64,000 nt of DNA, taken from contig JAMWZW010000011.1 in NCBI GenBank assembly GCA_024281995.1, forward strand, positions 37,572 through 101,571, read 5' to 3'. This DNA is from Nitrosomonas sp. Lineage in GTDB: Bacteria > Pseudomonadota > Gammaproteobacteria > Burkholderiales > Nitrosomonadaceae. The translations under genes and the position numbers were made by a program. Positions 1 to 64,000 of the stretch are shown piece after piece (positions within the stretch are counted from its first letter, which is position 1; every line of letters starts with the position of its first letter). The notes under the pieces are model-generated. The model searched no databases. It was not told the DNA's origin and saw only the letters and a program-made list of their open reading frames with translations.

Positions 1-462
1 GCCTGGCTGGATGGGCAAATGAGTGAATGGGCTTGGAATTGGCTTCAGATTGAAACCGGGCAATTGATTCAAGGTACATTGTTTACCATGTTGATAGCGT
101 ATTTAATACGGTTTATGGCAGTCAGCCATTATCCCATTGATAGTGCGATGCACCGTATCACCTCGAACATCGACGAGGCGGCGATGAGCTTGGGAATACA
201 TGGCTGGGAAATGATTCGAAAAATACATGTGCCAATATTGCGACCGGGTATTTTCACGGCAGCTACCTTGGTATTTGTCGATGTCATGAAGGAAATGCCG
301 ATTACGCTGATGACACGTCCATTCGGCTGGGACACCCTAGCGGTGCGGATTTTTGAAATGACTTCAGAAGGACAATGGGAGCAAGCGGCTGTACCTGCTG
401 TGACACTCGTGCTGGCCGGGTTAATACCCATTTTCTTGTTTATGCGCCAAACTGAAAAATAG
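1..462 (+). CDS. ABC transporter permease, C-terminal part (iron(III)-type), cut by window start
   Basis: The reading frame is open from base 1, so only the last 153 residues are seen. It is an integral inner-membrane permease of the FbpB/ThiP type. The part present carries the cytoplasmic EAA loop (DEAAMSLG followed by IHVPILRPG), which docks on the ATPase, and ends in a hydrophobic segment just before the stop. The stop is followed four bases later by the ATG of an ATPase gene whose closest-looking family is the iron(III)/thiamine/sulfate group, so the two form one importer. The periplasmic binding protein is presumably upstream, outside the window. The substrate cannot be decided from this fragment; iron(III) is the usual one for this pairing. 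Confidence 0.8.
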   Translation, partial: AWLDGQMSEWAWNWLQIETGQLIQGTLFTMLIAYLIRFMAVSHYPIDSAMHRITSNIDEAAMSLGIHGWEMIRKIHVPILRPGIFTAATLVFVDVMKEMPITLMTRPFGWDTLAVRIFEMTSEGQWEQAAVPAVTLVLAGLIPIFLFMRQTEK

Positions 463-466
463 ATTG

Positions 467-1540
467 ATGGATCAAATATTGCTACAGTTAAAGAATGTCA
501 GACAAGCTTATGGCGAGCAAGTCGTGATTCACGATATATCCTTGATTTTACGAAAGGGTCAGATTGGTTGTTTACTGGGTCCGAGTGGTTGCGGTAAGAC
601 TACTGCGTTACGGTGCATTGCTGGTTTTGAACGAATCTCAGCAGGTAAAATATTGCTCAATGGCGCTTGTGTGAGCAATGCAAATTTTTGTATGCCGCCG
701 GAACAAAGGCGTATCGGTATGGTTTTTCAGGATTACGCTTTGTTTCCCCACCTCAATGTGGCTGACAATATTGGTTTTGGTTTGCATCGATTAACCAAAG
801 CAGAGCGCGAGTGGCGAGTTGATGAATTGCTACGGATTGTGCATTTAACCGGCTTATCTAAGCAATACCCGCATCAATTATCAGGTGGACAGCAACAACG
901 CGTAGCACTTGCACGCGCATTGGCGCCAAGGCCCGCATTGATGCTGTTGGATGAACCTTTCTCTAATTTGGATGTAAGTTTACGTCAGCAGTTAAGCATG
1001 GAAGTGCGCAATATTCTCAAGGATCAGGGAATTACTGCTATTTTGGTAACGCACGACCAAGCTGAAGCGTTTGCTATTGCAGATGAGATTGGTGTTATGT
1101 TTCAGGGTGAAATTCAACAATGGGATACTGCTTTTAATCTCTATCATCGTCCTATCAATCGTTTTGTTGCAGATTTTATTGGTCAAGGTGTATTTTTACC
1201 GGGTAAGATTATTGATGATCAGCATGTTGAGATCGAGTTAGGGATACTAAAAAATGTAGTCTCGCAGCAATGGGAATCAGGTTATGATAAAAATGCTAAG
1301 GACTGTGTGGTTGATGTATTATTACGACCAGATGATATCGTCTATGATGACAGTAGCTTGATGCGAGCAACAGTGGTTTATAAAGCATTCCTTGGCGCAG
1401 AAATTTTATATACACTATGCCTTAATAGTGGTGCTAAAGTGTTATCATTGATTCCTAGTCATCATAATCACATGATTGGTCAAGAAATCGGTATCCGTTT
1501 AGAAATTGATCATATCGTAGCCTTTAAACAAGCGCTATAA
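467..1540 (+). CDS. ABC transporter ATP-binding protein, FbpC-like
   Basis: This is the cytoplasmic ATPase of the importer whose permease precedes it. All nucleotide-binding motifs are present in order: Walker A GPSGCGKTT near residue 40, Q-loop (VFQDYALFPH), ABC signature LSGGQQQR, Walker B LMLLDEP with catalytic Glu, and the switch histidine in VTHDQAE. The last ~110 residues form a TOBE-like regulatory domain as in FbpC, and the length (357 aa) fits that family. A TTG lies one codon upstream of the chosen ATG; the ATG is preferred. The gene is translationally close to the permease. Iron(III) is inferred as substrate from family resemblance only; sulfate, thiamine or phosphonate transport cannot be excluded. 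Confidence 0.88.
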   Translation: MDQILLQLKNVRQAYGEQVVIHDISLILRKGQIGCLLGPSGCGKTTALRCIAGFERISAGKILLNGACVSNANFCMPPEQRRIGMVFQDYALFPHLNVADNIGFGLHRLTKAEREWRVDELLRIVHLTGLSKQYPHQLSGGQQQRVALARALAPRPALMLLDEPFSNLDVSLRQQLSMEVRNILKDQGITAILVTHDQAEAFAIADEIGVMFQGEIQQWDTAFNLYHRPINRFVADFIGQGVFLPGKIIDDQHVEIELGILKNVVSQQWESGYDKNAKDCVVDVLLRPDDIVYDDSSLMRATVVYKAFLGAEILYTLCLNSGAKVLSLIPSHHNHMIGQEIGIRLEIDHIVAFKQAL

Positions 1541-1764
1541 TTGTGCGAAGAGTGATTAAAACAAAAAATAAATGAAATTTTTATAGATTTTTCGATTACT
1601 TTTAAAAATGACACTTCCCTTTTAACCCTTTTTTCTATAGCATAACGAGCCGTTAGTATTTATACCTTTCTATAACTTCCAATGCCCCCCGTTGTTAATT
1701 AGTATTTCAGAAATAATGTTGGGGTTTATTACGCTTAAACCTGAATTATTTAAATGAGGATCCT

Positions 1765-2091
1765 ATGAGTCAGCATATTCATTACGTTACTGATGCTAAT
1801 TTTGAAGCAGAAGTCTTACAATCAACAACGCCTGTGCTTGTTGATTACTGGGCCGAATGGTGTGGTCCATGCAAAATGATAGCGCCGATACTGGATGAGA
1901 TTGCAAGTGAATATGGTGATCGCCTAAAGGTAGCTAAATTGAATATTGATGAAAATCAAATAACACCCCCAAAATATGGTATTCGTGGTATTCCGACCTT
2001 AATGATTTTTAAGAATGGAACCATCGAAGCAACTAAAGTGGGGGCATTATCAAAATCACAATTGACAGCATTTATTGACAGTCATATTTAA
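1765..2091 (+). CDS. trxA: Thioredoxin 1
   Basis: A 108-aa cytoplasmic dithiol-disulfide oxidoreductase that keeps protein cysteines reduced with electrons from thioredoxin reductase. The active site WCGPC sits at Cys33 and Cys36 and the cis-proline motif GIPT follows near residue 75; the size is the usual one for TrxA. A Shine-Dalgarno AGGA lies about 6 bases before the ATG. The 220-bp AT-rich space upstream suggests its own promoter, but I see no clean -35/-10 pair. Its position just ahead of rho is the common proteobacterial trxA-rho arrangement. Confidence 0.97.
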
Positions 2092-2232
2092 ACTCGCTAG
2101 TCTAATAAATAAATGTGTGGGATCAATAATTTTTGCAAAGATCGCACGACCTATTTGATTATCCCATCCGTAATAATTTTCCTTCCAATATCCTGATTTT
2201 TCACCCAGTATTATTTTTTCACGAGCTTTTTC

Positions 2233-3492
2233 ATGCGCTTATCTGATCTGAAAAACTTACATGTCACAGAACTAGTAAAAATGGCCGTCGAAAACGAAAT
2301 CGATGGCGCCAATCGAATGCGAAAACAGGATTTAATTTTCGCTTTACTTAAAAATCAAGCACGTAAGGGTGAAAATATATATGGTCATGGAACTCTGGAA
2401 GTATTGCAAGATGGCTTTGGCTTTCTGCGTTCTCCAGATACTTCGTATTTGGCCGGTCCGGATGACATTTATATTTCTCCTAGCCAAATTAGGCGGTTCA
2501 ATCTTCATACGGGAGATTCTATCGATGGTGAAATTCGTCCTCCAAAAGATGGCGAACGTTACTTTGCGTTGGTAAAGGTTGATAAGGTTAATAATGAACC
2601 GCCGGAAAATTCCAAACAAAAAATTCTGTTTGAAAACCTGACCCCGTTATTTCCTGATGAACGATTGGTTCTTGAACGAGATATCAAAGCAGAAGAGAAC
2701 ATTACAGGCCGCATTATTGATCTGATTGCACCCATTGGCAAAGGCCAACGTGGATTGCTGGTTGCCAGCCCAAAATCAGGTAAAACAGTCATGTTGCAAC
2801 ATATTGCACATGCGATCGCAGCGAATTATCCGGATGTGATTCTAATGGTGCTGTTGATTGATGAACGCCCTGAAGAAGTAACGGATATGATTCGATCTGT
2901 GAGAGGAGAAGTAATTTCCTCTACGTTTGATGAATCAGCCATGCGGCATGTGCAAGTAGCCGATATGGTGATTGAAAAAGCCAAGCGTCTGGTTGAACAT
3001 AAAAAAGATGTCGTAATTTTACTAGATTCAATTACGCGGCTGGCCCGTGCATATAACACGGTAGTGCCAGCTTCAGGAAAGGTACTGACAGGTGGTGTAG
3101 ACGCAAGTGCGTTGCAACGGCCAAAACGATTCTTTGGTGCTGCTCGAAATGTTGAAGAAGGAGGATCGCTGACGATTATTGCCACAGCATTAATTGATAC
3201 CGGGTCCCGCATGGATGATGTCATTTATGAAGAATTTAAGGGTACCGGCAATATGGAGATACATCTTGATCGACGTATGGCTGAAAAGCGTATCTACCCA
3301 GCAATTAATGTAAATCGATCAGGTACACGCCGCGAAGAATTGTTAATTGCGCCAGATGTATTACAAAAAATATGGGTGTTGCGTAAATTACTGCATCCTA
3401 TGGATGATATGGATGCTATGGCATTTTTATTGGATAAGATTAAAGCAACTAAGAATAATTCTGATTTTTTTGATTCTATGAGAAGAGTGTGA
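2233..3492 (+). CDS. rho: Transcription termination factor Rho
   Basis: Hexameric RNA-dependent ATPase and helicase that ends transcription at rho-dependent sites. The protein is 419 aa, the same length as E. coli Rho. It has the N-terminal Rho-N helical domain (about 1-45), the RNA-binding cold-shock-like fold (50-125, with GFGFLRSP), the P-loop ASPKSGKT at about 179-185, Walker [10 protein letters not shown], and the conserved Q/R-loop regions to the C-terminus. It follows trxA by 141 bp and precedes rpmE, the usual order. There is nothing unusual in the sequence. Confidence 0.98.
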
Positions 3493-3604
3493 GCATAGTT
3501 TTTATGCTTGCACCGATAAGCGCATTAAAGGATAATGCCAAACTTTTTAATAACTTCTTAATCTTTCTTTTAAGAAGACAACGGAATAATTGAGGATATT
3601 AACG

Positions 3605-3817
3605 ATGAAAGAAGGTATTCATCCAGATTACCACGAGATAACAGTTACTTGCAGTTGTGGAAATGTTTTTAAAACTCGCTCAACTATGAACAAGGCTTTG
3701 AGCATTGAAGTTTGTTCACTTTGCCATCCATTTTATACCGGCAAGCAAAAGATTGTTGATACTGCGGGAAGGGTTGAAAAATTCCGCCAGAAATACAGCA
3801 AGAATGCAACGAAATAA
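3605..3817 (+). CDS. rpmE: 50S ribosomal protein L31, zinc-binding form
   Basis: A 70-aa large-subunit ribosomal protein. The four zinc ligands Cys16, Cys18, Cys37 and Cys40 are all present, so this is the zinc-containing form rather than the Cys-less paralogue made in zinc starvation. An in-frame TTG lies 15 bases upstream, but the ATG at 3605 is preferred: it has a TGAGGA ribosome site at 3591-3596 and gives the normal MKEGIHP start. A weak hairpin (CTTCTTAA / TTAAGAAG, 3554-3577) lies between rho and this gene. Confidence 0.95.
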
Positions 3818-3831
3818 TCTTTCAATACTGT

Positions 3832-3868
3832 AAATGGAAACGCAACCATTTCCATTTGTCGTTTATTA
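3832..3868 (+). terminator. Likely rho-independent terminator after rpmE
   Basis: A perfect 9-bp inverted repeat, AAATGGAAA at 3832-3840 and TTTCCATTT at 3849-3857, with an 8-base loop, is followed by a T-rich stretch (GTCGTTTATTATT). It lies 15 bases after the rpmE stop. The stem is AT-rich, so termination may be only partial. Confidence 0.55.
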
Positions 3869-3962
3869 TTAGCGCAAGACAAATCGCAGGATGAATGTAA
3901 AGCAAATAACCTCTACTCCCTTTAGAAATTAATTTCCGCTCACAATCTCTTGTAGAGGTTAA

Positions 3963-4283
3963 TCAATAATGCACTGCAAGCCAGACAGTTTCATTATTAG
4001 GGTCAGTCCATATGACTTTATGTTTTTTATGTGAGGGAATATTAATATAATCACCCTCACTGAGTTTTATTGCTGATTGATCTTCAAAGGAGAGCACTGC
4101 GTTCCCTTTTATTACCATTACCCATTCATTTTTTTCTTGATCATACCACTCAGATTCAAGGGATTTGTGACCTTTTGAAACAATTCTTTGAATAGTTACG
4201 CTATTGTGCTGTAGTAAAGTTTCGAATAATTCTTGATTCAACTTGTGAGGGATATTTACAAGAATATTTTGTGGTTTAATCAT
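3963..4283 (-). CDS. Small cupin-domain protein
   Basis: A 106-aa single-domain cupin, probably cytoplasmic (no signal peptide). The cupin core is visible: GHKSLESEWYDQ with an acidic residue, then EWVMVIKGNAVLSFED, then the second motif LSEGDYINIPSHKKHKVIW with its histidines. These residues normally hold a metal ion. Small cupins of this kind have very varied roles, including sensing, isomerisation and oxygenation, so no reaction is assigned. It stands alone on the minus strand, convergent with rpmE, and an AT-rich 480-bp gap separates it from the divergent regulators. Confidence 0.75.
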   Translation of the reverse strand: MIKPQNILVNIPHKLNQELFETLLQHNSVTIQRIVSKGHKSLESEWYDQEKNEWVMVIKGNAVLSFEDQSAIKLSEGDYINIPSHKKHKVIWTDPNNETVWLAVHY

Positions 4284-4765
4284 AAATATTTTTACCTTAA
4301 AAAGATAATCGGATTTCGCATGGGTAGTAAAGAATTTTAAGTCTAGTAGTCGTTAAGCCTGCTGAATTTTTCCTTTAACTTAACTTCCAGAATGTAGTAT
4401 AGCTTGCAGTACCATTCAATAAAAATTAGGTAATTCTGCTTTTTTTCCACCGCCGCATCTAAACTTCAGTTTTTTTTCAATGGCGCTAAATTGTGTGTTC
4501 TTGCTCAAGATCAAAGTCTGTAACTAGTAATAGGATATATTGCATTAAATTTTAGTGGGGTTTGTTAAAGCTACTTGTATCCTTTGACGATAAGAGAAAA
4601 ATTAATGAATGAGATAAAAAACGCTATCGAGTTTGGAGGTGCGACGAGGATGCACTTAGATGTTGATGACAATTATTTTCTTAGTGATAAAAATCACGTA
4701 ATTAATAATTATCAACAGCGATAATTGGTTGCAGTCGCATTATTCTTAATAATAGTAATTAATAA
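4284..4765. other. Intergenic region, 482 bp, AT-rich
   Basis: The region lies between the divergent cupin gene and the first LuxR-type regulator. It should hold promoters for both, but I could not pick a convincing -35/-10 pair. It contains one short open frame (4605-4724), listed separately. No RNA gene or mobile-element end was recognised. Confidence 0.5.
4605..4724 (+). CDS. Possible 39-aa small protein
   Basis: An open frame from ATG 4605 (MNEIKNAIEFGG...) to TAA, lying 40-80 bp before the first regulator gene. The upstream bases (AAGAGAAAAATTA) are only a weak ribosome site. The peptide has no signal sequence and no recognisable family. It could be a leader peptide or simply chance in AT-rich DNA. 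Confidence 0.2.
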   Translation: MNEIKNAIEFGGATRMHLDVDDNYFLSDKNHVINNYQQR

Positions 4766-4804
4766 GTGTCTCAATTCATAGATTACAAGTGTTTAAGTAT
4801 TCCA

Positions 4805-5482
4805 ATGGTTGATCCTATAAATATTCGTATAATCGTCGCTGAGAGTTCTGATCTTGTTCGTATCGGTTTGTGTTCATTGTTTAAAAATTATGCTGCGATT
4901 AGTGTAGTTGCAGAAACCGATTGTTTGGAAGATTTATTAAGCCTTACGGCACAATATAAGCCAGATGTCATTCTGCTTGATCTGCAAATGGGTGGTAGTA
5001 GTTATGCCCAGTATATTAATGAATTGCTAAGTGTATCCCCATGCAGCAAAATATTAGCTTTAGCTTACGATGATGACAAGAATCTATATTTACAAGCATC
5101 TCGATCGGGTGTGTCGGGGATTATTAATAAGGGATACTCATGTAAGTTGTTACTAAAAGCTATTCATGCCGTGCATGCGGGTCAGATTTGGTTTGAGCGA
5201 CATTATATAACGCAATTAACTCAGCAAAAACAATTGATTCCGGATTCATCGCTCGTATTGCAAACCAGTGGGACAGAATTAGATGATTCAAATCTGAGCA
5301 ATAGTGAGCGCCGTATTGCTCTCCTTGCTTGTAAGGGATTTTCTGCAAAAGAGATTAGTAGACAATATTCAATTACCGAAGGAACTGTACGCAATCAGCT
5401 TTCGGCAATTTATAAGAAAATGCGTGTCAAAAAACAAATCGAGCTTTGCCTGAAGGCGCCACTCTATAATTACTTCCGATAA
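4805..5482 (+). CDS. NarL/FixJ-type response regulator (first of a tandem pair)
   Basis: A two-domain DNA-binding regulator. The receiver domain (about 1-125) keeps the phospho-acceptor aspartate (Asp59, in PDVILLDLQM) and the conserved lysine (Lys109, in GIINKG). The usual acidic pair after the first strand is only Glu13-Ser14, so phosphorylation may be altered. The C-terminal LuxR-type helix-turn-helix (about 170-220) contains SNSERRIALLACKGFSAKEIS and TEGTVRNQLSAIYKKM. No sensor kinase is nearby. An alternative GTG at 4766 would add 13 residues; the ATG matches the paralogue's start better. The coding end is shorter than in the paralogue because of an in-frame TAA. Confidence 0.82.
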   Translation: MVDPINIRIIVAESSDLVRIGLCSLFKNYAAISVVAETDCLEDLLSLTAQYKPDVILLDLQMGGSSYAQYINELLSVSPCSKILALAYDDDKNLYLQASRSGVSGIINKGYSCKLLLKAIHAVHAGQIWFERHYITQLTQQKQLIPDSSLVLQTSGTELDDSNLSNSERRIALLACKGFSAKEISRQYSITEGTVRNQLSAIYKKMRVKKQIELCLKAPLYNYFR

Positions 5483-5738
5483 TCCTACATGATTGGGATA
5501 TTTGTCCCAGAATAAACAATTAATAATTATTTTCCGGGGACAAATGACATCTATTCTTCACAAAGTAGATTTGATAAAATAATCAATCAAATTAGAGAGA
5601 TAGTTATTAAGTAATACATTGTAAATTCTAATTAATTCTTGTGAGTCTCAGAAAAATAATACTACCGGAATGATTTTGATGAAGGCTCTCAAAAAAACTC
5701 AGTCTTTGTTATATGGTTATTGGTAGGTAATTAAAGAC

Positions 5739-6464
5739 GTGACTGAGCAATCTTATGTAAAGATTCGTGTAATTGCGGCAGAAAGCTTTGAACTTGTGCG
5801 TATCGGCTTGCGTAAGCTTTTTGAGAATAATTCTTATATTCAATTGGTTGCGGAAACTGATTGTATTGAGAATTTGTTTAATATGACCGTACGGCATAAG
5901 CCAGATATAATTCTTGTCGATTTGCACTTAAATAATGGTAATTGTGCGGAATATATTTCAAAGCTATTAAGTGCCTGCCCTCAAAGCAAAGTACTAGCTT
6001 TTTCCGATCACAATAATGAATATACTTGCCTGGAAGCTTTTCGTTCAGGAGCAATGGGTATTATTGGCAAGCATCAATCTTCTGAATTGTTATTAAAAGC
6101 CATCCGGGCGATTCATGCAGGCCAAGTCTGGTTTGATCGTCGCATTACCAAATTGCTGTGGCAAGCACAATTTAATACAAATCAAGTACCGGAAATGAAA
6201 CTTAATCCCGAGCAAGTACAGCAATTAAAATTGCGTGATAGTGAACGTCAAATTGCCTATCTTGCGTGTAAGGGCATGTCAGCTAAAGAGATCAGCTCCT
6301 TATTACTTGTTACTGAGAAGACTGTGCGCAATCAACTCTCTGTTATTTATAAAAAAATAGGTGTGAAAAAGCAAATTGAATTGTGCCTAAAAGCTCCTCT
6401 CTACAATTACTTTAAAGATTCCTACATAGCCGGGATATTTATCCCGGAAGATCCCGAAAAATAG
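5739..6464 (+). CDS. NarL/FixJ-type response regulator (second of a tandem pair)
   Basis: A 241-aa paralogue of the regulator just upstream, clearly similar over its whole length. The phospho-acceptor is Asp61 (PDIILVDLHL), the receiver lysine lies in GIIGKHQ, and the LuxR-type helix-turn-helix contains RDSERQIAYLACKGMSAKEIS and TEKTVRNQLSVIYKKI. The acidic pair is again reduced (Glu15-Ser16). It starts with GTG; no ATG fits. The protein runs 16 residues past the point where the first copy stops. Over the stop the DNA forms a perfect hairpin, CCGGGAT and ATCCCGG around TTT, whose weaker counterpart lies after the first gene. The target genes are unknown; the oxidase operon directly downstream is one candidate. 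Confidence 0.82.
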   Translation: MTEQSYVKIRVIAAESFELVRIGLRKLFENNSYIQLVAETDCIENLFNMTVRHKPDIILVDLHLNNGNCAEYISKLLSACPQSKVLAFSDHNNEYTCLEAFRSGAMGIIGKHQSSELLLKAIRAIHAGQVWFDRRITKLLWQAQFNTNQVPEMKLNPEQVQQLKLRDSERQIAYLACKGMSAKEISSLLLVTEKTVRNQLSVIYKKIGVKKQIELCLKAPLYNYFKDSYIAGIFIPEDPEK

Positions 6465-6703
6465 GGACAACTTAGAAGCATTTTTAGGACAAATAGCATC
6501 TATTTGTCAGAAATTACCTCTGCTAGAATTATTTCTTCGATAAATTAAATAGATAGCGTGTATTAGTCTCTGCTGTCTATCTGTTAATCGTAAACTCCAA
6601 ATAAATCGTCAATTTCAAGTACAAACCCGTTCGTCGATCGAGGCAATTTTATTTTACGGCTTGTTGGAGGATTTTTTTTTACATTTAAGGAGGGATGTTA
6701 AGA

Positions 6704-7702
6704 ATGTCGTTTCAAATGAATCAACCTTGCGGTGCCATGGAGTTGTCAGAAAATTCCAATGCCACGCAATCTTCACCCCATCATGTGCTGTTAAAGCAGT
6801 TCTTGGTGGTGTTTTTAGTGTTAGCGCTAGCATTTATCGATAAGAGTCTCGCGGCAGAGCATGTTATCCAATTAACCGCCAAAGAAACGCGGGCTGATGG
6901 TTTTGGTAATGAGTTACTAGCTTATAAGATGGTAAGTCATACAGTGAATGGCCAGGACATTACAAGCCGCTACAGTTCTGAAGCTACGATTCCGGGACCA
7001 ACCATAGAATTGACTGAAGGCGATACGGTCGAGATATCAATTTTTAATGAGATTTTTAATAATGATGTACAAGTACCGGGAATCAGCAAGCAAGTTAGTA
7101 TCCATGTGCATGGGGTTCATTACAACATTCTCAGCGATGGCACACTTAAGGTGATTAATAAGGTAGATGATGAGGGTGCAGGCGCTGGTTTGGAGCCAGG
7201 AGCCGTGTATTCCGTTTATACCTACACCTGGAATGTTGCACCAGGAACTGTCGGAACATGGGCGTATCATGATCACAATTTTGAAACGCACAATGGTGCG
7301 GAACATCGAGGTCTTTTTGGGGCAATTATTGTTAATCCGATCGGCGCAGCCCATTACGCCAAAGAATATGTACTGTATCTAGGTGATGACGCATTTTGGG
7401 GCATGGAAATCAATGGTGCCACTAAGAAACAATCGAAACATGGGCCCAATCCAACATTAACCGCCAAAGAAGACACGCATGTGCGGTTTCATTTAATTGC
7501 TTTAGGTACTGATCTACATACTTTCAAGCTTAATGGTTATCAATGGTTTGATCCGGGAACCACTAATCGTATCAACGAAGTAGCGATTGGTCCGCTTGAG
7601 AAACATGTGTTTAGTATTAAAGCTGAGCATAGCGCTCACTATGAGGATAAAAATCTTTCAAACAAGCTATTGGGTATGAGAGGTAAATTTAATGTTCAGT
7701 AA
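6704..7702 (+). CDS. Two-domain multicopper oxidase subunit A: domain-1 copper sites intact, domain-2 sites lost
   Basis: A 332-aa exported protein (signal segment LLKQFLVVFLVLALAF, cleavage near LAA-EH) resembling two-domain laccases such as SLAC. Domain 1 keeps the trinuclear-centre histidines: His134 and His136 (SIHVHGVHY), His189 and His191 (WAYHDHN), followed by EHRGLFGAIIV as in SLAC. In domain 2 the family motif HTFHxHGH reads HTFKLNGY (from His272), and the HCHxxxHxxxGM stretch is missing. The mature protein has no cysteine, so it cannot bind type-1 copper. The start at 6704 is chosen because AAGGAGGG (6687-6694) lies 9 bases upstream and abuts the earlier ATG at 6695. The stop overlaps the start of the next oxidase gene. 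Confidence 0.85.
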   Translation: MSFQMNQPCGAMELSENSNATQSSPHHVLLKQFLVVFLVLALAFIDKSLAAEHVIQLTAKETRADGFGNELLAYKMVSHTVNGQDITSRYSSEATIPGPTIELTEGDTVEISIFNEIFNNDVQVPGISKQVSIHVHGVHYNILSDGTLKVINKVDDEGAGAGLEPGAVYSVYTYTWNVAPGTVGTWAYHDHNFETHNGAEHRGLFGAIIVNPIGAAHYAKEYVLYLGDDAFWGMEINGATKKQSKHGPNPTLTAKEDTHVRFHLIALGTDLHTFKLNGYQWFDPGTTNRINEVAIGPLEKHVFSIKAEHSAHYEDKNLSNKLLGMRGKFNVQ

Positions 7703-10460
7703 ATGTGAAAACCTTCTCATGGATGATAAGAATAGCAAAATGAATAGCAAAGAAACTTATGGCCTTAACAGACCAATTATGCAATTAATAAAATGTATGG
7801 TGGTTGCAGCGGCATTACTGACTTCATCAGTTGTATTAGCTGCTGTTCATAATATTACGCTGACGGCCAAAACGTTACCGAATGGTCAGCTAGCATACGC
7901 ACTGGGTGGTAATGAAGCAGTGATTCCAGGACCCACTTTATTTGTAAAAGAAGGTGATACTGTTAACGTAACGCTAAATAATGATACCAGTATAAGAGTA
8001 GGGTTTAAAATTCCGGGCTTGCAACAAAGCTCCGCCAAAGTTAAGCCAGGCGAAAATAAAAAATATACTATTAAAGCCAAAAAAGCGGGTACCTACGCGT
8101 ACCATGGCAATATGGACGGAAAGGAATTGCTGGGCTTGTTTGGCGCACTCGTAGTCGACAAGGCGAACGGTCCAGTCGATCGTTACGTAGAAGCGAATGG
8201 TAACACCGTTCCCGTTACGCAATCTGATATCACCAAGCAATTTGTTTTGTTCATGGTGGGATCAACCTTCTGGGGAAGCGAAATTGCAAGTGATGGTACA
8301 CAAAAGCCGCTATGGGCTAATCCACATCCAGGTGCCGTTGAAAATGATATTGTACGTTTTCATATTTTGTCGGTAGGTCCAGGGCATACGTTCCATTTAC
8401 ATGCACACCGCTGGTTTAAAACCGGTACAAACGAAGTGATTGATACCAAATTGCTGGCGGAAGGCTCCGATACCCACTCGTTTACCGTCAAAGCTGGGAC
8501 GGGTGTTGGCGCTGGAAATTGGCAATATCACTGTCACTTGATTGCGCACATGGAAGCAGGCATGCATGGCAGCTTCATCGTTGATCCGGTGGGTGGAGAT
8601 GGTGCCGGTATTGTTGGCGCATCGCCATATGGCAACATATTGTTAGGAACAAAACCGAATGAACCGGGCGTAGTTACTTTCGAAGTCAGCGATGAGCCGG
8701 CTAGCTGGTTCAGAAGTGCGCGTGGTGACGCCATTGTTGGACTACCGTTTGACATTAAAACCAAATCTCTGGAAGTGATTTATCCGGGGAGTAGTGTTAA
8801 CTTCGTCATGTCCGATACCAATGGCGTGCATACTATCAGCTCGCTATTGTGGCCGACCGGTGCACAGCATATGCCTTTCGATCAGTCCAGCGCTTATCGC
8901 GGCGGTGGGTTCGTGACATTGCATACGCCTGGATTGTATGTATTTACCTGTAAAGTGCATCCATACATGTTTGGTGCAGTTATAGTAGATGATCCAGGCA
9001 CTGATCAAGGGTTTGATTTAGGCAATTCTCAAAACAACTACACCATTGATTTAGTCACAGGCCTTAAAAACTTACCTACCAGCAGTGATCTGGCAGTGCG
9101 ATTACTTAAAACATTTTTTATCGCAACCGCACCTGTCAATTGGCAGGATTATTCAACCGGTCAGTGGAATGTGAAATTTCCAAACTTACCGCTCATTACT
9201 TCAGGTGGCGTAGTAAATTTATCAACGCTTAACATAAACGGACAAGCACTTTCCGTGGGATTGACACCGAAAAAACCCGGTGTAGGAGAAGTGTGGATCA
9301 ATACGCAATTTGAGAAAACGGCCGGAAAAGACAAACCCGGTACCAGTACTGTGGTTAATACCTCGACCTGGCAAGTGACGCGTAAAGTAGCGTTACCGCA
9401 AATCAACAACAATAACCCGCACAACATGTGGTCTAACCGGGATCAATCGGTGATTTATCAAACGCAGTGGTTTGATAACAAGTTTTCGATGATCAATCGG
9501 GAAACCGGCGAACTCATCAAAAATATTACAGTAGGGTATTCACCTTCTCATGTGGTGACCATACCGAATACCGATGATATTACGATTGCGATCAATGGTG
9601 AAAATGGTATTTCAATGATTCCGGCTGGCACAACCAATGTAACCAAAATGTTGCCCACCCAGGATCACGGTCATATCTCTGCAAATCCGCACGGTCACTG
9701 GATTAGTGCTGATGGTTCCAAAATTGTAACGCCGAACATCAATACCAATGATATCGGCATCTATGGAACCGATGGTGGCATACACGCCCGCACACCAACC
9801 GGAAATAATGCGCCGGGCGCGCATCCGATTGCCATTGGCATGATGCCGGATTCCAGCAAAATTTATGCTGCGAACTTACTGCATCATTCGTTAAGTGTGC
9901 TGGATGGTAGTACCGGAGCATTACTGACAACTATCGATTTGATTGCTGACTACAATCCGATTACTGGAGCGTTTGTCGATGGCGATCAAAATAACGATCC
10001 GGAAGCTTATGGCATACTGCCGATTCAATCGCCGGTATCTCCGGATGGTAAGGCCGTAGTGATTGCTTCAACGGGTGGACAGATTGTCATCGTCGATACA
10101 GCTACGGACAAAATTGTCAAATCGCTGCTTTGCGATCCGGGTTGTCATGGTGCGAATTTTGGAGCTAAAGAAGGCGGCGGCTACTATGCGTACGTCACGA
10201 CTAAATTCGGTAATAGATTGACGGTAGTCGATCTTGATCCGGACAATGATGGCGATCTCCGCAAAGCAAAAATTGCCGGCTATGTATCATTGGTGGATAC
10301 TGCAAATACTACTAAAGACGATACCGTCAGCAGTTTGCCAGGATTTGGCGGTCAAGGTGTTTTGGCTGTACCCAACGTTTATAATGGCTGGGTGCAAAAC
10401 CTCCCTAAACATTGGAAAGATACTTTGACAGATGCGCAGCAAAATCCAATCGGTCAATAA
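7692..10460 (+). CDS. Multicopper oxidase subunit B with extra cupredoxin and C-terminal beta-propeller
   Basis: A 922-aa periplasmic protein with its signal segment at about 30-51. Domain 1 (about 52-155) has lost the copper histidines: the HxHG site reads FKIPG and YHDH reads YHGN. Domain 2 (about 205-297) is complete: His232, His235, His237 and His239 (GHTFHLHAHRW) and WQYHCHLIAHMEAGM with Cys281. A third cupredoxin (about 325-433) has a type-1-like site, His380 plus Cys420, His423 and Met426. Residues about 560-905 form a YVTN-type beta-propeller. ATG 7692 overlaps gene A by 11 bases and has GAGAGG upstream; 7719, 7740 and 7779 are other possible starts. The substrate is unknown. Confidence 0.83.
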   Translation: MFSKCENLLMDDKNSKMNSKETYGLNRPIMQLIKCMVVAAALLTSSVVLAAVHNITLTAKTLPNGQLAYALGGNEAVIPGPTLFVKEGDTVNVTLNNDTSIRVGFKIPGLQQSSAKVKPGENKKYTIKAKKAGTYAYHGNMDGKELLGLFGALVVDKANGPVDRYVEANGNTVPVTQSDITKQFVLFMVGSTFWGSEIASDGTQKPLWANPHPGAVENDIVRFHILSVGPGHTFHLHAHRWFKTGTNEVIDTKLLAEGSDTHSFTVKAGTGVGAGNWQYHCHLIAHMEAGMHGSFIVDPVGGDGAGIVGASPYGNILLGTKPNEPGVVTFEVSDEPASWFRSARGDAIVGLPFDIKTKSLEVIYPGSSVNFVMSDTNGVHTISSLLWPTGAQHMPFDQSSAYRGGGFVTLHTPGLYVFTCKVHPYMFGAVIVDDPGTDQGFDLGNSQNNYTIDLVTGLKNLPTSSDLAVRLLKTFFIATAPVNWQDYSTGQWNVKFPNLPLITSGGVVNLSTLNINGQALSVGLTPKKPGVGEVWINTQFEKTAGKDKPGTSTVVNTSTWQVTRKVALPQINNNNPHNMWSNRDQSVIYQTQWFDNKFSMINRETGELIKNITVGYSPSHVVTIPNTDDITIAINGENGISMIPAGTTNVTKMLPTQDHGHISANPHGHWISADGSKIVTPNINTNDIGIYGTDGGIHARTPTGNNAPGAHPIAIGMMPDSSKIYAANLLHHSLSVLDGSTGALLTTIDLIADYNPITGAFVDGDQNNDPEAYGILPIQSPVSPDGKAVVIASTGGQIVIVDTATDKIVKSLLCDPGCHGANFGAKEGGGYYAYVTTKFGNRLTVVDLDPDNDGDLRKAKIAGYVSLVDTANTTKDDTVSSLPGFGGQGVLAVPNVYNGWVQNLPKHWKDTLTDAQQNPIGQ

Positions 10461-10481
10461 TTAATTTGACTTAGAAGTTGC

Positions 10482-10520
10482 AAAAAACGGCTACCGGATT
10501 AAAACCGGTAGCCGTTTTTT
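10482..10520 (+). terminator. Strong bidirectional rho-independent terminator
   Basis: A perfect 16-bp inverted repeat (AAAAAACGGCTACCGG at 10482-10497, CCGGTAGCCGTTTTTT at 10505-10520) with a 7-base loop and T/A runs on both sides. It sits between the oxidase operon and the convergent porin gene, so it can end both transcripts. Confidence 0.92.
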
Positions 10521-10588
10521 GTGATGTTTCTTATGACAACGACTATTTCAGGTTAAGAAAGAGCGTTACAGAAATTTTCGATGTTCGG

Positions 10589-11881
10589 TTAAAAATTCAC
10601 TTGAGTGCGGAAAGAAAATACCGACAAATTATCTTTTTGTATTGCTGTACCCGGGCCTAGGCTGCCAAACATCGCTTCGGTCAAATAATAATTGAACATG
10701 AAGCGGATATTCTGATATGGATACCAATTCGCACCCAGTGTAATGACCTCAACTTGGCATTGCGACGTACCTGTTTTGCAGGGATCAGCCATAATATTTT
10801 GAGTGAGGTTTTCTGCAACATCATATCGTCCAGCCAGCTCCAGTGCGCCCCATTTGCCGTTTGGCTTAGGCTTTGCAAATGCACCACGGTCTTTTTTATA
10901 GACGACACGTTCTCCCGTTACGAACCAGCTTGCTTGTACATAATAGGCTTGGATAGTGGAACCCCTTAAGTTGCCGTGGAATCGATGGGTATTATCCAAA
11001 CGCGAGACTGCGTATTCTCCTTGCAGTGTCAGTGGGCCAATCGAGTAAGCAGCTTCGGCAGAGAAAGTGGATTGGCTATTGCTGTTTGGCGCGCCAATCG
11101 CTGCGCCAGCGATTCCTAAAGATTGACTGATGCCCTGACGTCCGCCATAGACATCGACTATCCTTGCAGACAGTGAACCGTTATTGGCAGTATCTCTACT
11201 GAGAGAAAATCCAAGATGAAGAGTGCTGCGATCGGTATCGATAGGCAACCATACCATTCGCCCGCCATACGTAATTCCCTCAATGGGCAAGCCAAAATGA
11301 GAAAGACTCATGACATGAACGCCCACCCCTAAATTGTCTTTGATCATGGAACGATAGCCAATGCCGGTTAAAAATTGCCGTCCGCTGTATATGCCGGTGG
11401 ATGAGGTCGATGGACGTTCCATCAAAGTAATTTCATTGGAGCTGGTTATTTCTTCAAGGCCGCGATAGGGTTTGAATTGACCAATTGTCAACTGACCCGG
11501 CCCGAGTTTGGTGGCCAGCCAGGCTTCCCGAAGGCTATGCGGGAAAGGGCTGGTGGCATTTACTGCAAAATCATTCTCAAATTTAAAATTGATATGATGA
11601 AATTTTCCCGTCAAGGTGGCGTAAGTTCTACGCCAGTTAAATCCATCACGATCATGACCGGTTAAAAGCTGGCTGCCGAATGCCGGATAATCCGCATTGG
11701 CTTGATCCGGATATAGGGAATGCACATCGAAATGTCCACGGCCATTGAGTCCGATCTCAAAATTGCCATCATTACTTTTAATTCTTGGTCCGCTTTTATA
11801 AGTTACATTAAATGCATAACATGAAGTACTGATCATGTTTGTCAGTATCATGATGCTGCAAAATTTTGTAGTACTGTTCAT
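10589..11881 (-). CDS. Outer-membrane porin, phosphate-selective porin O/P type
   Basis: A 430-aa outer-membrane beta-barrel. It has a signal peptide (CSIMILTNMISTSCYA) and alternating beta-strand pattern throughout, with OprO/OprP-like blocks: IGLNGRGHFDVHS, DGFNWRRTYATLTGKF, RQFLTGIGYRSM, and the closing strand ending in Phe (SFRTQVNF), typical for barrel insertion. The frame extends 17 codons further to a TTG, but the ATG at 11881 places the signal peptide properly. Members of this family conduct phosphate or other anions; the substrate here is not evident. It is convergent with the oxidase operon and shares its terminator. Confidence 0.85.
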   Translation of the reverse strand: MNSTTKFCSIMILTNMISTSCYAFNVTYKSGPRIKSNDGNFEIGLNGRGHFDVHSLYPDQANADYPAFGSQLLTGHDRDGFNWRRTYATLTGKFHHINFKFENDFAVNATSPFPHSLREAWLATKLGPGQLTIGQFKPYRGLEEITSSNEITLMERPSTSSTGIYSGRQFLTGIGYRSMIKDNLGVGVHVMSLSHFGLPIEGITYGGRMVWLPIDTDRSTLHLGFSLSRDTANNGSLSARIVDVYGGRQGISQSLGIAGAAIGAPNSNSQSTFSAEAAYSIGPLTLQGEYAVSRLDNTHRFHGNLRGSTIQAYYVQASWFVTGERVVYKKDRGAFAKPKPNGKWGALELAGRYDVAENLTQNIMADPCKTGTSQCQVEVITLGANWYPYQNIRFMFNYYLTEAMFGSLGPGTAIQKDNLSVFSFRTQVNF

Positions 11882-11968
11882 GCTTAGTCTACGCGCTAAT
11901 ACGCGACACCGCCTGGCGAAAAAACGTAGCAAATTATATATTAGTCAGAGACTAAAGGAGGCCGCTTG

Positions 11969-12490
11969 TTATCGCAGTGGATTAACGGCGGTGCAACGCT
12001 CGCCGATCCACCGGCCGGTAGTTTCGGCCGATGCAAAAACAGGATTGCCACCTACGGTACTGTCAAATTCCGTGTTTCCTGAAAAGCTTTCCGGACTGGT
12101 GAATGTGCCTTGTGCAGTACCATTGCCTTGGAAATGCTGATGATTGCAGACGAGATCCAGTTTGTAACTATTGCCGGTACGGGTTGCATTTTGAATGGTG
12201 CAACCGGAGTGATTTTCATAAAAATAAGCAGGAATTTCCTGCCTTGCCATTTCCGTGGTAATGCAAATCTTTGAGATTGCAGTGTTGCCTTCAATATTGG
12301 GTAATTTCAAACCATAGCGATTGGCGAGATCATTCAATTGTTGCATGTGCTCGGAAGGAATATGCGGGATTAATGCTAGCAAATCCGATGTGGTCGTAAT
12401 TTCCCATAATCCGGGCCGCACGTGCTCATGCGCGAAGCTGGGAACCGCCACTATCATTCCGGCTAAGGCTGCAATGAGAATCTTATGCAT
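11969..12490 (-). CDS. DUF3617-family periplasmic protein
   Basis: A 173-aa exported protein. Its signal peptide (KILIAALAGMIVAVPSFA) is followed by HEHVRPGLWEITTTSD, the typical opening of DUF3617 proteins. The pattern continues with a conserved cysteine in ISKICITTEMA, another in HSGCTIQ, one in LDLVCN and a late one in GERCTAV, so two disulfides are likely. The function of the family is unknown. The start is set at the second Met because AGGAAACC lies 5 bases ahead of it; an ATG 15 bases upstream is the alternative. It lies between the trmB and porin genes, all on the minus strand. Confidence 0.8.
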   Translation of the reverse strand: MHKILIAALAGMIVAVPSFAHEHVRPGLWEITTTSDLLALIPHIPSEHMQQLNDLANRYGLKLPNIEGNTAISKICITTEMARQEIPAYFYENHSGCTIQNATRTGNSYKLDLVCNHQHFQGNGTAQGTFTSPESFSGNTEFDSTVGGNPVFASAETTGRWIGERCTAVNPLR

Positions 12491-12548
12491 ACGGTTTCCT
12501 GTCATTAAACAACAAATTGTGCATCAGAGTGGCAGAGTTTGTACAGGT

Positions 12549-13214
12549 CTAGTTTTTTATAAAAATTAAATCCCAAACATTATGTCCGAGTTTGAGTCCT
12601 CTTTGTTCAAATTTAGTCAATGGCCGGTATTGCGGTCGCGGTGCATAATCAGCGGCGGTATTGGCTAATTGCGGCTCATGATTTAAAACTTGCAGAATTT
12701 GTGCGGCATAATCTTCCCAGTCAGTAGCGACGTGAATATATCCGCCCGATTTTAGATGATCACATAAGCGCGCAGTTAGCGCGGGCTGGATCAGGCGGCG
12801 TTTGTGATGTTTGGCCTTCGGCCAGGGATCGGGGAAAAAGATGTGAATGGCATTCAGGCATTGCGCAGGCAGCATATGTTGTAATACTTCAGCAGCGTCA
12901 TGTTGAATGATACGCAAATTGCTCAAGTCGAGATTTTCGATGCGATTGAGCAAACTGCCGACTCCCGGCGTATGCACTTCAATGCCCAGATAGTCATTTT
13001 GCGGGTTGTTTTGCGCGATCATGGCGGTACTTTCCCCCATGCCGAAACCGATTTCCAGGATTTTTGGCGCGGCACGGCCAAATATCTGGTTCAGATCCAG
13101 CAGGTTCTCATTAAATGGAATACCATATCGGGGCAGTAAAGTTTCCCAGGCCCGGCGTTGCGCATTGGATAGGCGTCCTTGACGAAGAACGAAGCTGCGT
13201 ATGGGCTGCTGCAT
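12549..13214 (-). CDS. trmB: tRNA (guanine-N7)-methyltransferase
   Basis: A 221-aa SAM-dependent enzyme that methylates G46 in the variable loop of tRNAs. The SAM-binding motif [14 protein letters not shown], the acidic end of the next strand (YLGIEVH), and the family hallmark [15 protein letters not shown] are all present, with the length normal for TrmB. It lies 10 bp after thiG on the same strand, so it probably shares the thiS-thiG transcript; thiG-trmB pairs are frequent in betaproteobacteria. Confidence 0.96.
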
Positions 13215-13224
13215 TGAAGTTGGT

Positions 13225-14022
13225 TTATTTGACGGTATTTGGGCGACCGATTACGCCATCTGTTGGAGAGCTTGGGCTGGCACTGTAGAGTTTTTTCGCC
13301 ATGCGCCCGGCTAAATAAGCTTCACGCCCGGCCTCAACGGCTTTGCGCATGGCCGATGCCATCAACACCGGATTATTTGCCGCGGCAATGGCAGTATTCA
13401 TCAACACGCCATCGCACCCCAATTCCATTGCGATGGCCGCATCCGATGCAGTGCCGACGCCAGCATCGACTAATACCGGTATCTTGGCGTTGTCGATGAT
13501 GATTTGCAGATTCCACGGATTCAAAATGCCCATGCCGGAACCGATCAATGAAGCGAGCGGCATCACGGCGACACAACCCATGTCTTCCAGTTGTTTGGCG
13601 ATGATCGGATCGTCGGAAGTGTACACCATCACTTGAAAATCTTCCTTGATCAGGATTTCCGCAGCCTTCAGGGTTTCTACCATATTCGGGTAAAGCGTTT
13701 TCGGATCACCGAGCACTTCCAATTTAACCAGGCTGTGGCCATCCAGTAATTCACGCGCCAGCCGTAAGGTACGCACCGCATCGTCAACGGTATAACAACC
13801 CGCGGTATTGGGTAATAATGTGTATTGCGAAGGCGGCAAAACATCGAGCAAATTCGGCTCACCGGCATTTTGCCCGATATTCGTGCGCCGGATCGCCACC
13901 GTAATGATTTCGGCGCCGCTCGTTTCAACGGCTGCGCGCGTTTCGTCAAAATCCTTGTATTTACCGGTGCCAACCAGTAAGCGGGATGCGTAGGTTTTAC
14001 CGGCAATAACTAAGTTATCCAT
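13225..14022 (-). CDS. thiG: Thiazole synthase
   Basis: A 265-aa TIM-barrel enzyme that makes the thiazole ring of thiamine from deoxyxylulose phosphate, dehydroglycine and ThiS thiocarboxylate. Family blocks present are [13 protein letters not shown], the imine-forming lysine region [17 protein letters not shown], and the C-terminal phosphate-binding [20 protein letters not shown]-type stretch. The gene lies 42 bp after thiS, its sulfur-carrier partner. I saw no TPP riboswitch upstream of the pair. Confidence 0.97.
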
Positions 14023-14064
14023 AAAAATTATTGTGTATCAGTGGGTGATTCGAAATAGTGAAAT

Positions 14065-14268
14065 TTAACCGCCACCGACGGCCACCACAACTTCCAATTG
14101 ATCGCCATGAGCCAAAATTTGCTGCGAGAATTGGCTGCGTGGAACGATCTCGCCATTGCGCTCGATGGCGATGCGTTTGCCGTGTAGTGCAAGATGATCG
14201 ATAAGCTGGGAAACGCTTATCGGCGATTCAAATTGCTGCGCTTGCCCGTTAATGGTGAGTTGTATCAT
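14065..14268 (-). CDS. thiS: Sulfur carrier protein ThiS
   Basis: A 67-aa ubiquitin-like sulfur carrier. It begins MIQLTINGQAQQFE and ends in the Gly-Gly tail (VVVAVGGG) that is adenylated and converted to a thiocarboxylate to feed ThiG. The size and C-terminus are diagnostic. It is first in the thiS-thiG-trmB unit. A MoeB/ThiF-type activating enzyme that could serve it is encoded at 53.2-54.0 kb in this window. Confidence 0.95.
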   Translation of the reverse strand: MIQLTINGQAQQFESPISVSQLIDHLALHGKRIAIERNGEIVPRSQFSQQILAHGDQLEVVVAVGGG

Positions 14269-14576
14269 ACGTGATAAAGCCAGGATTGATATGTCAGGTT
14301 AGCCAGATGAACAATCAAAAATCAACGTGAATTTTATCATGCGGGGAATGGGGAATTGGAATAATTTATTGGAACTGACAAGTTATTATGCTCATAGCAG
14401 CAACTACAAAATGTAATTTGCTGCTAGAATCAATCCAATTGGGATTGATTTTTTCGGAGATTATAATGCTTTCAATCGAACTTTATGGCTTAACAATAGG
14501 ATAATTGATGTTGATAAAGAATGTACGGCATTCCGTAAGTTGATAGGACATGACATGTTATGTCGTATATATTACG
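14269..14576. other. Intergenic region between thiS and the integron cassette
   Basis: The region is AT-rich and carries no supported gene. It holds a + strand terminator (listed separately) with no gene obviously feeding it, and an inverted repeat GACATGACATGTTATGTC at 14547-14564. It ends at GTTAGGT (14576-14582), the cassette junction. I see no attI-like structure and no integrase gene. Confidence 0.5.
14428..14454 (+). terminator. Rho-independent terminator upstream of the cassette
   Basis: A perfect 9-bp stem, AATCAATCC (14428-14436) and GGATTGATT (14442-14450), with a 5-base loop, continues into a run of T. It points rightward, yet no rightward gene lies directly before it, so it may be left over from a lost gene or insulate the cassette. 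Confidence 0.7.
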
Positions 14577-15125
14577 TTAGGTCGATCAATCCATAACCAC
14601 AGTCGATAGGAGAACAAAATGCAACTCATTATGCAAGGTGCAAGCGGAGTCCCGCAACCGCTTCCTGAAGGAGATAATTTCATCCATACTGGGCCAATGG
14701 GTGACTGTGTATCAATCATCGTGTTATATAGCTATGACGCAAAACGTTACGGCAGTGCGCGCGGCTGGCATGGACTTGGCGGTGCGCAGGTTGTCAATAT
14801 GGCGGCAATGATGGTCGGAGTCCCTAATATGGCCATTACCCAAGTTATAATCATTCCTGGATCATTACAACAATCGGACTACGCAAGGAGCCAAAATATG
14901 GCCCATGTAAATGCTGGGCTTGGCGCTCACGGTAATGTCAACGTCCGATACGTCGCTGGTCGCAGCCAAGCGACCGTGGATCGGCAAGGCCTAGTCACGT
15001 GAATCACAATTTGCAAGTTGCATTATTTAAATAGCTATTGATTGTAGACACGATATCGTGTGCCTAACTATTCGTTCAACCGGACGCTCACCCCATGCGA
15101 GGGTTCGCGCCGGTTAACCCAGGCG
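14577..15125 (+). mobile_element. Integron gene cassette (single, no integrase nearby)
   Basis: The segment has the plan of an integron cassette. It begins inside a GTTRRRY core (GTTAGGT, 14576-14582), carries one promoterless-looking gene close to its 5' end, and closes with a 70-bp attC site. The attC 5' core GCCTAAC is complementary to the cassette's own first core at six of seven bases, as expected for a cassette that once circularised. The cassette is 549 bp. No integrase gene is seen within the window, so it was inserted in trans or is what remains of a larger array. An integron integrase is known from Nitrosomonas europaea, so a source in related genomes is plausible. Confidence 0.8.
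14619..15002 (+). CDS. Cassette-borne protein of unknown function (127 aa)
   Basis: I do not recognise this family. The gene lies inside the cassette, 36 bp after its first core site, with a good ribosome site (AGGAGAACAAA then ATG). The protein lacks a signal peptide or membrane segment. It is rich in Gly, Ala, Val and Met, and contains GPMGDCVSIIVLY, with Cys30 before a beta-strand, and ARGWHGLGGAQVVN with His51. A Cys then His after one strand recalls CheD/CNF-like deamidase folds, but that is only a resemblance of pattern. Its codon usage looks more GC-rich than the flanking intergenic DNA. Typical cassette cargo includes toxins, antitoxins, resistance and many unknowns. Confidence 0.7.
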   Translation: MQLIMQGASGVPQPLPEGDNFIHTGPMGDCVSIIVLYSYDAKRYGSARGWHGLGGAQVVNMAAMMVGVPNMAITQVIIIPGSLQQSDYARSQNMAHVNAGLGAHGNVNVRYVAGRSQATVDRQGLVT

Positions 15126-15131
15126 TTAAAC
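15062..15131 (+). repeat. attC recombination site (59-base element)
   Basis: An imperfect 70-bp palindrome with all attC parts: R'' GCCTAAC (15062-15068), spacer TATTC, L'' ending CAACCGG (15077-15083), an extrahelical A at 15084, CGC pairing with GCG, a short loop with its own ACCC/GGGT stem, L' CCGGTTAA (15110-15117), CAGGC, then R' GTTAAAC (15125-15131). The layout and several blocks match the aadA-type attC. Recombination would occur after the G of GTTAAAC. A frame that translates through this site is not a gene. Confidence 0.88.
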
Positions 15132-15136
15132 GACAT

Positions 15137-15334
15137 ATGGCAGAATTTGCCTATGCCAATTGCGGAAAAGAGCATTCAAGGAAGCTCAAAGATTGGATTG
15201 ACGAAGAAAGATCAGCAATATCCGCGGCGCGATTTACCCGACACTTCCTCATGCATTTTTTGCATTTTGTAAGCATTCATCCCAATAAGGCAGTCCTTCA
15301 AACCGTTTCACCAAAAAATCGACAAATGCTCTGA
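15137..15334 (+). pseudogene. Possible truncated second cassette gene
   Basis: Six bases after the attC site an ATG opens a frame reading MAEFAYANCGKEHSRKLKDW, close to the position expected for the gene of a following cassette. The frame runs into the 3' end of the convergent lysR gene (from 15249), and its last ~29 codons are antisense to that gene, so the native C-terminus appears lost. No second attC is present. The peptide belongs to no family I recognise. It may be a cassette remnant or chance. Confidence 0.3.
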
Positions 15335-16178
15335 CGCGTTGCGAGAGGTGGCGGGTCTGGGGGTAAATGGCATAGGCTGCCAGTTGTGCGGTGTGAAACT
15401 CAGTCAACAGTGGCACCAATGCACTACTTGCAATTTCCTGGTAAACAATGAACGTTGGCAGCATCACAATACCTAACCCTGCCACGGCGGCATCGCGGAG
15501 GAATTCGCCATTGCCGGCTTTTAAGTAAGGAACAATTTTCGTTCTGACCAATTGCTGTTTGGTATCGTACAAATCCCAGTTGTCAAAATTGCTGATCAAG
15601 TTATAAACCAGGCACCAGTGATGAATCAGTTCGTGCGGCACTTGCGGTTTTCCCATGCGTTCGAGGTAAGCCGGGCTCGCACACATCACGGTTTGGATTG
15701 GGGCCAGGCGGCGTGCGATTAAACTGGAATCCGCTAAGCTGGCAATGCGGATGGCGAGGTCAAAACCTTCTACCAGCAAATCGACGTGACGGTCGTTAAA
15801 GTCCAGATCGAATTCGATGTCCGGGTGGGCTTGCAAAAAATCATTAATGGCCGGTCCCAGATGCATCAAACCAAAGCTCAGCGGTAAAGCCACTTTCAGA
15901 TTGCCTTTCAGCGCGCCATGAAATTGTGATGTGGCATGCTCGGCTTCGAGAATGTCGGCGAGGATACGCACGGATTGCTGATAAAAAGCACGTCCGCTAT
16001 CGGTCAGATTCATTTGCCGGGTCGTGCGGTGAAATAATTCCACGCCAAGATGCGTTTCCAATTCCTTTAAACGCCGGCTAATCACTGATTTTGCAACATT
16101 CATGCGATCCGCAGCGGCGCTGATGCTGCCCGCTTCGACGACGCGTACAAATGCGTTCATATTCTCATAGCGATCCAT
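15249..16178 (-). CDS. LysR-family transcriptional regulator
   Basis: A 309-aa DNA-binding regulator. The N-terminal winged helix-turn-helix is classical (AFVRVVEAGSISAAADRM, then VISRRLKELETHLGVELFHR), followed by an effector-binding domain with periplasmic-binding-protein fold (about 90-300). It resembles the large DsdC/CrgA-like group that represses or activates a divergent neighbour. It is divergent from the pirin-doxX genes, and two inverted repeats of LysR type lie in the shared promoter region, so these genes are the likely target. The inducer is unknown. Its 3' end abuts the cassette region. Confidence 0.92.
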   Translation of the reverse strand: MDRYENMNAFVRVVEAGSISAAADRMNVAKSVISRRLKELETHLGVELFHRTTRQMNLTDSGRAFYQQSVRILADILEAEHATSQFHGALKGNLKVALPLSFGLMHLGPAINDFLQAHPDIEFDLDFNDRHVDLLVEGFDLAIRIASLADSSLIARRLAPIQTVMCASPAYLERMGKPQVPHELIHHWCLVYNLISNFDNWDLYDTKQQLVRTKIVPYLKAGNGEFLRDAAVAGLGIVMLPTFIVYQEIASSALVPLLTEFHTAQLAAYAIYPQTRHLSQRVRAFVDFLVKRFEGLPYWDECLQNAKNA

Positions 16179-16189
16179 CCGATTACCTT

Positions 16190-16250
16190 ATTGTTGTTTA
16201 TATCAGAACAATATTTTCTCATTGTGGTTGTTTATTCTTATTATAACAAC
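16190..16250. promoter_or_regulatory. Two LysR-type operator repeats in the lysR-pirin intergenic region
   Basis: ATTGTT at 16190-16195 and AACAAT at 16207-16212 form a perfect inverted repeat with an 11-base spacer, the T-N11-A form bound by LysR regulators. A second, related one (GTTGTT 16227-16232, AACAAC 16245-16250, 12-base spacer) lies closer to the pirin gene. Two sites between divergent genes is the usual recognition-plus-activation arrangement. Confidence 0.65.
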
Positions 16251-16305
16251 GATGATAATGCATCCTATAAGTAGTGACTATCAATTAACGCATGAGGAGA
16301 AAAAA

Positions 16306-17166
16306 ATGGATGCATTTGTGAATACTGCACGAATTATTCCGGCAGTGACTGTACCGGAAGGTGCCGGTGTGACGGTGTATCGCACGATTGGCGCAACGGC
16401 ATTGCGCAATTACGATCCATTCTTATTATTGGATCACATCAGCAGCGATAACCCGGATGATTATGTCGCCGGTTTTCCGTCGCATCCGCACCGGGGTTTT
16501 AGCACTTTTACCTATATGATAGACGGTTACATGCAACACGAGGATAGCATGGGTAATCGCGGCAATATGGGTCCCGGCTCGGCGCAGTGGATGAAAGCAG
16601 GCAGCGGCATTGTGCACTCCGAAATGCCGAAACAGGAAAATGGTCTGATGCGCGGATTTCAACTGTGGATCAATTTACCCGCTGCCCATAAGATGGATCA
16701 TCCCGAATATCAGGAATTTTCTGCGGATGCTTTTCCTATTGTAGAAGCTGCTGATTACTCGATGAAAGTATTGATTGGCAACATGGGCAGTGCAAATGCA
16801 CCGATCGTCGATGATCTGACTGAAGTCATTTATCTTGATGTAACCGTCAAACCCGGTAAACGCTTTCACCATACGTTACCGGCTGGAAGCCGTGGTTTTA
16901 TTTACGTGTTTGAAGGTATGGGACAAAGCAATTTAGAAATGATACCGGTTCATTCATTGGTGATTTTTGATGGCGAAAATCGCGAAGTAGATTTTATTGC
17001 AGGCCCTGATGGTGCGCGTATGGTGATTGCCAGTGGTAAGCCGATCGATGAGCCCATCGTGCGCCATGGGCCGTTTGTGATGAATACCCGCGAGCAGATC
17101 GATCAGGCTATACGGGATTACCAAGCGAATGATTTCGTGCGCAATCGCGCCTGGGTCAAGCGTTAG
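16306..17166 (+). CDS. Pirin family protein
   Basis: A 286-aa bicupin. The N-terminal cupin keeps the metal ligands of pirin: HPHRG and, some 40 residues on, the His and Glu of GIVHSEMPKQ. The RGFQLWINLP stretch is also diagnostic. Bacterial pirins act as quercetin-type dioxygenases or as redox regulators of metabolic enzymes; which applies here is not evident. The frame extends upstream to 16222, but the start at 16306 has GAGGAG at 16294-16299 and gives the usual N-terminus. It forms an operon with the doxX gene 47 bp downstream and is probably controlled by the divergent LysR protein. Confidence 0.92.
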   Translation: MDAFVNTARIIPAVTVPEGAGVTVYRTIGATALRNYDPFLLLDHISSDNPDDYVAGFPSHPHRGFSTFTYMIDGYMQHEDSMGNRGNMGPGSAQWMKAGSGIVHSEMPKQENGLMRGFQLWINLPAAHKMDHPEYQEFSADAFPIVEAADYSMKVLIGNMGSANAPIVDDLTEVIYLDVTVKPGKRFHHTLPAGSRGFIYVFEGMGQSNLEMIPVHSLVIFDGENREVDFIAGPDGARMVIASGKPIDEPIVRHGPFVMNTREQIDQAIRDYQANDFVRNRAWVKR

Positions 17167-17213
17167 TTAATGAATGATTCATCAGCACAATACTCATTGA
17201 TAAGGAGATTGCA

Positions 17214-17594
17214 ATGGAAAAGGTAACTCAACTCGTAGCACGGCTCATGATGGGGCAGATTTTTTTGATTGCCGGTTTGCAAAAAATAGGCGGTTATGAA
17301 GGAACCCAAGGTTATATGGAATCAGCAGGCGTACCTGGAATGCTGTTACCTTTGGTAATTTTGGTGGAAGCGGGCGGAGGGCTGGCGCTTGTAATCGGCT
17401 GGCAAACTAAATTGACGGCAATGGCATTGGCGCTTTTCACACTCGCGGCTGCCGTGCTTTTCCACAATAATTTTGCGGATCAAATGCAAACCATCCTATT
17501 CATGAAAAATATCGCGATAGCCGGCGGGCTTATGCTGCTAGCTGTATACGGAGCGGGTGCTTACAGCGTTGACAGCCGCCGTCTCAGAACATAA
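17214..17594 (+). CDS. DoxX family membrane protein
   Basis: A 126-aa inner-membrane protein with four hydrophobic helices and the DoxX pattern: LVARLMMGQIFLIAGLQKIGG at the start, then VILVEAGGGLALVIGWQTKL, and LFHNNF. An AAGGAG ribosome site lies 7 bases before the ATG. DoxX-like proteins are often co-encoded with pirins or with detoxifying oxidoreductases and are linked to redox stress and quinone chemistry. The precise role is unknown. Confidence 0.9.
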   Translation: MEKVTQLVARLMMGQIFLIAGLQKIGGYEGTQGYMESAGVPGMLLPLVILVEAGGGLALVIGWQTKLTAMALALFTLAAAVLFHNNFADQMQTILFMKNIAIAGGLMLLAVYGAGAYSVDSRRLRT

Positions 17595-18027
17595 GGGCAT
17601 GAGTCATGTTTATTAATATTGATAAACTTATTGTACCGATAAGGCGCTTCTCTTAACCACGCCGATCACTCACGGTTTTTTTGTGGATGATCTGTGAGAA
17701 TTTTTTTGATTCCTGCTAATGGATTGCAGAATTTTGAAGCAGATGATTTTGCAAAGCGCTTCATAATTCTATGAGAACTACAAGAATGCCTGATTCAATC
17801 AGGCATTCTTTTTATTTGATGTTAACGCTATGAAACAAAATCAGTTGCAACCACTATCGAAGCATGCGTCAGCTTGATTTCAATATCTGCTGCGAAATAC
17901 TGTTTACATTGCTTTACCTATTTCGTTGACGTATCGTAGCTAATCTAATGGTTGCAGAGAATATAACATTGCCATCAAATGTAAGCGCATAATCTCCAAC
18001 AGTATCAACATTAGTAGATTGTTTGAT
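17595..18027. other. Intergenic region between convergent doxX and RTX genes
   Basis: A 433-bp stretch with no supported gene. It contains a strong hairpin with a T-run (listed separately). Convergent genes flank it, so promoters are not expected. Confidence 0.6.
17782..17817 (+). terminator. Rho-independent terminator for the pirin-doxX transcript
   Basis: A perfect 13-bp inverted repeat (AAGAATGCCTGAT at 17782-17794, ATCAGGCATTCTT at 17798-17810) with a 3-base loop is followed by TTTATTT. It lies ~190 bp after doxX. The tight loop and long stem give good strength; A residues on the other side may let it act leftward too. Confidence 0.8.
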
Positions 18028-21000
18028 TTAGATCACTACAAAATCCGCATTGGTCATACTTAATCCAACACCTACTGTGGCAAACTGAATAGCAGTACCT
18101 GCGCCACTGCCATCTGCATCGTACAGCAATGTACCGGTTACATTGTTGTAAATAATGTAATCATCAGCATCCACTGCTTGGGTAGCAATCTTAAATCTAC
18201 TGACTCCAAGAGTACCTGTCGTCGTTAATTTCTTAAATACAGCATTTTCCAGCTTGATCGTGTCATCAATCACAACAAAGTCAGTGATCGTGTCAATATT
18301 GCCCGCGGTGGTGAATTTAAAAATATCTTTACCTGCACCACCGGTTAACACGTCATCACCTAATCCGCCGTCTAAAGTATCATTGCCTGTTCCACCATCA
18401 AGCTTGTCATTGCCAGCATTACCATTTAGCTGGTTAGCGGCTAAGTTTCCAGTAATGGCATTTCCCAAGTCATTGCCGCTGCCATTAATAGCCGAGGTAC
18501 CTGTCAATATGAGATTCTCAACATTGGCAGGTAATGTATAGGTCAAATTAATAGTGACTGTATCCATACCTTCGTTGAGATTATCAGTAACGACGTCAGC
18601 GGTACTATCCAAATAATATGTGTCGTTGCCTGTACCACCATATAGGTAGTCTTGTCCTGTACCGCCATTTAAAATATCATTACCTTCTAAACCATATAAA
18701 TAATCATTTCCACCCAAGCCATTAATGGTGTCATCCGTGGCAAACCCTGTAATACTGTCAGCACTTGCAGTACCTTGCAATACTTTTTGCGCAAGTGTTG
18801 CGCTATCCCAGCTGGTACCATCTGCAAACTCAACCGCATTGAGTAGATATTGGTTGCCACTGATAAAGTGATTCTGCACTGTAATGATTTCGCCGGTGCT
18901 TTGTAGCGTCAGTCGTAAATCGTTACCTGAACGTGTTACCAGAACGTTGTTTAGACTAATGCCAGCAGCAAAGCGCAGCACATCATTGTGATTGGCACTG
19001 GTATCGTAATTACTGATGGTAGTATTGCCATCTCCGGCTGCAAATAGATAGACGTCATTGCCCGCATCGCCTATCAAGGTATCACTAGCGCCTAATCCGC
19101 CATCCAATATGTCATTGCCTGCACCACCATAGAGTACATCCTGGCCATCCCCACCCAAGAGCGTGTCATTGCCGTCACCGCCATACAAGTAATCATTACC
19201 ACCCAAGCCATTCATGGTGTCATCCGTGGCAAACCCTGTAATACTGTCAGCACCTGCAGTACCTTGCAATACTTTTTGCGCAAGTGTTGCGCTATCCCAG
19301 CTGGTACCATCTGCAAACTCAACCGTATTGAGTAGATATTGGTTGCCACTGATAAAGTGATTCTGCACTGTAATGATTTCGCCGGTGCTTTGTAGCGTCA
19401 GTCGTAAATCGTTACCTGAACGTGTTACCAGAACGTTGTTTGGACTAATGCCAGCAGCAAAGCGCAGCACATCATTGTGATTGGCGCTGGTATCGTAATT
19501 ACTGATGGTAGTATTGCCATCTCCGGCTGCAAATAGATAGACGTCATTGCCTGCATCGCCGATCAAGGTATCACTAGCGCCTAATCCACCATCCAATATG
19601 TCATTGCCTGCACCACCATAGAGTACATCCTGGCCGTCTCCACCGAGTAACGTATCGTTGCCATCGACACCATATAGATAATCATTGCCGCCCAAGCCAT
19701 TGATAGTGTCATCCGTAGAAAAGCCAGTGATATTGTCAGCACCAGCGGTACCGGTTAGTACCATCAGTGCAAGATTATCGCTAGTCCAAGTGGTTCCATC
19801 GGTAAACCCAACAGCATTTAACAAATATTGGTTAGTGCTGATGAAGTGGTTCTGGATCGTGACTATTTCTCCTGTACTTTGGAGTGTTAGTTTCAAATCG
19901 TTACCGACACGCGTTGTTATAACGCCACTGGGACTAATTCCGGTTGCAAAGCGCAGCACATCATTGTGATTGACACTGGTATCGTAATTACTGATTGTGG
20001 TGCTACCATCTCCGGCTGCGAAAAAGTAGACGTCATTGCCCGCATCGCCTATCAAGGTATCACTAGCGCCTAATCCGCCATCCAAGATATCGTTTCCTGC
20101 GCCGCCAAACAGGACGTCCTGACCATTACCTCCGAGTAACGCATCGTTGCCATCGCCACCATACAGATAATCATTGCCGCCCAAGCCATTGATGGTGTCA
20201 TCCGTAGAAAAGCCAGTGATATTGTCTGCACCAGTGGTACCGGTCAGTACCATCAGTGCAAGATTATCGCTAGTCCAAGTGGTTCCATCGGTAAACTCAA
20301 CAGCATTTAACAAATATTGGTTAGTGCTGATGAAGTGGTTCTGGATCGTGACTATTTCTCCTGTACTTTGGAGTGTTAGTTTCAGATCGTTACCGACACG
20401 CGTTGTTACAATACTACTGGGACTAATACCGGTTGCAAAGCGTAATACATCGTAGTGATTGGCGCTGGTATCGTAATTACTGATTGTGGTGCTACCATCT
20501 CCGGCTGCGAAAAAGTAGACATCATTGCCTGCATCGCCGATCAACGTATCGCCAGCACCCAATCCGCCATCCAAGATATCGTTTCCTGCGCCGCCAAACA
20601 GGACGTCCTGACCATTACCTCCGAGTAACGCATCGTTGCCATCGCCACCAAACAAAGTATCGGTACCATCATTCCCATCCAAAGTGTCGCTACCAGCCGC
20701 ACCACTCAAATGATCATTGCCAGAGCCGCCCAGTAAGCTATCGTTACCTTCACCACCATTTAGGGTGTCATCCCCGCCTAGACCACTCATGGTATCGTCT
20801 GACGTGAAGCCATACAGTGTGTCATTGCCTGCGGTGCCGGTGAGTATCATGGTTTTTAGTGTAGTTGCGTTCCAACTGGTGCCATCACTGAATTCGATGA
20901 TGTCAAGCACATACGAAGTCGTAGCGTCTTGATAAAAATAGTTGACTACCGTGATCTTTTCGCCCGTGTTTTTTAGGGTGAGAAATAGGTTGCCGGTATC

Positions 21001-24000
21001 ACGGGTGACTATGATGTCTACAGGATTAATCCCCGCCATAAACCGTAATACGTCAGGAGATGTGCTGCTGGTTTCATAGTTATTGATGCTAGTATTTCCA
21101 TCGCCGACCGCAAAAAGGTAAGTGTCGCCGCCGTCATCGCCGATGAGATAGTTTACTCCAGTACCTCCCCGCAGCGTATCGTCGCCGGTGCCGCCAAAGA
21201 GCGTGTCATTACCATTACCACCTTCTAGTATGTCATTTCCACCAGTACCGTTTAATATGTCATTACCATCATTACCGTTCAGAGTATCGTTTCCGCCAGC
21301 ACCGAATATGGTGTCATCACCGTTTAAGCCTTCAATACTTTCATCCGACTCAAAGCCAATAATATTGTCGTTGCCCGCTGTGGCTTGTATGACCATTTGT
21401 TTGATCATTGCGTCATTCCAAAGGGTACCGTCGCTAAATTCAATACCATCTAATGCATAAATACCGCCGCCACCTTCATAAAAGTAATTGCTAACGTTGA
21501 TTATTTTGCCGGTACTTTTTATCGTCAAAAGCAGATTGTTAGAATCGCGCCGTGCGGCTACATCAACAGGGTTGATACCTGCCATAAAGCGCAGTACATC
21601 TTGGCTACTTGAGAGTGTGTCGCCATTATTGATGGAAATATTCCCATCTTCCGCGGCATACATATACGTGTCGTTGCCGGTGTCTCCCCTTAAATGATCA
21701 TTTTCACCACCACCCCCGCGCAAAACATCGTCGCCGTCACCACCCATCAGTAATTCTCGACCTTTTCCGCCATAAAGGACATCATTTCCGCTATTACCAT
21801 ACAGCGTATCATTACCCACACCACCATTGAGAATATCGTTGCTACCTGATCCGCTAATATTAGTATTGCTTGCGCTGCTAAATACAATGTCATCAGGTAA
21901 GGTGCCGCGTTCAATAATACTCACGCCTAAATCTTGCAGAATGGATTGTATCTGAGCGCCATTCATCCCTTCATCTATCCAGCTTCGCAGCATATTAAGA
22001 CCAGTCCAGCCATTTTCTTGCAGCACATTGCCTGCATATTTGTTTAACTCAATCAAGTCAGCTAAAGCTGCTGCGGGATTTGTAGCTTTCAGGCTATCCA
22101 ATAATGAATTTAATGCTGAGAAATTGATGAAAATTCGCGAGGTTTGGTCTACATCCAGCGTTATCTCATTCAGATAATGCGAGAGACGTGTTTGTAAAAC
22201 CATGCTGCCATAGACAGATTCTTTTAAGGTTTCGTAACTTTGTTGCATAAACTCGATTTGCTGGGTTGATAGTGAGACGAAAACTCTCTTTGAATTTGCG
22301 ATGCCTGGTACTGTGCTTACCATATTCTGGAATCCATTGCCTAACGTTACCCGGTCTGTACCAACTGTTACCAGGGGCGAAGCATTAAAGCGTTCCAGCA
22401 CACTAGTCATGTTAACGAGTTCTTGCTGTTGCAATTGTACTGCCTCGTAGGCAGCACGTGTTTCGGAAGTGAGGGCATTCAGGATGTTGGCATCGGTGGT
22501 ATTCCAGTAACCCATATGTTGGTCATAACTTGACCAGGATTCATTGGGCGGCAAGTATAGTAAAAAATATCCTTTCTCAGTTGCTTGCTCAACACTGGTT
22601 TTCATGGTTGAAGTTTGTGCCCAGGCAGCTAACAGGTCATCGAGTTGTGCTTTCTGGTCTGCAGGACTGGACTGATTAACAAAGTTTGTCAAAACACTGG
22701 CTACCGTAGGCGATAAGCTTACGGCTTCGCACAGGTCGCGCACAAACCCGGAACCTTTGGTGTCAGGCAGATTGAGCGCTTGTTCCGTGGTCGGTATGGT
22801 ATCGGTAAATTCCCGATAAAACGGATTATTGGCCAAATCGAGATTTCCGGTTTGTCCTGTACCATCAACCATCAAATGTGCAGCTGCTGCGGTTTGTACA
22901 TTGCCATTTCCGAAATTGACGTTCTTAACTGTGGCATTCAAATTAATGCTGATAATTCCCATCTGTGGCAATGAAAACAGCTCATTCGCGGTGGCAATGC
23001 CATTCTGGTTGAAATCCCGCCATATTTTCACTTGCGCAAACTCTTCGTCATTCTGGTCGAACACATCGTCATGATTAGAATCCAGATCGGATAGCGCATC
23101 GAAGCCATTACTTGCTAAATTACCGTTAGATTTGAGCGTATCCACGCCAAATAGCTCACGGCCCGAATCGATCACACCATTGTCGTTGCGATCCAGAACT
23201 AAGAAGCCATCATCACTCTTAACCCACCCTGTACCTGTTCTAATGCCATCGGCATTGTGATCGAACACTACGACCGTATTACCGATGCCGATGGTTTCAA
23301 TGCCGTCATTATCCAAATCCATTACTAAAGGATCCGTGCGCGGCGGTGTCCAGTTTTTGAACTGCAGGAAAAGATTGTTAACAGTGTTTAATATTTCATT
23401 GAGCTCACCAATATTTTGCATTAGTAGATGCCCAAGTTGACTAATTGCCCACCCAAAATTATCTTTGAGATCCTGGAAAAAATGTGCCATATCGAAACTT
23501 GAAATATTCTTATACAAATCCTCAAAAAGTTTCTCTCCAGCCAATCCGCCGAAATAACCGCCTGCAAGCCCAGCAACTCCGGTAATTAATATACCGGTTC
23601 CAACCCCAACATTAAGACCAGGTACAAGTAACAGTCCAGCCGCAAGCGATGCGCCATATCCAATTGCGATACCGCCAGCCAAACTGCCGGCATGAGCAGC
23701 TAAAATTGCACCGGCCTCAGTTGGTTTGCCACTGTTGTAAGCTTGCTGAGCCTGTGCAATAGCCAAAGCAGTTCCCAACACATCACCGACAAACCCTGCT
23801 TTGTTCAGCAGCCCTTGATATTTGACATACTGTGTCATATCGCTATAGTTCAAACGCAAGCTTTCTAAGGATGCCAGGCGAGTTATTTCAGCGCCGGATG
23901 GAATATCTTTACCAGGCAAACCCAGAGCTTTTCCTAGATAGCTATTGGTATCGACATGCAATTTGCCTGTCGCATCTTTGCCGATTCTCATGTCTGCTAA

Positions 24001-24645
24001 ATCTGCTTTCGATGTTGAGCCAATCAGTTTGATAAGCTCAGCTTTTGCTGCGCTTTCACCACTTAGCAACTTATCTGCGTGATATCGATCTTGCCAGTCT
24101 TTAAGATCAACACCATTAATTTTCTGCCCGGATACCGATGCCTTGTTGAGCAATACCGGAATCTCGGTTTCAGCAGCAACGCTACCAATAGGTGCTGAAG
24201 GCATAATCAGACGAAAATCACCGGTATGCCCATCAACCACTCGTGCAGATGCTGTGTCCCAGAAACTGGTGTTATTGATGCGCACGCCATTTGCATCAGC
24301 TCCTGAATATAAAGCATCAAAATTCAGTCCATCACGAATTGCAGCATCTTGAAGTGCAGTTCTAAAATCACCTAAATTTAAAAGCTTACCTATCTGGGTA
24401 TCAGCAATTGTTTTGACAGAAGAATTGTTGGATAGTGACTCTGCGATATCTTTGGCTTTAAAAATTCTCTCGCCATTTGAGTTGGCAATATTTCCTACTC
24501 CGCCACTCCATAATAATAAGATTGAGTTTCCTGCGCTGGCATCGACAGAATTTACCAGTGCATGCAGTTCGTTGACCGACATTGGATTACCCGCTGTGTT
24601 CCGGGCAGCTATTTCGTTGAGCGCAGATTGAGCGTCCATTTCCAT
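18028..24645 (-). CDS. Large RTX (haemolysin-type calcium-binding) secreted protein, 2205 aa
   Basis: A type I secretion substrate without signal peptide. Regions in order: a helical N-terminus with a glycine-rich hydrophobic stretch at about 312-378 ([14 protein letters not shown]); an EF-hand-like section at about 437-615 ([24 protein letters not shown]) as in FrpC-like proteins; a helical region to ~900; then RTX nonapeptides (GGxGxDxLxGG) from ~925, alternating with haemolysin-related strand domains. Four modules of exactly 163 aa repeat at about 1326-1978. The last ~100 residues are a serralysin-type secretion tail ending DFVVI, shared with other proteins in this window. ATG 24645 has TAGGAGA just upstream; an upstream TTG is less likely. 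It could be a toxin, adhesin or surface-layer protein. Confidence 0.88.
18712..20667 (-). repeat. Four tandem 489-bp coding repeats in the RTX gene
   Basis: The landmark CCCAAGCC recurs at 18713, 19202, 19691 and 20180, a period of exactly 489 bp (163 codons). Copies 1-2 are almost identical to each other, as are copies 3-4, while the two pairs differ more. This nested pattern points to stepwise duplication of one RTX module (calcium-binding nonapeptides plus one haemolysin-related strand domain). Recombination between copies could change protein length, and short-read assembly could collapse them. Confidence 0.9.
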
Positions 24646-24652
24646 ATTTCTC

Positions 24653-25003
24653 CTACAAATTAGGGGCAAAAGTGACAGTCAAACTTAAGACATTTTTTCG
24701 TGAAGCTGCAAAACCAAATGTGTCGAGCGCTTCTGCAATCAATCTATGCAGCTTTGATTGGTCTTGTTTTACATGAGGTGGTGCATAAATTTCTAGAACT
24801 TGCCACTCTATTTCATACCCATCTTTTAATTGATTAATTTTTTGATACGCTAAAAAATTGACACTCTCTCCAGAAAAAATTAGATTAAATTTATGAGGAG
24901 ATTTTTCTGGCCCTGGTCCGCTCACTTCTCTTAAAACAATACCCCGCTCTCGATCTATGGTCTGCCATTCGTAGTTTTCTAATCGCTCATTTACAAATCC
25001 CAT
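24653..25003 (-). CDS. Small protein of unknown function preceding the RTX gene (116 aa)
   Basis: A soluble-looking protein without signal or membrane segment, opening [20 protein letters not shown] and predicted to be mixed alpha/beta. A good ribosome site (AGGAGC, 8-9 bases before ATG) supports it. Its stop lies 7 bases before the RTX start codon, so the two are certainly cotranscribed. I do not recognise the family. By position it could be a dedicated chaperone, an immunity protein, or an activating factor for the RTX protein; it does not look like an HlyC acyltransferase (too short, motifs absent). Confidence 0.7.
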
Positions 25004-25501
25004 TACACGTGCTCCTATAAGTGATTGTTTTAAAAACCCTAGTAAATCTTTTTCAAATTATTGCGTGTTTTTATGCTATTAATTCAGTTAGTTTTTTGAC
25101 TGGCAGTAGGCAATTGAGTAAGACGAGTAAGTAATTCCAAGAATGTGATTTTTTGCCTGGTACTGCTTCGGTTGGTAATTATTAGTGATGCGAGTTGGGA
25201 GGTATTCTAATTATTATGGCAACCGAGACAATTGTACTTTAGTATTAGTACGTTAGTACTAGATAAGCGGCAACTTAACTATCTTGAAGCCTCACCTGGA
25301 GAAATTATCAGTAGGATTTTTATGAACCTCAGGTAATTTTCATGCTTGCAGTTTTTCCATTTCAAAAAACGTGTTGAGCCTAAATTAGCTGTTCTATTAA
25401 GTTTTGGCTTGTATCGAGCCAAATAACAGACTAAACTTGGTTCAATATCGAGCGTGTCGATTGAATTTTGTGACAGCATTTTCTACTTTAGAATCTCCCG
25501 C
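25004..25501. other. Divergent promoter region between the RTX operon and sdh operon
   Basis: A 498-bp region without a supported gene. It must drive the RTX pair leftward and sdhCDA rightward. A small repeated motif (TTAGTATTAGTACGTTAGTACTA, written in two halves: TTAGTATTAGTAC and GTTAGTACTA) lies at about 25240-25262 and contains the palindrome-like AGTACT. No confident -35/-10 pair was picked. Confidence 0.45.
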
Positions 25502-25891
25502 ATGGAAGCGAAATTACATAATAAACGCCCCAAGCATCTGAATTTGATCAAGATCAGGCAGCCTTTGCCGGCTGTGGTTTCAATTCTGCACCGAATTAGC
25601 GGTGTGCTGTTGTTTTTTCCTGGTATCCCATTGTTATTGTGCGGTTTACAAATGCTGCTGCAATCACCGGAAAGTTTCGGAATTTTGCAGGGTTATTTGC
25701 ATCATCCAATGATTAAGCTGATGGCTTTGCTGCCACTGTGGTTTTTTGTGCATCATTTGTGCGCAGGTATTCGTCATCTTTTTTTAGATTTACATATAGG
25801 CGTTGCATTGCCGCAGGCGCGTGCTAGCAGCAAATTGGTTTTTGTTGCCGGATTCGTTTTAACTGTAATGGTAGGATTGATGCTATGGTAA
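25502..25891 (+). CDS. sdhC: Succinate dehydrogenase cytochrome b556 subunit
   Basis: A 129-aa membrane anchor of respiratory complex II. It has the SdhC signature PKHLNLIKIRQPLPAVVSIL with the following HRISG, which contributes to the quinone site, then three transmembrane helices and the heme-region WFFVHHLCAGIRHL. The frame extends upstream to 25454, but the ATG at 25502 gives the usual N-terminus (MEAKLHNKRPKHL). It overlaps sdhD by 7 bases. Confidence 0.92.
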   Translation: MEAKLHNKRPKHLNLIKIRQPLPAVVSILHRISGVLLFFPGIPLLLCGLQMLLQSPESFGILQGYLHHPMIKLMALLPLWFFVHHLCAGIRHLFLDLHIGVALPQARASSKLVFVAGFVLTVMVGLMLW

Positions 25892-26238
25892 AACAATCCA
25901 AACTTGCGGTAACCGGCGCGCATTATGGTTTGAAAGATTGGCTGGTGCAGCGGGTCACAGCTGTGCTGATGATACTTTACCTCATCATACTTGCTGGTGT
26001 TTTATTCATTGCCGCGCCGCATGATTACGGAACATGGAAAAATTTATTCAGCCACCAGTGGATGCGTATAGCGACTTTTGTGTTTTTCATGAGTTTGTTC
26101 TGGCATGCTTGGATTGGCGTGCGTAATGTGTTGATGGATTATGTGCATGCCACGGCAATCCGTCTTACTGTGCAAATTGTGGTGATTTCAGCCTTGCTGT
26201 TTTATGGGGTGTGGGTCGCAGAAATATTGTGGAGTTGA
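25885..26238 (+). CDS. sdhD: Succinate dehydrogenase hydrophobic membrane anchor subunit
   Basis: A 117-aa three-helix membrane protein. With SdhC it binds heme b and ubiquinone. The family pattern [18 protein letters not shown] opens the first helix, and the heme/quinone-side [17 protein letters not shown] follows the second. The gene overlaps the end of sdhC, and its stop is two bases from the sdhA start, so translation is coupled. Confidence 0.9.
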
Positions 26239-26239
26239 T

Positions 26240-28003
26240 GTGGCGTTAACCAAAAGAAAATTCGATGTGGTCATAGTCGGTGCGGGGGGTGCTGGGATGC
26301 GCGCAGCGTTGCAGTTGTCAGAAGCGGGATTGAAAGTGGCAGTGTTATCCAAGGTATTTCCCACGCGTTCGCATACGGTTTCAGCGCAAGGAGGAATCGC
26401 CGCTGCTTTAGGGAATGTGACTGAAGACAACTGGCACTGGCACATGTACGATACAGTAAAAGGTTCTGATTACCTGGGTGATCAGGATGCCATTGAGTTT
26501 ATGTGCCGCCATGCCGCTGAAGTGGTTTATGAATTGGAGCATTTTGGTATGCCGTTTGATCGCCTCGATAACGGCAAGATCTACCAACGCCCATTTGGCG
26601 GGCAGTCACAAAATTTTGGCGGCGCGCAAGCCACACGTTCGTGTGCGGCGGCTGACCGCACAGGCCATGCATTATTGCATACGCTGTATCAGCGTAATGT
26701 CAGCGCCAATACACAATTCTTTGTCGAATGGATGGCGCTTGATCTGATGCGCGATGAACAAGGCGATGTATTGGGCATTACCGCGCTGGAAATGGAAACC
26801 GGTGAAGTTTCCATCTTGCAAGCGAGAGCGACTTTGTTTGCAACCGGTGGCGGCGGGCGGATATTTCAAGCCAGTACCAATGCGCTCATCAATACTGGCG
26901 ATGGTTTGGGCATGGCGGCACGCGCTGGGATTCCGCTGGAAGATATGGAATTTTGGCAATTCCATCCCACCGGTGTTTACGGTGTTGGAGTATTGATTAG
27001 TGAAGCCGTGCGCGGCGAGGGCGGCTATTTGCTGAACAAGGATGGCGAGCGGTTTATGGAGCGCTATGCGCCCAACGCCAAGGATTTAGCGAGCCGCGAT
27101 GTGGTGTCACGCGCGATGACGACGGAAATTAAAGACGGGCGAGGCTGCGGGGAAGAAAACGATCATTTGTTGCTTAAACTCGATCACCTGGGTGCTGAAA
27201 TCATTAAAACCCGATTGCCTGGCATCCGTGAGTTGGCGATAAAATTCGCGCATGCCGATCCTATTAACGAGCCAATTCCTGTGGTGCCAACGGCGCATTA
27301 CATGATGGGCGGCATCCCGACCAATTATTATGGCCAAGTGGTGGCACCCTATAAAACCGGCCCGGAAGAGATTGTGTCTGGCTTTTATGCGGTGGGTGAG
27401 TGTGCTTGTGTATCCGTGCATGGCGCCAATCGTTTGGGCACCAATTCGCTGCTTGATTTGGTGGTATTTGGTCGTGCTGCCGCCAATCGGATTATTGAGG
27501 ATTTAAAAACCCATCCCCACCATAAACGATTGCCAGAAAATGCTGCAGATAAGACATTGAATCGTTTGGCCCGGTTGGAAAATCAGAAGGACGGCGAGAA
27601 TGTTGCACAAGTTCACATCGCTTTGGCAAAAACCATGCAAACCTATTGCGGTGTTTTTCGTTTCGAAGACATGTTGCAGAAAGGTGTGGAAAAAATTATT
27701 GAAGTCGGTGAGCGTATCAGTCACACAGAAATCAATGACAAGAGCAAAGTATTCAATACCGCGCGAATTGAAGCCCTAGAGCTGGATAATCTGAAGGAAG
27801 TTGCTACTGCTACCATGATTTCCGCTGAAGCCAGGCGGGAAAGCCGTGGCGCTCATGCACGCGACGACTATCCCGCGCGTGATGATGTCAAATGGTTAAA
27901 ACATACCTTATATTTTAGCGAGAATAATCGCTTGGATTATAAACCTGTCCGCTTGAAACCTCTAACCGTCGAATCTTTTCCACCTAAGGCAAGAACTTAT
28001 TGA
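26240..28003 (+). CDS. sdhA: Succinate dehydrogenase flavoprotein subunit
   Basis: A 587-aa FAD enzyme that oxidises succinate to fumarate on the cytoplasmic face of complex II. It has the dinucleotide fold ([15 protein letters not shown]), the histidine that carries covalent FAD ([11 protein letters not shown]), the substrate motifs ([19 protein letters not shown]), the capping-domain [10 protein letters not shown] and the C-terminal REDYPARDD-like [10 protein letters not shown]. The GTG at 26240 is chosen, with GGAG 6 bases upstream; it gives the length normal for SdhA (E. coli 588 aa). The longer frame from 26204 would overlap sdhD. Unusually, no sdhB follows; the next gene is unrelated. 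Confidence 0.96.
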
Positions 28004-28072
28004 AATAATAAGATGTTCTCTGTCTGTTAGATTTGGTTGCCGTACCATTCATGAAATCAAAATCAAGGAATT

Positions 28073-28759
28073 ATGAAAAAATATAATAAAGTCGCTGTGT
28101 CGGTTTTTCTCATGTATTGCTCTCTGCATGCCGGACTGGTCTCTGCCGCAACCCAGTATGTGTCCGATCAACTGGAAGTCACTTTGCGCCGGGGTCCGAC
28201 ACTGAGTCATGCGGTTTTAAGGATGTTGAAAAGCGGCGCAGCCGTGGAAGTATTGGAGGTTGATGCTGCGAGTGGACATACACGCGTAAAAACCAGTAGC
28301 GGTGTGGAAGGTTGGATACTCAGTCGCTATTTGAGCACTGAGCCTACTGCAAGAATGCAACTGGAAAAAATGCTGAAAGATATGAATCACGCAGCAAACA
28401 ATGACCAATCAGTCGTTGCCCAGTTAAAAACCATTCACGGCGAATATGACAATGCCAGCAAGCGCATCGCACAACTTGAAGGACAAAACAAGCAACTGGA
28501 GCAACAATTGGCTTCGATCAAACAGACAGCGGCCAATGTTTTGGCAGTCGATGAAGAAAACAAAAAAATGCGCCAAAAGCTTGCAGCATCTGAAGATCGC
28601 TTGAATGCATTGCAAATGGAGAACGTTGAATTGCAAAGCGATAAAAATAAAGATTGGTTCTTCGCCGGGGCTATCGTTTTGGTGAGCGGTTTAATATTGG
28701 GTTTAATCGTTCCACACTTGGGCCGGAGAAGAAATTCCCGTTATGGGGATTTTGGTTGA
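28073..28759 (+). CDS. SH3-domain membrane protein (TIGR04211-like)
   Basis: A 228-aa envelope protein. It has a signal peptide (VAVSVFLMYCSLHAGLVSA), a bacterial SH3 domain at about 28-95 (SDQLEVTLRRGPTLSH, TSSGVEGWILSRYL), a long coiled coil at about 100-190, and one C-terminal transmembrane helix (FFAGAIVLVSGLILGLIV) followed by a basic tail (PHLGRRRN). This is the plan of the TIGR04211/YgiM family, whose role is thought to concern the cell wall. AAGGAATT before the ATG is a good ribosome site. It follows sdhA by 69 bp and replaces the expected sdhB. Confidence 0.88.
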   Translation: MKKYNKVAVSVFLMYCSLHAGLVSAATQYVSDQLEVTLRRGPTLSHAVLRMLKSGAAVEVLEVDAASGHTRVKTSSGVEGWILSRYLSTEPTARMQLEKMLKDMNHAANNDQSVVAQLKTIHGEYDNASKRIAQLEGQNKQLEQQLASIKQTAANVLAVDEENKKMRQKLAASEDRLNALQMENVELQSDKNKDWFFAGAIVLVSGLILGLIVPHLGRRRNSRYGDFG

Positions 28760-29052
28760 GAAATACCGTAGCGGCTTTTGATATCACATTTTTCTTAACA
28801 ATCTTCAGATATCATTTTCATGTAGCCAAGAATCTTCATTATGCGGCAATGTGATTTTCTTGCTACGCCGCTTGTGATCAAATTTTTTAGATTTTTATAA
28901 GAGAAACCCTTAGGGATAGGTAAGTATTTTTACTTATTTACTTATTCTGTCCGCAAGCCTAGCATGTAAGCATTTCAGTGACTCGTCACCGCTACAGGTA
29001 AGCTGTGATACCACTCAATCCTTAATTCTTGTATTTGCTGGGAGTAATCAAG
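28760..29052. other. Intergenic region before the FG-GAP/RTX gene
   Basis: About 290 bp, AT-rich, with a repeated TTTTACTTATTTACTTATT tract near 28928-28946. No gene or RNA seen. It should hold the promoter of the FG-GAP gene. Confidence 0.4.
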
Positions 29053-29595
29053 ATGGCTGATCCTGTTTTTGAATTTGTGGGTGCTAATCCGTTTGGTTTG
29101 AGTGAAGGTAGTCCAACTTTTATAGATATCGATGACGATGAAGATTTGGATGCTTTGGTAGGCAATTATGATGGCAATACGTTATTTTTTAGGAATATAG
29201 GAACAGCTAGTAATCCATTCTTTGCAGCCTCCGTTACCAATCCGTTTGGTTTAATTGATGTGGGGTTTTCTGCCAGCCCTTTCTTGGTTGATATTGATGG
29301 CGATGATGATTTGGATGCTTTCGTAGGCAACTATGATGGTAATACGTTATTTTTTAGGAACACAGGAACCACTAGTAATGCACTTTTTGCACCCCCCGTC
29401 ATCAATCCGTTCGGCTTAAGTAATGTAGGCGCCGATGCCGAACCGACTTTTGCTGACATCGATAGTGATGGCGATTGGGATGTTTTTGTGGGAAATTATA
29501 ATGGTAATACGCTATTTTTTGAGAATACAGGAACCGCCAATAATCCGCTCTTTGCAGCTACCATTACCAACTCATTTGGCTTGAATGATGTGTGA
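29053..29595 (+). CDS. FG-GAP repeat protein, N-terminal part of a frameshifted FG-GAP/RTX protein
   Basis: Residues from ATG 29053 (GGGAGTA ribosome site) form three and a half repeats of about 55 aa with the pattern NPFGLxDVG...FVDIDxDxDLDAFVGN and TLFFRNTGT. These are FG-GAP/VCBS-type calcium-binding beta-propeller blades. The frame ends at TGA inside the fourth repeat, right after FGLNDV. The next frame continues the same repeat (ASPTFVDIDGDNDLD) with four bases of overlap. Removing the dinucleotide TG from the run GATGTGTGAGC restores a repeat of the normal length. So this is either a broken gene, a sequencing slip, or a pair translated by stop-restart through the GTGA overlap. Confidence 0.75.
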   Translation: MADPVFEFVGANPFGLSEGSPTFIDIDDDEDLDALVGNYDGNTLFFRNIGTASNPFFAASVTNPFGLIDVGFSASPFLVDIDGDDDLDAFVGNYDGNTLFFRNTGTTSNALFAPPVINPFGLSNVGADAEPTFADIDSDGDWDVFVGNYNGNTLFFENTGTANNPLFAATITNSFGLNDV

Positions 29596-32210
29596 GCGGA
29601 AACGCAAGCCCTACTTTTGTAGATATTGATGGTGATAATGATCTTGATGCTTTTGTGGCTTGGTATGAAGATTTTTATGGTGTTAGTAACACATCATTTT
29701 ATAGAAATATAGGAACAATCCACAAACCGGCATTCTATCGTGACAATTTGAGTCCATTTGGCTTAGCTTTAGGTGGTTATGGCAAGCCTGCATTTGTAGA
29801 TATTGACGATGATGATGATATAGATGCTTTCTCGAGCACGCTGTTTTTTCAAAACATGGGAACAGGAAGCAGACCGTCCTTTTCTCCGAGTGGGTCATTT
29901 GATTTAAATAATGAGTATGGATTTACTTCCTTTACTTTTGTTGATATTGATGGCGATGGTGATTTAGATGCTTTTACAGGTAATCGAAAGCGTTTTGATA
30001 ATTACGATGAAGGTGGCGATACACTGTTTCTTGAGAATATAGGGACGATTTCTAATGCGCATTTTACTTCTGCTATTGTCAATCCGTTTGGTTTGAATGA
30101 TGTGGGCAGCTTTGCAAGTCCTACCTTTGCTGATATCGATAGTGATAATGATCTGGATGCTTTCGTAGGTAATGAGGCGGGTAATATTTTGTTTTTTGAA
30201 AATATAGGAACGATTAATAGTCCAGTTTTTGTTGCTGTTTCTACCAATCCGTTCGGTTTAAGTAGTGTGAATGAATGGGCTATACCAACTTTTGTAGATA
30301 TCGATGATGATGCTGATTTGGATGCTTTTGTAAATAATATGTTTTTTAAAAATACAGGTACAGCAACTAATCCGGTGTTTGCTGCTCCTGTGACAAATGC
30401 ATTTGGATTAACTGGCTCTAATCCTACTTTTATAGATGTCGATCGTGATGGCGATCTTGATGTTTTCATGGGTGCTGGACCTACTTCATTTTTTAGAAAT
30501 ACAGGAACCGCTGAGAATCCAGTATTTTCTTTTGGAGGAAGCAGTCCATTTGGTTTATCTGGAGGTTCTTATCGAGGTGAAATTGTCAGCCAGCCATTGG
30601 TAGATATTGATGGTGATGGAGATTTAGATGCCTTTGTGGCCGTCGTTTCTTCTTATCCTTATGATCGAGGATCGGGAAGTTTTCTGATCAACAATCACGC
30701 GCCAAATGTTGCCAATTTAACGGTACCGGAAACGTATACCAAAAATACACCATTAAATCTGAAAAATATCGTTATCAGCGATCCGGATAGCGCTAATGTG
30801 ACCGCAGAATTAACATTATCCAACAGTGCCGCGGGCCGCTTGAGTACGGCCACATCGGGATCGGTAACTTCCACCTATAACGCCAGCACAGGTAAATGGA
30901 TAGCCAGTGGTGCACTGGCCAATGTCAATGCCCTGCTGGCAGGTGTTGTGTTCACGCCGGCAACAAATTTCTCCGGTGCTTTTACGATTAACGCGAGTAT
31001 TTCGGATGGAGTAGCGGCACCGCTGCTTGCGAGTAAAAATTTCAGTGTGTTACTGGTTAGCACTGCAGGCAATAACATTTTGACCGGTTCCACATTTGAC
31101 AGTGATACCCTAACTTATGCTTCCGCTACCGGACCGGTAACTGTTTCGCTAAACATCACGACGCAACAAAATACCATTAACGCCGGATTGGATACCATCA
31201 CCCAGGTTGAAAATCTTATCGGTAGCAATTTTGCCGATAATCTGACCGGTAATTCCGCTAACAATAGTTTGGAAGGCCGGGGTGGCAACGATACGCTGAC
31301 AGGTTGGTCTGGCGCGGATACCATGATTGGCGGGGCGGGGAATGACAGCTATTTTGTCGAAAACAGCAAAGATGTGGTAACTGAGAACTCCAATCAAGGC
31401 ACTGATCTTGTGAGCAGCCGCTTGACATATACGCTGCCTGCCAATGTGGAGAATCTGATATTGACCGGCACTGCCGCAATCAATGGCACGGGTAATGACC
31501 TGAATAACACATTGACGGGAAACAATGCTGCCAATGAATTAAATGGGCAAGCGGGCAACGATAGGCTCAATGGCGGGGGCGGCAACGACACGTTGATTGG
31601 CTGGTCCGGGGCGGATACTATGATTGGCGGAGCGGGTAACGACAGCTATTTTGTCGAGAATGCAGGTGATGTTGTCACCGAGGTTCTCAATCAAGGGAGC
31701 GATCTTGTCAGCAGCCGGTTGACGTACACACTCCCCGCCAATGTGGAGAATCTCACATTAACCGGAACAGCCGCGGTCAATGGTACGGGCAACGGCCAGG
31801 CCAACATTATCATCGGCAATACCGCTGCCAATCAGCTAAAAGGCATGGTGGGCAACGATATTCTCGATGGCGGTACAGGCAACAATGTGCTGACGGGTGG
31901 AACAGGTAACGACTTTTTCCGTTTTGCCAGCAACGGCCATGTTGACACGATCGCCGACTATAACGTAGCCAATGACACCGTCCAGCTTGACAATGCGGTA
32001 TTTACTGCATTAACGGCTACAGGCACACTGGCTGTCGGGCGGTTCAGGGTGGGTGCACAAGCATTGGATGCCAATGACAATGTCATTTACAACAAAACCG
32101 CAGGAACGCTTTGGTACGACGCAGATGGCAATGGTGCAGGTGCTGCAGTGCAGATTGCCGTCATTGGCAGCGGATTGAATATCACCAATGCGGAGTTTGT
32201 GGTGATTTAG
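29592..32210 (+). CDS. FG-GAP/RTX protein, main part (872 aa) of a frameshifted gene
   Basis: Begins with GTG overlapping the stop of the preceding frame. It holds the rest of repeat 4 and FG-GAP repeats 5-10 (to about residue 355), then a cadherin-like domain (about 365-500, with PDSANVTAELTLSN), then RTX nonapeptide blocks mixed with [18 protein letters not shown] beta-roll units. A serralysin-type C-terminal tail (YDADGNGAG, ending EFVVI) matches the large RTX protein. It is probably exported by type I secretion, with the propeller as a surface or binding module. Together with the upstream frame the whole protein would be about 1050 aa. Its own ribosome site is poor, so independent expression is doubtful. 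Confidence 0.75.
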   Translation: MSGNASPTFVDIDGDNDLDAFVAWYEDFYGVSNTSFYRNIGTIHKPAFYRDNLSPFGLALGGYGKPAFVDIDDDDDIDAFSSTLFFQNMGTGSRPSFSPSGSFDLNNEYGFTSFTFVDIDGDGDLDAFTGNRKRFDNYDEGGDTLFLENIGTISNAHFTSAIVNPFGLNDVGSFASPTFADIDSDNDLDAFVGNEAGNILFFENIGTINSPVFVAVSTNPFGLSSVNEWAIPTFVDIDDDADLDAFVNNMFFKNTGTATNPVFAAPVTNAFGLTGSNPTFIDVDRDGDLDVFMGAGPTSFFRNTGTAENPVFSFGGSSPFGLSGGSYRGEIVSQPLVDIDGDGDLDAFVAVVSSYPYDRGSGSFLINNHAPNVANLTVPETYTKNTPLNLKNIVISDPDSANVTAELTLSNSAAGRLSTATSGSVTSTYNASTGKWIASGALANVNALLAGVVFTPATNFSGAFTINASISDGVAAPLLASKNFSVLLVSTAGNNILTGSTFDSDTLTYASATGPVTVSLNITTQQNTINAGLDTITQVENLIGSNFADNLTGNSANNSLEGRGGNDTLTGWSGADTMIGGAGNDSYFVENSKDVVTENSNQGTDLVSSRLTYTLPANVENLILTGTAAINGTGNDLNNTLTGNNAANELNGQAGNDRLNGGGGNDTLIGWSGADTMIGGAGNDSYFVENAGDVVTEVLNQGSDLVSSRLTYTLPANVENLTLTGTAAVNGTGNGQANIIIGNTAANQLKGMVGNDILDGGTGNNVLTGGTGNDFFRFASNGHVDTIADYNVANDTVQLDNAVFTALTATGTLAVGRFRVGAQALDANDNVIYNKTAGTLWYDADGNGAGAAVQIAVIGSGLNITNAEFVVI

Positions 32211-32780
32211 CAGCAAAAGCTGGTGTTTTTGAAAGTTGGTGATCAGTAATCGGATCTGTTGATTCGAAGTTTTTGTAAATTTTACTAGATCAAATATTAA
32301 TAAATGTGTTAAACAGTGAACCTTAATCAGCGGAAAGTCGTGTTTTGTTAAGGCACCGACCTTATGGCTAATGAGATTGCTGGTAAGTGGTTGAGAGTGT
32401 TTTTACAAGTGCAATCGTAGCATGGTTAATAGGTTCATTGTTTATCGCTGCTTGATTGATTGAGATATATCAATGAATTGATTCTTTGAAGTATTAGAAT
32501 AATTATGTATATATGGTTCGTGAAAAATATCACATAAATATTCCCTTTAGGCAGATAGACTGCTGTTACATGCTACAAATGAGTTTTACATTGTTCATAA
32601 ATAAAGGGAATAACCTTATAAGTACACGCCAGGTGCGGCGATAGTAAATCGACGCTTGCCATTATCGAAGCATGAATAATCCACAATTGCTATCGATTCA
32701 TAAGAATATATCTAGATTGGCAAGAATTAGTAGTAGCTTGCACAAGATCTTAATTTAATTAATTATTTTTGGAGGAAAGT
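32211..32780. other. Intergenic region, 570 bp, between the two FG-GAP/RTX genes
   Basis: AT-rich, no supported open frame. It probably contains the promoter of the downstream FG-GAP gene. I found no terminator-like stem with a T-run after the upstream gene and no RNA gene. Confidence 0.45.
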
Positions 32781-34745
32781 ATGTCAAATCCAGAATTCAC
32801 CTATTCGGCAACAAACCCTTTTGGTTTGAGCGACGTAGGTATGCTGGCATCACCGTCATTTGTAGACATTGATAATGATGGGGATTTAGATGCTTTTATT
32901 GGTGAAGTATTCGGCGACACGTTTTTTTATCGCAACACGGGGACTATCAATAATCCTGTATTTGCCGCGGCGATTAAGAATCCGTTTGGTTTAAAAAACT
33001 CAGGTACTTATGTGAATCCTGAGTTGGTAGATATCGATAATGATGGGGATTTGGATGCTTTTATCGGTAATTTTGATGGCAATGTATTGTTTTATAGGAA
33101 TACAGGAACAGCCGTCAATCCCGTTTTTGCGACAGCCGTTACAAATCCGTTTGGACTCGGTGATGTAGGATTCCAATCCAGTCCCACATTTGTGGATATT
33201 GATAACGATGGCGACTTAGATGTTTTCTCGGGTAATTATGATGGCAACATTTTGTTTTTTAGAAATACCGGTACAGTGAGCAATCCAACTTTTGCTGCGG
33301 CTCAAACAAACCCATTTGGTTTAGAAGATGTCGGTTTTCAAGCTAACCCCGATTTGGTTGATGCAGACAATGATGGCGATTTGGATGCTTTTGTAGGCAA
33401 CCTGGATGGTAACACGCTGTATTTTCAGAATACGGGTACATTAAATAATCCAGTTTTTGCAGCTCCACTGACCAATCTTTTTGGTTTAACTGACATTGAT
33501 TCTAATGCGAATCCTACTTTTGTGGATATTAATGCTGACGGCGATTTGGATGCATTTATAGGTGAAAGATTAGGTAGTACCGTGTTGTTCGTAAATGATG
33601 CAACTGCTGTCTTTCGTGTAAGCACGGTAGCAAATGAAGTTTTGACAGGAACAGCTTCTCTTCAGGATACCGTCACTTATGCAACACTTTCATCGTCCGT
33701 GAATGTTTCATTGACAATTACCACGCAACAAAATACCGGTGGTGGCGGGTTGGATACTCTCACGGCATTAGAAAACCTGATTGGTAGCAATTTTGACGAT
33801 ACCCTGACAGGCAATTTAAGAAAAAATGTTATTACCGGTAGAAACGGCAACGATACAATTGATGGTAAAGCCGCTGCAGATACCCTGATTGGTGGAAATG
33901 GTGATGATATTTATTTTGTTGATAATGCGGGAGATGTGATTATTGAATATGTGGGTCAAGGCATTGATCAAATTAACAGTAGCGTAACCTTTACCCTTCC
34001 GTTTAATGTCGAAAACCTCACGTTATTCGGTGCAGCGGCTGTGAATGCAACGGGCAACGATCTAAACAATAAATTGATCGGCAATTCAGCAGCCAATCAA
34101 TTAAATGGCGGTGATGGCCATGACATTCTCAATGGTCTGGGAGGTGCAGACACAATGACTGGTGGGTTGGGATTTGACAGCTATATCGTTGATAATGTGG
34201 GGGATACTGTTATCGAGAATTCCGCTTCAGGAACCGATAGCATTAGCAGCAACGTGACCTATACATTACCTGCCAATGTAGAAAACCTCAAATTAAATGG
34301 CGCTGCGGCAATTAATGGTACCGGCAATACGCAAGCCAATAGCCTTACTGGAAATACCGCCAACAATCAACTCAATGGTGGTGGGGGCAATGACATACTT
34401 AACGGTGGAACGGGCATAAATACATTAACTGGCGCAGCGGGGAAGGATATTTTTCGTTTTAATTCGACGGGCCATACAGATACGATTACTGATTATAATG
34501 TGGTTGATGACACTTTTCAGCTTGAAAACTCGATATTTACTGCGTTAGGTTCTCCTGGTGTTTTAGCAGCAACAAAATTTAGAATCGGCACACAGGCATT
34601 GGATGCCGATGATCGTATCATTTATAACAGTACCACTGGAGCGCTGACATACGATGCCAATGGCAACGGCGCTGGCGGAACGATGCAGATTGCAGTAATA
34701 GGAAGCGGATTGAGTATGACAAACGCGGATATTGTGGTTATTTAA
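32781..34745 (+). CDS. FG-GAP/RTX secreted protein (654 aa)
   Basis: An intact relative of the frameshifted gene upstream. ATG 32781 has GGAGGA directly ahead; a TTG 12 bases earlier is an alternative. Residues about 10-280 are five 55-aa FG-GAP repeats (NPFGLSDVG, FVDIDNDGDLDAFIGN, NTGT). Then come RTX/beta-roll units with GGNGDD and TFTLPFNVENLTLFGAAA, and the shared type I secretion tail (YDANGNGAGG, ending DIVVI). There is no cadherin-like domain. Aspartate-rich loops indicate calcium binding. It is probably a surface adhesin or matrix protein; no transporter genes lie nearby. Confidence 0.85.
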   Translation: MSNPEFTYSATNPFGLSDVGMLASPSFVDIDNDGDLDAFIGEVFGDTFFYRNTGTINNPVFAAAIKNPFGLKNSGTYVNPELVDIDNDGDLDAFIGNFDGNVLFYRNTGTAVNPVFATAVTNPFGLGDVGFQSSPTFVDIDNDGDLDVFSGNYDGNILFFRNTGTVSNPTFAAAQTNPFGLEDVGFQANPDLVDADNDGDLDAFVGNLDGNTLYFQNTGTLNNPVFAAPLTNLFGLTDIDSNANPTFVDINADGDLDAFIGERLGSTVLFVNDATAVFRVSTVANEVLTGTASLQDTVTYATLSSSVNVSLTITTQQNTGGGGLDTLTALENLIGSNFDDTLTGNLRKNVITGRNGNDTIDGKAAADTLIGGNGDDIYFVDNAGDVIIEYVGQGIDQINSSVTFTLPFNVENLTLFGAAAVNATGNDLNNKLIGNSAANQLNGGDGHDILNGLGGADTMTGGLGFDSYIVDNVGDTVIENSASGTDSISSNVTYTLPANVENLKLNGAAAINGTGNTQANSLTGNTANNQLNGGGGNDILNGGTGINTLTGAAGKDIFRFNSTGHTDTITDYNVVDDTFQLENSIFTALGSPGVLAATKFRIGTQALDADDRIIYNSTTGALTYDANGNGAGGTMQIAVIGSGLSMTNADIVVI

Positions 34746-34818
34746 GTAGGAAATGTTGTTATTGTCTAACTTGCAAAAACACATGTTGATAATTTGCATT
34801 TTGAATGCTAAAAGGCAA

Positions 34819-36066
34819 TTATTCCGAGCTTACGGCATCAGAAAAGAATACTTCCTTGCGTTTCTGCTCATCAAAATAAAGAGGTTCATTAGGTTCCAGC
34901 CGATGGCCTAAGTTTTGAATCTGTGTCCAGATATCAGGGAATATGCCAAGCCGTTTAAAACGGCGGGCATTTTTCTTGAAATCTGGCTTGTTATTGAGCG
35001 AGTATAAAAGCTCAAATAATAACAACCAGCCTGAGATATCAAAGGTATTGATTGCCAATTGCTGCTGCAAGAATTGGATGGCTGCGACTGAATCTCCCTG
35101 CTTAATCATTAAACGTGCTTGTGATGTCATTTCACTGGATGGATTAAGCGAATTTTCTGTTGTAGCAATACCTGGTTGGTAATGATTCATGAATGAAGTT
35201 TCATTTTCATGTGCGATGTTTACTTTTGAAAGTAGCATCGAATTCCGGCGTCGCGTTAATTTTTCTTGGATTGTGCTGTAGTTGCGCAATATCAAGATGA
35301 TAACCAATACTGTCAGTATAATTCCCACAATAAATACAGTATCAAAAGCGAATTGATTTTCCCATGATTCATCACTGGGCTGTGCAGAATGTATTGGATT
35401 CTGTAAATTTTCATGATTGGTACTGATTTCTTGTAAAGCATCATTTGAGTGATCGGCGTGCTGCACAGATTGTGAGTTTTTTAATGTGTGCATAGATTGC
35501 AGTGAAGCAATTTGTGACGCTAGAGAATCTGTGTGTTGAGTCAATAAAGCGAGTTCACGTATTTCTTTATCTGCTATTTGTTCTAATTGAGTCATAAATT
35601 GCAATAGCAGAGGATTGCTTTCATTGCTGGCAATCATCTCTACAGCAGCTTTTTGGTGCTCTGTGGAGGGTACATTATTGGGTTGAATTTTTTGTCGCTT
35701 TTTAACGGTTGAAGCTGATGTCGCATGAATCGCTCTTAAATCAGGGATATAGACGAGAGTATCGGCAGCAAGTTGCCGGTAGATACCGCCAGGAAAAAGC
35801 TGGGGATTGATGAGAATGACTGTGCGAATGAATTTTTCTTGTGTGATGGAATCCTGCGGAAACATCAGGCGTGCAATTTTTCTGATATTTTCGCCTGGCA
35901 AGAGCTTCCAAGGCATACTGGTATTAGAGGCAAGTGGCTGAGTTGCTATGTCATTTTGTACGGTATCTGCAAGTACGGGATATAGAACAGGATTCTCTGC
36001 CTTCACCGGGACGCCTGTTAAAAAAAGGATAACAAGCAAAGTTAATCTGCTGATGAATGCAGTCAT
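34819..36066 (-). CDS. FimV-like envelope protein
   Basis: A 415-aa protein with the layout of FimV/HubP proteins in reduced form. It has a signal peptide (LTLLVILFLTGVPVKA), a LysM-like region (PGENIRKIARLMFPQDS ... NPQLFPGGIY, about 55-115) that should bind peptidoglycan, a variable polar region with coiled-coil character, one transmembrane helix (TVFIVGIILTVLVIILIL), and a cytoplasmic tail whose TPR-like end (FKKNARRFKRLGIFPDIW) resembles the FimV C-terminus. Such proteins organise the cell pole, type IV pili or cell-wall assembly. The start codon directly follows the stop of the DUF4124 gene, so the pair is an operon. Confidence 0.7.
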   Translation of the reverse strand: MTAFISRLTLLVILFLTGVPVKAENPVLYPVLADTVQNDIATQPLASNTSMPWKLLPGENIRKIARLMFPQDSITQEKFIRTVILINPQLFPGGIYRQLAADTLVYIPDLRAIHATSASTVKKRQKIQPNNVPSTEHQKAAVEMIASNESNPLLLQFMTQLEQIADKEIRELALLTQHTDSLASQIASLQSMHTLKNSQSVQHADHSNDALQEISTNHENLQNPIHSAQPSDESWENQFAFDTVFIVGIILTVLVIILILRNYSTIQEKLTRRRNSMLLSKVNIAHENETSFMNHYQPGIATTENSLNPSSEMTSQARLMIKQGDSVAAIQFLQQQLAINTFDISGWLLLFELLYSLNNKPDFKKNARRFKRLGIFPDIWTQIQNLGHRLEPNEPLYFDEQKRKEVFFSDAVSSE

Positions 36067-36519
36067 TTAGTTCTTTTTGCAAAATTCTGCAATTGCTTTA
36101 TTGGCTTCATTAATTCGTTGTTGGCGGGTTTCATCATCGACATAAACTATACTTCCACTGCCATCGGGTACGGTTAGGCGCGGCGAATCAGTATACATTC
36201 TAAGCCGGGTCTGCGCATCAATACATTTCTTTTTATTTTCATCAGCATTTGCTTGCTGTTTGGCTTCTTCTTCTTTTTTTTGTTGCCGGCGCTTATCAAA
36301 TTCAAGCCTCTCTTCCGCTAAGTTTTTCGTTTTATCCGTTTCACTAGTGGAGCGTGCTGTAGGTTTGATATTTAACCTTTGTTCTTTTTGGCTAGCACCA
36401 GGAGGAGGTGGCTGATCGGTGTATTGAGTTTTACCGTTCTCATCAACCCATTTATATATTTGGGCATTAGTCGCTACACTGCATAGCATTATTAACACTG
36501 TCATTACAATAATTTTCAT
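36067..36519 (-). CDS. DUF4124-domain periplasmic protein
   Basis: A 150-aa exported protein. A signal peptide (IIVMTVLIMLCSVATNA) is followed by the DUF4124 motif QIYKWVDENGKTQYTDQPPP, then a Lys/Glu-rich charged helix and a C-terminal segment with one Cys. The function of the family is unknown; it is common in the periplasm of proteobacteria. The start is the ATG with AGGAG seven bases upstream; a GTG lies one codon earlier. It is directly followed by the FimV-like gene and divergent from guaB. Confidence 0.8.
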   Translation of the reverse strand: MKIIVMTVLIMLCSVATNAQIYKWVDENGKTQYTDQPPPPGASQKEQRLNIKPTARSTSETDKTKNLAEERLEFDKRRQQKKEEEAKQQANADENKKKCIDAQTRLRMYTDSPRLTVPDGSGSIVYVDDETRQQRINEANKAIAEFCKKN

Positions 36520-36614
36520 CACATGCTCCTGAAAGTGAATGGCATAAAGCGTGTTAAGCAGCCCTCTACGTCATTCAAAAACTTATCACATTACAATAAT
36601 AACCGGAAATATGA

Positions 36615-38153
<1,539 letters not shown>

Positions 38154-38163
38154 GTCAATCGAC

Positions 38164-39726
38164 ATGCATCAGAAAATTCTCATACTAGATTTTGGTTCGC
38201 AATATACGCAACTGATTGCTCGGCGTGTGCGTGAGACTAACGTATATTGCGAATTACATCCTTATGACATCAGCTCGGAATTCATTCAGGAATTCTCACC
38301 CAAAGGCATTATCCTTTCAGGTGGACCGGCTTCGGTAACCGAAGATGAAACGCCGCGTGCTCCTCAAACCGTTTTTGAACTGGGTGTGCCGGTTCTGGGA
38401 ATCTGCTATGGCATGCAAACTATGGCGGCACAATTGGGTGGTGCAGTTGAAAATGCGTTGGTACGTGAATTTGGTTACGCGGAAATACAAACTACGCAAC
38501 ATGGTGCGTTATTCTCAGAAATTAAAGATCGCACGAATACGACCGGTGAGGATGTCCTGGACGTGTGGATGAGTCATGGTGACAAAGTAGTGGCTTTGCC
38601 AGCTGGATTTGAAGTGATGGCGCATAATGCTGCAACGCCTATTGCCGCCATGGCGGACGATAAGCGCCAGTTTTATGGCATTCAGTTTCACCCGGAAGTT
38701 ACCCACACATTACAGGGTAAGGCAATTATTGATCGTTTTGTGCATGACGTTTGCGGTATCAATCATGACTGGAATATGCCAGATTATGTGAATGAAGCCA
38801 TTGGAAAAATTCGTGCAATCGTTGGCAATGATCAAGTTATCCTGGGATTGTCGGGTGGTGTCGACTCTTCAGTGGCAGCTGCTTTAATTCATCGCGCTAT
38901 AGGCGATCAGTTGACATGTGTGTTTGTAGACAATGGGTTGCTGCGTGCCAACGAAGCCAAACAAGTGATGGAAACTTTCGCGAATAATCTTGCCGTCAAA
39001 GTGATTCATATTGATGCCAGCCGTGATTTTTATCGCAGCCTTAAAGGTATTATTGATCCTGAGACCAAGCGTCAAATAATCGGGCGGGAGTTTATTGAGG
39101 TGTTCCAACGCGAAGCGACAAAAATTAGCGATGCCAAGTGGCTGGCGCAGGGTACCATTTACCCCGATGTCATTGAATCAGCCGATGGAAAAACAAAAAA
39201 AGCCCGCACCATCAAATCACATCATAATGTCGGTGGATTGCCGGAAACCATGCATCTAAAATTGCTGGAGCCGTTACGCGAACTGTTTAAGGATGAGGTG
39301 CGCGAATTAGGTTTGGCATTGGGTTTGCCTCGCGAAATGGTATTTCGTCATCCTTTCCCTGGACCAGGTTTAGGCGTTCGCATTCTAGGCGAAGTCAAAT
39401 ACGAATATGCTGAATTATTAAGGCAAGCTGATCAAATATTTATTGAAGAATTACAACGTTCTGGCTGGTATGAGAAAACTTCGCAAGCATTTGCGGTTTT
39501 TTTACCAGTCAAATCTGTCGGGGTGATGGGCGACGGCCGCACTTATGAATATGTAATCGCGCTTAGAGCTGTGCAAACGCAGGATTTTATGACGGCAAAT
39601 TGGGTAGAGTTGCCGTATTCGCTGCTAAGCAGGGTTTCTAATCGTATTATCAACGAAATTCGTGGAATCAATCGTGTCGTTTACGACATTTCCGGTAAAC
39701 CGCCCGCTACTATTGAGTGGGAATAA
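38164..39726 (+). CDS. guaA: GMP synthase (glutamine-hydrolysing)
   Basis: A 520-aa enzyme that aminates XMP to GMP. The glutaminase domain (about 1-195) has the catalytic Cys in GICYGMQ and the His/Glu of QFHPEV. The ATP-pyrophosphatase domain has the P-loop [11 protein letters not shown], and the dimerisation domain ends PPATIEWE as usual. The start at 38164 ([16 protein letters not shown]) is preferred over frames starting inside guaB. It is cotranscribed with guaB. Confidence 0.98.
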
Positions 39727-39786
39727 CCTCCGAGACTTGGGTTTAATGAAATAATTCATTGTTGTTTTTAACCTTGGGTGGCTCCA

Positions 39787-40278
39787 ATGGAAGAACTGCA
39801 ACTCGAAACGATTTTGCTATTCTGGCTGATAGGTATTAACGGTGCGCCTATTCTGTTAACGAGATTTGTCGGTAAGCGATTTGATTATCCCATTGATTGT
39901 CATCGGCTATTTATTGATGGCCGTCCTATTCTGGGTGCCTCTAAAACCTTTCGTGGTTTTGTGTCTGCGCTACTCATATCAGTTTTGATCGGCAGTATTT
40001 TTGCAATGCCATTGCTTACAAGCCTGCTGTTTGGTGCATTATCGATGGTAGGTGATATGACATCGAGCTTTGTCAAAAGACGATTAGGATTGACATCCAG
40101 TGCTATGGCATTGGGATTGGATCAAATCCCGGAATCCTTATTTCCGTTGTTGGGATGTAAAGATTTACTCGGAATCAGCAGTTGGCAAATCTTCTCGATC
40201 GTGCTGGCGTTTTTCTGCGTGGAATTGATACTTTCACGGATTCTGTTTTGGTTAAGAATCCGTCAAACGCCTTACTAA
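39787..40278 (+). CDS. CDP-archaeol synthase-like (CarS/CdsA-type) membrane protein
   Basis: A 163-aa multi-helix inner-membrane protein. It shows the CarS/CDP-alcohol cytidylyltransferase signature: FIDGRPILGASKTFRGF after the first helix and SMVGDMTSSFVKRRLGL, which carries the acidic metal-binding residue. Bacterial members of this family probably make a CDP-activated isoprenoid or diacylglycerol lipid, but their substrate is not established. It follows guaA by 60 bp. Its stop overlaps the stop of the convergent phosphoesterase gene by 4 bases. Confidence 0.75.
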   Translation: MEELQLETILLFWLIGINGAPILLTRFVGKRFDYPIDCHRLFIDGRPILGASKTFRGFVSALLISVLIGSIFAMPLLTSLLFGALSMVGDMTSSFVKRRLGLTSSAMALGLDQIPESLFPLLGCKDLLGISSWQIFSIVLAFFCVELILSRILFWLRIRQTPY

Positions 40279-41210
40279 GCTTGTAATAAGTGATGAATGG
40301 TTACTTCCGGCGGACAGTTAAAGCGTACATTTACAATGGATGTGCCTGCGCCAACGGAGGTATACCCCTGCATTTGTTGATAATGCCATTTCCCGGCACC
40401 TACGTAGCGTGGACATTTGGAATCTAATGTAAGGGGAATTCCACCCGGAAGACAAATCTGTCCACCGTGTGTATGTCCGCAAAACATTACGTCAAAATCA
40501 GCATGTGCGGCTTGACGGTAAATTTCGGGGGTGTGGGAAAGTAGCAGAGAAACGGCATCTGCTGGTATATCCCGAGTTGCTTTTTCCAAGTTGTCGACAC
40601 GAAAATAGTGCGGATCATCTACACCGGCTAGAAAAATTTGCGTTCCCTCTTTTTCTAGTACAGTCATTTCATTCATCAACATGATCACTCCCATCGATTC
40701 TAAAGCGGGTAGCATGCGAATCGAATCATGATTACCCAGAACACCGTAAATCGGTTGTTTTAACATGGTGACAAGCCGTTGCATACCGTCAATTGCACCT
40801 TCAATCGCACCAAAAGTGCGGGCGCGATAATCGCCGGTCAGTACACAAATATCATACTGCAGATCAGCAACCGTCTGAATCAATGCGTTCAGGTTGCGAT
40901 CATCCATATCCACATGCAGATCGGTAAGATGCAATATCTTGAAATCATGAAATGCTTTAGGTAAATGCGGCAAATGAATCAGATTCTTTTTTACCTGCAA
41001 ATTTCGCGCGTTGCATTGGCCGCGTTCGTACATGCCAACCAATTGAATGAGAAAACGGATCAGTGCATGCCCTGAGTACCAGTTTTCCGGATGAAAAAAA
41101 TTCAAACCTTGACCAAATACGCGATGTCCGTGATCCGCTTCAATACCAAGCCGTTGCCGTGCATGCACGCGGCCGAGGCGTGTTTCTAATAGTTGTTTAA
41201 TTGTATCCAT
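40275..41210 (-). CDS. Metallophosphoesterase (YkuE/YaeI-like)
   Basis: A 311-aa calcineurin-type phosphoesterase. The metal motifs occur in order: LTDLHVDMDDRN, VLTGDYRAR, GVLGNHDS, LLLSHTPE, and MFCGHTHGGQICLP. Members act on phospholipid headgroups such as lipid A precursors or on nucleotides; the substrate here is not evident. The N-terminus lacks the membrane anchor of YaeI. The ATG at 41210 is preferred over an upstream TTG. It is convergent with, and overlaps, the CarS-like gene. Confidence 0.85.
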   Translation of the reverse strand: MDTIKQLLETRLGRVHARQRLGIEADHGHRVFGQGLNFFHPENWYSGHALIRFLIQLVGMYERGQCNARNLQVKKNLIHLPHLPKAFHDFKILHLTDLHVDMDDRNLNALIQTVADLQYDICVLTGDYRARTFGAIEGAIDGMQRLVTMLKQPIYGVLGNHDSIRMLPALESMGVIMLMNEMTVLEKEGTQIFLAGVDDPHYFRVDNLEKATRDIPADAVSLLLSHTPEIYRQAAHADFDVMFCGHTHGGQICLPGGIPLTLDSKCPRYVGAGKWHYQQMQGYTSVGAGTSIVNVRFNCPPEVTIHHLLQA

Positions 41211-41747
41211 ATTGACTGACAATTATACGGCAGAAATTCAGCTATAAATGTGCGTCAATGCATTGAGTTGTATTTAGGATAATTTAAGTGAGATATTGGC
41301 AGGGAGATCTATCTTTATCCACTACTGTCCCATTAACTTTGACGTAGAGCCCTTTGATAACTTGTGGCTTCGTGTGGATTTGCCTTGGGGCGGTTTATGC
41401 AGATCTAGCTTTTCTCAAGTCGTAGTAAGTGATTATCTGTTAATCGATTGATGAATTATCCCTCTCTGCACGGAATAGGGTGATCGATTTCATTTTCTTG
41501 TGATTTTTCTCACAGATTCTAGTTATTTGCGTAAGTTAATGTGTAAAAGCAATTCTTTGAAATTCACTTTTACAGGAAAAAGAATGTAAGAAATACACAA
41601 CAATAAGCAATCGACTTTATATAAGTATATTGTTTCATGAATAGATTGTGATTTCTAAATTTACCTGAGAAATTAGATTTTAGGGTTGCTTTAAATAGTC
41701 TTGTACTTTCTAACACATATTAATTATCAATTTAGAGGAGATTTACT
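41211..41747. other. Intergenic region, 537 bp, AT-rich
   Basis: No supported gene. It lies between two genes reading away from each other, so it should contain both promoters. A hairpin-like T-rich stretch near 41505-41530 (TTTTCTTGTGATTTTTCTC) was noted but has no clear stem. No RNA gene recognised. Confidence 0.45.
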
Positions 41748-42314
41748 ATGTATGAATTATCCAGAGAATTAAATTTTCCATTTGTGAAATTCGTGAGATC
41801 TATTTGCATAGCCATTATCAGTACTATAATAATTATTGGTACTTACGGTACGGCATATGCTGATGCAGTTGGCCATGATTGGAAGGGATATGCTGGTGTA
41901 AATTGCCTTCCATCCAGCAATAATGCGACTTATCGCCGTTCTACTACTGGTGTTACAGCATTTTCTAATTCTGGCTCTAGCGCTATGAGCGTATATTGTC
42001 CAGTGGTGCGAGATGAGTCGGCAGGCGGGAATAATCGTGTTCTTGCAGTGGCGGTTCTCTTGCGAAACCGGCATTCGACAAGCGATGTTCGTTGTGAATT
42101 CAGCTCTCACACTATAGATGGGGTAAAATTTGATTCGGATACAGCAATATGTCCATCAAATGGTAGTGACAATACTTGTACGTTGAGTATGGGGCCGGTC
42201 AACACGAGTAATTGGGGCAGTTATGCACTAATTTGCTCGTTACCCGGTAGAAATCCTGTAACCAATTTACAATCCTATATTGTTAACTATCGAGTAGATG
42301 AAATTCCTCAGTAA
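41748..42314 (+). CDS. Secreted protein of unknown function (188 aa)
   Basis: Exported: the signal segment SICIAIISTIIIIGTYG is followed by an AYA-type cleavage site before DAVGHDWKGYAG. The mature part is Ser/Asn-rich with six cysteines (NCLPSS, VYCPVV, VRCEFS, AICPSN, NTCTLS, LICSLP), evenly spread and probably forming three disulfides, and it looks all-beta. GAGGAG lies 8 bases before the ATG. I do not recognise the family; similar small disulfide-rich beta proteins are common in the betaproteobacterial periplasm. Confidence 0.75.
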   Translation: MYELSRELNFPFVKFVRSICIAIISTIIIIGTYGTAYADAVGHDWKGYAGVNCLPSSNNATYRRSTTGVTAFSNSGSSAMSVYCPVVRDESAGGNNRVLAVAVLLRNRHSTSDVRCEFSSHTIDGVKFDSDTAICPSNGSDNTCTLSMGPVNTSNWGSYALICSLPGRNPVTNLQSYIVNYRVDEIPQ

Positions 42315-42382
42315 ATGTGGCAATACAAGGTTACGATTCAGCAGAATACTGTCCGTAAACCGGATAATTGAGCATGTAAATT

Positions 42383-42402
42383 CCCCGTGCTTAGCCACGG
42401 GG
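42383..42402. repeat. Isolated GC-rich hairpin
   Basis: CCCCGTG (42383-42389) and CACGGGG (42396-42402) form a perfect 7-bp stem with loop CTTAGC. No T-run follows, so it is not a standard terminator. Hairpins of this kind occur at ends of IS200/IS605-type elements, but no transposase is near. Confidence 0.4.
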
Positions 42403-42532
42403 AGCACTATCGGTTGTATTTTGAAGTTAGAAAAGCACGTGATCGTTGGTTTTCTGTGACCGAAACACCGTGCAGTCTTGTGTGGAATAAAGCGGCGGAG
42501 GGTAAATTTGTCCTTCAGTAAAGAAGCATGTC

Positions 42533-43006
42533 TTAATCCTGCTCAGCTTTTAAGATTTTTCCATTGGCATCTAACTCAAGCTCAAGTTTTTTTCCTTCAT
42601 TTTTGATTTCTACTTCATAAACAATAAACGTTCCGTCAGGTTTTGTTATTTTTTCTGCATCCTCAATAGTCGCTTTGGGATATGCTTTGGAAATGGCCTG
42701 AGCTATCGGCTCGGGCAGCGATTTTACATCTAGAGTTTCTTCTATTTGCAGAATTACACCATCGGCATCAAATAAAACTTCGTATTCTCTATCGCTTTCC
42801 TTGAATTCTACTTCATAAACGGTTTTGCCTTTGCTCGTTTCTTTTTCAAATTCTACTTCTTTAGCATTGGGATAAGTCTTTTGGAAAGCTTCGAGTACTG
42901 CTTTAGGTATTTCATTTTTGTTTACCTCGGTACCACTGGCCTTTGCTTGACCAAATGCTAGTGATAATGCCATCAATATTACCGTAATCCAGAATTGCTT
43001 ATTCAT
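42533..43006 (-). CDS. PepSY-like periplasmic protein
   Basis: A 157-aa exported protein. The signal peptide (QFWITVILMALSLAFGQAKA) is followed by two tandem PepSY-like units of ~65 aa, each with a helix containing AxxxxYPxA (FQKTYPNAKEVEFE; ISKAYPKATIEDAE) and then YEVE(F/I)K and a final strand. The domain is proposed to inhibit or modulate periplasmic proteases or bind ligands. The ATG has AAAGGAGG ahead, which sets the start; the longer frame adds eight residues. It stands alone on the minus strand. Confidence 0.85.
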   Translation of the reverse strand: MNKQFWITVILMALSLAFGQAKASGTEVNKNEIPKAVLEAFQKTYPNAKEVEFEKETSKGKTVYEVEFKESDREYEVLFDADGVILQIEETLDVKSLPEPIAQAISKAYPKATIEDAEKITKPDGTFIVYEVEIKNEGKKLELELDANGKILKAEQD

Positions 43007-43332
43007 AAGACCTCCTTTGGTTGACTGCAACTGTGTGATGATTAAGATCTTCCGATTTAGTTAGTGTTTTAACTGCGGTCGAATAAATCGTAACTAAAAA
43101 TTCATTGATTTACTTGTCCTCTGCATTCAGACATTGTCAATAATTCGAAGTATAGAAAGTAGCGTAGCAAATTTGATATGCAAATATTTCGCTAACACTT
43201 TCAAACTCGGTAACGCTCTCAATTATCGGTGGCTTCCAGAAGATAACATTGGAAAAAATAACCTGGCGAATTTGCTATAAACTATGCTATGGCTACTCAT
43301 CAGGTATTTCTAACCCTGCTTGTCTAGAGGGA
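43007..43332. other. Intergenic region, 326 bp
   Basis: Lies between the start of the PepSY gene and the end of the pfkB-type gene. AT-rich, no supported gene; it must hold the PepSY promoter. No hairpin with a T-run was identified as terminator of the glycine-cleavage operon. Confidence 0.4.
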
Positions 43333-44268
43333 TTAGAAAATGCGTGTGCCAAAATTCTCAAAATAATGTTGATTGATTTCCTCACGAGAAAACTGATGGT
43401 TTTGACCACCGCGTTGAGCAATTTTCAGAGCCCCCATTAGTGAGCTAAGTTGTCCTGTTGTTTGCCAATCGAGATTGTTGACAATACCATACAATAAACC
43501 TGCGCGATATGCGTCACCGCAACCTGTTGGGTCAATGATTTCTTTGGGTTTGACGCAAGGAATTTCGAACTTTTTGCCGTCGGCGTAAATGATCGAGCCT
43601 TGTGCTCCTAGCGTGATAATTAATGCCTTAGCTTTATTGGCAAGAGATTCGAGAGTATGTCCTGTACGATCTTGTAGTAACTGCCCCTCATAATCGTTGA
43701 CGGCGATATAGTCCGCTTTATCGATGAAGTTGAGCAGTTCTTCACCGTTGTACATGGGTAAACCTTGACCCGGGTCGAAAATAAAGGGGATGCCAGCTTC
43801 ATGGAATTCGCGTGCGTGTTGTATCATGCCATCACGACCATCCGGTGCGATGATGCCTAAGCTGATATCTTTACTTTCTTTTACGGAATTAAGGTGGGAG
43901 AAGTTCATTGCACCGGGATGAAACGCAGTGATCTGGTTGTCAGCCAAATCAGTTGTGATGAATGCCTGTGCAGTAAATGTATCAGGAACATGTCGCACAT
44001 GCTGCTGTGTTAGGTTTAATTGTTCAAAACGTGCCACATAAGGTGCACAATCATCACCGACGGTGGCCATCATAACTGGTTCACCACCCAACATTTTCAA
44101 GTTATAAGCAATATTACCTGCACAACCACCAAATTCACGGCGCATTTCCGGAACTAAAAACGCCACATTCAATACGTGAATTTTTTCAGGCAGAATATGG
44201 TTTTTAAAATGATCAGGAAATACCATAATATTATCGTAAGCGATAGAACCGCAAATCAATGTGCGCAT
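43333..44268 (-). CDS. PfkB-family carbohydrate/nucleoside kinase (adenosine kinase-like)
   Basis: A 311-aa ribokinase-fold enzyme. PfkB signatures are present: EFGGCAGNIAYNLKMLGG near the N-terminus for substrate binding, and DPTGCGDAYRAGLLYG with the catalytic Asp near residue 245. The spacing resembles bacterial adenosine kinases and similar nucleoside kinases. It is the last gene of the gcv gene run (46 bp after gcvPB) and on the same strand, so it may be cotranscribed, though its link with glycine breakdown is unclear. Confidence 0.82.
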   Translation of the reverse strand: MRTLICGSIAYDNIMVFPDHFKNHILPEKIHVLNVAFLVPEMRREFGGCAGNIAYNLKMLGGEPVMMATVGDDCAPYVARFEQLNLTQQHVRHVPDTFTAQAFITTDLADNQITAFHPGAMNFSHLNSVKESKDISLGIIAPDGRDGMIQHAREFHEAGIPFIFDPGQGLPMYNGEELLNFIDKADYIAVNDYEGQLLQDRTGHTLESLANKAKALIITLGAQGSIIYADGKKFEIPCVKPKEIIDPTGCGDAYRAGLLYGIVNNLDWQTTGQLSSLMGALKIAQRGGQNHQFSREEINQHYFENFGTRIF

Positions 44269-44314
44269 AGTCTTTAATATCTCTTTTTAGTGTCGGGATT
44301 ATGCTACTGCTTTC

Positions 44315-45766
44315 TCAAGCGTTTGGTTTCCAGGTCAGATCAAGCTCACGTGCCGCTTTAACATCATCCAACTTGCGTACGGGCATGGTGTGTGGAGCAC
44401 CCTTAACCATATCCGGTTGCAATTCAATTTCTTGCAGAATTTCTTTCATTGATTTGACAAATGCATCTAGTGTTTCCTTAGATTCAGTTTCAGCGGGTTC
44501 GATTAGCAAACATTCCGGAACTAATAGTGGGAAATATGTCGTTGGAGCATGATAGCCTTTATCCAACAGGCGCTTAGCCAGATTCATAGCTGTCACACCA
44601 GTCTTGTCTTTGATATCTTTCAATGTAACGATAAATTCATGACTGGCGCGTCGATTGGGATAAGCAATTTCAAAACCGGCTTTACGCAACTCAGCCATCA
44701 AATAGTTTGCATTGAGTGTGGCAAACTCTGAAATACGGTGCATACCGTTTAAACCTAATAAGCGAACATAAATATAAGCTCGCAGCAGGACGCCGGCGTT
44801 TCCCATATGCGCAGAAAGACGCCCGATAGACTTCGGTTTATCTTTTTCGGTTACCCAACGATAGATATCACCTTCTTTGGCAACAATTGGAATTGGCATG
44901 AAAGGTAATAAACGTTCAGCAACGCCTACAGGTGCAGAACCTGGGCCACCACCACCATGCGGTGTAGAGAAAGTTTTATGCAGATTAATGTGAATGACAT
45001 CAAACCCCATATCCCCTGGTTTTACTTTACCCAGTACTGCATTCAAGTTGGCGCCATCGTAATATAGCAAGCCACCAGCTTGATGGACTACGCGACTCAT
45101 TTCGGCGACATTTTTTTCAAATACCCCTAGAGTCGATGGATTGGTTAGCATTAATCCGGCTGTTTGTGGGCCTACTGAGGCTTTTAATGCGTTTAGATCG
45201 ACATTACCGTCTTTGTCAGTGGCAATTTCTACTACTTTGAAACCACACATGACTGCAGTGGCGGGATTCGTGCCATGTGCTGCATCCGGTACAATGATTT
45301 CGGTACGCGCAAAATCACCACGTGATTCATGATATGCACGAATCATCATGACGCCGATCAATTCACCCTGTGCGCCAGCCATTGGTGTTAAGCTAACGCC
45401 AGCCATGCCGGTTACTGATTTCAGAATTTCCTGTAATTCATACATGCAAGCAAGAAAACCTTGCCCTGTGTCTTCCGGTGCCAACGGATGTCGTGATAAG
45501 TACTGTGGCAACATTGCTAATGAATTACACGCGCGCGGGTTATATTTCATGGTACATGAGCCTAGAGGATAAAACTCTGTATCAATCGAAAAATTCTTTT
45601 GTGATAAGCGAGTATAGTGGCGCACAGTATCCATCTCAGAAACCTCAGGAAGTAATACCTGCGATTTGCGCAATAGATTTTGCGGGATCTGTGATTTACT
45701 TGCAGGTGTTGCTGGTGATTGAGAATAATTGCGGCGCCCTTTGCGCGAGTGTTCAAATATCAGCAT
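44315..45766 (-). CDS. gcvPB: Glycine dehydrogenase (decarboxylating) subunit 2
   Basis: A 483-aa PLP-dependent half of the split P-protein. It has the family opening [20 protein letters not shown]-like region, [13 protein letters not shown], and the PLP-lysine site [17 protein letters not shown]. With subunit 1 it decarboxylates glycine and transfers aminomethyl to the lipoyl arm of GcvH. It is separated from gcvPA by the tpx gene, which is unusual for the normally adjacent pair. The gap to tpx is 25 bp. Confidence 0.96.
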
Positions 45767-45791
45767 AATTTATTAATTAGTGTGAATTTAT

Positions 45792-46289
45792 TTATTTCTT
45801 TAAGGCAGCCAAGGCTGCATCATAGTTAGGTTCATCGGCTATTTCTGGAACGAGTTCGGCATGAATGACATTGTCCAATTCATCCAGAACAATTACTGCA
45901 CGTGCCGTAATTCCACCAAACGCGCTATCTGCGATAAAAACCCCATAATCTTTCATGAAATTGGCACCACGCATGGTAGATAAAGTAATTACTTTATCCA
46001 GTCCCTCGGAATCGGTAAACCGGCTCATGGCAAAAGGTAAGTCAGCAGCAATAATCAGTACTACGGTATTATTCATATTGCTAGCTTGCTGATTAAATTT
46101 GCGCGTAGAAAGCGCGCATACGGGTGTATCCAAACTTGGAACAATGTTCAATACTTTCTTTTTTCCCGCAAAATTAGCAAGTGTGACATCTTGTAGGTCT
46201 CTATTAACCAAAGAAAAGGGCGGTGCTTTTTGACCAACTTTTGGGAATGTACCTTCAAGCTTAATGGGTTTTCCTTTTAGAGTAACCAT
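45792..46289 (-). CDS. tpx: Thiol peroxidase, apparently 1-Cys
   Basis: A 165-aa peroxiredoxin of the Tpx group, reducing hydroperoxides. The peroxidatic cysteine lies in [15 protein letters not shown] (Cys58), and the family block [15 protein letters not shown] is present. There, the resolving cysteine of E. coli Tpx (SRFC) is replaced by Thr (codon ACC). No other Cys exists in the protein, so the usual intramolecular disulfide cannot form. An AAGGAAA site precedes the ATG. The gene lies between gcvPA and gcvPB on the same strand, with 34 and 25 bp gaps, and is thus probably part of the glycine-induced transcript. Confidence 0.93.
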
Positions 46290-46323
46290 AGAGTTTCCTT
46301 TCAGAAAAATTAAAAAAATATTA

Positions 46324-47676
46324 TTAATTAAGGGCTTGCTTTAATGCTTCAGCATAATTTTGTAAATCAGCCGCTGTCTTGGTTTCGGTAGCACAAACTA
46401 ATACTGCATTGCTCAGTTCAGGATAATATTCTTGTAAATCAAGTCCTCCCAATATGCCTTTTTGTTTTAACTTAGATAAAACTTCTGTCACGGATGCAGG
46501 AAGAGCCAATGCAGCCTCGTGAAATATCGGTCCGCTGAAAATTCGTTTTACGCCACTTATTTTTTCCAATTGATTGACTAGATCTAAAGTATTAGCATGC
46601 GATTGTGCCGCAACGCGGCGTAATCCTTCTGGTCCAATGAGAGACATATAAATGGTAGCAGCAGTAACCATCAATCCTTGATTAGTACAAATATTAGAGG
46701 TTGCTTTAGAGCGGCGGATATGTTGTTCGCGTGCCTGTAACGTCAGCACAAAACCTTCTTTATTATCTAGATCGGTGGTTCGACCAATAATACGTCCTGG
46801 CATTTGACGCACCAGATCGTTTTTACAAGCCATAAAACCGAAATATGGACCGCCACTGGAAAGTGGAATGCCGAGTGGTTGACCTTCGCCGACAGCAATA
46901 TCGGCGCCTTTGCTACCCCATTCCCCAGGTGGAGTCAGTAGTGCCAGCGCAGTTGGATTAACGACACCGATAGCGAGCGCATTTTTACTATGTGCCCAAT
47001 CGGTCAATGCATCCACTTGTTCGAGCACACCGAAAAAATTGGGTTGTGGAATAACCAATGCTGCAAAATCTTCATGATTGGACTTTACTAATGATTCCGG
47101 AAGAATTTGTCCACACTCGGTACAGAAAGGCAGTTCGACGACCTCAATTTTCTGGTTACTGACGATTGCGCGAACTACTTGCCGATAAACGGGGTGTACT
47201 GTTTGTGGAATCAGAATGCGACGTGATGTTTTATGTGAGCGCACAGCCATAAGAGCAGCTTCCGCCAATGCCGTTGCACCATCATACATGCTGGCATTAG
47301 ATACATCCATGCCAGTTAACGAAGCCATCATGGATTGATATTCATAGAGTAATTGCAAAGTCCCTTGGCTGGCTTCCGCTTGATACGGTGTATATGACGA
47401 ATAAAATTCACCACGTGTCGTGATTTGCCATACTGCAGCGGGAATATGATGTTCGTAAGCACCTGCGCCGATGAAGTTTTGATAGAACCCATCTTTCCCG
47501 GCGCGATCCATCATCAACCGAGTAATTTCCATTTCACTGAGTCCAGGCGGAACACCTGTTAATTCATCGTTGATTAGTTCTTTAGGAATTTCATCAAATA
47601 GCTCTTCAATTGTTTTTGCGCCAATGCTGGCAAGCATTTGTGCAATATCTTCTTCGGTATGAGGAATAAACGGCAT
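46324..47676 (-). CDS. gcvPA: Glycine dehydrogenase (decarboxylating) subunit 1
   Basis: A 450-aa alpha subunit of the two-part P-protein. It starts [19 protein letters not shown] and contains [31 protein letters not shown] and the [15 protein letters not shown] stretch, all typical. It lacks the PLP lysine, which is on subunit 2. The gene follows gcvH by 65 bp. The ribosome site is weak. Confidence 0.96.
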
Positions 47677-47741
47677 GATTTATTTTAAAACTAAAAGTAA
47701 TAATGATTGAATAAATCTAAATTTGAGTAGATAGTGGTTTT

Positions 47742-48131
47742 TTAATGGTCTTCACTTTCCACTAATTCTGTATAAGCTGCAGCATCAAGTAATGCATCCA
47801 ATTCCGTCGCATTACTGGGTTTCATTTTAAATAGCCAAGCAGAATAGGCATCTTCGTTAATTTTACCGGGCTCATCAACTAGCGGGGAATTAACGGCAAT
47901 GACCTCACCAGAAAGGGGTGAATATACATCGGCAGCGGCTTTGACGGATTCTGCAACCGCGCATTCTTCTTTTTGTTTTAAGATGCGTCCAACTTCCGGC
48001 AATTCAATAAATACCATATCGCCAAGTAATTCCTGTGCGTGATAGGTAATCCCAATAGTCACAGTACCATCAGATTCGGATTTAACCCATTCGTGGGATT
48101 TGCTATATTTTAAATTTGTCGGAACACTCAT
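47742..48131 (-). CDS. gcvH: Glycine cleavage system H protein
   Basis: A 129-aa lipoyl carrier that shuttles the aminomethyl group between P, T and L proteins. The lipoylation lysine lies in [17 protein letters not shown] (Lys65). The N-terminal [20 protein letters not shown] is standard, and the length is normal. It lies 46 bp after gcvT in the operon. Confidence 0.97.
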
Positions 48132-48177
48132 TTTTTTACTCCAAGGTTAAAGCAATATTTTGTTATAGTTTTATAAA

Positions 48178-49269
48178 TTAAACCAGTACTTTTCCATTAC
48201 GTACAAAAGGATACTTTACAATTTTTGCGCATAGCTGCTTATCACGTACGATTACATGGACTTCGTGTTCAGTCGCTATTTGTACCGGTATACGCGCCAG
48301 AGCAATGGATTGATTCATGGTCGGTGAGAATCCACCACTGGTGATTTCGCCGTAATATTTCGTATCACCTCGCTGGCCAACTACCTGCTGATGACTACGT
48401 AGTACCCCACGATCAGTGAGCACTAAGCCCACTAATTGTTGCGTTATAGTAGTGTGTTGCAGGGCTTGTTTGCCAATGAAATCCCGTTCACTTTTTAAGT
48501 CGACGGTCCAAGCCAAGCCCGATTCTATGGGGTTTTGGGTTTCATCCATGTCTTGTCCATAGAGATTCATGCCCGCTTCCAGACGTAACGTGTCACGAGC
48601 ACCTAAACCTGCAGGTGCAACACCGGCAGCATGGAGCGATTTCCAGAACGTAGCTGCATCAGCAGCAGGCAAGATGATTTCAAAGCCGTCTTCACCCGTA
48701 TAGCCTGTACGTGCAATGAAATACTGAGCGACAACTGCAGATTGAAATTGCTTTAATTCTTCAGTCGCCGCTTGAGAACCAGGAATAACTTGCCATACTT
48801 TGGCGCGAGCATTGGGACCTTGCACGGCGATCATGGCTAAATCACGCCTAGGAGTAATCTCTAAATTGGGCGCTAGTTCATCGCGTTGTTTGAGCATCCA
48901 GGCAACGTCTTTATCCGCTGTACCAGCATTTACCACGATACGGAACCAAGTTTCCGATAAAAAATAGATAATCAGGTCGTCGATAATGCCGCCCTGCGGA
49001 GTCAGCATGCAGGAATACAATGCCTTACCAGGAAGTGTCAATTTGTCTACATTGTTGGCAACCAATTGGCGTAAAAAAACGCGCACATTATCGCCCTTGA
49101 TGTCAACCGGTAGCATGTGTGAAACATCAAACATGCCAGCATCTTGGCGTACTTTATGGTGTTCATCTAACTGTGAGCCGTAATGCAACGGCATGTCCCA
49201 GCCACCAAAATCCACCATCTTTGCATGCATGTCGCGGTGGGTTTGATTAAGGGGTGTCATTTTGAGCAC
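48178..49269 (-). CDS. gcvT: Glycine cleavage system T protein (aminomethyltransferase)
   Basis: A 363-aa tetrahydrofolate-dependent enzyme that releases ammonia and forms methylene-THF. Family blocks include [44 protein letters not shown] and [18 protein letters not shown] 49269 is taken as start because GGGAGA lies 7 bases upstream; the ATG three codons later would be 16 bases from it. It is the first gene after a glycine riboswitch. Confidence 0.96.
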
Positions 49270-49321
49270 GTATTATTCTCCCGAAAATAAATAAAAGTCA
49301 TTATGTGGAATGACTTCACGC

Positions 49322-49530
49322 GCCCCTCTGTCCTTTTTACCTGAGAGATTTACAGATACTTTCATCCGTGTGCCCCTTCGGTGGCCAAAAAAATTGGCAC
49401 TCTCCAGATTGCCAGTCGCAAGCGGTTTTCAAGGAACAAGATTTTGGCTTGACCATGCCTGAGCGATTCCGGGGGGGTTACGCCTTCGGCGGCGCTTAGA
49501 TTTATTGCGCACTCTCCTGCTTGGACTTAA
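49322..49530 (-). ncRNA. Tandem glycine riboswitch upstream of gcvT
   Basis: Read on the minus strand the leader has two consecutive glycine aptamers. The first contains GGAGAGTGCGC (49507-49517), GCCGAAGGCG and CGCTCAGGCA; the second contains GGAGAGTGCC (49396-49405), CACCGAAGGGGC, GTATCTGTAAATCTCTCAGG and AAAAGGACAGAGGGGC. These are the signature strings of this riboswitch class, which usually activates gcv expression when glycine binds. The ~50 bases to the gcvT start hold the expression platform; the ribosome site of gcvT (GGGAGA) is close enough to be masked. Confidence 0.95.
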
Positions 49531-49544
49531 ATGGCAGAGTGCGA

Positions 49545-49574
49545 ACTATACCTTAGTAACAGTGGTTTATACAA
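49545..49574 (-). promoter_or_regulatory. Sigma-70-type promoter of the gcv operon
   Basis: On the minus strand TTGTAT (49569-49574) and TATAGT (49545-49550) are 18 bp apart. Transcription would begin around 49538, just before the first glycine aptamer, which supports the call. Confidence 0.7.
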
Positions 49575-49834
49575 GCTATCTAACCAAATTTTCTAATCCA
49601 ATCGGAATTACTTGAGATTTGACCTAAAATTAATTTGATGTAAGGGGTACTTGCGTTAAACTAGCAATGGAGTTTGGTTGAGTTTGGTTGGGATGCTTAA
49701 GTATCGCGATTGACTGAACTTCGCTGCATTAGACAAACTGAGTAATAGATAAAGATAAGCTGTTTGATTTATGTCTGTACTTTTTATCTGAAAGGCTATT
49801 GTTAGAAAGTAGTTTTCATAGAGGAGGGTAGAAC
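49575..49834. other. Intergenic region between gcv promoter and CHRD gene
   Basis: AT-rich, no supported gene. It contains an exact 10-bp tandem duplication (AGTTTGGTTG at 49671-49680 and 49681-49690). It should also hold the CHRD gene promoter. Confidence 0.45.
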
Positions 49835-50386
49835 ATGAAGAAGCTTGATTATAAGATGTTTTTGTTGTTGTTATTGCTGTTAGGTTTAAGTTTTGCAGTG
49901 GTGGCTGCAAGTGAATTGAAGTTTGAGTCAAGTTTAAGTGGTGCGCAAGAAATTACTACGCCGCCTGGCGGAGTTGTTGCCGATACCACTGGTGAAATAG
50001 AAGTTGAATTTGATAAGGCATTAACGCAAGCCACATTCCGCCTTACCGCACGAAATGGAACCGGAATCATACAAGCGCATTTTCATTGTGCTTCCGCAGG
50101 AACAAATGGGCCGATAGTAGCCTTTCTTTTTGGTCCAGTTGCATCACCAGGAATCGATGTGGGTGAAGGCTCCGTACAGGATGTCTTGGATAATAGCGAC
50201 GTCAGATCGCCTGAGACACCCGAAGATATTGAAGCATGCGGTGTGCCTTTGAATAATATCGCTTCATTGGCTTTTGCAATGCGAGCTGGAAAGATTTATG
50301 CCAATGTACACAGCGCCGCTTTCCCAGCCGGTGTTATGCGTGGACAATTGCTTCCCAAAGACGAAACTGAAAATTCTGCTGAATAA
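49835..50386 (+). CDS. CHRD-domain exported protein
   Basis: A 183-aa protein. A signal peptide (FLLLLLLLGLSFAVVAA) is followed by one CHRD domain: LKFESSLSGAQEITTPPGG, EIEVEFDKALTQATFRLTA, IIQAHFHCASAGTNGPIV, and the closing KIYANVHSAAFPAGVMRGQL. The domain, named from chordin, occurs in many bacterial secreted proteins and its function is unknown. GAGGAGGG precedes the ATG. A terminator lies ~60 bp after the stop, so it is a single-gene transcript. Confidence 0.92.
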   Translation: MKKLDYKMFLLLLLLLGLSFAVVAASELKFESSLSGAQEITTPPGGVVADTTGEIEVEFDKALTQATFRLTARNGTGIIQAHFHCASAGTNGPIVAFLFGPVASPGIDVGEGSVQDVLDNSDVRSPETPEDIEACGVPLNNIASLAFAMRAGKIYANVHSAAFPAGVMRGQLLPKDETENSAE

Positions 50387-50442
50387 TTAGACGGGAAAAG
50401 GGTTTCATGCTGATTCTCGTTGCACAGTTTATTTGTGTTTGT

Positions 50443-50482
50443 TAACGTTGGGGCACTGGAAATTAGCCCCAACGTTATTTTG
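50443..50482 (+). terminator. Rho-independent terminator after the CHRD gene
   Basis: A perfect 11-bp inverted repeat, AACGTTGGGGC (50444-50454) and GCCCCAACGTT (50466-50476), with an 11-base loop, is followed by ATTTTG. Confidence 0.8.
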
Positions 50483-50537
50483 AATCACATATGCGATGTT
50501 AAAGGCTAAAGGTCTAAATGCAAAACCAAGTATGTCA

Positions 50538-51128
50538 CTATTTCGAGTATTTGATTCTAATGATAGTGTTTGCATCCGTTGCCTTCAACAAAACCGTGAA
50601 GTGATCGTCAACTGGGATCGACTGGCCATTTCCAAAGCTGGCATTCGTTGGAGAATAAGGTGCGCAACTCCTTTCTTTTTGCAATGTTTCGGAAAGATTC
50701 AAGCAAACGGCCCGATAAAGCTGTTGCACCATATCAACGTCCGAGTCTGGAATAGGCGCATCGCGTAAAGTAGGGCTTTTTATCCGACCACCGCTCAGGC
50801 TTCGAGAGTAGCTGATTTCACGCATCACCGGAGTATCTTCTATTTCTATACGGTATATCGCACTGCGTCCATTTTGCAGTGGTTCTTCCTTGGTATACAA
50901 AGATGTGTTAACTTGCGTATAACCTTGTGCCTGTAAAGTTGTGTCGATTCGATCCACTGGTGTACTAATCGAAATTCCTGCGATTTCAATCGCTTCCAAT
51001 TGTGATTGGTTTGCACTGACCGCATGATTATTGGATATTGCAATCCCTAGCCAAATGAAAATCGTCCATTGCAGGCTGAATACGGGTTGGAAGTATTTGT
51101 TTTGTAGTCTCTTGAATGGAAACATCAT
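50538..51128 (-). CDS. Exported or membrane-anchored protein of unknown function (196 aa)
   Basis: Opens with two possible start Mets (51128 and 51125). A hydrophobic segment (FSLQWTIFIWLGIAISNN) with an AVSA-type site follows. The mature part is soluble, with IEIAGISISTPVDRIDTTLQ and a repeated SxSGG/RxxxP pattern, two cysteines (RAVCLNLS, ERSCAPYS) likely joined in a disulfide, and no family I recognise. It stands alone on the minus strand, convergent with the CHRD gene. Its coding pattern and conserved-looking Cys support a real gene. Confidence 0.65.
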   Translation of the reverse strand: MMFPFKRLQNKYFQPVFSLQWTIFIWLGIAISNNHAVSANQSQLEAIEIAGISISTPVDRIDTTLQAQGYTQVNTSLYTKEEPLQNGRSAIYRIEIEDTPVMREISYSRSLSGGRIKSPTLRDAPIPDSDVDMVQQLYRAVCLNLSETLQKERSCAPYSPTNASFGNGQSIPVDDHFTVLLKATDANTIIRIKYSK

Positions 51129-51475
51129 AAACTTTTAAATAAAGACTGCTGTAAGGCTCTTACAGTTTTGTTGGTAAATATTTTATGTTATTTGAATACT
51201 TTTACACGATTTAAGTATTATCTTTGACAGACAAAGCTCTGCTCGCAAACTCCATTTTAAATAGGAGTTGGTTGTGGCCCAAACATTGTCGATGATGGGG
51301 TGCTTTTTTTATCAATTTACATGCTTGTTTGTATCGTGCCGACTGTTTGATTGAGAGCAACTAGAATATCACTTCCAATTGTCATTCCAGCAAATGGAAA
51401 AATCTAAGTACATGAGCAGGTTAGATTTCCCATTTTGCTAGAAGTAACGATTATTGATAAAAAACTTTACCTGGC
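51129..51475. other. Intergenic region, 347 bp
   Basis: Between the end of the small RTX gene and the start of the 196-aa gene, both on the minus strand. No supported gene, RNA or terminator with a T-run was found. Confidence 0.4.
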
Positions 51476-52243
51476 TTAAAGTATAAAATCGTTGGCATTG
51501 ATTCCTACTGCTGTTGCACCTGTCAGTTGGATTTCCATATCAGCAGCTTGATTGCCATCACCATGAATTTCAACTTGAACAATGATATCAGCTCCAGAAG
51601 TAAAAAATCTCACTTCACCCGCAGTGCCAGTAAAGGCAACATTACCGATAAAAGTAAATGCTTGATTTCCAGCCACATTGAGATTAGCATCGATCGTCGA
51701 TAAATCCATGTCATCGATATTATGATCAAAACTATTAATAACGTCGCGATCTACTCCAACTGTGCTTTCACTGGTGGCATTGTAGTCGAAATCATCGTTT
51801 CCAGCATCGCCTGCCAGAGTATCCTTGCCCGCACCACCAACAATAATATCATTACCACCCCCACCACTGATTGTGTCGTTACCACTCGCACCAGAAAGAG
51901 TATTGGCATTACTGTTACCCGTGATAACATTGGCCACGCTGTTACCCGTGCCATTGAGTGCAGTCAAAAAGCCAGCCGTATTATCCAATGTGAGATTTTC
52001 AAAATTATTTTTTAGAGTTGTGCTCGCATTGCGTGTAATGACCGTATCAGTACCCTGACCAGCGATTTCACGTATATCATCGAGGATTGAATTGATTCGA
52101 TAAATATCGTTACCTGCAAATCCCAACATCAAGTCATTGCCTAACGACCAGTTCGCATTCATGTCATCAGCAACATTGGTTCCCAGCAAGGGAAGTAACG
52201 TATTTCCATCATCGTTAAGAAATGTTCCGTTAATTATCGCCAT
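51476..52243 (-). CDS. Small RTX calcium-binding secreted protein (255 aa)
   Basis: A compact type I secretion substrate without signal peptide. The start (MAIINGTFLNDDGN) has AAGGAGACC just upstream; the frame extends 21 codons further. Residues about 35-100 have RTX-like strands (NDLMLGFAGNDIYRIN and a beta-roll unit LKNNFENLTLD). About 105-150 are canonical nonapeptides (GNDTISGGGGNDIIVGGAGKD). The serralysin-type C-terminal domain runs to the end (ELD-like DMDLSTIDANLN and final NDFIL). No enzymatic domain is present, so it is probably an accessory or surface protein. Confidence 0.85.
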   Translation of the reverse strand: MAIINGTFLNDDGNTLLPLLGTNVADDMNANWSLGNDLMLGFAGNDIYRINSILDDIREIAGQGTDTVITRNASTTLKNNFENLTLDNTAGFLTALNGTGNSVANVITGNSNANTLSGASGNDTISGGGGNDIIVGGAGKDTLAGDAGNDDFDYNATSESTVGVDRDVINSFDHNIDDMDLSTIDANLNVAGNQAFTFIGNVAFTGTAGEVRFFTSGADIIVQVEIHGDGNQAADMEIQLTGATAVGINANDFIL

Positions 52244-52580
52244 GATTGGTCTCCTTGTAGTGTCCCGCAAATCAAAAGAGATTGCTAAAATAAGCCTTAA
52301 TGGCAATCATTCAGGCTTATGGTGAAGATTATCAGTTATGTGAAGATGTTTACTTAAAAAGGTAAAGTCAACTTTGCAAGTATTAATTTTTATATACCTA
52401 ATGACATGCCTTTTCGTCAATATATACATGTTTGATAGAATTTCATAGAGCTTTTTTTGCTTTTTAGTAGGCTTTTTTTGCTGACAAATACTTAAGAATT
52501 CAATTGAATCGGAATATTTTTCTAACGGCTTTAATATTTTGCTATATTCCTAAATTCTCTTTTTCATTGCGATTACATCA
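52244..52580. other. Divergent intergenic region between RTX and slmA genes
   Basis: AT-rich, with an imperfect-loop inverted repeat ATAAGCC (52290-52296) and GGCTTAT (52314-52320). It lies 47 bases or more upstream of the RTX start and might be an operator or a weak hairpin. No gene supported. Confidence 0.4.
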
Positions 52581-53183
52581 TTGGAAACCTCGTCTCAATT
52601 ATTAAAATCAGACAAAAGGAAAGATCAAATCCTACAAGTGCTGGCCGAGATGTTGGAGCATCCGCAGAAAATCAAGATAACCACCAAAGCATTAGCGGCC
52701 CACTTGGGAATTTCAGAATCCTCTGTATACCGTTGTTTTCCCAATAAGTCCCAGATGTATGAAGCGCTCATTGAATTCATTGAAAAGACATTATTTGTCT
52801 TGATTAATAAAATTTTGCAAGAAGGATATTGTAGTACCAAAAAAATTGAAAATTTATTGTTGCTATTGTTAGGCTTCGCACAAAAGAATCCTGGTATGAC
52901 ACGCATCCTTGTTTGCGATGTGCTTATTAACGAAAACGAGTACTTACAGCTTCGTATCAACAAGCTACATGATCGTTTGGAGGCAACTTTAAAGCAGGCG
53001 TTACGATTTGCAGTCAGTGAGCAACACATTAATGCTCGTTTTGATGTGTCGGCACAAGCCAATCTTTTTATATGTTTTGTTATTGGGCGCTGGTATCAGT
53101 TCGTCAAAAGTGAATTCAAGCGTGATCCACTGGCTAATTGGAAAGCGCAACGCTTAACCTTGTTTCCACTAGAACTTCAATAA
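52581..53183 (+). CDS. slmA: TetR-type nucleoid occlusion factor SlmA
   Basis: A 200-aa TetR-fold DNA-binding protein. Its sequence follows E. coli SlmA along the full length: RKDQILQVLAEMLEHPQ, ITTKALAAHLGISESSVYRC with FPNKSQMYEALIEFIE, the LLLLLLGFAQKNPGMTRIL helix, and RWYQFVKSEFKRDPLANW. SlmA binds sites over the chromosome and blocks FtsZ rings there. The start appears to be TTG at 52581; no in-frame ATG gives a full N-terminus. It is convergent with the moeB gene. Confidence 0.85.
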   Translation: METSSQLLKSDKRKDQILQVLAEMLEHPQKIKITTKALAAHLGISESSVYRCFPNKSQMYEALIEFIEKTLFVLINKILQEGYCSTKKIENLLLLLLGFAQKNPGMTRILVCDVLINENEYLQLRINKLHDRLEATLKQALRFAVSEQHINARFDVSAQANLFICFVIGRWYQFVKSEFKRDPLANWKAQRLTLFPLELQ

Positions 53184-53188
53184 AATAC

Positions 53189-53971
53189 TCACGAAATTTT
53201 ATTGTTTAGCATATTTGCAGATGCAGATAAGGAACATATCTGACATGCTGGATCTTTGTGCAATCGGATTGAACGCCAGCTCATTGCCAGGCCATCCAGC
53301 ATGAGCACGCGACCCTTCAACGTCTCTCCGATATTTAATAAGATTTTTAGTGCTTCGGCAGCTTGCATACAGCCGATAATGCCCACTAATGGCGAGAAAA
53401 CGCCCATGATTGCACATCGCATGTCTTCGTGCTCCCCTTCTATTGGAAATAAGCAGTGATAGCATGGGCTGCCAGTATGGCGTAAATCGAACACGCTGAT
53501 TTGACCTTCAAAACGTATTGCAGCACCAGAAATTAAGGGTTTCTTATGAGTGACACAAGCTTGGTTAATATGATAACGGGTAGTGAAGTTATCACTGGCG
53601 TCAATTACTGCGTCTACACTGGCGATGAGTTGTAGCAACTTTTTCTCATTAACTCGCTGCTGGATTGTTGTGATATGAACTTCCGGGTTAATCTTTTCGA
53701 GTGATTGCCTTGCCGACAAAACCTTAGCTAGCCCTATTGAATTGCTATCATGAATTATTTGTCGTTGTAAATTGGTCAAGTCAACGTGTTCATCGTCACA
53801 AAGAGTCAAATGGCCTACTCCACTGGCTGCAAGATACATCGCTGCAGGAGAGCCTAATCCACCAATACCGACAATTAATACATGCGATTGACTGAGTTTT
53901 TCCTGTCCCGCAACATCGATTTGCGGGAGCAAGATATGGCGACTGTAGCGGAGCAGCTGCTTATCATTCAC
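53189..53971 (-). CDS. moeB: Molybdopterin-synthase / ThiS adenylyltransferase (MoeB/ThiF type)
   Basis: A 260-aa E1-like enzyme that adenylates the C-terminal glycine of MoaD or ThiS. It has RYSRHILLPQIDVAGQ, the nucleotide-binding VLIVGIGGLGSPAAMYL, the DLTNLQRQI motif with its Arg finger, DASDNFTTRY, and the zinc cysteines CYHC and CQIC. MoeB and ThiF cannot be told apart firmly here; the ThiS at 14 kb is one possible client. It starts with GTG, with AAGGA a few bases ahead. It is last in the gpmA-envC-ctpA-moeB run. Confidence 0.88.
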   Translation of the reverse strand: MNDKQLLRYSRHILLPQIDVAGQEKLSQSHVLIVGIGGLGSPAAMYLAASGVGHLTLCDDEHVDLTNLQRQIIHDSNSIGLAKVLSARQSLEKINPEVHITTIQQRVNEKKLLQLIASVDAVIDASDNFTTRYHINQACVTHKKPLISGAAIRFEGQISVFDLRHTGSPCYHCLFPIEGEHEDMRCAIMGVFSPLVGIIGCMQAAEALKILLNIGETLKGRVLMLDGLAMSWRSIRLHKDPACQICSLSASANMLNNKIS

Positions 53972-53982
53972 AATCCTTCAAG

Positions 53983-55428
53983 TCAGCTATCTGTTTCTTC
54001 GTTCTTTTTTTCAGGTACTGTAGTAATGCCCTTAAAGTAATTCATCGCTTGAGATAGAAGCAAATCTTCTGCAGAGCCAAACTCGATGGGTTCTTTGCCT
54101 TTGCTTTTCTTGGAATCATTTTTCTTTTCTTTTTTTACGTTACTAGGTTTCAGTGCTTTCAAGGCTGCTTTTTCAGTTTCAGATACAGCCTTCGTTTCAT
54201 TCTTCTTGCCACTGGATAAATGGCGATTCAGATCAGATTCACGTAAGCGTTGTTGGTCATCACCATTGTCTGTTTCATCCAAAATATCAGGCGTAATGCC
54301 TTGAGCTTGTATGGATTGACCATTAGGCGTGTAATAGCGGGCAGTCGTGAGCTTGATTGCGGTATTATTTCCAAGTGGCAGAATGGTTTGCACTGACCCT
54401 TTGCCAAAGGTTTGTGATCCCATTACGATCGAGCGTTTATGATCCTGTAAAGCACCTGCTACAATTTCTGATGCTGATGCTGAGCCACCATTCACGAGAG
54501 TGATCATCGGTACGGTTTTAACTTCGGCCGGTAGTCCTTTTAAATAGTCTTCATCAGGCCCACGTAAATAATACTCTGGATTGGCGTGTAACTTCATTTT
54601 AGCGTCAACGCTACGTCCTTCTGTGTAAACAACCAAAGCGTTTTCAGGTAGAAAAGCAGCAGATACGGCTACGGCGCCATTAAGTAATCCACCTGGATCA
54701 TTACGCAAATCCAATATCAATCCTTTCATTGTCCCGGTATTTTCAGAAAAGAGTGTTTTAATTGCTTGAGCTAGATTCTCACCTGTTTGTTCTTGGAATT
54801 GCGTAATACGAATATATGCATAGCCCGGTTCAATCATTTTAGATTTGACGCTTTGAATCTTTATGATGGCGCGAGTCAGATTAAACACCAATGGTTCGGT
54901 TTCACCTTCCCGTACAATTGTAATTTTTATAGAAGTATTAGGTTTGCCTCGCATGAGCTTGATAGCATCATTTAGGGACATACCTTTTACTACGGTATCA
55001 TCAAGTTTGACAATCAAATCGCCAGTTTTGATACCTGCACGAAATGCAGGCGTATCTTCAATGGGTGAAATGACTTTCACAACACCATCTTCCATGGTTA
55101 CCTGAATGCCAAGTCCACCGAATTCCCCTTGTGTGCCAATTTGTAATTCTTTGTAATCATCTTTATCAAGATAAGATGAATGGGGGTCTAATCCGACCAA
55201 CATGCCGTTGATGGCTTCGGTGATGAGTTTCTTGTCTTCTACAGATTCGACATAATCACTTTTGATACGTCCGAATACTTGGGCAAATGTGCGCAGTTCT
55301 TCTATCGGAAGTGGGTGAATGGCTTCTATATTATTTTTTTTTGCAATCGCGGAGAAATTCATACTGAGCATCACTCCAGCAATTATGCCAATTAGAATTA
55401 AGCCTGTTTTTTTGGTTATATTATTCAT
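53983..55428 (-). CDS. ctpA: C-terminal processing peptidase, S41 family
   Basis: A 481-aa periplasmic serine protease anchored by an N-terminal hydrophobic segment (TGLILIGIIAGVMLSM). It carries a PDZ domain at about 85-165 (GIQVTMEDGVVKVISPIEDT) and the catalytic Ser-Lys dyad in GGSASASEIVAGAL and TFGKGSVQTI. The C-terminus is Lys-rich. Such enzymes degrade or trim envelope proteins, including cell-wall hydrolases. ATG 55428, with GGAG ahead, is preferred to a longer frame overlapping envC. The order envC-ctpA suggests linked roles in wall remodelling. Confidence 0.93.
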   Translation of the reverse strand: MNNITKKTGLILIGIIAGVMLSMNFSAIAKKNNIEAIHPLPIEELRTFAQVFGRIKSDYVESVEDKKLITEAINGMLVGLDPHSSYLDKDDYKELQIGTQGEFGGLGIQVTMEDGVVKVISPIEDTPAFRAGIKTGDLIVKLDDTVVKGMSLNDAIKLMRGKPNTSIKITIVREGETEPLVFNLTRAIIKIQSVKSKMIEPGYAYIRITQFQEQTGENLAQAIKTLFSENTGTMKGLILDLRNDPGGLLNGAVAVSAAFLPENALVVYTEGRSVDAKMKLHANPEYYLRGPDEDYLKGLPAEVKTVPMITLVNGGSASASEIVAGALQDHKRSIVMGSQTFGKGSVQTILPLGNNTAIKLTTARYYTPNGQSIQAQGITPDILDETDNGDDQQRLRESDLNRHLSSGKKNETKAVSETEKAALKALKPSNVKKEKKNDSKKSKGKEPIEFGSAEDLLLSQAMNYFKGITTVPEKKNEETDS

Positions 55429-55469
55429 GACGCTATCTCCGCATTGATCGAATTTAATATTAGTTACGA

Positions 55470-56711
55470 TTACTCTACTTTTACCCATGTCAAAGGATCA
55501 AATGGTTTACCTTTATATCGAAGCTCAAAGTATAAACCTGAATCTACGTTGGCGCCGCTATTCCCAACCGTTGCAATTGTATCGCCTCCACGAATAAAAT
55601 TACCTACTTGTTTGAGGAGTGTTGCATTATTACCATAAAGGCTCATATAGCCGTTACCGTGATCTAAAATAATTAGATTGCCAAAACCTCTTAACCAATC
55701 TGCAAATACCACTCTACCTTCCGAAATGGCTTTAACATCGTTACCCATAGCTGATTGAATAAACAAACCTTTCCATGCAACGTGTTTACCTGAACGTTGA
55801 CCACCAAAGCTATTCATAAGTTTCCCGCGCACAGGCAAATTTAATTTACCTTTGAGTAGTAGGAATGAAGTATTAGTTGTGGTAGATGCATCAGGAGTTT
55901 TATTATTGATCTGTGGAATTCCGCTTTTTTCTTGAGAAAGTAGTTTATTGATTCCTGTTACCAAGTTTGTGATACGTTTTTCGTCATTTTCTAACTTACT
56001 AATTTCTTGTTGTTGCTTGGTAATTTGCCCAGATATTTGTAAGAGGGTAGCTTGATATTTACTTTTTTCTTGCTCAAGCTTTTCTTGTTGAAAGGAATAT
56101 TCGGTTTGAATAGCTGCTATTTTTTCTTTTTTTTGCGCGCTGTCGTGAGTCAGGGTTTTAATTTTATTTTGATTCTCAAGTAGATTCTTAATAATACCTG
56201 AATATGCAAGTGAAAGCTGTTTGTAATAATAAATATCTCTGGCAATTTGATGGGGATCCTCTTGCGTGAGCATGAGTTGAAAAAAATTCGGATACCCAGT
56301 AAGGTATTGCCGATAGAGCAATTCATCTAGCTGGTTTCTCTCTTTGTAGATATCATTTTCAATCTGTTGATATTGAACTTGTAATTGTTTGAGGTCGTCA
56401 TTAGCTTGTCGTTCATTCACACTCAGTTTAGCCAGTTTATGGTTAAGTGCATTAATGGCACGTTCAGTTTTTTGAAGCGTATCGGATGTGCTTTGTTTGA
56501 TCGTTTCTTTATCTTTTAACTCCTTTTGTAACGATTGAATACGTTCACGTAATACCCTAAGATTTTCTTGATCTTCAGGAAAGACTGATAATGGGTAAAA
56601 TGAAACTAAAAAACATAATATTATCTTAAGTTGTTGTTGAAGAGTAATATAACCTGAAGTATTAATTCTCAAAATTGGTTTTTTCAGGCTAGTACACTGA
56701 TTAATACTCAT
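55470..56711 (-). CDS. envC: Murein hydrolase activator EnvC (degenerate LytM domain)
   Basis: A 413-aa periplasmic protein. A signal segment (LKIILCFLVSFYPLSVF) is followed by a long coiled coil (about 45-260, e.g. ERIQSLQKELKDKE) and a C-terminal M23/LytM domain (about 295-410). The catalytic metal ligands of M23 are missing: the HxH motif reads YFELRYKG, as in E. coli EnvC. So it should activate septal amidases rather than cut peptidoglycan. Cells use it in daughter separation. It sits between gpmA and ctpA, a conserved order. Confidence 0.92.
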   Translation of the reverse strand: MSINQCTSLKKPILRINTSGYITLQQQLKIILCFLVSFYPLSVFPEDQENLRVLRERIQSLQKELKDKETIKQSTSDTLQKTERAINALNHKLAKLSVNERQANDDLKQLQVQYQQIENDIYKERNQLDELLYRQYLTGYPNFFQLMLTQEDPHQIARDIYYYKQLSLAYSGIIKNLLENQNKIKTLTHDSAQKKEKIAAIQTEYSFQQEKLEQEKSKYQATLLQISGQITKQQQEISKLENDEKRITNLVTGINKLLSQEKSGIPQINNKTPDASTTTNTSFLLLKGKLNLPVRGKLMNSFGGQRSGKHVAWKGLFIQSAMGNDVKAISEGRVVFADWLRGFGNLIILDHGNGYMSLYGNNATLLKQVGNFIRGGDTIATVGNSGANVDSGLYFELRYKGKPFDPLTWVKVE

Positions 56712-56739
56712 TTATGCGAGTAAGTGAGTTGGTTGGATT

Positions 56740-57489
56740 CTATGCTTTTGATTTGCCCTGATTGGCCACAATTCGCATTGCTTCCTGAATTTCGGATTGG
56801 TTTCCCAGGTAATAGTTTTGAATGGGTTTTAAGTTATCATCAAGTTCGTAAACCAGAGGAATGCCCGTTGGGATATTGCAGTTCAGAATTTCTTCCTCAG
56901 AAATGTTATCTAAATACTTTACAAGCGCTCGTAATGAATTGCCATGGGCTACAATAATTACACTTTTGCCTTCTTGAACTTGAGGTGCAATGGTTGTATT
57001 CCAATAAGGTAAAAATCTTGCAACAGTGTCTTTGAGACACTCGGTCAAGGGAATGTCGTGATGAGTTAGAGTTTTATAACGTGGATCAGCGCCTGGGTAG
57101 CGATCATCATCAGTAGTTAGTGCAGGTGGTCTGACATCATAGCTACGACGCCAAATTAGTACTTGCTCGTCACCATATTGAGCAGCAATTTCAGCTTTGT
57201 TTAATCCTTGTAGTGCTCCATAATGTCGTTCATTCAATCGCCAAGTGTGTTGAATCGGAATCCACATTTGGTCCATTTCGTCGAGTGTTATCCATAATGT
57301 GCGAATTGCTCGTTTGAGAACTGAGGTATATGCAATATCAAATACATATCCCTGTTTTCGTAAAAGTTGCCCAGCATTTTGAGCTTCCAGTAGGCCTTTG
57401 GGTGTTAAGTCAACATCTGTCCAACCTGTAAAACGATTTTCTTTATTCCAAGTACTTTCTCCATGTCGTAGGAGAACAATTTTCTTCAT
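56740..57489 (-). CDS. gpmA: 2,3-bisphosphoglycerate-dependent phosphoglycerate mutase
   Basis: A 249-aa glycolytic enzyme interconverting 3- and 2-phosphoglycerate. The phospho-histidine motif [18 protein letters not shown] is near the start, with the catalytic Glu in [14 protein letters not shown] and the second His in [16 protein letters not shown]. The size is normal. It is first in the gpmA-envC-ctpA-moeB run and divergent from the rhodanese-type gene. Confidence 0.97.
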
Positions 57490-57795
57490 ATTTAGTTTTT
57501 TTGAAAAGAGGGATGATTAATAAGTAGGTAATATAGCTAGTATTTTATTATATTTTATTTGGGATTGCAGCATCTGTATGATTTTTTGCACGAATGTATT
57601 TCTTTATTTACATAAAAATGATTATGGTTGAAACTTAAATTGCGCTTGTTAAAAAATAGCGACTCAAATAGCATAATGGTTATTAATAGGCATAATGTTA
57701 ATATAATTGGGTTGAATGATTTAATTAGGTTTTGCATTTTTTGTTGTTTCTAATTAGATCAGTATCTTAAAAAATTAAAAATTAAATAAAAGCAT
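57490..57795. other. Divergent promoter region, gpmA / rhodanese-type gene
   Basis: About 306 bp of very AT-rich DNA with no supported gene. It must drive both transcription units; the AT-rich context gives too many possible -10 hexamers to choose one. Confidence 0.45.
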
Positions 57796-58227
57796 ATGGA
57801 ATCATTATTTCAAGATCATTTTCTTTTACGATTAGAAAATTTACTGTTTGTAATCACCGCAGTGATTAGCGGTTTATTATTATTGTGGCCTTTAATATCG
57901 CAGCGAGGTATTAAAGAAATAGATACTCGTGTTGCGATACAGTTGATTAATCATCAAGATGCATTAGTGCTTGATGTACGCGACGATAGTGAATTTGCAG
58001 CTGGCCATTTGCCGAATTCAAAACATATTCCATCTCAGAAAATGGAGGAACGTTGGGTCGAGATACAAAAGTTTAAAGATAAACCAATTGTCGTCATCTA
58101 TCGGGGAGGTATCCGATCCAATCAGGCAAGTATAATACTTAAAAAAAATGGTTTTACTCAGGTAGTTAATCTGATGGGAGGGATTGATAGCTGGAAGCGT
58201 GCAAATCTACCTCTCGTAAAACGCTAG
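57796..58227 (+). CDS. Membrane-anchored rhodanese-like protein, active-site Cys replaced by Tyr
   Basis: A 143-aa protein. An N-terminal transmembrane helix (LLFVITAVISGLLLLWPLI) is followed by one rhodanese domain (about 45-140): ALVLDVRDDSEFAAGHLPNS and VNLMGGIDSWKRANLPLV. The active loop, normally CxxGxRS, reads YRGGIRSN, with TAT where the catalytic cysteine codon should be. So sulfur transfer by the normal mechanism seems lost, and a binding role is more likely. In this conserved locus (rhodanese-grxC-secB) the partner proteins serve redox and export. The gene precedes grxC by 8 bp. Confidence 0.88.
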   Translation: MESLFQDHFLLRLENLLFVITAVISGLLLLWPLISQRGIKEIDTRVAIQLINHQDALVLDVRDDSEFAAGHLPNSKHIPSQKMEERWVEIQKFKDKPIVVIYRGGIRSNQASIILKKNGFTQVVNLMGGIDSWKRANLPLVKR

Positions 58228-58235
58228 AGGAACTT

Positions 58236-58493
58236 ATGGCCAGGGTGATTATGTATACAAGTGGTTTCTGTCCCTATTGCAAAATGGCGGAAAGTTTGTT
58301 GCGTGCTAAGGGGGTAGAGCATATAGAAAAAATTCGTATTGATTTGGAACCGGCCCAGCGTGCTGAAATGATGGATAAGACGGGTCGTCGTACCGTACCG
58401 CAAATTTATATTGGAGAAAAACATGTGGGCGGTTATGAGGATTTAGCACAATTGGATCGTATGGGCGAGTTGTCAGTATTATTGGCAACTTAA
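58236..58493 (+). CDS. grxC: Glutaredoxin 3
   Basis: An 85-aa glutathione-dependent oxidoreductase. The CPYC active site lies at residues 12-15 (MYTSGFCPYCKMAESLL), and the glutathione-binding TVPQIYIGEKHVGGYEDL follows. The size is that of GrxC. It overlaps the rhodanese-secB transcription unit, 8 bp after the former. Confidence 0.96.
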   Translation: MARVIMYTSGFCPYCKMAESLLRAKGVEHIEKIRIDLEPAQRAEMMDKTGRRTVPQIYIGEKHVGGYEDLAQLDRMGELSVLLAT

Positions 58494-58561
58494 TCGAAAG
58501 AGTGTGATAGACGCGACTAGATTATGATAATTAGATTCTTTTAAAATTTTTGGTGATTGAT

Positions 58562-59002
58562 ATGAACGAACAACAGCAACCAGTTTTTGCTATAGAAAAG
58601 ATATATATAAAAGATTTATCTTTGGAAATTCCAAATGCGCCTACAATTTTTTTGGAAAGAGATACGCCCGAAATCAATATGCAACTTGGGGGAAAGAATC
58701 AAAATATTGATGAAGGTTTATATGAGGTGCTGTTAACAGTAACTATAACTGCTAAGATCAAAGACAAAATAATGTTTTTGGTTGAAGCGCAACAAGCTGG
58801 GATTTTTCGTATTAGTAACTTGCCCGATGAAGAAATAAATCCTGTATTAGGGATAGGATGTCCCAATATTCTGTTTCCCTATCTACGCGAAGTTATATCG
58901 GATGTTGTGACGCGCGCTGGGTTTCCACCAGTAATTCTTAGTCCTGTAAATTTTGAAGTTATTTATCAGCAGAAAAAAACTGAAGCAAATACGATCAATT
59001 AA
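58562..59002 (+). CDS. secB: Protein-export chaperone SecB
   Basis: A 146-aa cytosolic tetrameric chaperone delivering unfolded preproteins to SecA. It has the conserved FAIEKIYIKDLSLEIPNAP start, the central VTITAKIKDKIMFLVEAQQAG, and PFLREVISDV-like PYLREVISDVVTRAGFPPV. The frame extends four codons to a GTG, but the ATG is standard. Confidence 0.96.
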   Translation: MNEQQQPVFAIEKIYIKDLSLEIPNAPTIFLERDTPEINMQLGGKNQNIDEGLYEVLLTVTITAKIKDKIMFLVEAQQAGIFRISNLPDEEINPVLGIGCPNILFPYLREVISDVVTRAGFPPVILSPVNFEVIYQQKKTEANTIN

Positions 59003-59039
59003 TCGTGTAAAAGTAAATTGAAATAAGGTAATCGTCTAA

Positions 59040-59519
59040 ATGTGCAGAAGAAATCCCTTCAATCTTTGGTCGAAAGGCAAAATTAGTATTTTATTAGCGA
59101 GTGTATCGTTATTTATATCCAGCTATGTGATTGCTCAAATTGAGTATTTCTCGATAGCTGAAAATGCGGTTGTTATGTATGACGCGCCTTCACTTAAGGC
59201 CGATAAATTGTTTGTTGCAAGCCTTCATCTTCCTGTTGAGGCTGTAGTAAATGTTGAGGATTGGGTAAAAGTACGTGATAGCAGCGGTAACCTCGCTTGG
59301 GTTGAAAAAAAAGCATTAAGTCAGCAGCGCTATGTGGTTGTGACAGTAGCTTTGGCAGATATACATGAATCAGCTGATATCAACTCAGCATTGGTTTTCC
59401 AGGCGGAAGAAAATACTGCTTTGGAATGGCTGGATTCTAATACGACGGGATGGGTAAAAGTGCGTCACACCGATGGACAAACTGGTTATGTCAAAGTCAA
59501 TCAGGTTTGGGGTTCATGA
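59040..59519 (+). CDS. Exported protein with two bacterial SH3 domains
   Basis: A 159-aa protein. The signal segment ISILLASVSLFISSYVIA is followed by two SH3 units (about 40-95 and 100-158), each with a DxPSxKxxxL-type start and a W-V-K-V-R strand (EDWVKVRDSSGNLAWVE; TGWVKVRHTDGQTGYVK). Such domains bind peptidoglycan or metals. Its stop overlaps the gpsA start (ATGA), so translation is coupled. Confidence 0.85.
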   Translation: MCRRNPFNLWSKGKISILLASVSLFISSYVIAQIEYFSIAENAVVMYDAPSLKADKLFVASLHLPVEAVVNVEDWVKVRDSSGNLAWVEKKALSQQRYVVVTVALADIHESADINSALVFQAEENTALEWLDSNTTGWVKVRHTDGQTGYVKVNQVWGS

Positions 59520-60508
59520 AAATTGCTGTATTGGGTGCAGGTGCATGGGGTACGGCATTAGCAATCAACTTAGCGTCCCGTCATCAAATCAATTTGTGGA
59601 CTAAGAATCCAGATCACGCCATTGAGCTCAATAACTGCAGAGTTAATAATAGCTTTTTACCTGGTTATGTATTGTCGGAATCGATAGCAATTACGGCAAT
59701 ACTCGAAGATGCATTGCATAATGCAAATCTTGTATTAATTGTTGTACCCATTGTAGGTTTGCGTGAAACTGTGCGTGCAATTGCAGCAAGAAAAATTACA
59801 ATTCCTGTCATTTGGGGGTGTAAAGGGTTTGAGTCTGAAACTACTAAATTGCCCCATCAGATAGTAGAGGAAGAATGCACTCATTTATTTCCTTCTAGCG
59901 GCGTATTATCCGGCCCCAGTTTTGCAGATGAAGTCGCCCAAGGCTTACCTACAGCTTTGACGCTGGCGTCGAATGATATAAGGTTTTCTAATGATATGGC
60001 GTCTGAGTTACATAGTTCTAGGTTACGCATTTATACCAGCGAGGATGTTATCGGTGTTGAAATAGGGGGGGCAGTAAAGAATGTAATTTCTATTGCTGCA
60101 GGTATTTCTGATGGTATCGGATTTGGGCATAATGCACGTGCGGCACTAATAACCCGTGGGTTGATGGAAATTACTCGATTAGGACTTAGTTTGGGTGGTA
60201 GTATGAATACCTTTATGGGACTGGCCGGTGTTGGTGATCTAATTCTAACTTCTACTGGAAATTTGTCACGCAATCGACAAGTGGGATTGATGTTAGCCGA
60301 AGGAAAATCCTTGAATGATATTTTAAATGAATTGGGACATGTTGCTGAAGGAGTTCATGCCGCAAGATCAGTATTGCAATTAGGGAAGCAGTTAAATATT
60401 GAAATGCCGATTACACAGGCAGTATGTAGCATCCTGCATGAAGGTGTGCCAGCTCGAGGTGCAGTTGAAGTGTTGTTAAATCGCGAACAGAAAACAGAAA
60501 TTTATTAA
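59516..60508 (+). CDS. gpsA: Glycerol-3-phosphate dehydrogenase [NAD(P)+]
   Basis: A 330-aa cytosolic enzyme making glycerol-3-phosphate for phospholipids. It has the NAD(P) fold (IAVLGAGAWGTALAINLA), ILSGPSFADEVAQGLPT, the active-site lysine of EIGGAVKNVISIAAGI, and GLAGVGDLILTSTGNLSRN. The start ATG overlaps the preceding stop by four bases. It closes the rhodanese-grxC-secB-SH3-gpsA unit. Confidence 0.97.
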   Translation: MKIAVLGAGAWGTALAINLASRHQINLWTKNPDHAIELNNCRVNNSFLPGYVLSESIAITAILEDALHNANLVLIVVPIVGLRETVRAIAARKITIPVIWGCKGFESETTKLPHQIVEEECTHLFPSSGVLSGPSFADEVAQGLPTALTLASNDIRFSNDMASELHSSRLRIYTSEDVIGVEIGGAVKNVISIAAGISDGIGFGHNARAALITRGLMEITRLGLSLGGSMNTFMGLAGVGDLILTSTGNLSRNRQVGLMLAEGKSLNDILNELGHVAEGVHAARSVLQLGKQLNIEMPITQAVCSILHEGVPARGAVEVLLNREQKTEIY

Positions 60509-60661
60509 TACAAAACAGACAAATAAAAATTCAAGTAGTCTTTTAACTTTTGTTTCTAGTTACCTGTTTTTATGAATTAATATGAACATCATCAATAATT
60601 ATTTTTATCAAAATTGGCAAAATGGCTAGATTAATGATGTTACGTGTACGCCTTAATTTGC

Positions 60662-60690
60662 TTGACCAGGCGGTTGTGGCTTGATATAAG
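60662..60690 (+). promoter_or_regulatory. Sigma-70-type promoter of hupB
   Basis: TTGACC (60662-60667) and TATAAG (60685-60690) are separated by exactly 17 bp. Transcription would start near 60697, about 50 bases before the hupB ATG. Confidence 0.75.
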
Positions 60691-60746
60691 AGCGGTTGCA
60701 GTACTTGCTTGTGATTTAATTACCATTAACTTAGAAGGGGAATTAT

Positions 60747-61019
60747 ATGAACAAATCCGAACTTATCGAAGCTATCGCAAAATCAGCCAAAATTTCCAAG
60801 GCCTCTGCGGGTAGTGCATTGGATGGGGCACTATCAGCAATAAAAGGAGCACTTAAAAAAAATGAAAGTGTAACTTTGGTCGGGTTTGGGACTTTTAAAG
60901 TAGGTACTAGAGCTGCTCGTACTGGCCGTAATCCACGCACCGGTGCTGCCATTAAAATCAAGGCAGCAAAGGTTCCTAAATTCAGTGCTGGTAAAGCACT
61001 CAAAGATGCAGTAAACTAA
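60747..61019 (+). CDS. hupB: DNA-binding protein HU-beta
   Basis: A 90-aa histone-like nucleoid protein. The HU signature [20 protein letters not shown] is present, with the arm-tip proline region ([21 protein letters not shown]). The size is standard. GAAGGGG precedes the ATG. It lies ahead of the tRNA-Val/tRNA-Asp pair and ppiD, the common betaproteobacterial order. Confidence 0.97.
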
Positions 61020-61031
61020 CGGACTTTATTC

Positions 61032-61107
61032 GGGTGCTTAGCTCAGCTGGTAGAGCGTCGCCCTTACAAGGCGAATGTCGGCGGTTCGATCCCGTCAGCA
61101 CCCACCA
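61032..61107 (+). tRNA. tRNA-Val (anticodon TAC)
   Basis: A 76-base cloverleaf with acceptor GGGTGCT/AGCACCC, D-arm AGCTCAGCTGGTAGAGC, anticodon loop CTTACAA, T-arm GGTTCGATCC and an encoded CCA end. It lies 12 bp after hupB. Confidence 0.97.
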
Positions 61108-61122
61108 GTAAAACTGGTTTCA

Positions 61123-61199
61123 GGAGTGGTAGTTCAGTTGGTTAGAATACCGGCCTGTCACGCCGGGGGTCGCGGGTTCGAGTCCCGTCCACTCCGCCA
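61123..61199 (+). tRNA. tRNA-Asp (anticodon GTC)
   Basis: A 77-base cloverleaf with acceptor GGAGTGG/CCACTCC, D-arm AGTTCAGTTGGTTAGAAT, anticodon loop CTGTCAC, T-arm GGGTTCGAGTCCC and encoded CCA. It lies 15 bp after the valine tRNA, so the two are cotranscribed. Confidence 0.97.
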
Positions 61200-61296
61200 A
61201 TTGTTGATCAGTATCAATTTGTAAAGACAAAGAAAGAGTAAATTTCTTAAGTCTTATTATCTTGTTTTTCAATTTTTAGTATTTCAGGCTTTCATT

Positions 61297-63177
61297 GTGT
61301 TTGATCTTGTCAACCGTAGAAAACGTATTGTCCAAGTTATTTTAGGCTTAGCAGTATTGCCTTTTTTATTTTGGGGTGTCGAATCGTATCGCGACATGAG
61401 CGGCGATAGCTATGTAGCGATAGTAGAGGGTGAAGAAATACCGCGACGAGAATATGAACAAGCTTTGCGCGATCATCATGAAAGAATGCGTGCCATGCTT
61501 GGTGCGAACTTTGATAGTGCAATGCTTGATACGTTTGAAGTAAGAAATTCGGTCTTAGAAAGACTTATCCAACAAAGATTGTTATACCGAGAAGCTGTTA
61601 ATAATGGCTTTGTTGTACTTGATTCACAGCTGGCAAAAACGATTCGGGATATACCTGCATTTCAAAAAGATAATAAGTTTTCTAAACAGCAATACGAGGA
61701 ATTATTGCAAGCACAAGGACTTACACCATTAATATTTGAATCACGTGTGCGTCAAGAGCTGTTATTACAACAATTATTGGATGGATATAGTGAAAATGGG
61801 TTTGCCCCTAAAACTATTGCCGAAAACGTAAGATACTTGAGCGAAGTACAGCGAGAGATAAATCAATTGAAAATCGAGCCAGAGCAATTTCTGGCGCAAA
61901 TGGAACCTGAAGAAGCAGACATTAATAACTACTACGAGCAACATAAAACAGATTTTGATTTACCAGAGCGAGTTCGAATAGAGTATTTGGTTTTATCCTT
62001 GGATGCAGTTGCTCAGAATGAAACAGTAACTGACGAGGCAATCAGTAATTATTTTGCCGAGCACAAAGATGAATTTAGCCAGCCTGAAGAGCGCAAGGCC
62101 AGCCACATTTTGATTAGTGTGTCATCTGATACATCAGAAGATGAAAAAAAGATAGCACGTGAAAAAGCAGAGAAAATATTAGAGCGAGTAAAACAAAACC
62201 CTGAAGATTTCTCTGAAATTGCCAAAGAAAATTCGGATGACCCAGGTTCGGCTTCTCGTGGAGGAGATCTTGGCTTTTTTGGCCGCGGCGTTATGGTGAA
62301 ATCCTTTGAAGATAAAATCTTTGCCATGCAACTGGACGAAATAAGCGATATTGTCGAAACAGATTTTGGCATGCATATAATAAAATTAACTGATATCAAA
62401 GAGGAAAATAAAAAGACCTTGGAAGAGGTGCGACAACAAATTGAAAATAAACTTAAACTCCAAATGGTAGAAGGTATTTTTGGAGAAGTGGTCGAAGATT
62501 TTAATAATGTTGTTTATGAACAAAATGATAGCCTTAAACCAGCAGCAGAAAAATTCGAATTGACAATACAACAAAGTGATTGGATTAGTAAAGGTTCCAA
62601 GGATCTGCCCTTATTCCTTAATACTAAATTGCTAGCAGCAATTTTTTCAGATAATACAATTTCTGATGGACAGAATACTGAAGCAATTGAGGTAAAACCG
62701 GACACTTTTGTATCAGCCCGAGTTATTGAACATAAACCGTCTACGGCTCAATCACTGGAAGTAGTTAAGGATGAAATCGTCACTATCCTTAAAAAAGAAA
62801 TGGCCGAAGCAAAAGCTGTTGAAGCAGGGGAAGAAAAACTTATGCGCCTTCAAAGAGGTGATAATATTGACGAAGAATGGATGGAAGCAAAACAGGTATC
62901 TTATATGCAATCACAAGGGCTCGAGCATGAGACTTTGCGTTCAATTTTTAGAGTACAGCCTACCGCCTTACCATTTTATATTGGGAAAGTGAATCCAAAA
63001 GGTGGATATAATTTAATACGAATTAACAAAATCATTGAACCGCAGTTATCCGATGAAGAAAAAATTGATAATTTTAGAAGACAACTGCAACAAATGATTG
63101 CTCAAGAAGAGCTCTCATCCTATCTTTTTGCACTCAGAACGCAGTATGATGTAAAAATTAAGCAAGATAATTTCTAA
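61297..63177 (+). CDS. ppiD: Periplasmic folding chaperone PpiD (parvulin-type prolyl isomerase)
   Basis: A 626-aa inner-membrane protein, anchored by one N-terminal helix (IVQVILGLAVLPFLFWGV) with the bulk in the periplasm. A SurA-N-like helical region (about 35-180) is followed by a parvulin domain (about 265-360: ERKASHILISVS, ENSDDPGSASRGGDLGFFGR, TDFGMHIIKLTD) and a C-terminal chaperone lobe. PpiD works near the Sec translocon on emerging outer-membrane proteins. It starts with GTG; no in-frame ATG lies near. The ribosome site is poor. Confidence 0.94.
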   Translation: MFDLVNRRKRIVQVILGLAVLPFLFWGVESYRDMSGDSYVAIVEGEEIPRREYEQALRDHHERMRAMLGANFDSAMLDTFEVRNSVLERLIQQRLLYREAVNNGFVVLDSQLAKTIRDIPAFQKDNKFSKQQYEELLQAQGLTPLIFESRVRQELLLQQLLDGYSENGFAPKTIAENVRYLSEVQREINQLKIEPEQFLAQMEPEEADINNYYEQHKTDFDLPERVRIEYLVLSLDAVAQNETVTDEAISNYFAEHKDEFSQPEERKASHILISVSSDTSEDEKKIAREKAEKILERVKQNPEDFSEIAKENSDDPGSASRGGDLGFFGRGVMVKSFEDKIFAMQLDEISDIVETDFGMHIIKLTDIKEENKKTLEEVRQQIENKLKLQMVEGIFGEVVEDFNNVVYEQNDSLKPAAEKFELTIQQSDWISKGSKDLPLFLNTKLLAAIFSDNTISDGQNTEAIEVKPDTFVSARVIEHKPSTAQSLEVVKDEIVTILKKEMAEAKAVEAGEEKLMRLQRGDNIDEEWMEAKQVSYMQSQGLEHETLRSIFRVQPTALPFYIGKVNPKGGYNLIRINKIIEPQLSDEEKIDNFRRQLQQMIAQEELSSYLFALRTQYDVKIKQDNF

Positions 63178-63230
63178 GAATTTTCTCGAACAATAGTAAA
63201 TTATTCTTCAACATTAGGTATTCTCATAGT

Positions 63231-63380
63231 ATGCAGCGTCTTTTACACTTTTGGAACGCAACTTTGTCGATGCTTCTCGTCCTTTATAGCTGGTACTTCG
63301 GCACTTGTGCTTGTATCAGGTTTAAGTTAAATATTTACAACAAACTCGTCACAATATCAAAATTACCAAATTGGGAATGA
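63231..63380 (+). CDS. Possible 49-aa small membrane peptide
   Basis: A frame from ATG 63231 (MQRLLHFWNATLSMLLVLYS...) to TGA encodes a hydrophobic first half and a basic second half with two Cys. The ribosome site is weak and there is no family assignment. It fills the gap between ppiD and the broken helix-turn-helix gene, and may be chance. Confidence 0.25.
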   Translation: MQRLLHFWNATLSMLLVLYSWYFGTCACIRFKLNIYNKLVTISKLPNWE

Positions 63381-63391
63381 ACGACGTAGTA

Positions 63392-63839
63392 TTACTTTGC
63401 CGATTTTAATGAAGCATTTTTACCTTCAGTTTTTGATAGAACAAAAGGAACAAGATTAGAAGTTTTTGAACGTAAATCGGCAGAGCGTTTTTCCTCTCGT
63501 TCGAGTCCCCATTGTCTAGCTATTGCGAAAGTAAGGGATAAATAGCCTAAATCGCCCGCTGTGAAGTTTTTTTGCCTTCTGGAGATATCCCCCTCCCGCA
63601 TTACCCCATAGATTCCGGCTCTTCCAGGCGATTCCTCGAAGGTCAAAACCTGTTAGAATGCGCAAAAGCTTATAAGCAGCATAAGGCACTTGAACCTGTC
63701 TAGATTCCCAGTTGTGCCATGTGAGATAAGTTACATGAAGCATTTCAGCCACTTCCTTCTTATTAAGCCCTGGCAAAATGCGGGTTTCGTGTAATTTGCC
63801 ATGATCGATAGGTTTAAACGGTTTACGTCGATTCTGCAT
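63392..63839 (-). pseudogene. Frameshifted phage-type helix-turn-helix gene (VC1465/XafT-like)
   Basis: Two overlapping frames form one gene. The first (63839 to about 63600) has a helix-turn-helix, NKKEVAEMLHVTYLTWHNWE, then VPYAAYKLLRILTGFDLRGIAW. The sequence then should continue as NFTAGDLGYLSLTFAIARQW, which is found in the next frame (to 63392). The switch lies at a G-rich stretch (GGGAGGGGG on the minus strand, near 63590). This order of blocks is that of small regulators found with phages and integrative elements, named after Vibrio VC1465, one of which activates Xer recombination. The match is by eye. Either a dead gene or a sequencing slip. Confidence 0.6.
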
Positions 63840-63905
63840 TTTTTCACCAAATTAGTCGATCCTTAAATTCCGATAACAAATTGATATTACTTGTAAATGC
63901 ACTAA

Positions 63906-64000
63906 TTCCTGAAGCAGTTGGAGAATTTGAGTGATGAGGCGGTAGTATTACAGTGGAAGCGAAATCCTTATTATCAGGATTTTTGCGGCATGAAAGAGTT
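63906..64000 (+). mobile_element. Degraded IS5-family transposase fragment, cut by window end
   Basis: From 63906 the + strand reads FLKQLENLSDEAVVLQWKRN then PYYQDFCGMKE, a stretch common near the N-terminus of IS5-group transposases. A stop lies directly upstream in this frame, and related-looking residues (KLILLVNALI) occur just before it in another frame, so the 5' part is frameshifted or lost. The element continues past the window. Confidence 0.65.

Follow-up and report, generated by a model that had tools for sequence, protein, structure and literature searches.

Structure of the locus

The window, a stretch of 64 000 nt from Nitrosomonas sp., carries two overlapping genes, A and B, that encode paralogues of two-domain multicopper oxidases (MCOs). 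The genes and the features around them are as follows.

4766..5482, + strand: LuxR-type response regulator, first of a tandem; among NCBIfam models NarL comes closest, with 89.5 bits versus a cut-off of 250
5739..6464, + strand: LuxR-type response regulator, second of the tandem, directly upstream of A
6695..7702, + strand: gene A, two-domain MCO paralogue, 335 aa; the conserved start is probably the ATG at 6704
7103..7111, + strand: motif I of A domain 1, with the trinuclear-site ligands H137-x-H139 retained (59/59 A)
7268..7276, + strand: motif II of A domain 1, with the trinuclear-site ligands H192-x-H194 retained (59/59 A)
7514..7546, + strand: degenerate motif III of A domain 2, LHTFKLNGYQW, which has lost HxH and retains the first His
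7622..7684, + strand: A domain 2, degenerate motif IV, without HCHxxxH, Met328 kept
7692..10460, + strand: gene B, 922 aa with an uncertain start; a two-domain MCO paralogue that continues into a fused type-1 cupredoxin and YVTN-type propeller
7839..8171, + strand: B domain 1, cupredoxin without its copper ligands, still under purifying selection
8382..8414, + strand: B domain 2, motif III GHTFHLHAHRW, H232 (type 1) and H235/H237 (trinuclear) kept (58/58 B)
8520..8564, + strand: B domain 2, motif IV WQYHCHLIAHMEAGM, H280, C281, H282, H286 and M291 kept (58/58 B)
8667..8993, + strand: B domain 3, cupredoxin with the type-1 ligand set H380, C420, H423, M426 (58/58 B)
9270..10424, + strand: YVTN-type propeller of B, assigned by fold, with invariant H577, H620, H667, H669 and H819 (42/42 each)
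10478..10524, + strand: intrinsic-terminator-like hairpin of 20 pairs, just after B

Both proteins are probably exported. A matched type B two-domain MCOs best, in sequence as well as in fold, and its predicted single-chain model aligns with small laccases from end to end; the first 300 residues of B likewise had their best sequence matches among these enzymes. The fold assignment of B was based on VIA rows spanning the propeller and on sequence for domains 1–3. The small-laccase fold with two cupredoxin domains was found, and as a type-1 ligand set is present in domain 2 of B and absent from A, we filed the pair as a split variant of type B MCO. We take the assignment of ligands to coppers in both proteins to follow the usual MCO scheme. 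The type-1 cupredoxin domain and the YVTN propeller of B, as well as the methanotroph genes described below, did not figure in the earlier note on this DNA.

The neighbourhood set comprised 75 loci, of which 35, all outside the methanotrophs, have frames related to the LuxR-type regulator upstream of the genes and in the same orientation. Beside one methanotroph oxidase we found an Rrf2 regulator that is NsrR-like, with a score under the NsrR cut-off; related frames accompany five loci, spread over four genomes, and a family search showed one of these frames to be SufR-like, under the cut-off as well. The scan for terminator-like sites produced five sites versus a mean of 4.3 in shuffles; the site at 10478..10524 has the longest stem, and none was found on the + strand between A and B.

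Division of copper ligands between A and B

The earlier note had proposed that paired SLAC-like oxidases have undergone complementary loss of copper ligands, and this proved to be a property of the gene family. All four domain-1 His of the trinuclear site are invariant in 59 full-length A sequences, none of which has the HxH or HCH motif in domain 2; there is no Cys in mature A (59/59), as had been claimed from the single sequence. Lacking the type-1 Cys and four of the eight His, A alone could not be an oxidase. In the 58 full-length B sequences the picture is reversed: all eight domain-2 ligands are invariant, those of the type-1 copper included (58/58), while the domain-1 HxH motifs are missing throughout. 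The type-1 ligands of B domain 3 are equally invariant (42/42) in a set to which methanotroph and stand-alone homologues were added. The eight trinuclear-site His are therefore never found in one chain; A contributes four and B four, and the retained sets sum to exactly the canonical 4 + 4.

A full B adjoins A in 56 of 59 cases, so that the co-conservation across genomes that the earlier note had asked for was observed. Purifying selection acts on all domains of A and B, the ligand-free ones included (dN/dS 0.02–0.09 in two close comparisons). The overlap of 11 bases between the genes, which had been read as a sign of coupled synthesis, is present in the window; it is shared by only 11 of the 56 pairs, and we dropped translational coupling as general evidence. 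Evolutionary distances of A and B are correlated, as would be expected for any two adjacent co-inherited genes.

It is conceivable that A or B is simply decaying (a pseudogene or an assembly frameshift), with the work being done by another intact oxidase. Broken or shortened A or B frames do exist at some loci (e.g. L054, L067, L078 and L093) and the window genome has further MCO genes, but the 59 and 58 full-length genes, their dN/dS values and their invariant ligand halves contradict this explanation for the gene family as a whole; moreover, the other MCO genes did not appear as close relatives in searches with A, B and the methanotroph oxidase. We regard decay as extremely improbable.

Related genes in methanotrophs

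Methanotrophs (loci L160–L172, a group that includes three records with other labels) have a complete two-domain oxidase, M, followed by a separate cupredoxin–propeller gene, P. M is homologous to A and to domains 1–2 of B, and P to residues about 300–900 of B. Residues conserved in M survive in A domain 1 and in B domain 2 (25:4 versus 5:23; p = 2e-7); the domain-1 positions of M kept in A only number 25, ligands included. Homologues of A with an intact domain 2, named in the earlier note as grounds for abandoning its proposal, do exist; still, they form a separate clade, occur in other organisms and look like a state before duplication.

A, M and B branch as a three-way split, with which more than one order of duplication would be compatible. 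Since methanotrophs have the same parts as one oxidase gene and a separate P, the form found in ammonia oxidisers looks like the product of duplication, complementary loss and fusion. This would be the simplest history, with M and P presumably representing the state before the split.

Other oxidases and distribution of the pair

The earlier note had also named a third, complete oxidase acting together with the pair as a ground against its proposal. A PF07731 search of the window genome gave ten matches, with B among them; the other frames are of 540, 573 (two matches), 625, 630, 643 and 376 aa, along with a 1007-aa composite (two matches). In searches with A, B and M only the 1007-aa frame of this set was matched, weakly (E about 1e-11). 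This genome may well have complete oxidases belonging to other kinds. A genus relative (G006) has a two-domain oxidase of a different subfamily (L238:3672-4658), which looks complete by eye and has 33% identity to M over the match.

Of the 19 genomes with A/B or M loci, 13 had a PF02461 match. One of the six negative records is named N. europaea, a species known to have AMO, so the misses say little. In the class draw, association with AMO/PmoA was seen in 3/4 versus 8/365 (p = 8e-5) with the own genome and a second one of the genus included, and in 2/3 versus 8/365 (p = 0.002) with the own genome removed. A/B or M are enriched in genomes with AMO/PmoA, which does not amount to an absolute restriction to this guild; the contig scan covered the best 80 of 99 relatives (79 loci) and cannot show absence from other ammonia oxidisers.

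Three loci from metagenome-assembled genomes labelled Chromatiales (L141), Pseudomonadales (L147) and Nitrospirae (L134) group inside the A tree with L088, a locus from the genus of the window, and PF02461 had no match in these three genomes. We consequently rejected independent origins outside Nitrosomonadaceae and read these loci as transfer or misbinning.

Propeller of B

We considered whether the propeller belongs with L-NosZ or with the beta subunit of hydrazine synthase and rejected both, as the scores were about 20–60 bits versus cut-offs of 700 and 560. Among 10 scanned proteins with a B-type cupredoxin and propeller the L-NosZ score did not exceed 59.7 bits, and B of the window had no L-NosZ match at E 0.001. 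NosZ requires a two-Cys CuA site; B domain 3 has a single Cys, C420, in a C-x2-H-x2-M set. The best PDB matches of the propeller were generic YVTN propellers; nitrous oxide reductase was absent among the 50 matches listed, which excludes nothing. The likeness to L-NosZ and hydrazine synthase is probably generic repeat similarity.

One could speculate that A-B is a periplasmic copper oxidase dedicated to organisms with copper monooxygenases, in which electrons from a small nitrogen species (NO or hydroxylamine) would pass from a metal site formed by His at the propeller hub, via two type-1 coppers, to the split site. We find this distinctly unlikely, and the same holds for its corollary that in ammonia oxidisers the NO-handling step, as yet unassigned, could be one carried out by A-B. 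Hints in this direction are the five invariant His of the propeller (42/42), the NsrR-, SufR- and NarL-like regulators, all under cut-offs, and the AMO/PmoA enrichment.

A proposed copper site shared by two proteins

We propose, with a probability of about 0.78, that A and B are exported paralogues which arose from a duplicated complete two-domain MCO of type B, akin to small laccases, and now form an obligate hetero-oligomer with a shared site. The trinuclear copper site would be assembled at the A-B interface, with A domain 1 supplying H137, H139, H192 and H194, and B domain 2 supplying H235, H237, H280 and H282. B domain 2 would also hold a type-1 copper (H232, C281, H286, M291), at which electrons would enter, probably relayed from the second type-1 cupredoxin fused as domain 3, and from which the Cys281-His path would lead them to the shared site for the reduction of O2 to water. 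A structural role would fall to the ligand-free A domain 2 and B domain 1. A closed three-membered A/B ring has room for only one live interface between A domain 1 and B domain 2; either the assembly is unlike that of the known homotrimer, or one of its three sites would be in use.

A joint site is the best explanation of these data; physical contact between A and B, export, copper content, O2 reduction and electron path are predicted properties. The split heteromer put forward in the earlier note is supported in part, by the ligands, the pairing, the selection, the fold of A and the undivided relative.

Two other arrangements of the same proteins have to be weighed. There may be no trinuclear site at all: B, which alone has two complete type-1 sets, would be an electron-transfer protein with a propeller, and A a copper-binding accessory or assembly factor whose four invariant domain-1 His serve a mononuclear or dinuclear site. 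That neither chain has all eight His agrees with such a division. However, H235, H237, H280 and H282 would not be needed for electron transfer and are nonetheless invariant in 58/58 B; A retains further domain-1 positions of M beside the ligands (within the A-only 25); and the kept sets total the canonical number exactly. We consider this arrangement unlikely.

Alternatively, A and B could be separate homotrimers with different jobs, their pairing reflecting shared regulation only. The relatives are homotrimers, according to PMC13151041, and both cupredoxin domains of each protein are held by purifying selection. In such trimers, though, the interfaces of A would join a live domain 1 to a dead domain 2 and those of B the reverse, giving no complete site, and the invariance of the half-sites would be left unexplained. 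This appears very improbable. With the shared site as the preferred reading, neither A nor B could work alone, and annotating them as separate laccases would be misleading.

Comparison with known systems

In the mainly open-access literature searched, we came across neither a split two-domain MCO nor the A/B gene pair, and found no functional description of methanotroph M and P. Expression or copper data tied to A/B were not found there either; a possibly relevant transcript report (PMC13356812), with two MCO genes induced together (log2 6.16 and 6.14), names no loci in its main text. If our reading is right, this would be, as far as that literature goes, the first trinuclear site divided between two genes. 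Complementary loss would also have turned a homomer into an obligate heteromer in an unusually clean way, and methanotrophs would still have what is presumably the unsplit form. The pair places a conserved, uncharacterised copper enzyme in what is probably the periplasm of ammonia-oxidising bacteria, a compartment in which the redox chemistry of copper is central.

The type B MCOs SLAC, Ssl1, SgfSL and CjMCO share with the pair the two cupredoxin domains and, in the case of B, the type-1 site in domain 2, and in A-B, as in these enzymes, the trinuclear site is expected between domain 1 and domain 2 of different chains. They are homotrimers in which each chain has the full ligand set, whereas A/B has its ligands distributed over two paralogues, one of which, B, adds a type-1 cupredoxin and a propeller. 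The propeller has its fold and repeat-level similarity in common with the surface-layer protein 1l0q, hydrazine synthase beta and L-NosZ. Methanotroph M and P, a relative by sequence, have the gene order and family of A/B, but a single chain of M has the complete set of ligands, and P is encoded separately.

Ceruloplasmin and other six-domain MCOs resemble A-B in that a ring of cupredoxins keeps the trinuclear site at one of three inter-domain interfaces; unlike A/B, they are single polypeptides without a propeller. The manganese oxidase MnxEFG is an MCO working as a complex of different gene products, as proposed for A/B, although MnxG holds a complete site alone and the small subunits are not MCO paralogues. 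To our knowledge, MCO trinuclear sites come from a single gene product, as monomer or homotrimer, and even MnxEFG has a complete oxidase subunit; A and B would instead bring one half of the site each.

Gene arrangement and export of A and B

A and B are adjoining paralogues of SLAC-like two-domain multicopper oxidases (MCOs), arranged head to tail on the + strand; B has in addition a third cupredoxin domain and a YVTN propeller.

6695-7702, + strand: gene A, 335 aa
7692-10460, + strand: gene B, 922 aa
10478-10524: terminator-like hairpin of 20 pairs directly after B (terminator scan)

The same scan found no terminator-like site on the + strand between A and B. A signal-peptide-like helix opens both predicted models (residues 29-47 in A and 28-45 in B), so both proteins are probably exported.

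Division of copper ligands between A and B

From 60 stretches of relatives, and with the window counted in, we kept 59 A proteins (280-400 aa) and 58 B proteins (850-980 aa), leaving out fragments and broken frames (A of L045, L068, L069 and L093; B of L054, L067, L078 and L093); no B was found at L069. The earlier note had claimed that A and B lost complementary sets of copper ligands and that mature A has no Cys. Both claims were borne out over the whole set. In A, H137, H139, H192 and H194 are invariant (59/59), neither HCH nor the domain-2 HxxHxH occurs in any of the 59 proteins, and none of them has a Cys in its mature part; position 318, that of the Cys, is D in 56 of the 59, and position 319 is His in one. 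In B, H232, H235, H237, H280, C281, H282, H286 and M291 are invariant (58/58), while domain-1 positions 106, 108 and 140 are never His and H138 is kept in 38 proteins. By the usual MCO assignment, A thus holds four His of the trinuclear site, and B the other four together with the type-1 site. Since type B two-domain oxidases build this site from domain 1 of one monomer and domain 2 of the next (PMC13151041), A and B have kept the two halves that would meet.

The domains devoid of ligands are maintained rather than decaying, as dN/dS (Nei-Gojobori, window genes against two close relatives) was 0.02-0.09 for domains 1 and 2 of A, domains 1, 2 and 3 of B and the propeller, values that are rough given a synonymous distance >1 for several of them. 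A third comparison was saturated except for the propeller.

Pairing of A and B across genomes

In the first set we observed full-length B at -62 to +62 nt from A in 56 of 59 cases, B being broken or shortened beside the other three A (L054, L067, L078). In a second set, which consists of named contigs (L094-L159) and overlaps the first, a B frame lay alongside A in 63 of 68 cases; at the remaining five (L110, L113, L121, L127, L134) the available sequence ends or the frame is broken. In 61 of these 63 pairs A had the domain-1 motifs and no HCH, and B the domain-2 motifs and none of domain 1, the exceptions being L130, where A is truncated, and L139, where B is. Two or three pairs occur in some genomes, each as a unit (L080 and L081 in tandem; L049, L085 and L086 in genome G053). 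Pairwise distances of A and B were correlated (0.91, 56 pairs), as expected of co-inherited genes, and by itself this is weak support. Matches to A at E <1e-70 were seen in 64 of 149 relatives: 61/85 of the genus, 3/5 of others in the family and 0/59 in the rest of the order.

An unsplit form in methanotrophs

Scanning genome contigs with the A alignment yielded 79 loci (best 80 of 99 relatives), 13 of which, L160-L172 from 12 genomes, differ from the rest. They are labelled Methylocaldum, Methyloglobulus, Methylomicrobium (two), Methylothermaceae (three loci), Methylohalobius, Methylocystis (two), Methyloversatilis (one) and only Gammaproteobacteria (two). Each encodes a single two-domain oxidase, M (311-365 aa), in which no ligand is missing (HVHGVH, YHDH, HTFHLHxH and HCHVxQHMQxGM in 13/13). 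Directly after M, 12 of the 13 loci have a frame with homology to B from about residue 300 to 900, which in L165 is truncated at the end of the contig; no such frame scored after M in L167. B therefore looks like an M-like oxidase fused to this cupredoxin-propeller protein, P. The fusion suggests, in turn, an interaction between M and P in the methanotrophs.

A 66-row tree sets A (23), B (22) and M (15) apart by a single branch each (support 99, 100 and 86); the three form an unresolved three-way split, and the outgroup rows are distant. Of 91 domain-1 columns conserved in M, 25 persist in at least 90% of A and less than half of B, and 4 vice versa; of 77 such columns in domain 2, A alone retains 5 and B alone 23 (Fisher p = 2e-7). 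Such retention indicates that loss was complementary beyond the ligands themselves.

The type-1 set of B domain 3 (H380, C420, H423, M426) is invariant in 58 B and also in 42/42 rows comprising 21 B, 11 P and 10 stand-alone homologues. Across the same 42 rows propeller residues H577, H620, H667, H669 and H819 are invariant; by eye, several lie in similar motifs (NPHNMW, SPSHV, NPHGHW, CHG), and the propeller hub may therefore hold a metal site. The propeller of B has a CxxxCH motif (C814, C818, H819; window 10131-10148), with His kept in 42/42 and one or both Cys absent in a few rows. One stand-alone cupredoxin-YVTN propeller protein (610 aa, L002:1396-3228, contig C9 of the window genome) is 51% identical to the B tail and has no oxidase gene beside it; its identity to orthologues within the genus is mostly 76-92%, with 59-60% for three of those listed. 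B tails, P proteins and the stand-alone form make three separate groups in a tree of 42 rows.

Distribution and possible function

Among 369 genomes drawn at class level, M/A/B-type matches (E <=1e-20) occurred in 4, PF02461 (AMO/PmoA family) in 11 and both in 3, apparently within the same draw for both searches. The association has Fisher p 8e-5 with the window's own genome and one other of its genus among the three, and p 0.002 without the former. A PF02461 match was not found in G189, one of the 4 and a genome of the window's class; its M (L174, 11-kb contig C17) hardly differs from the Methylocystis rosea protein, and the contig may represent contamination, misbinning or recent transfer. 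Among 19 tested genomes with A/B or M loci, 13 had PF02461. The family is narrow, as a phylum draw of 398 gave no match better than 3e-16 outside the window's genus.

LuxR-type response regulators lie upstream in 35 of 75 loci; five methanotroph loci of four genomes have related HTH frames, the one scanned being SufR-like, and L161 neighbours an Rrf2-family, NsrR-like regulator. These neighbours are a hint, though not a decisive one, of control by nitrogen oxides or redox state; a role as cuprous oxidase in copper tolerance is equally likely. In N. europaea two MCO genes were raised together (log2 6.16 and 6.14) late in phage infection, according to a 2026 study (PMC13356812); we found no locus tags for them in its main text, and they may be the A-B pair or others.

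Other MCO genes were seen. Besides its A-B pair, G006 of the same genus has a two-domain MCO of a different subfamily, complete by eye (L238:3672-4658). The window genome (G000; 2.88 Mb, 21 contigs) has on contig C1 a 1007-aa frame (L237:2-2620, minus strand) in which MCO-like domains and a His-rich insert are joined to a second part, by eye similar to a kelch or galactose-oxidase-type repeat domain; on contig C21 (3498-9666) three long frames with PF07731 (multicopper oxidase) matches (625, 643 and 630 aa) lie within about 6 kb. Elsewhere in the window three large proteins near one another carry RTX-type calcium-binding repeats, and two also have FG-GAP repeats; they are possibly secreted surface proteins:

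18028-24669, - strand
29592-32210, + strand
32769-34745, + strand

Assembly and comparison with known oxidases

The earlier note read A and B as a split, obligate heteromeric oxidase, and we consider this the best explanation, with a probability of about 0.78. The unsplit form in methanotrophs strengthens this reading, which now also takes in the additional cupredoxin and the propeller of B; the one point weakened is the argument from gene overlap. If A and B close into a ring of three, just one interface between A domain 1 and B domain 2 can be live, as is also the case in ceruloplasmin; possible assemblies are therefore A2B, AB2, a larger ring and a simple AB pair. We class the pair, of which we found no description in the literature searched, as a new variant of the type B two-domain MCOs.
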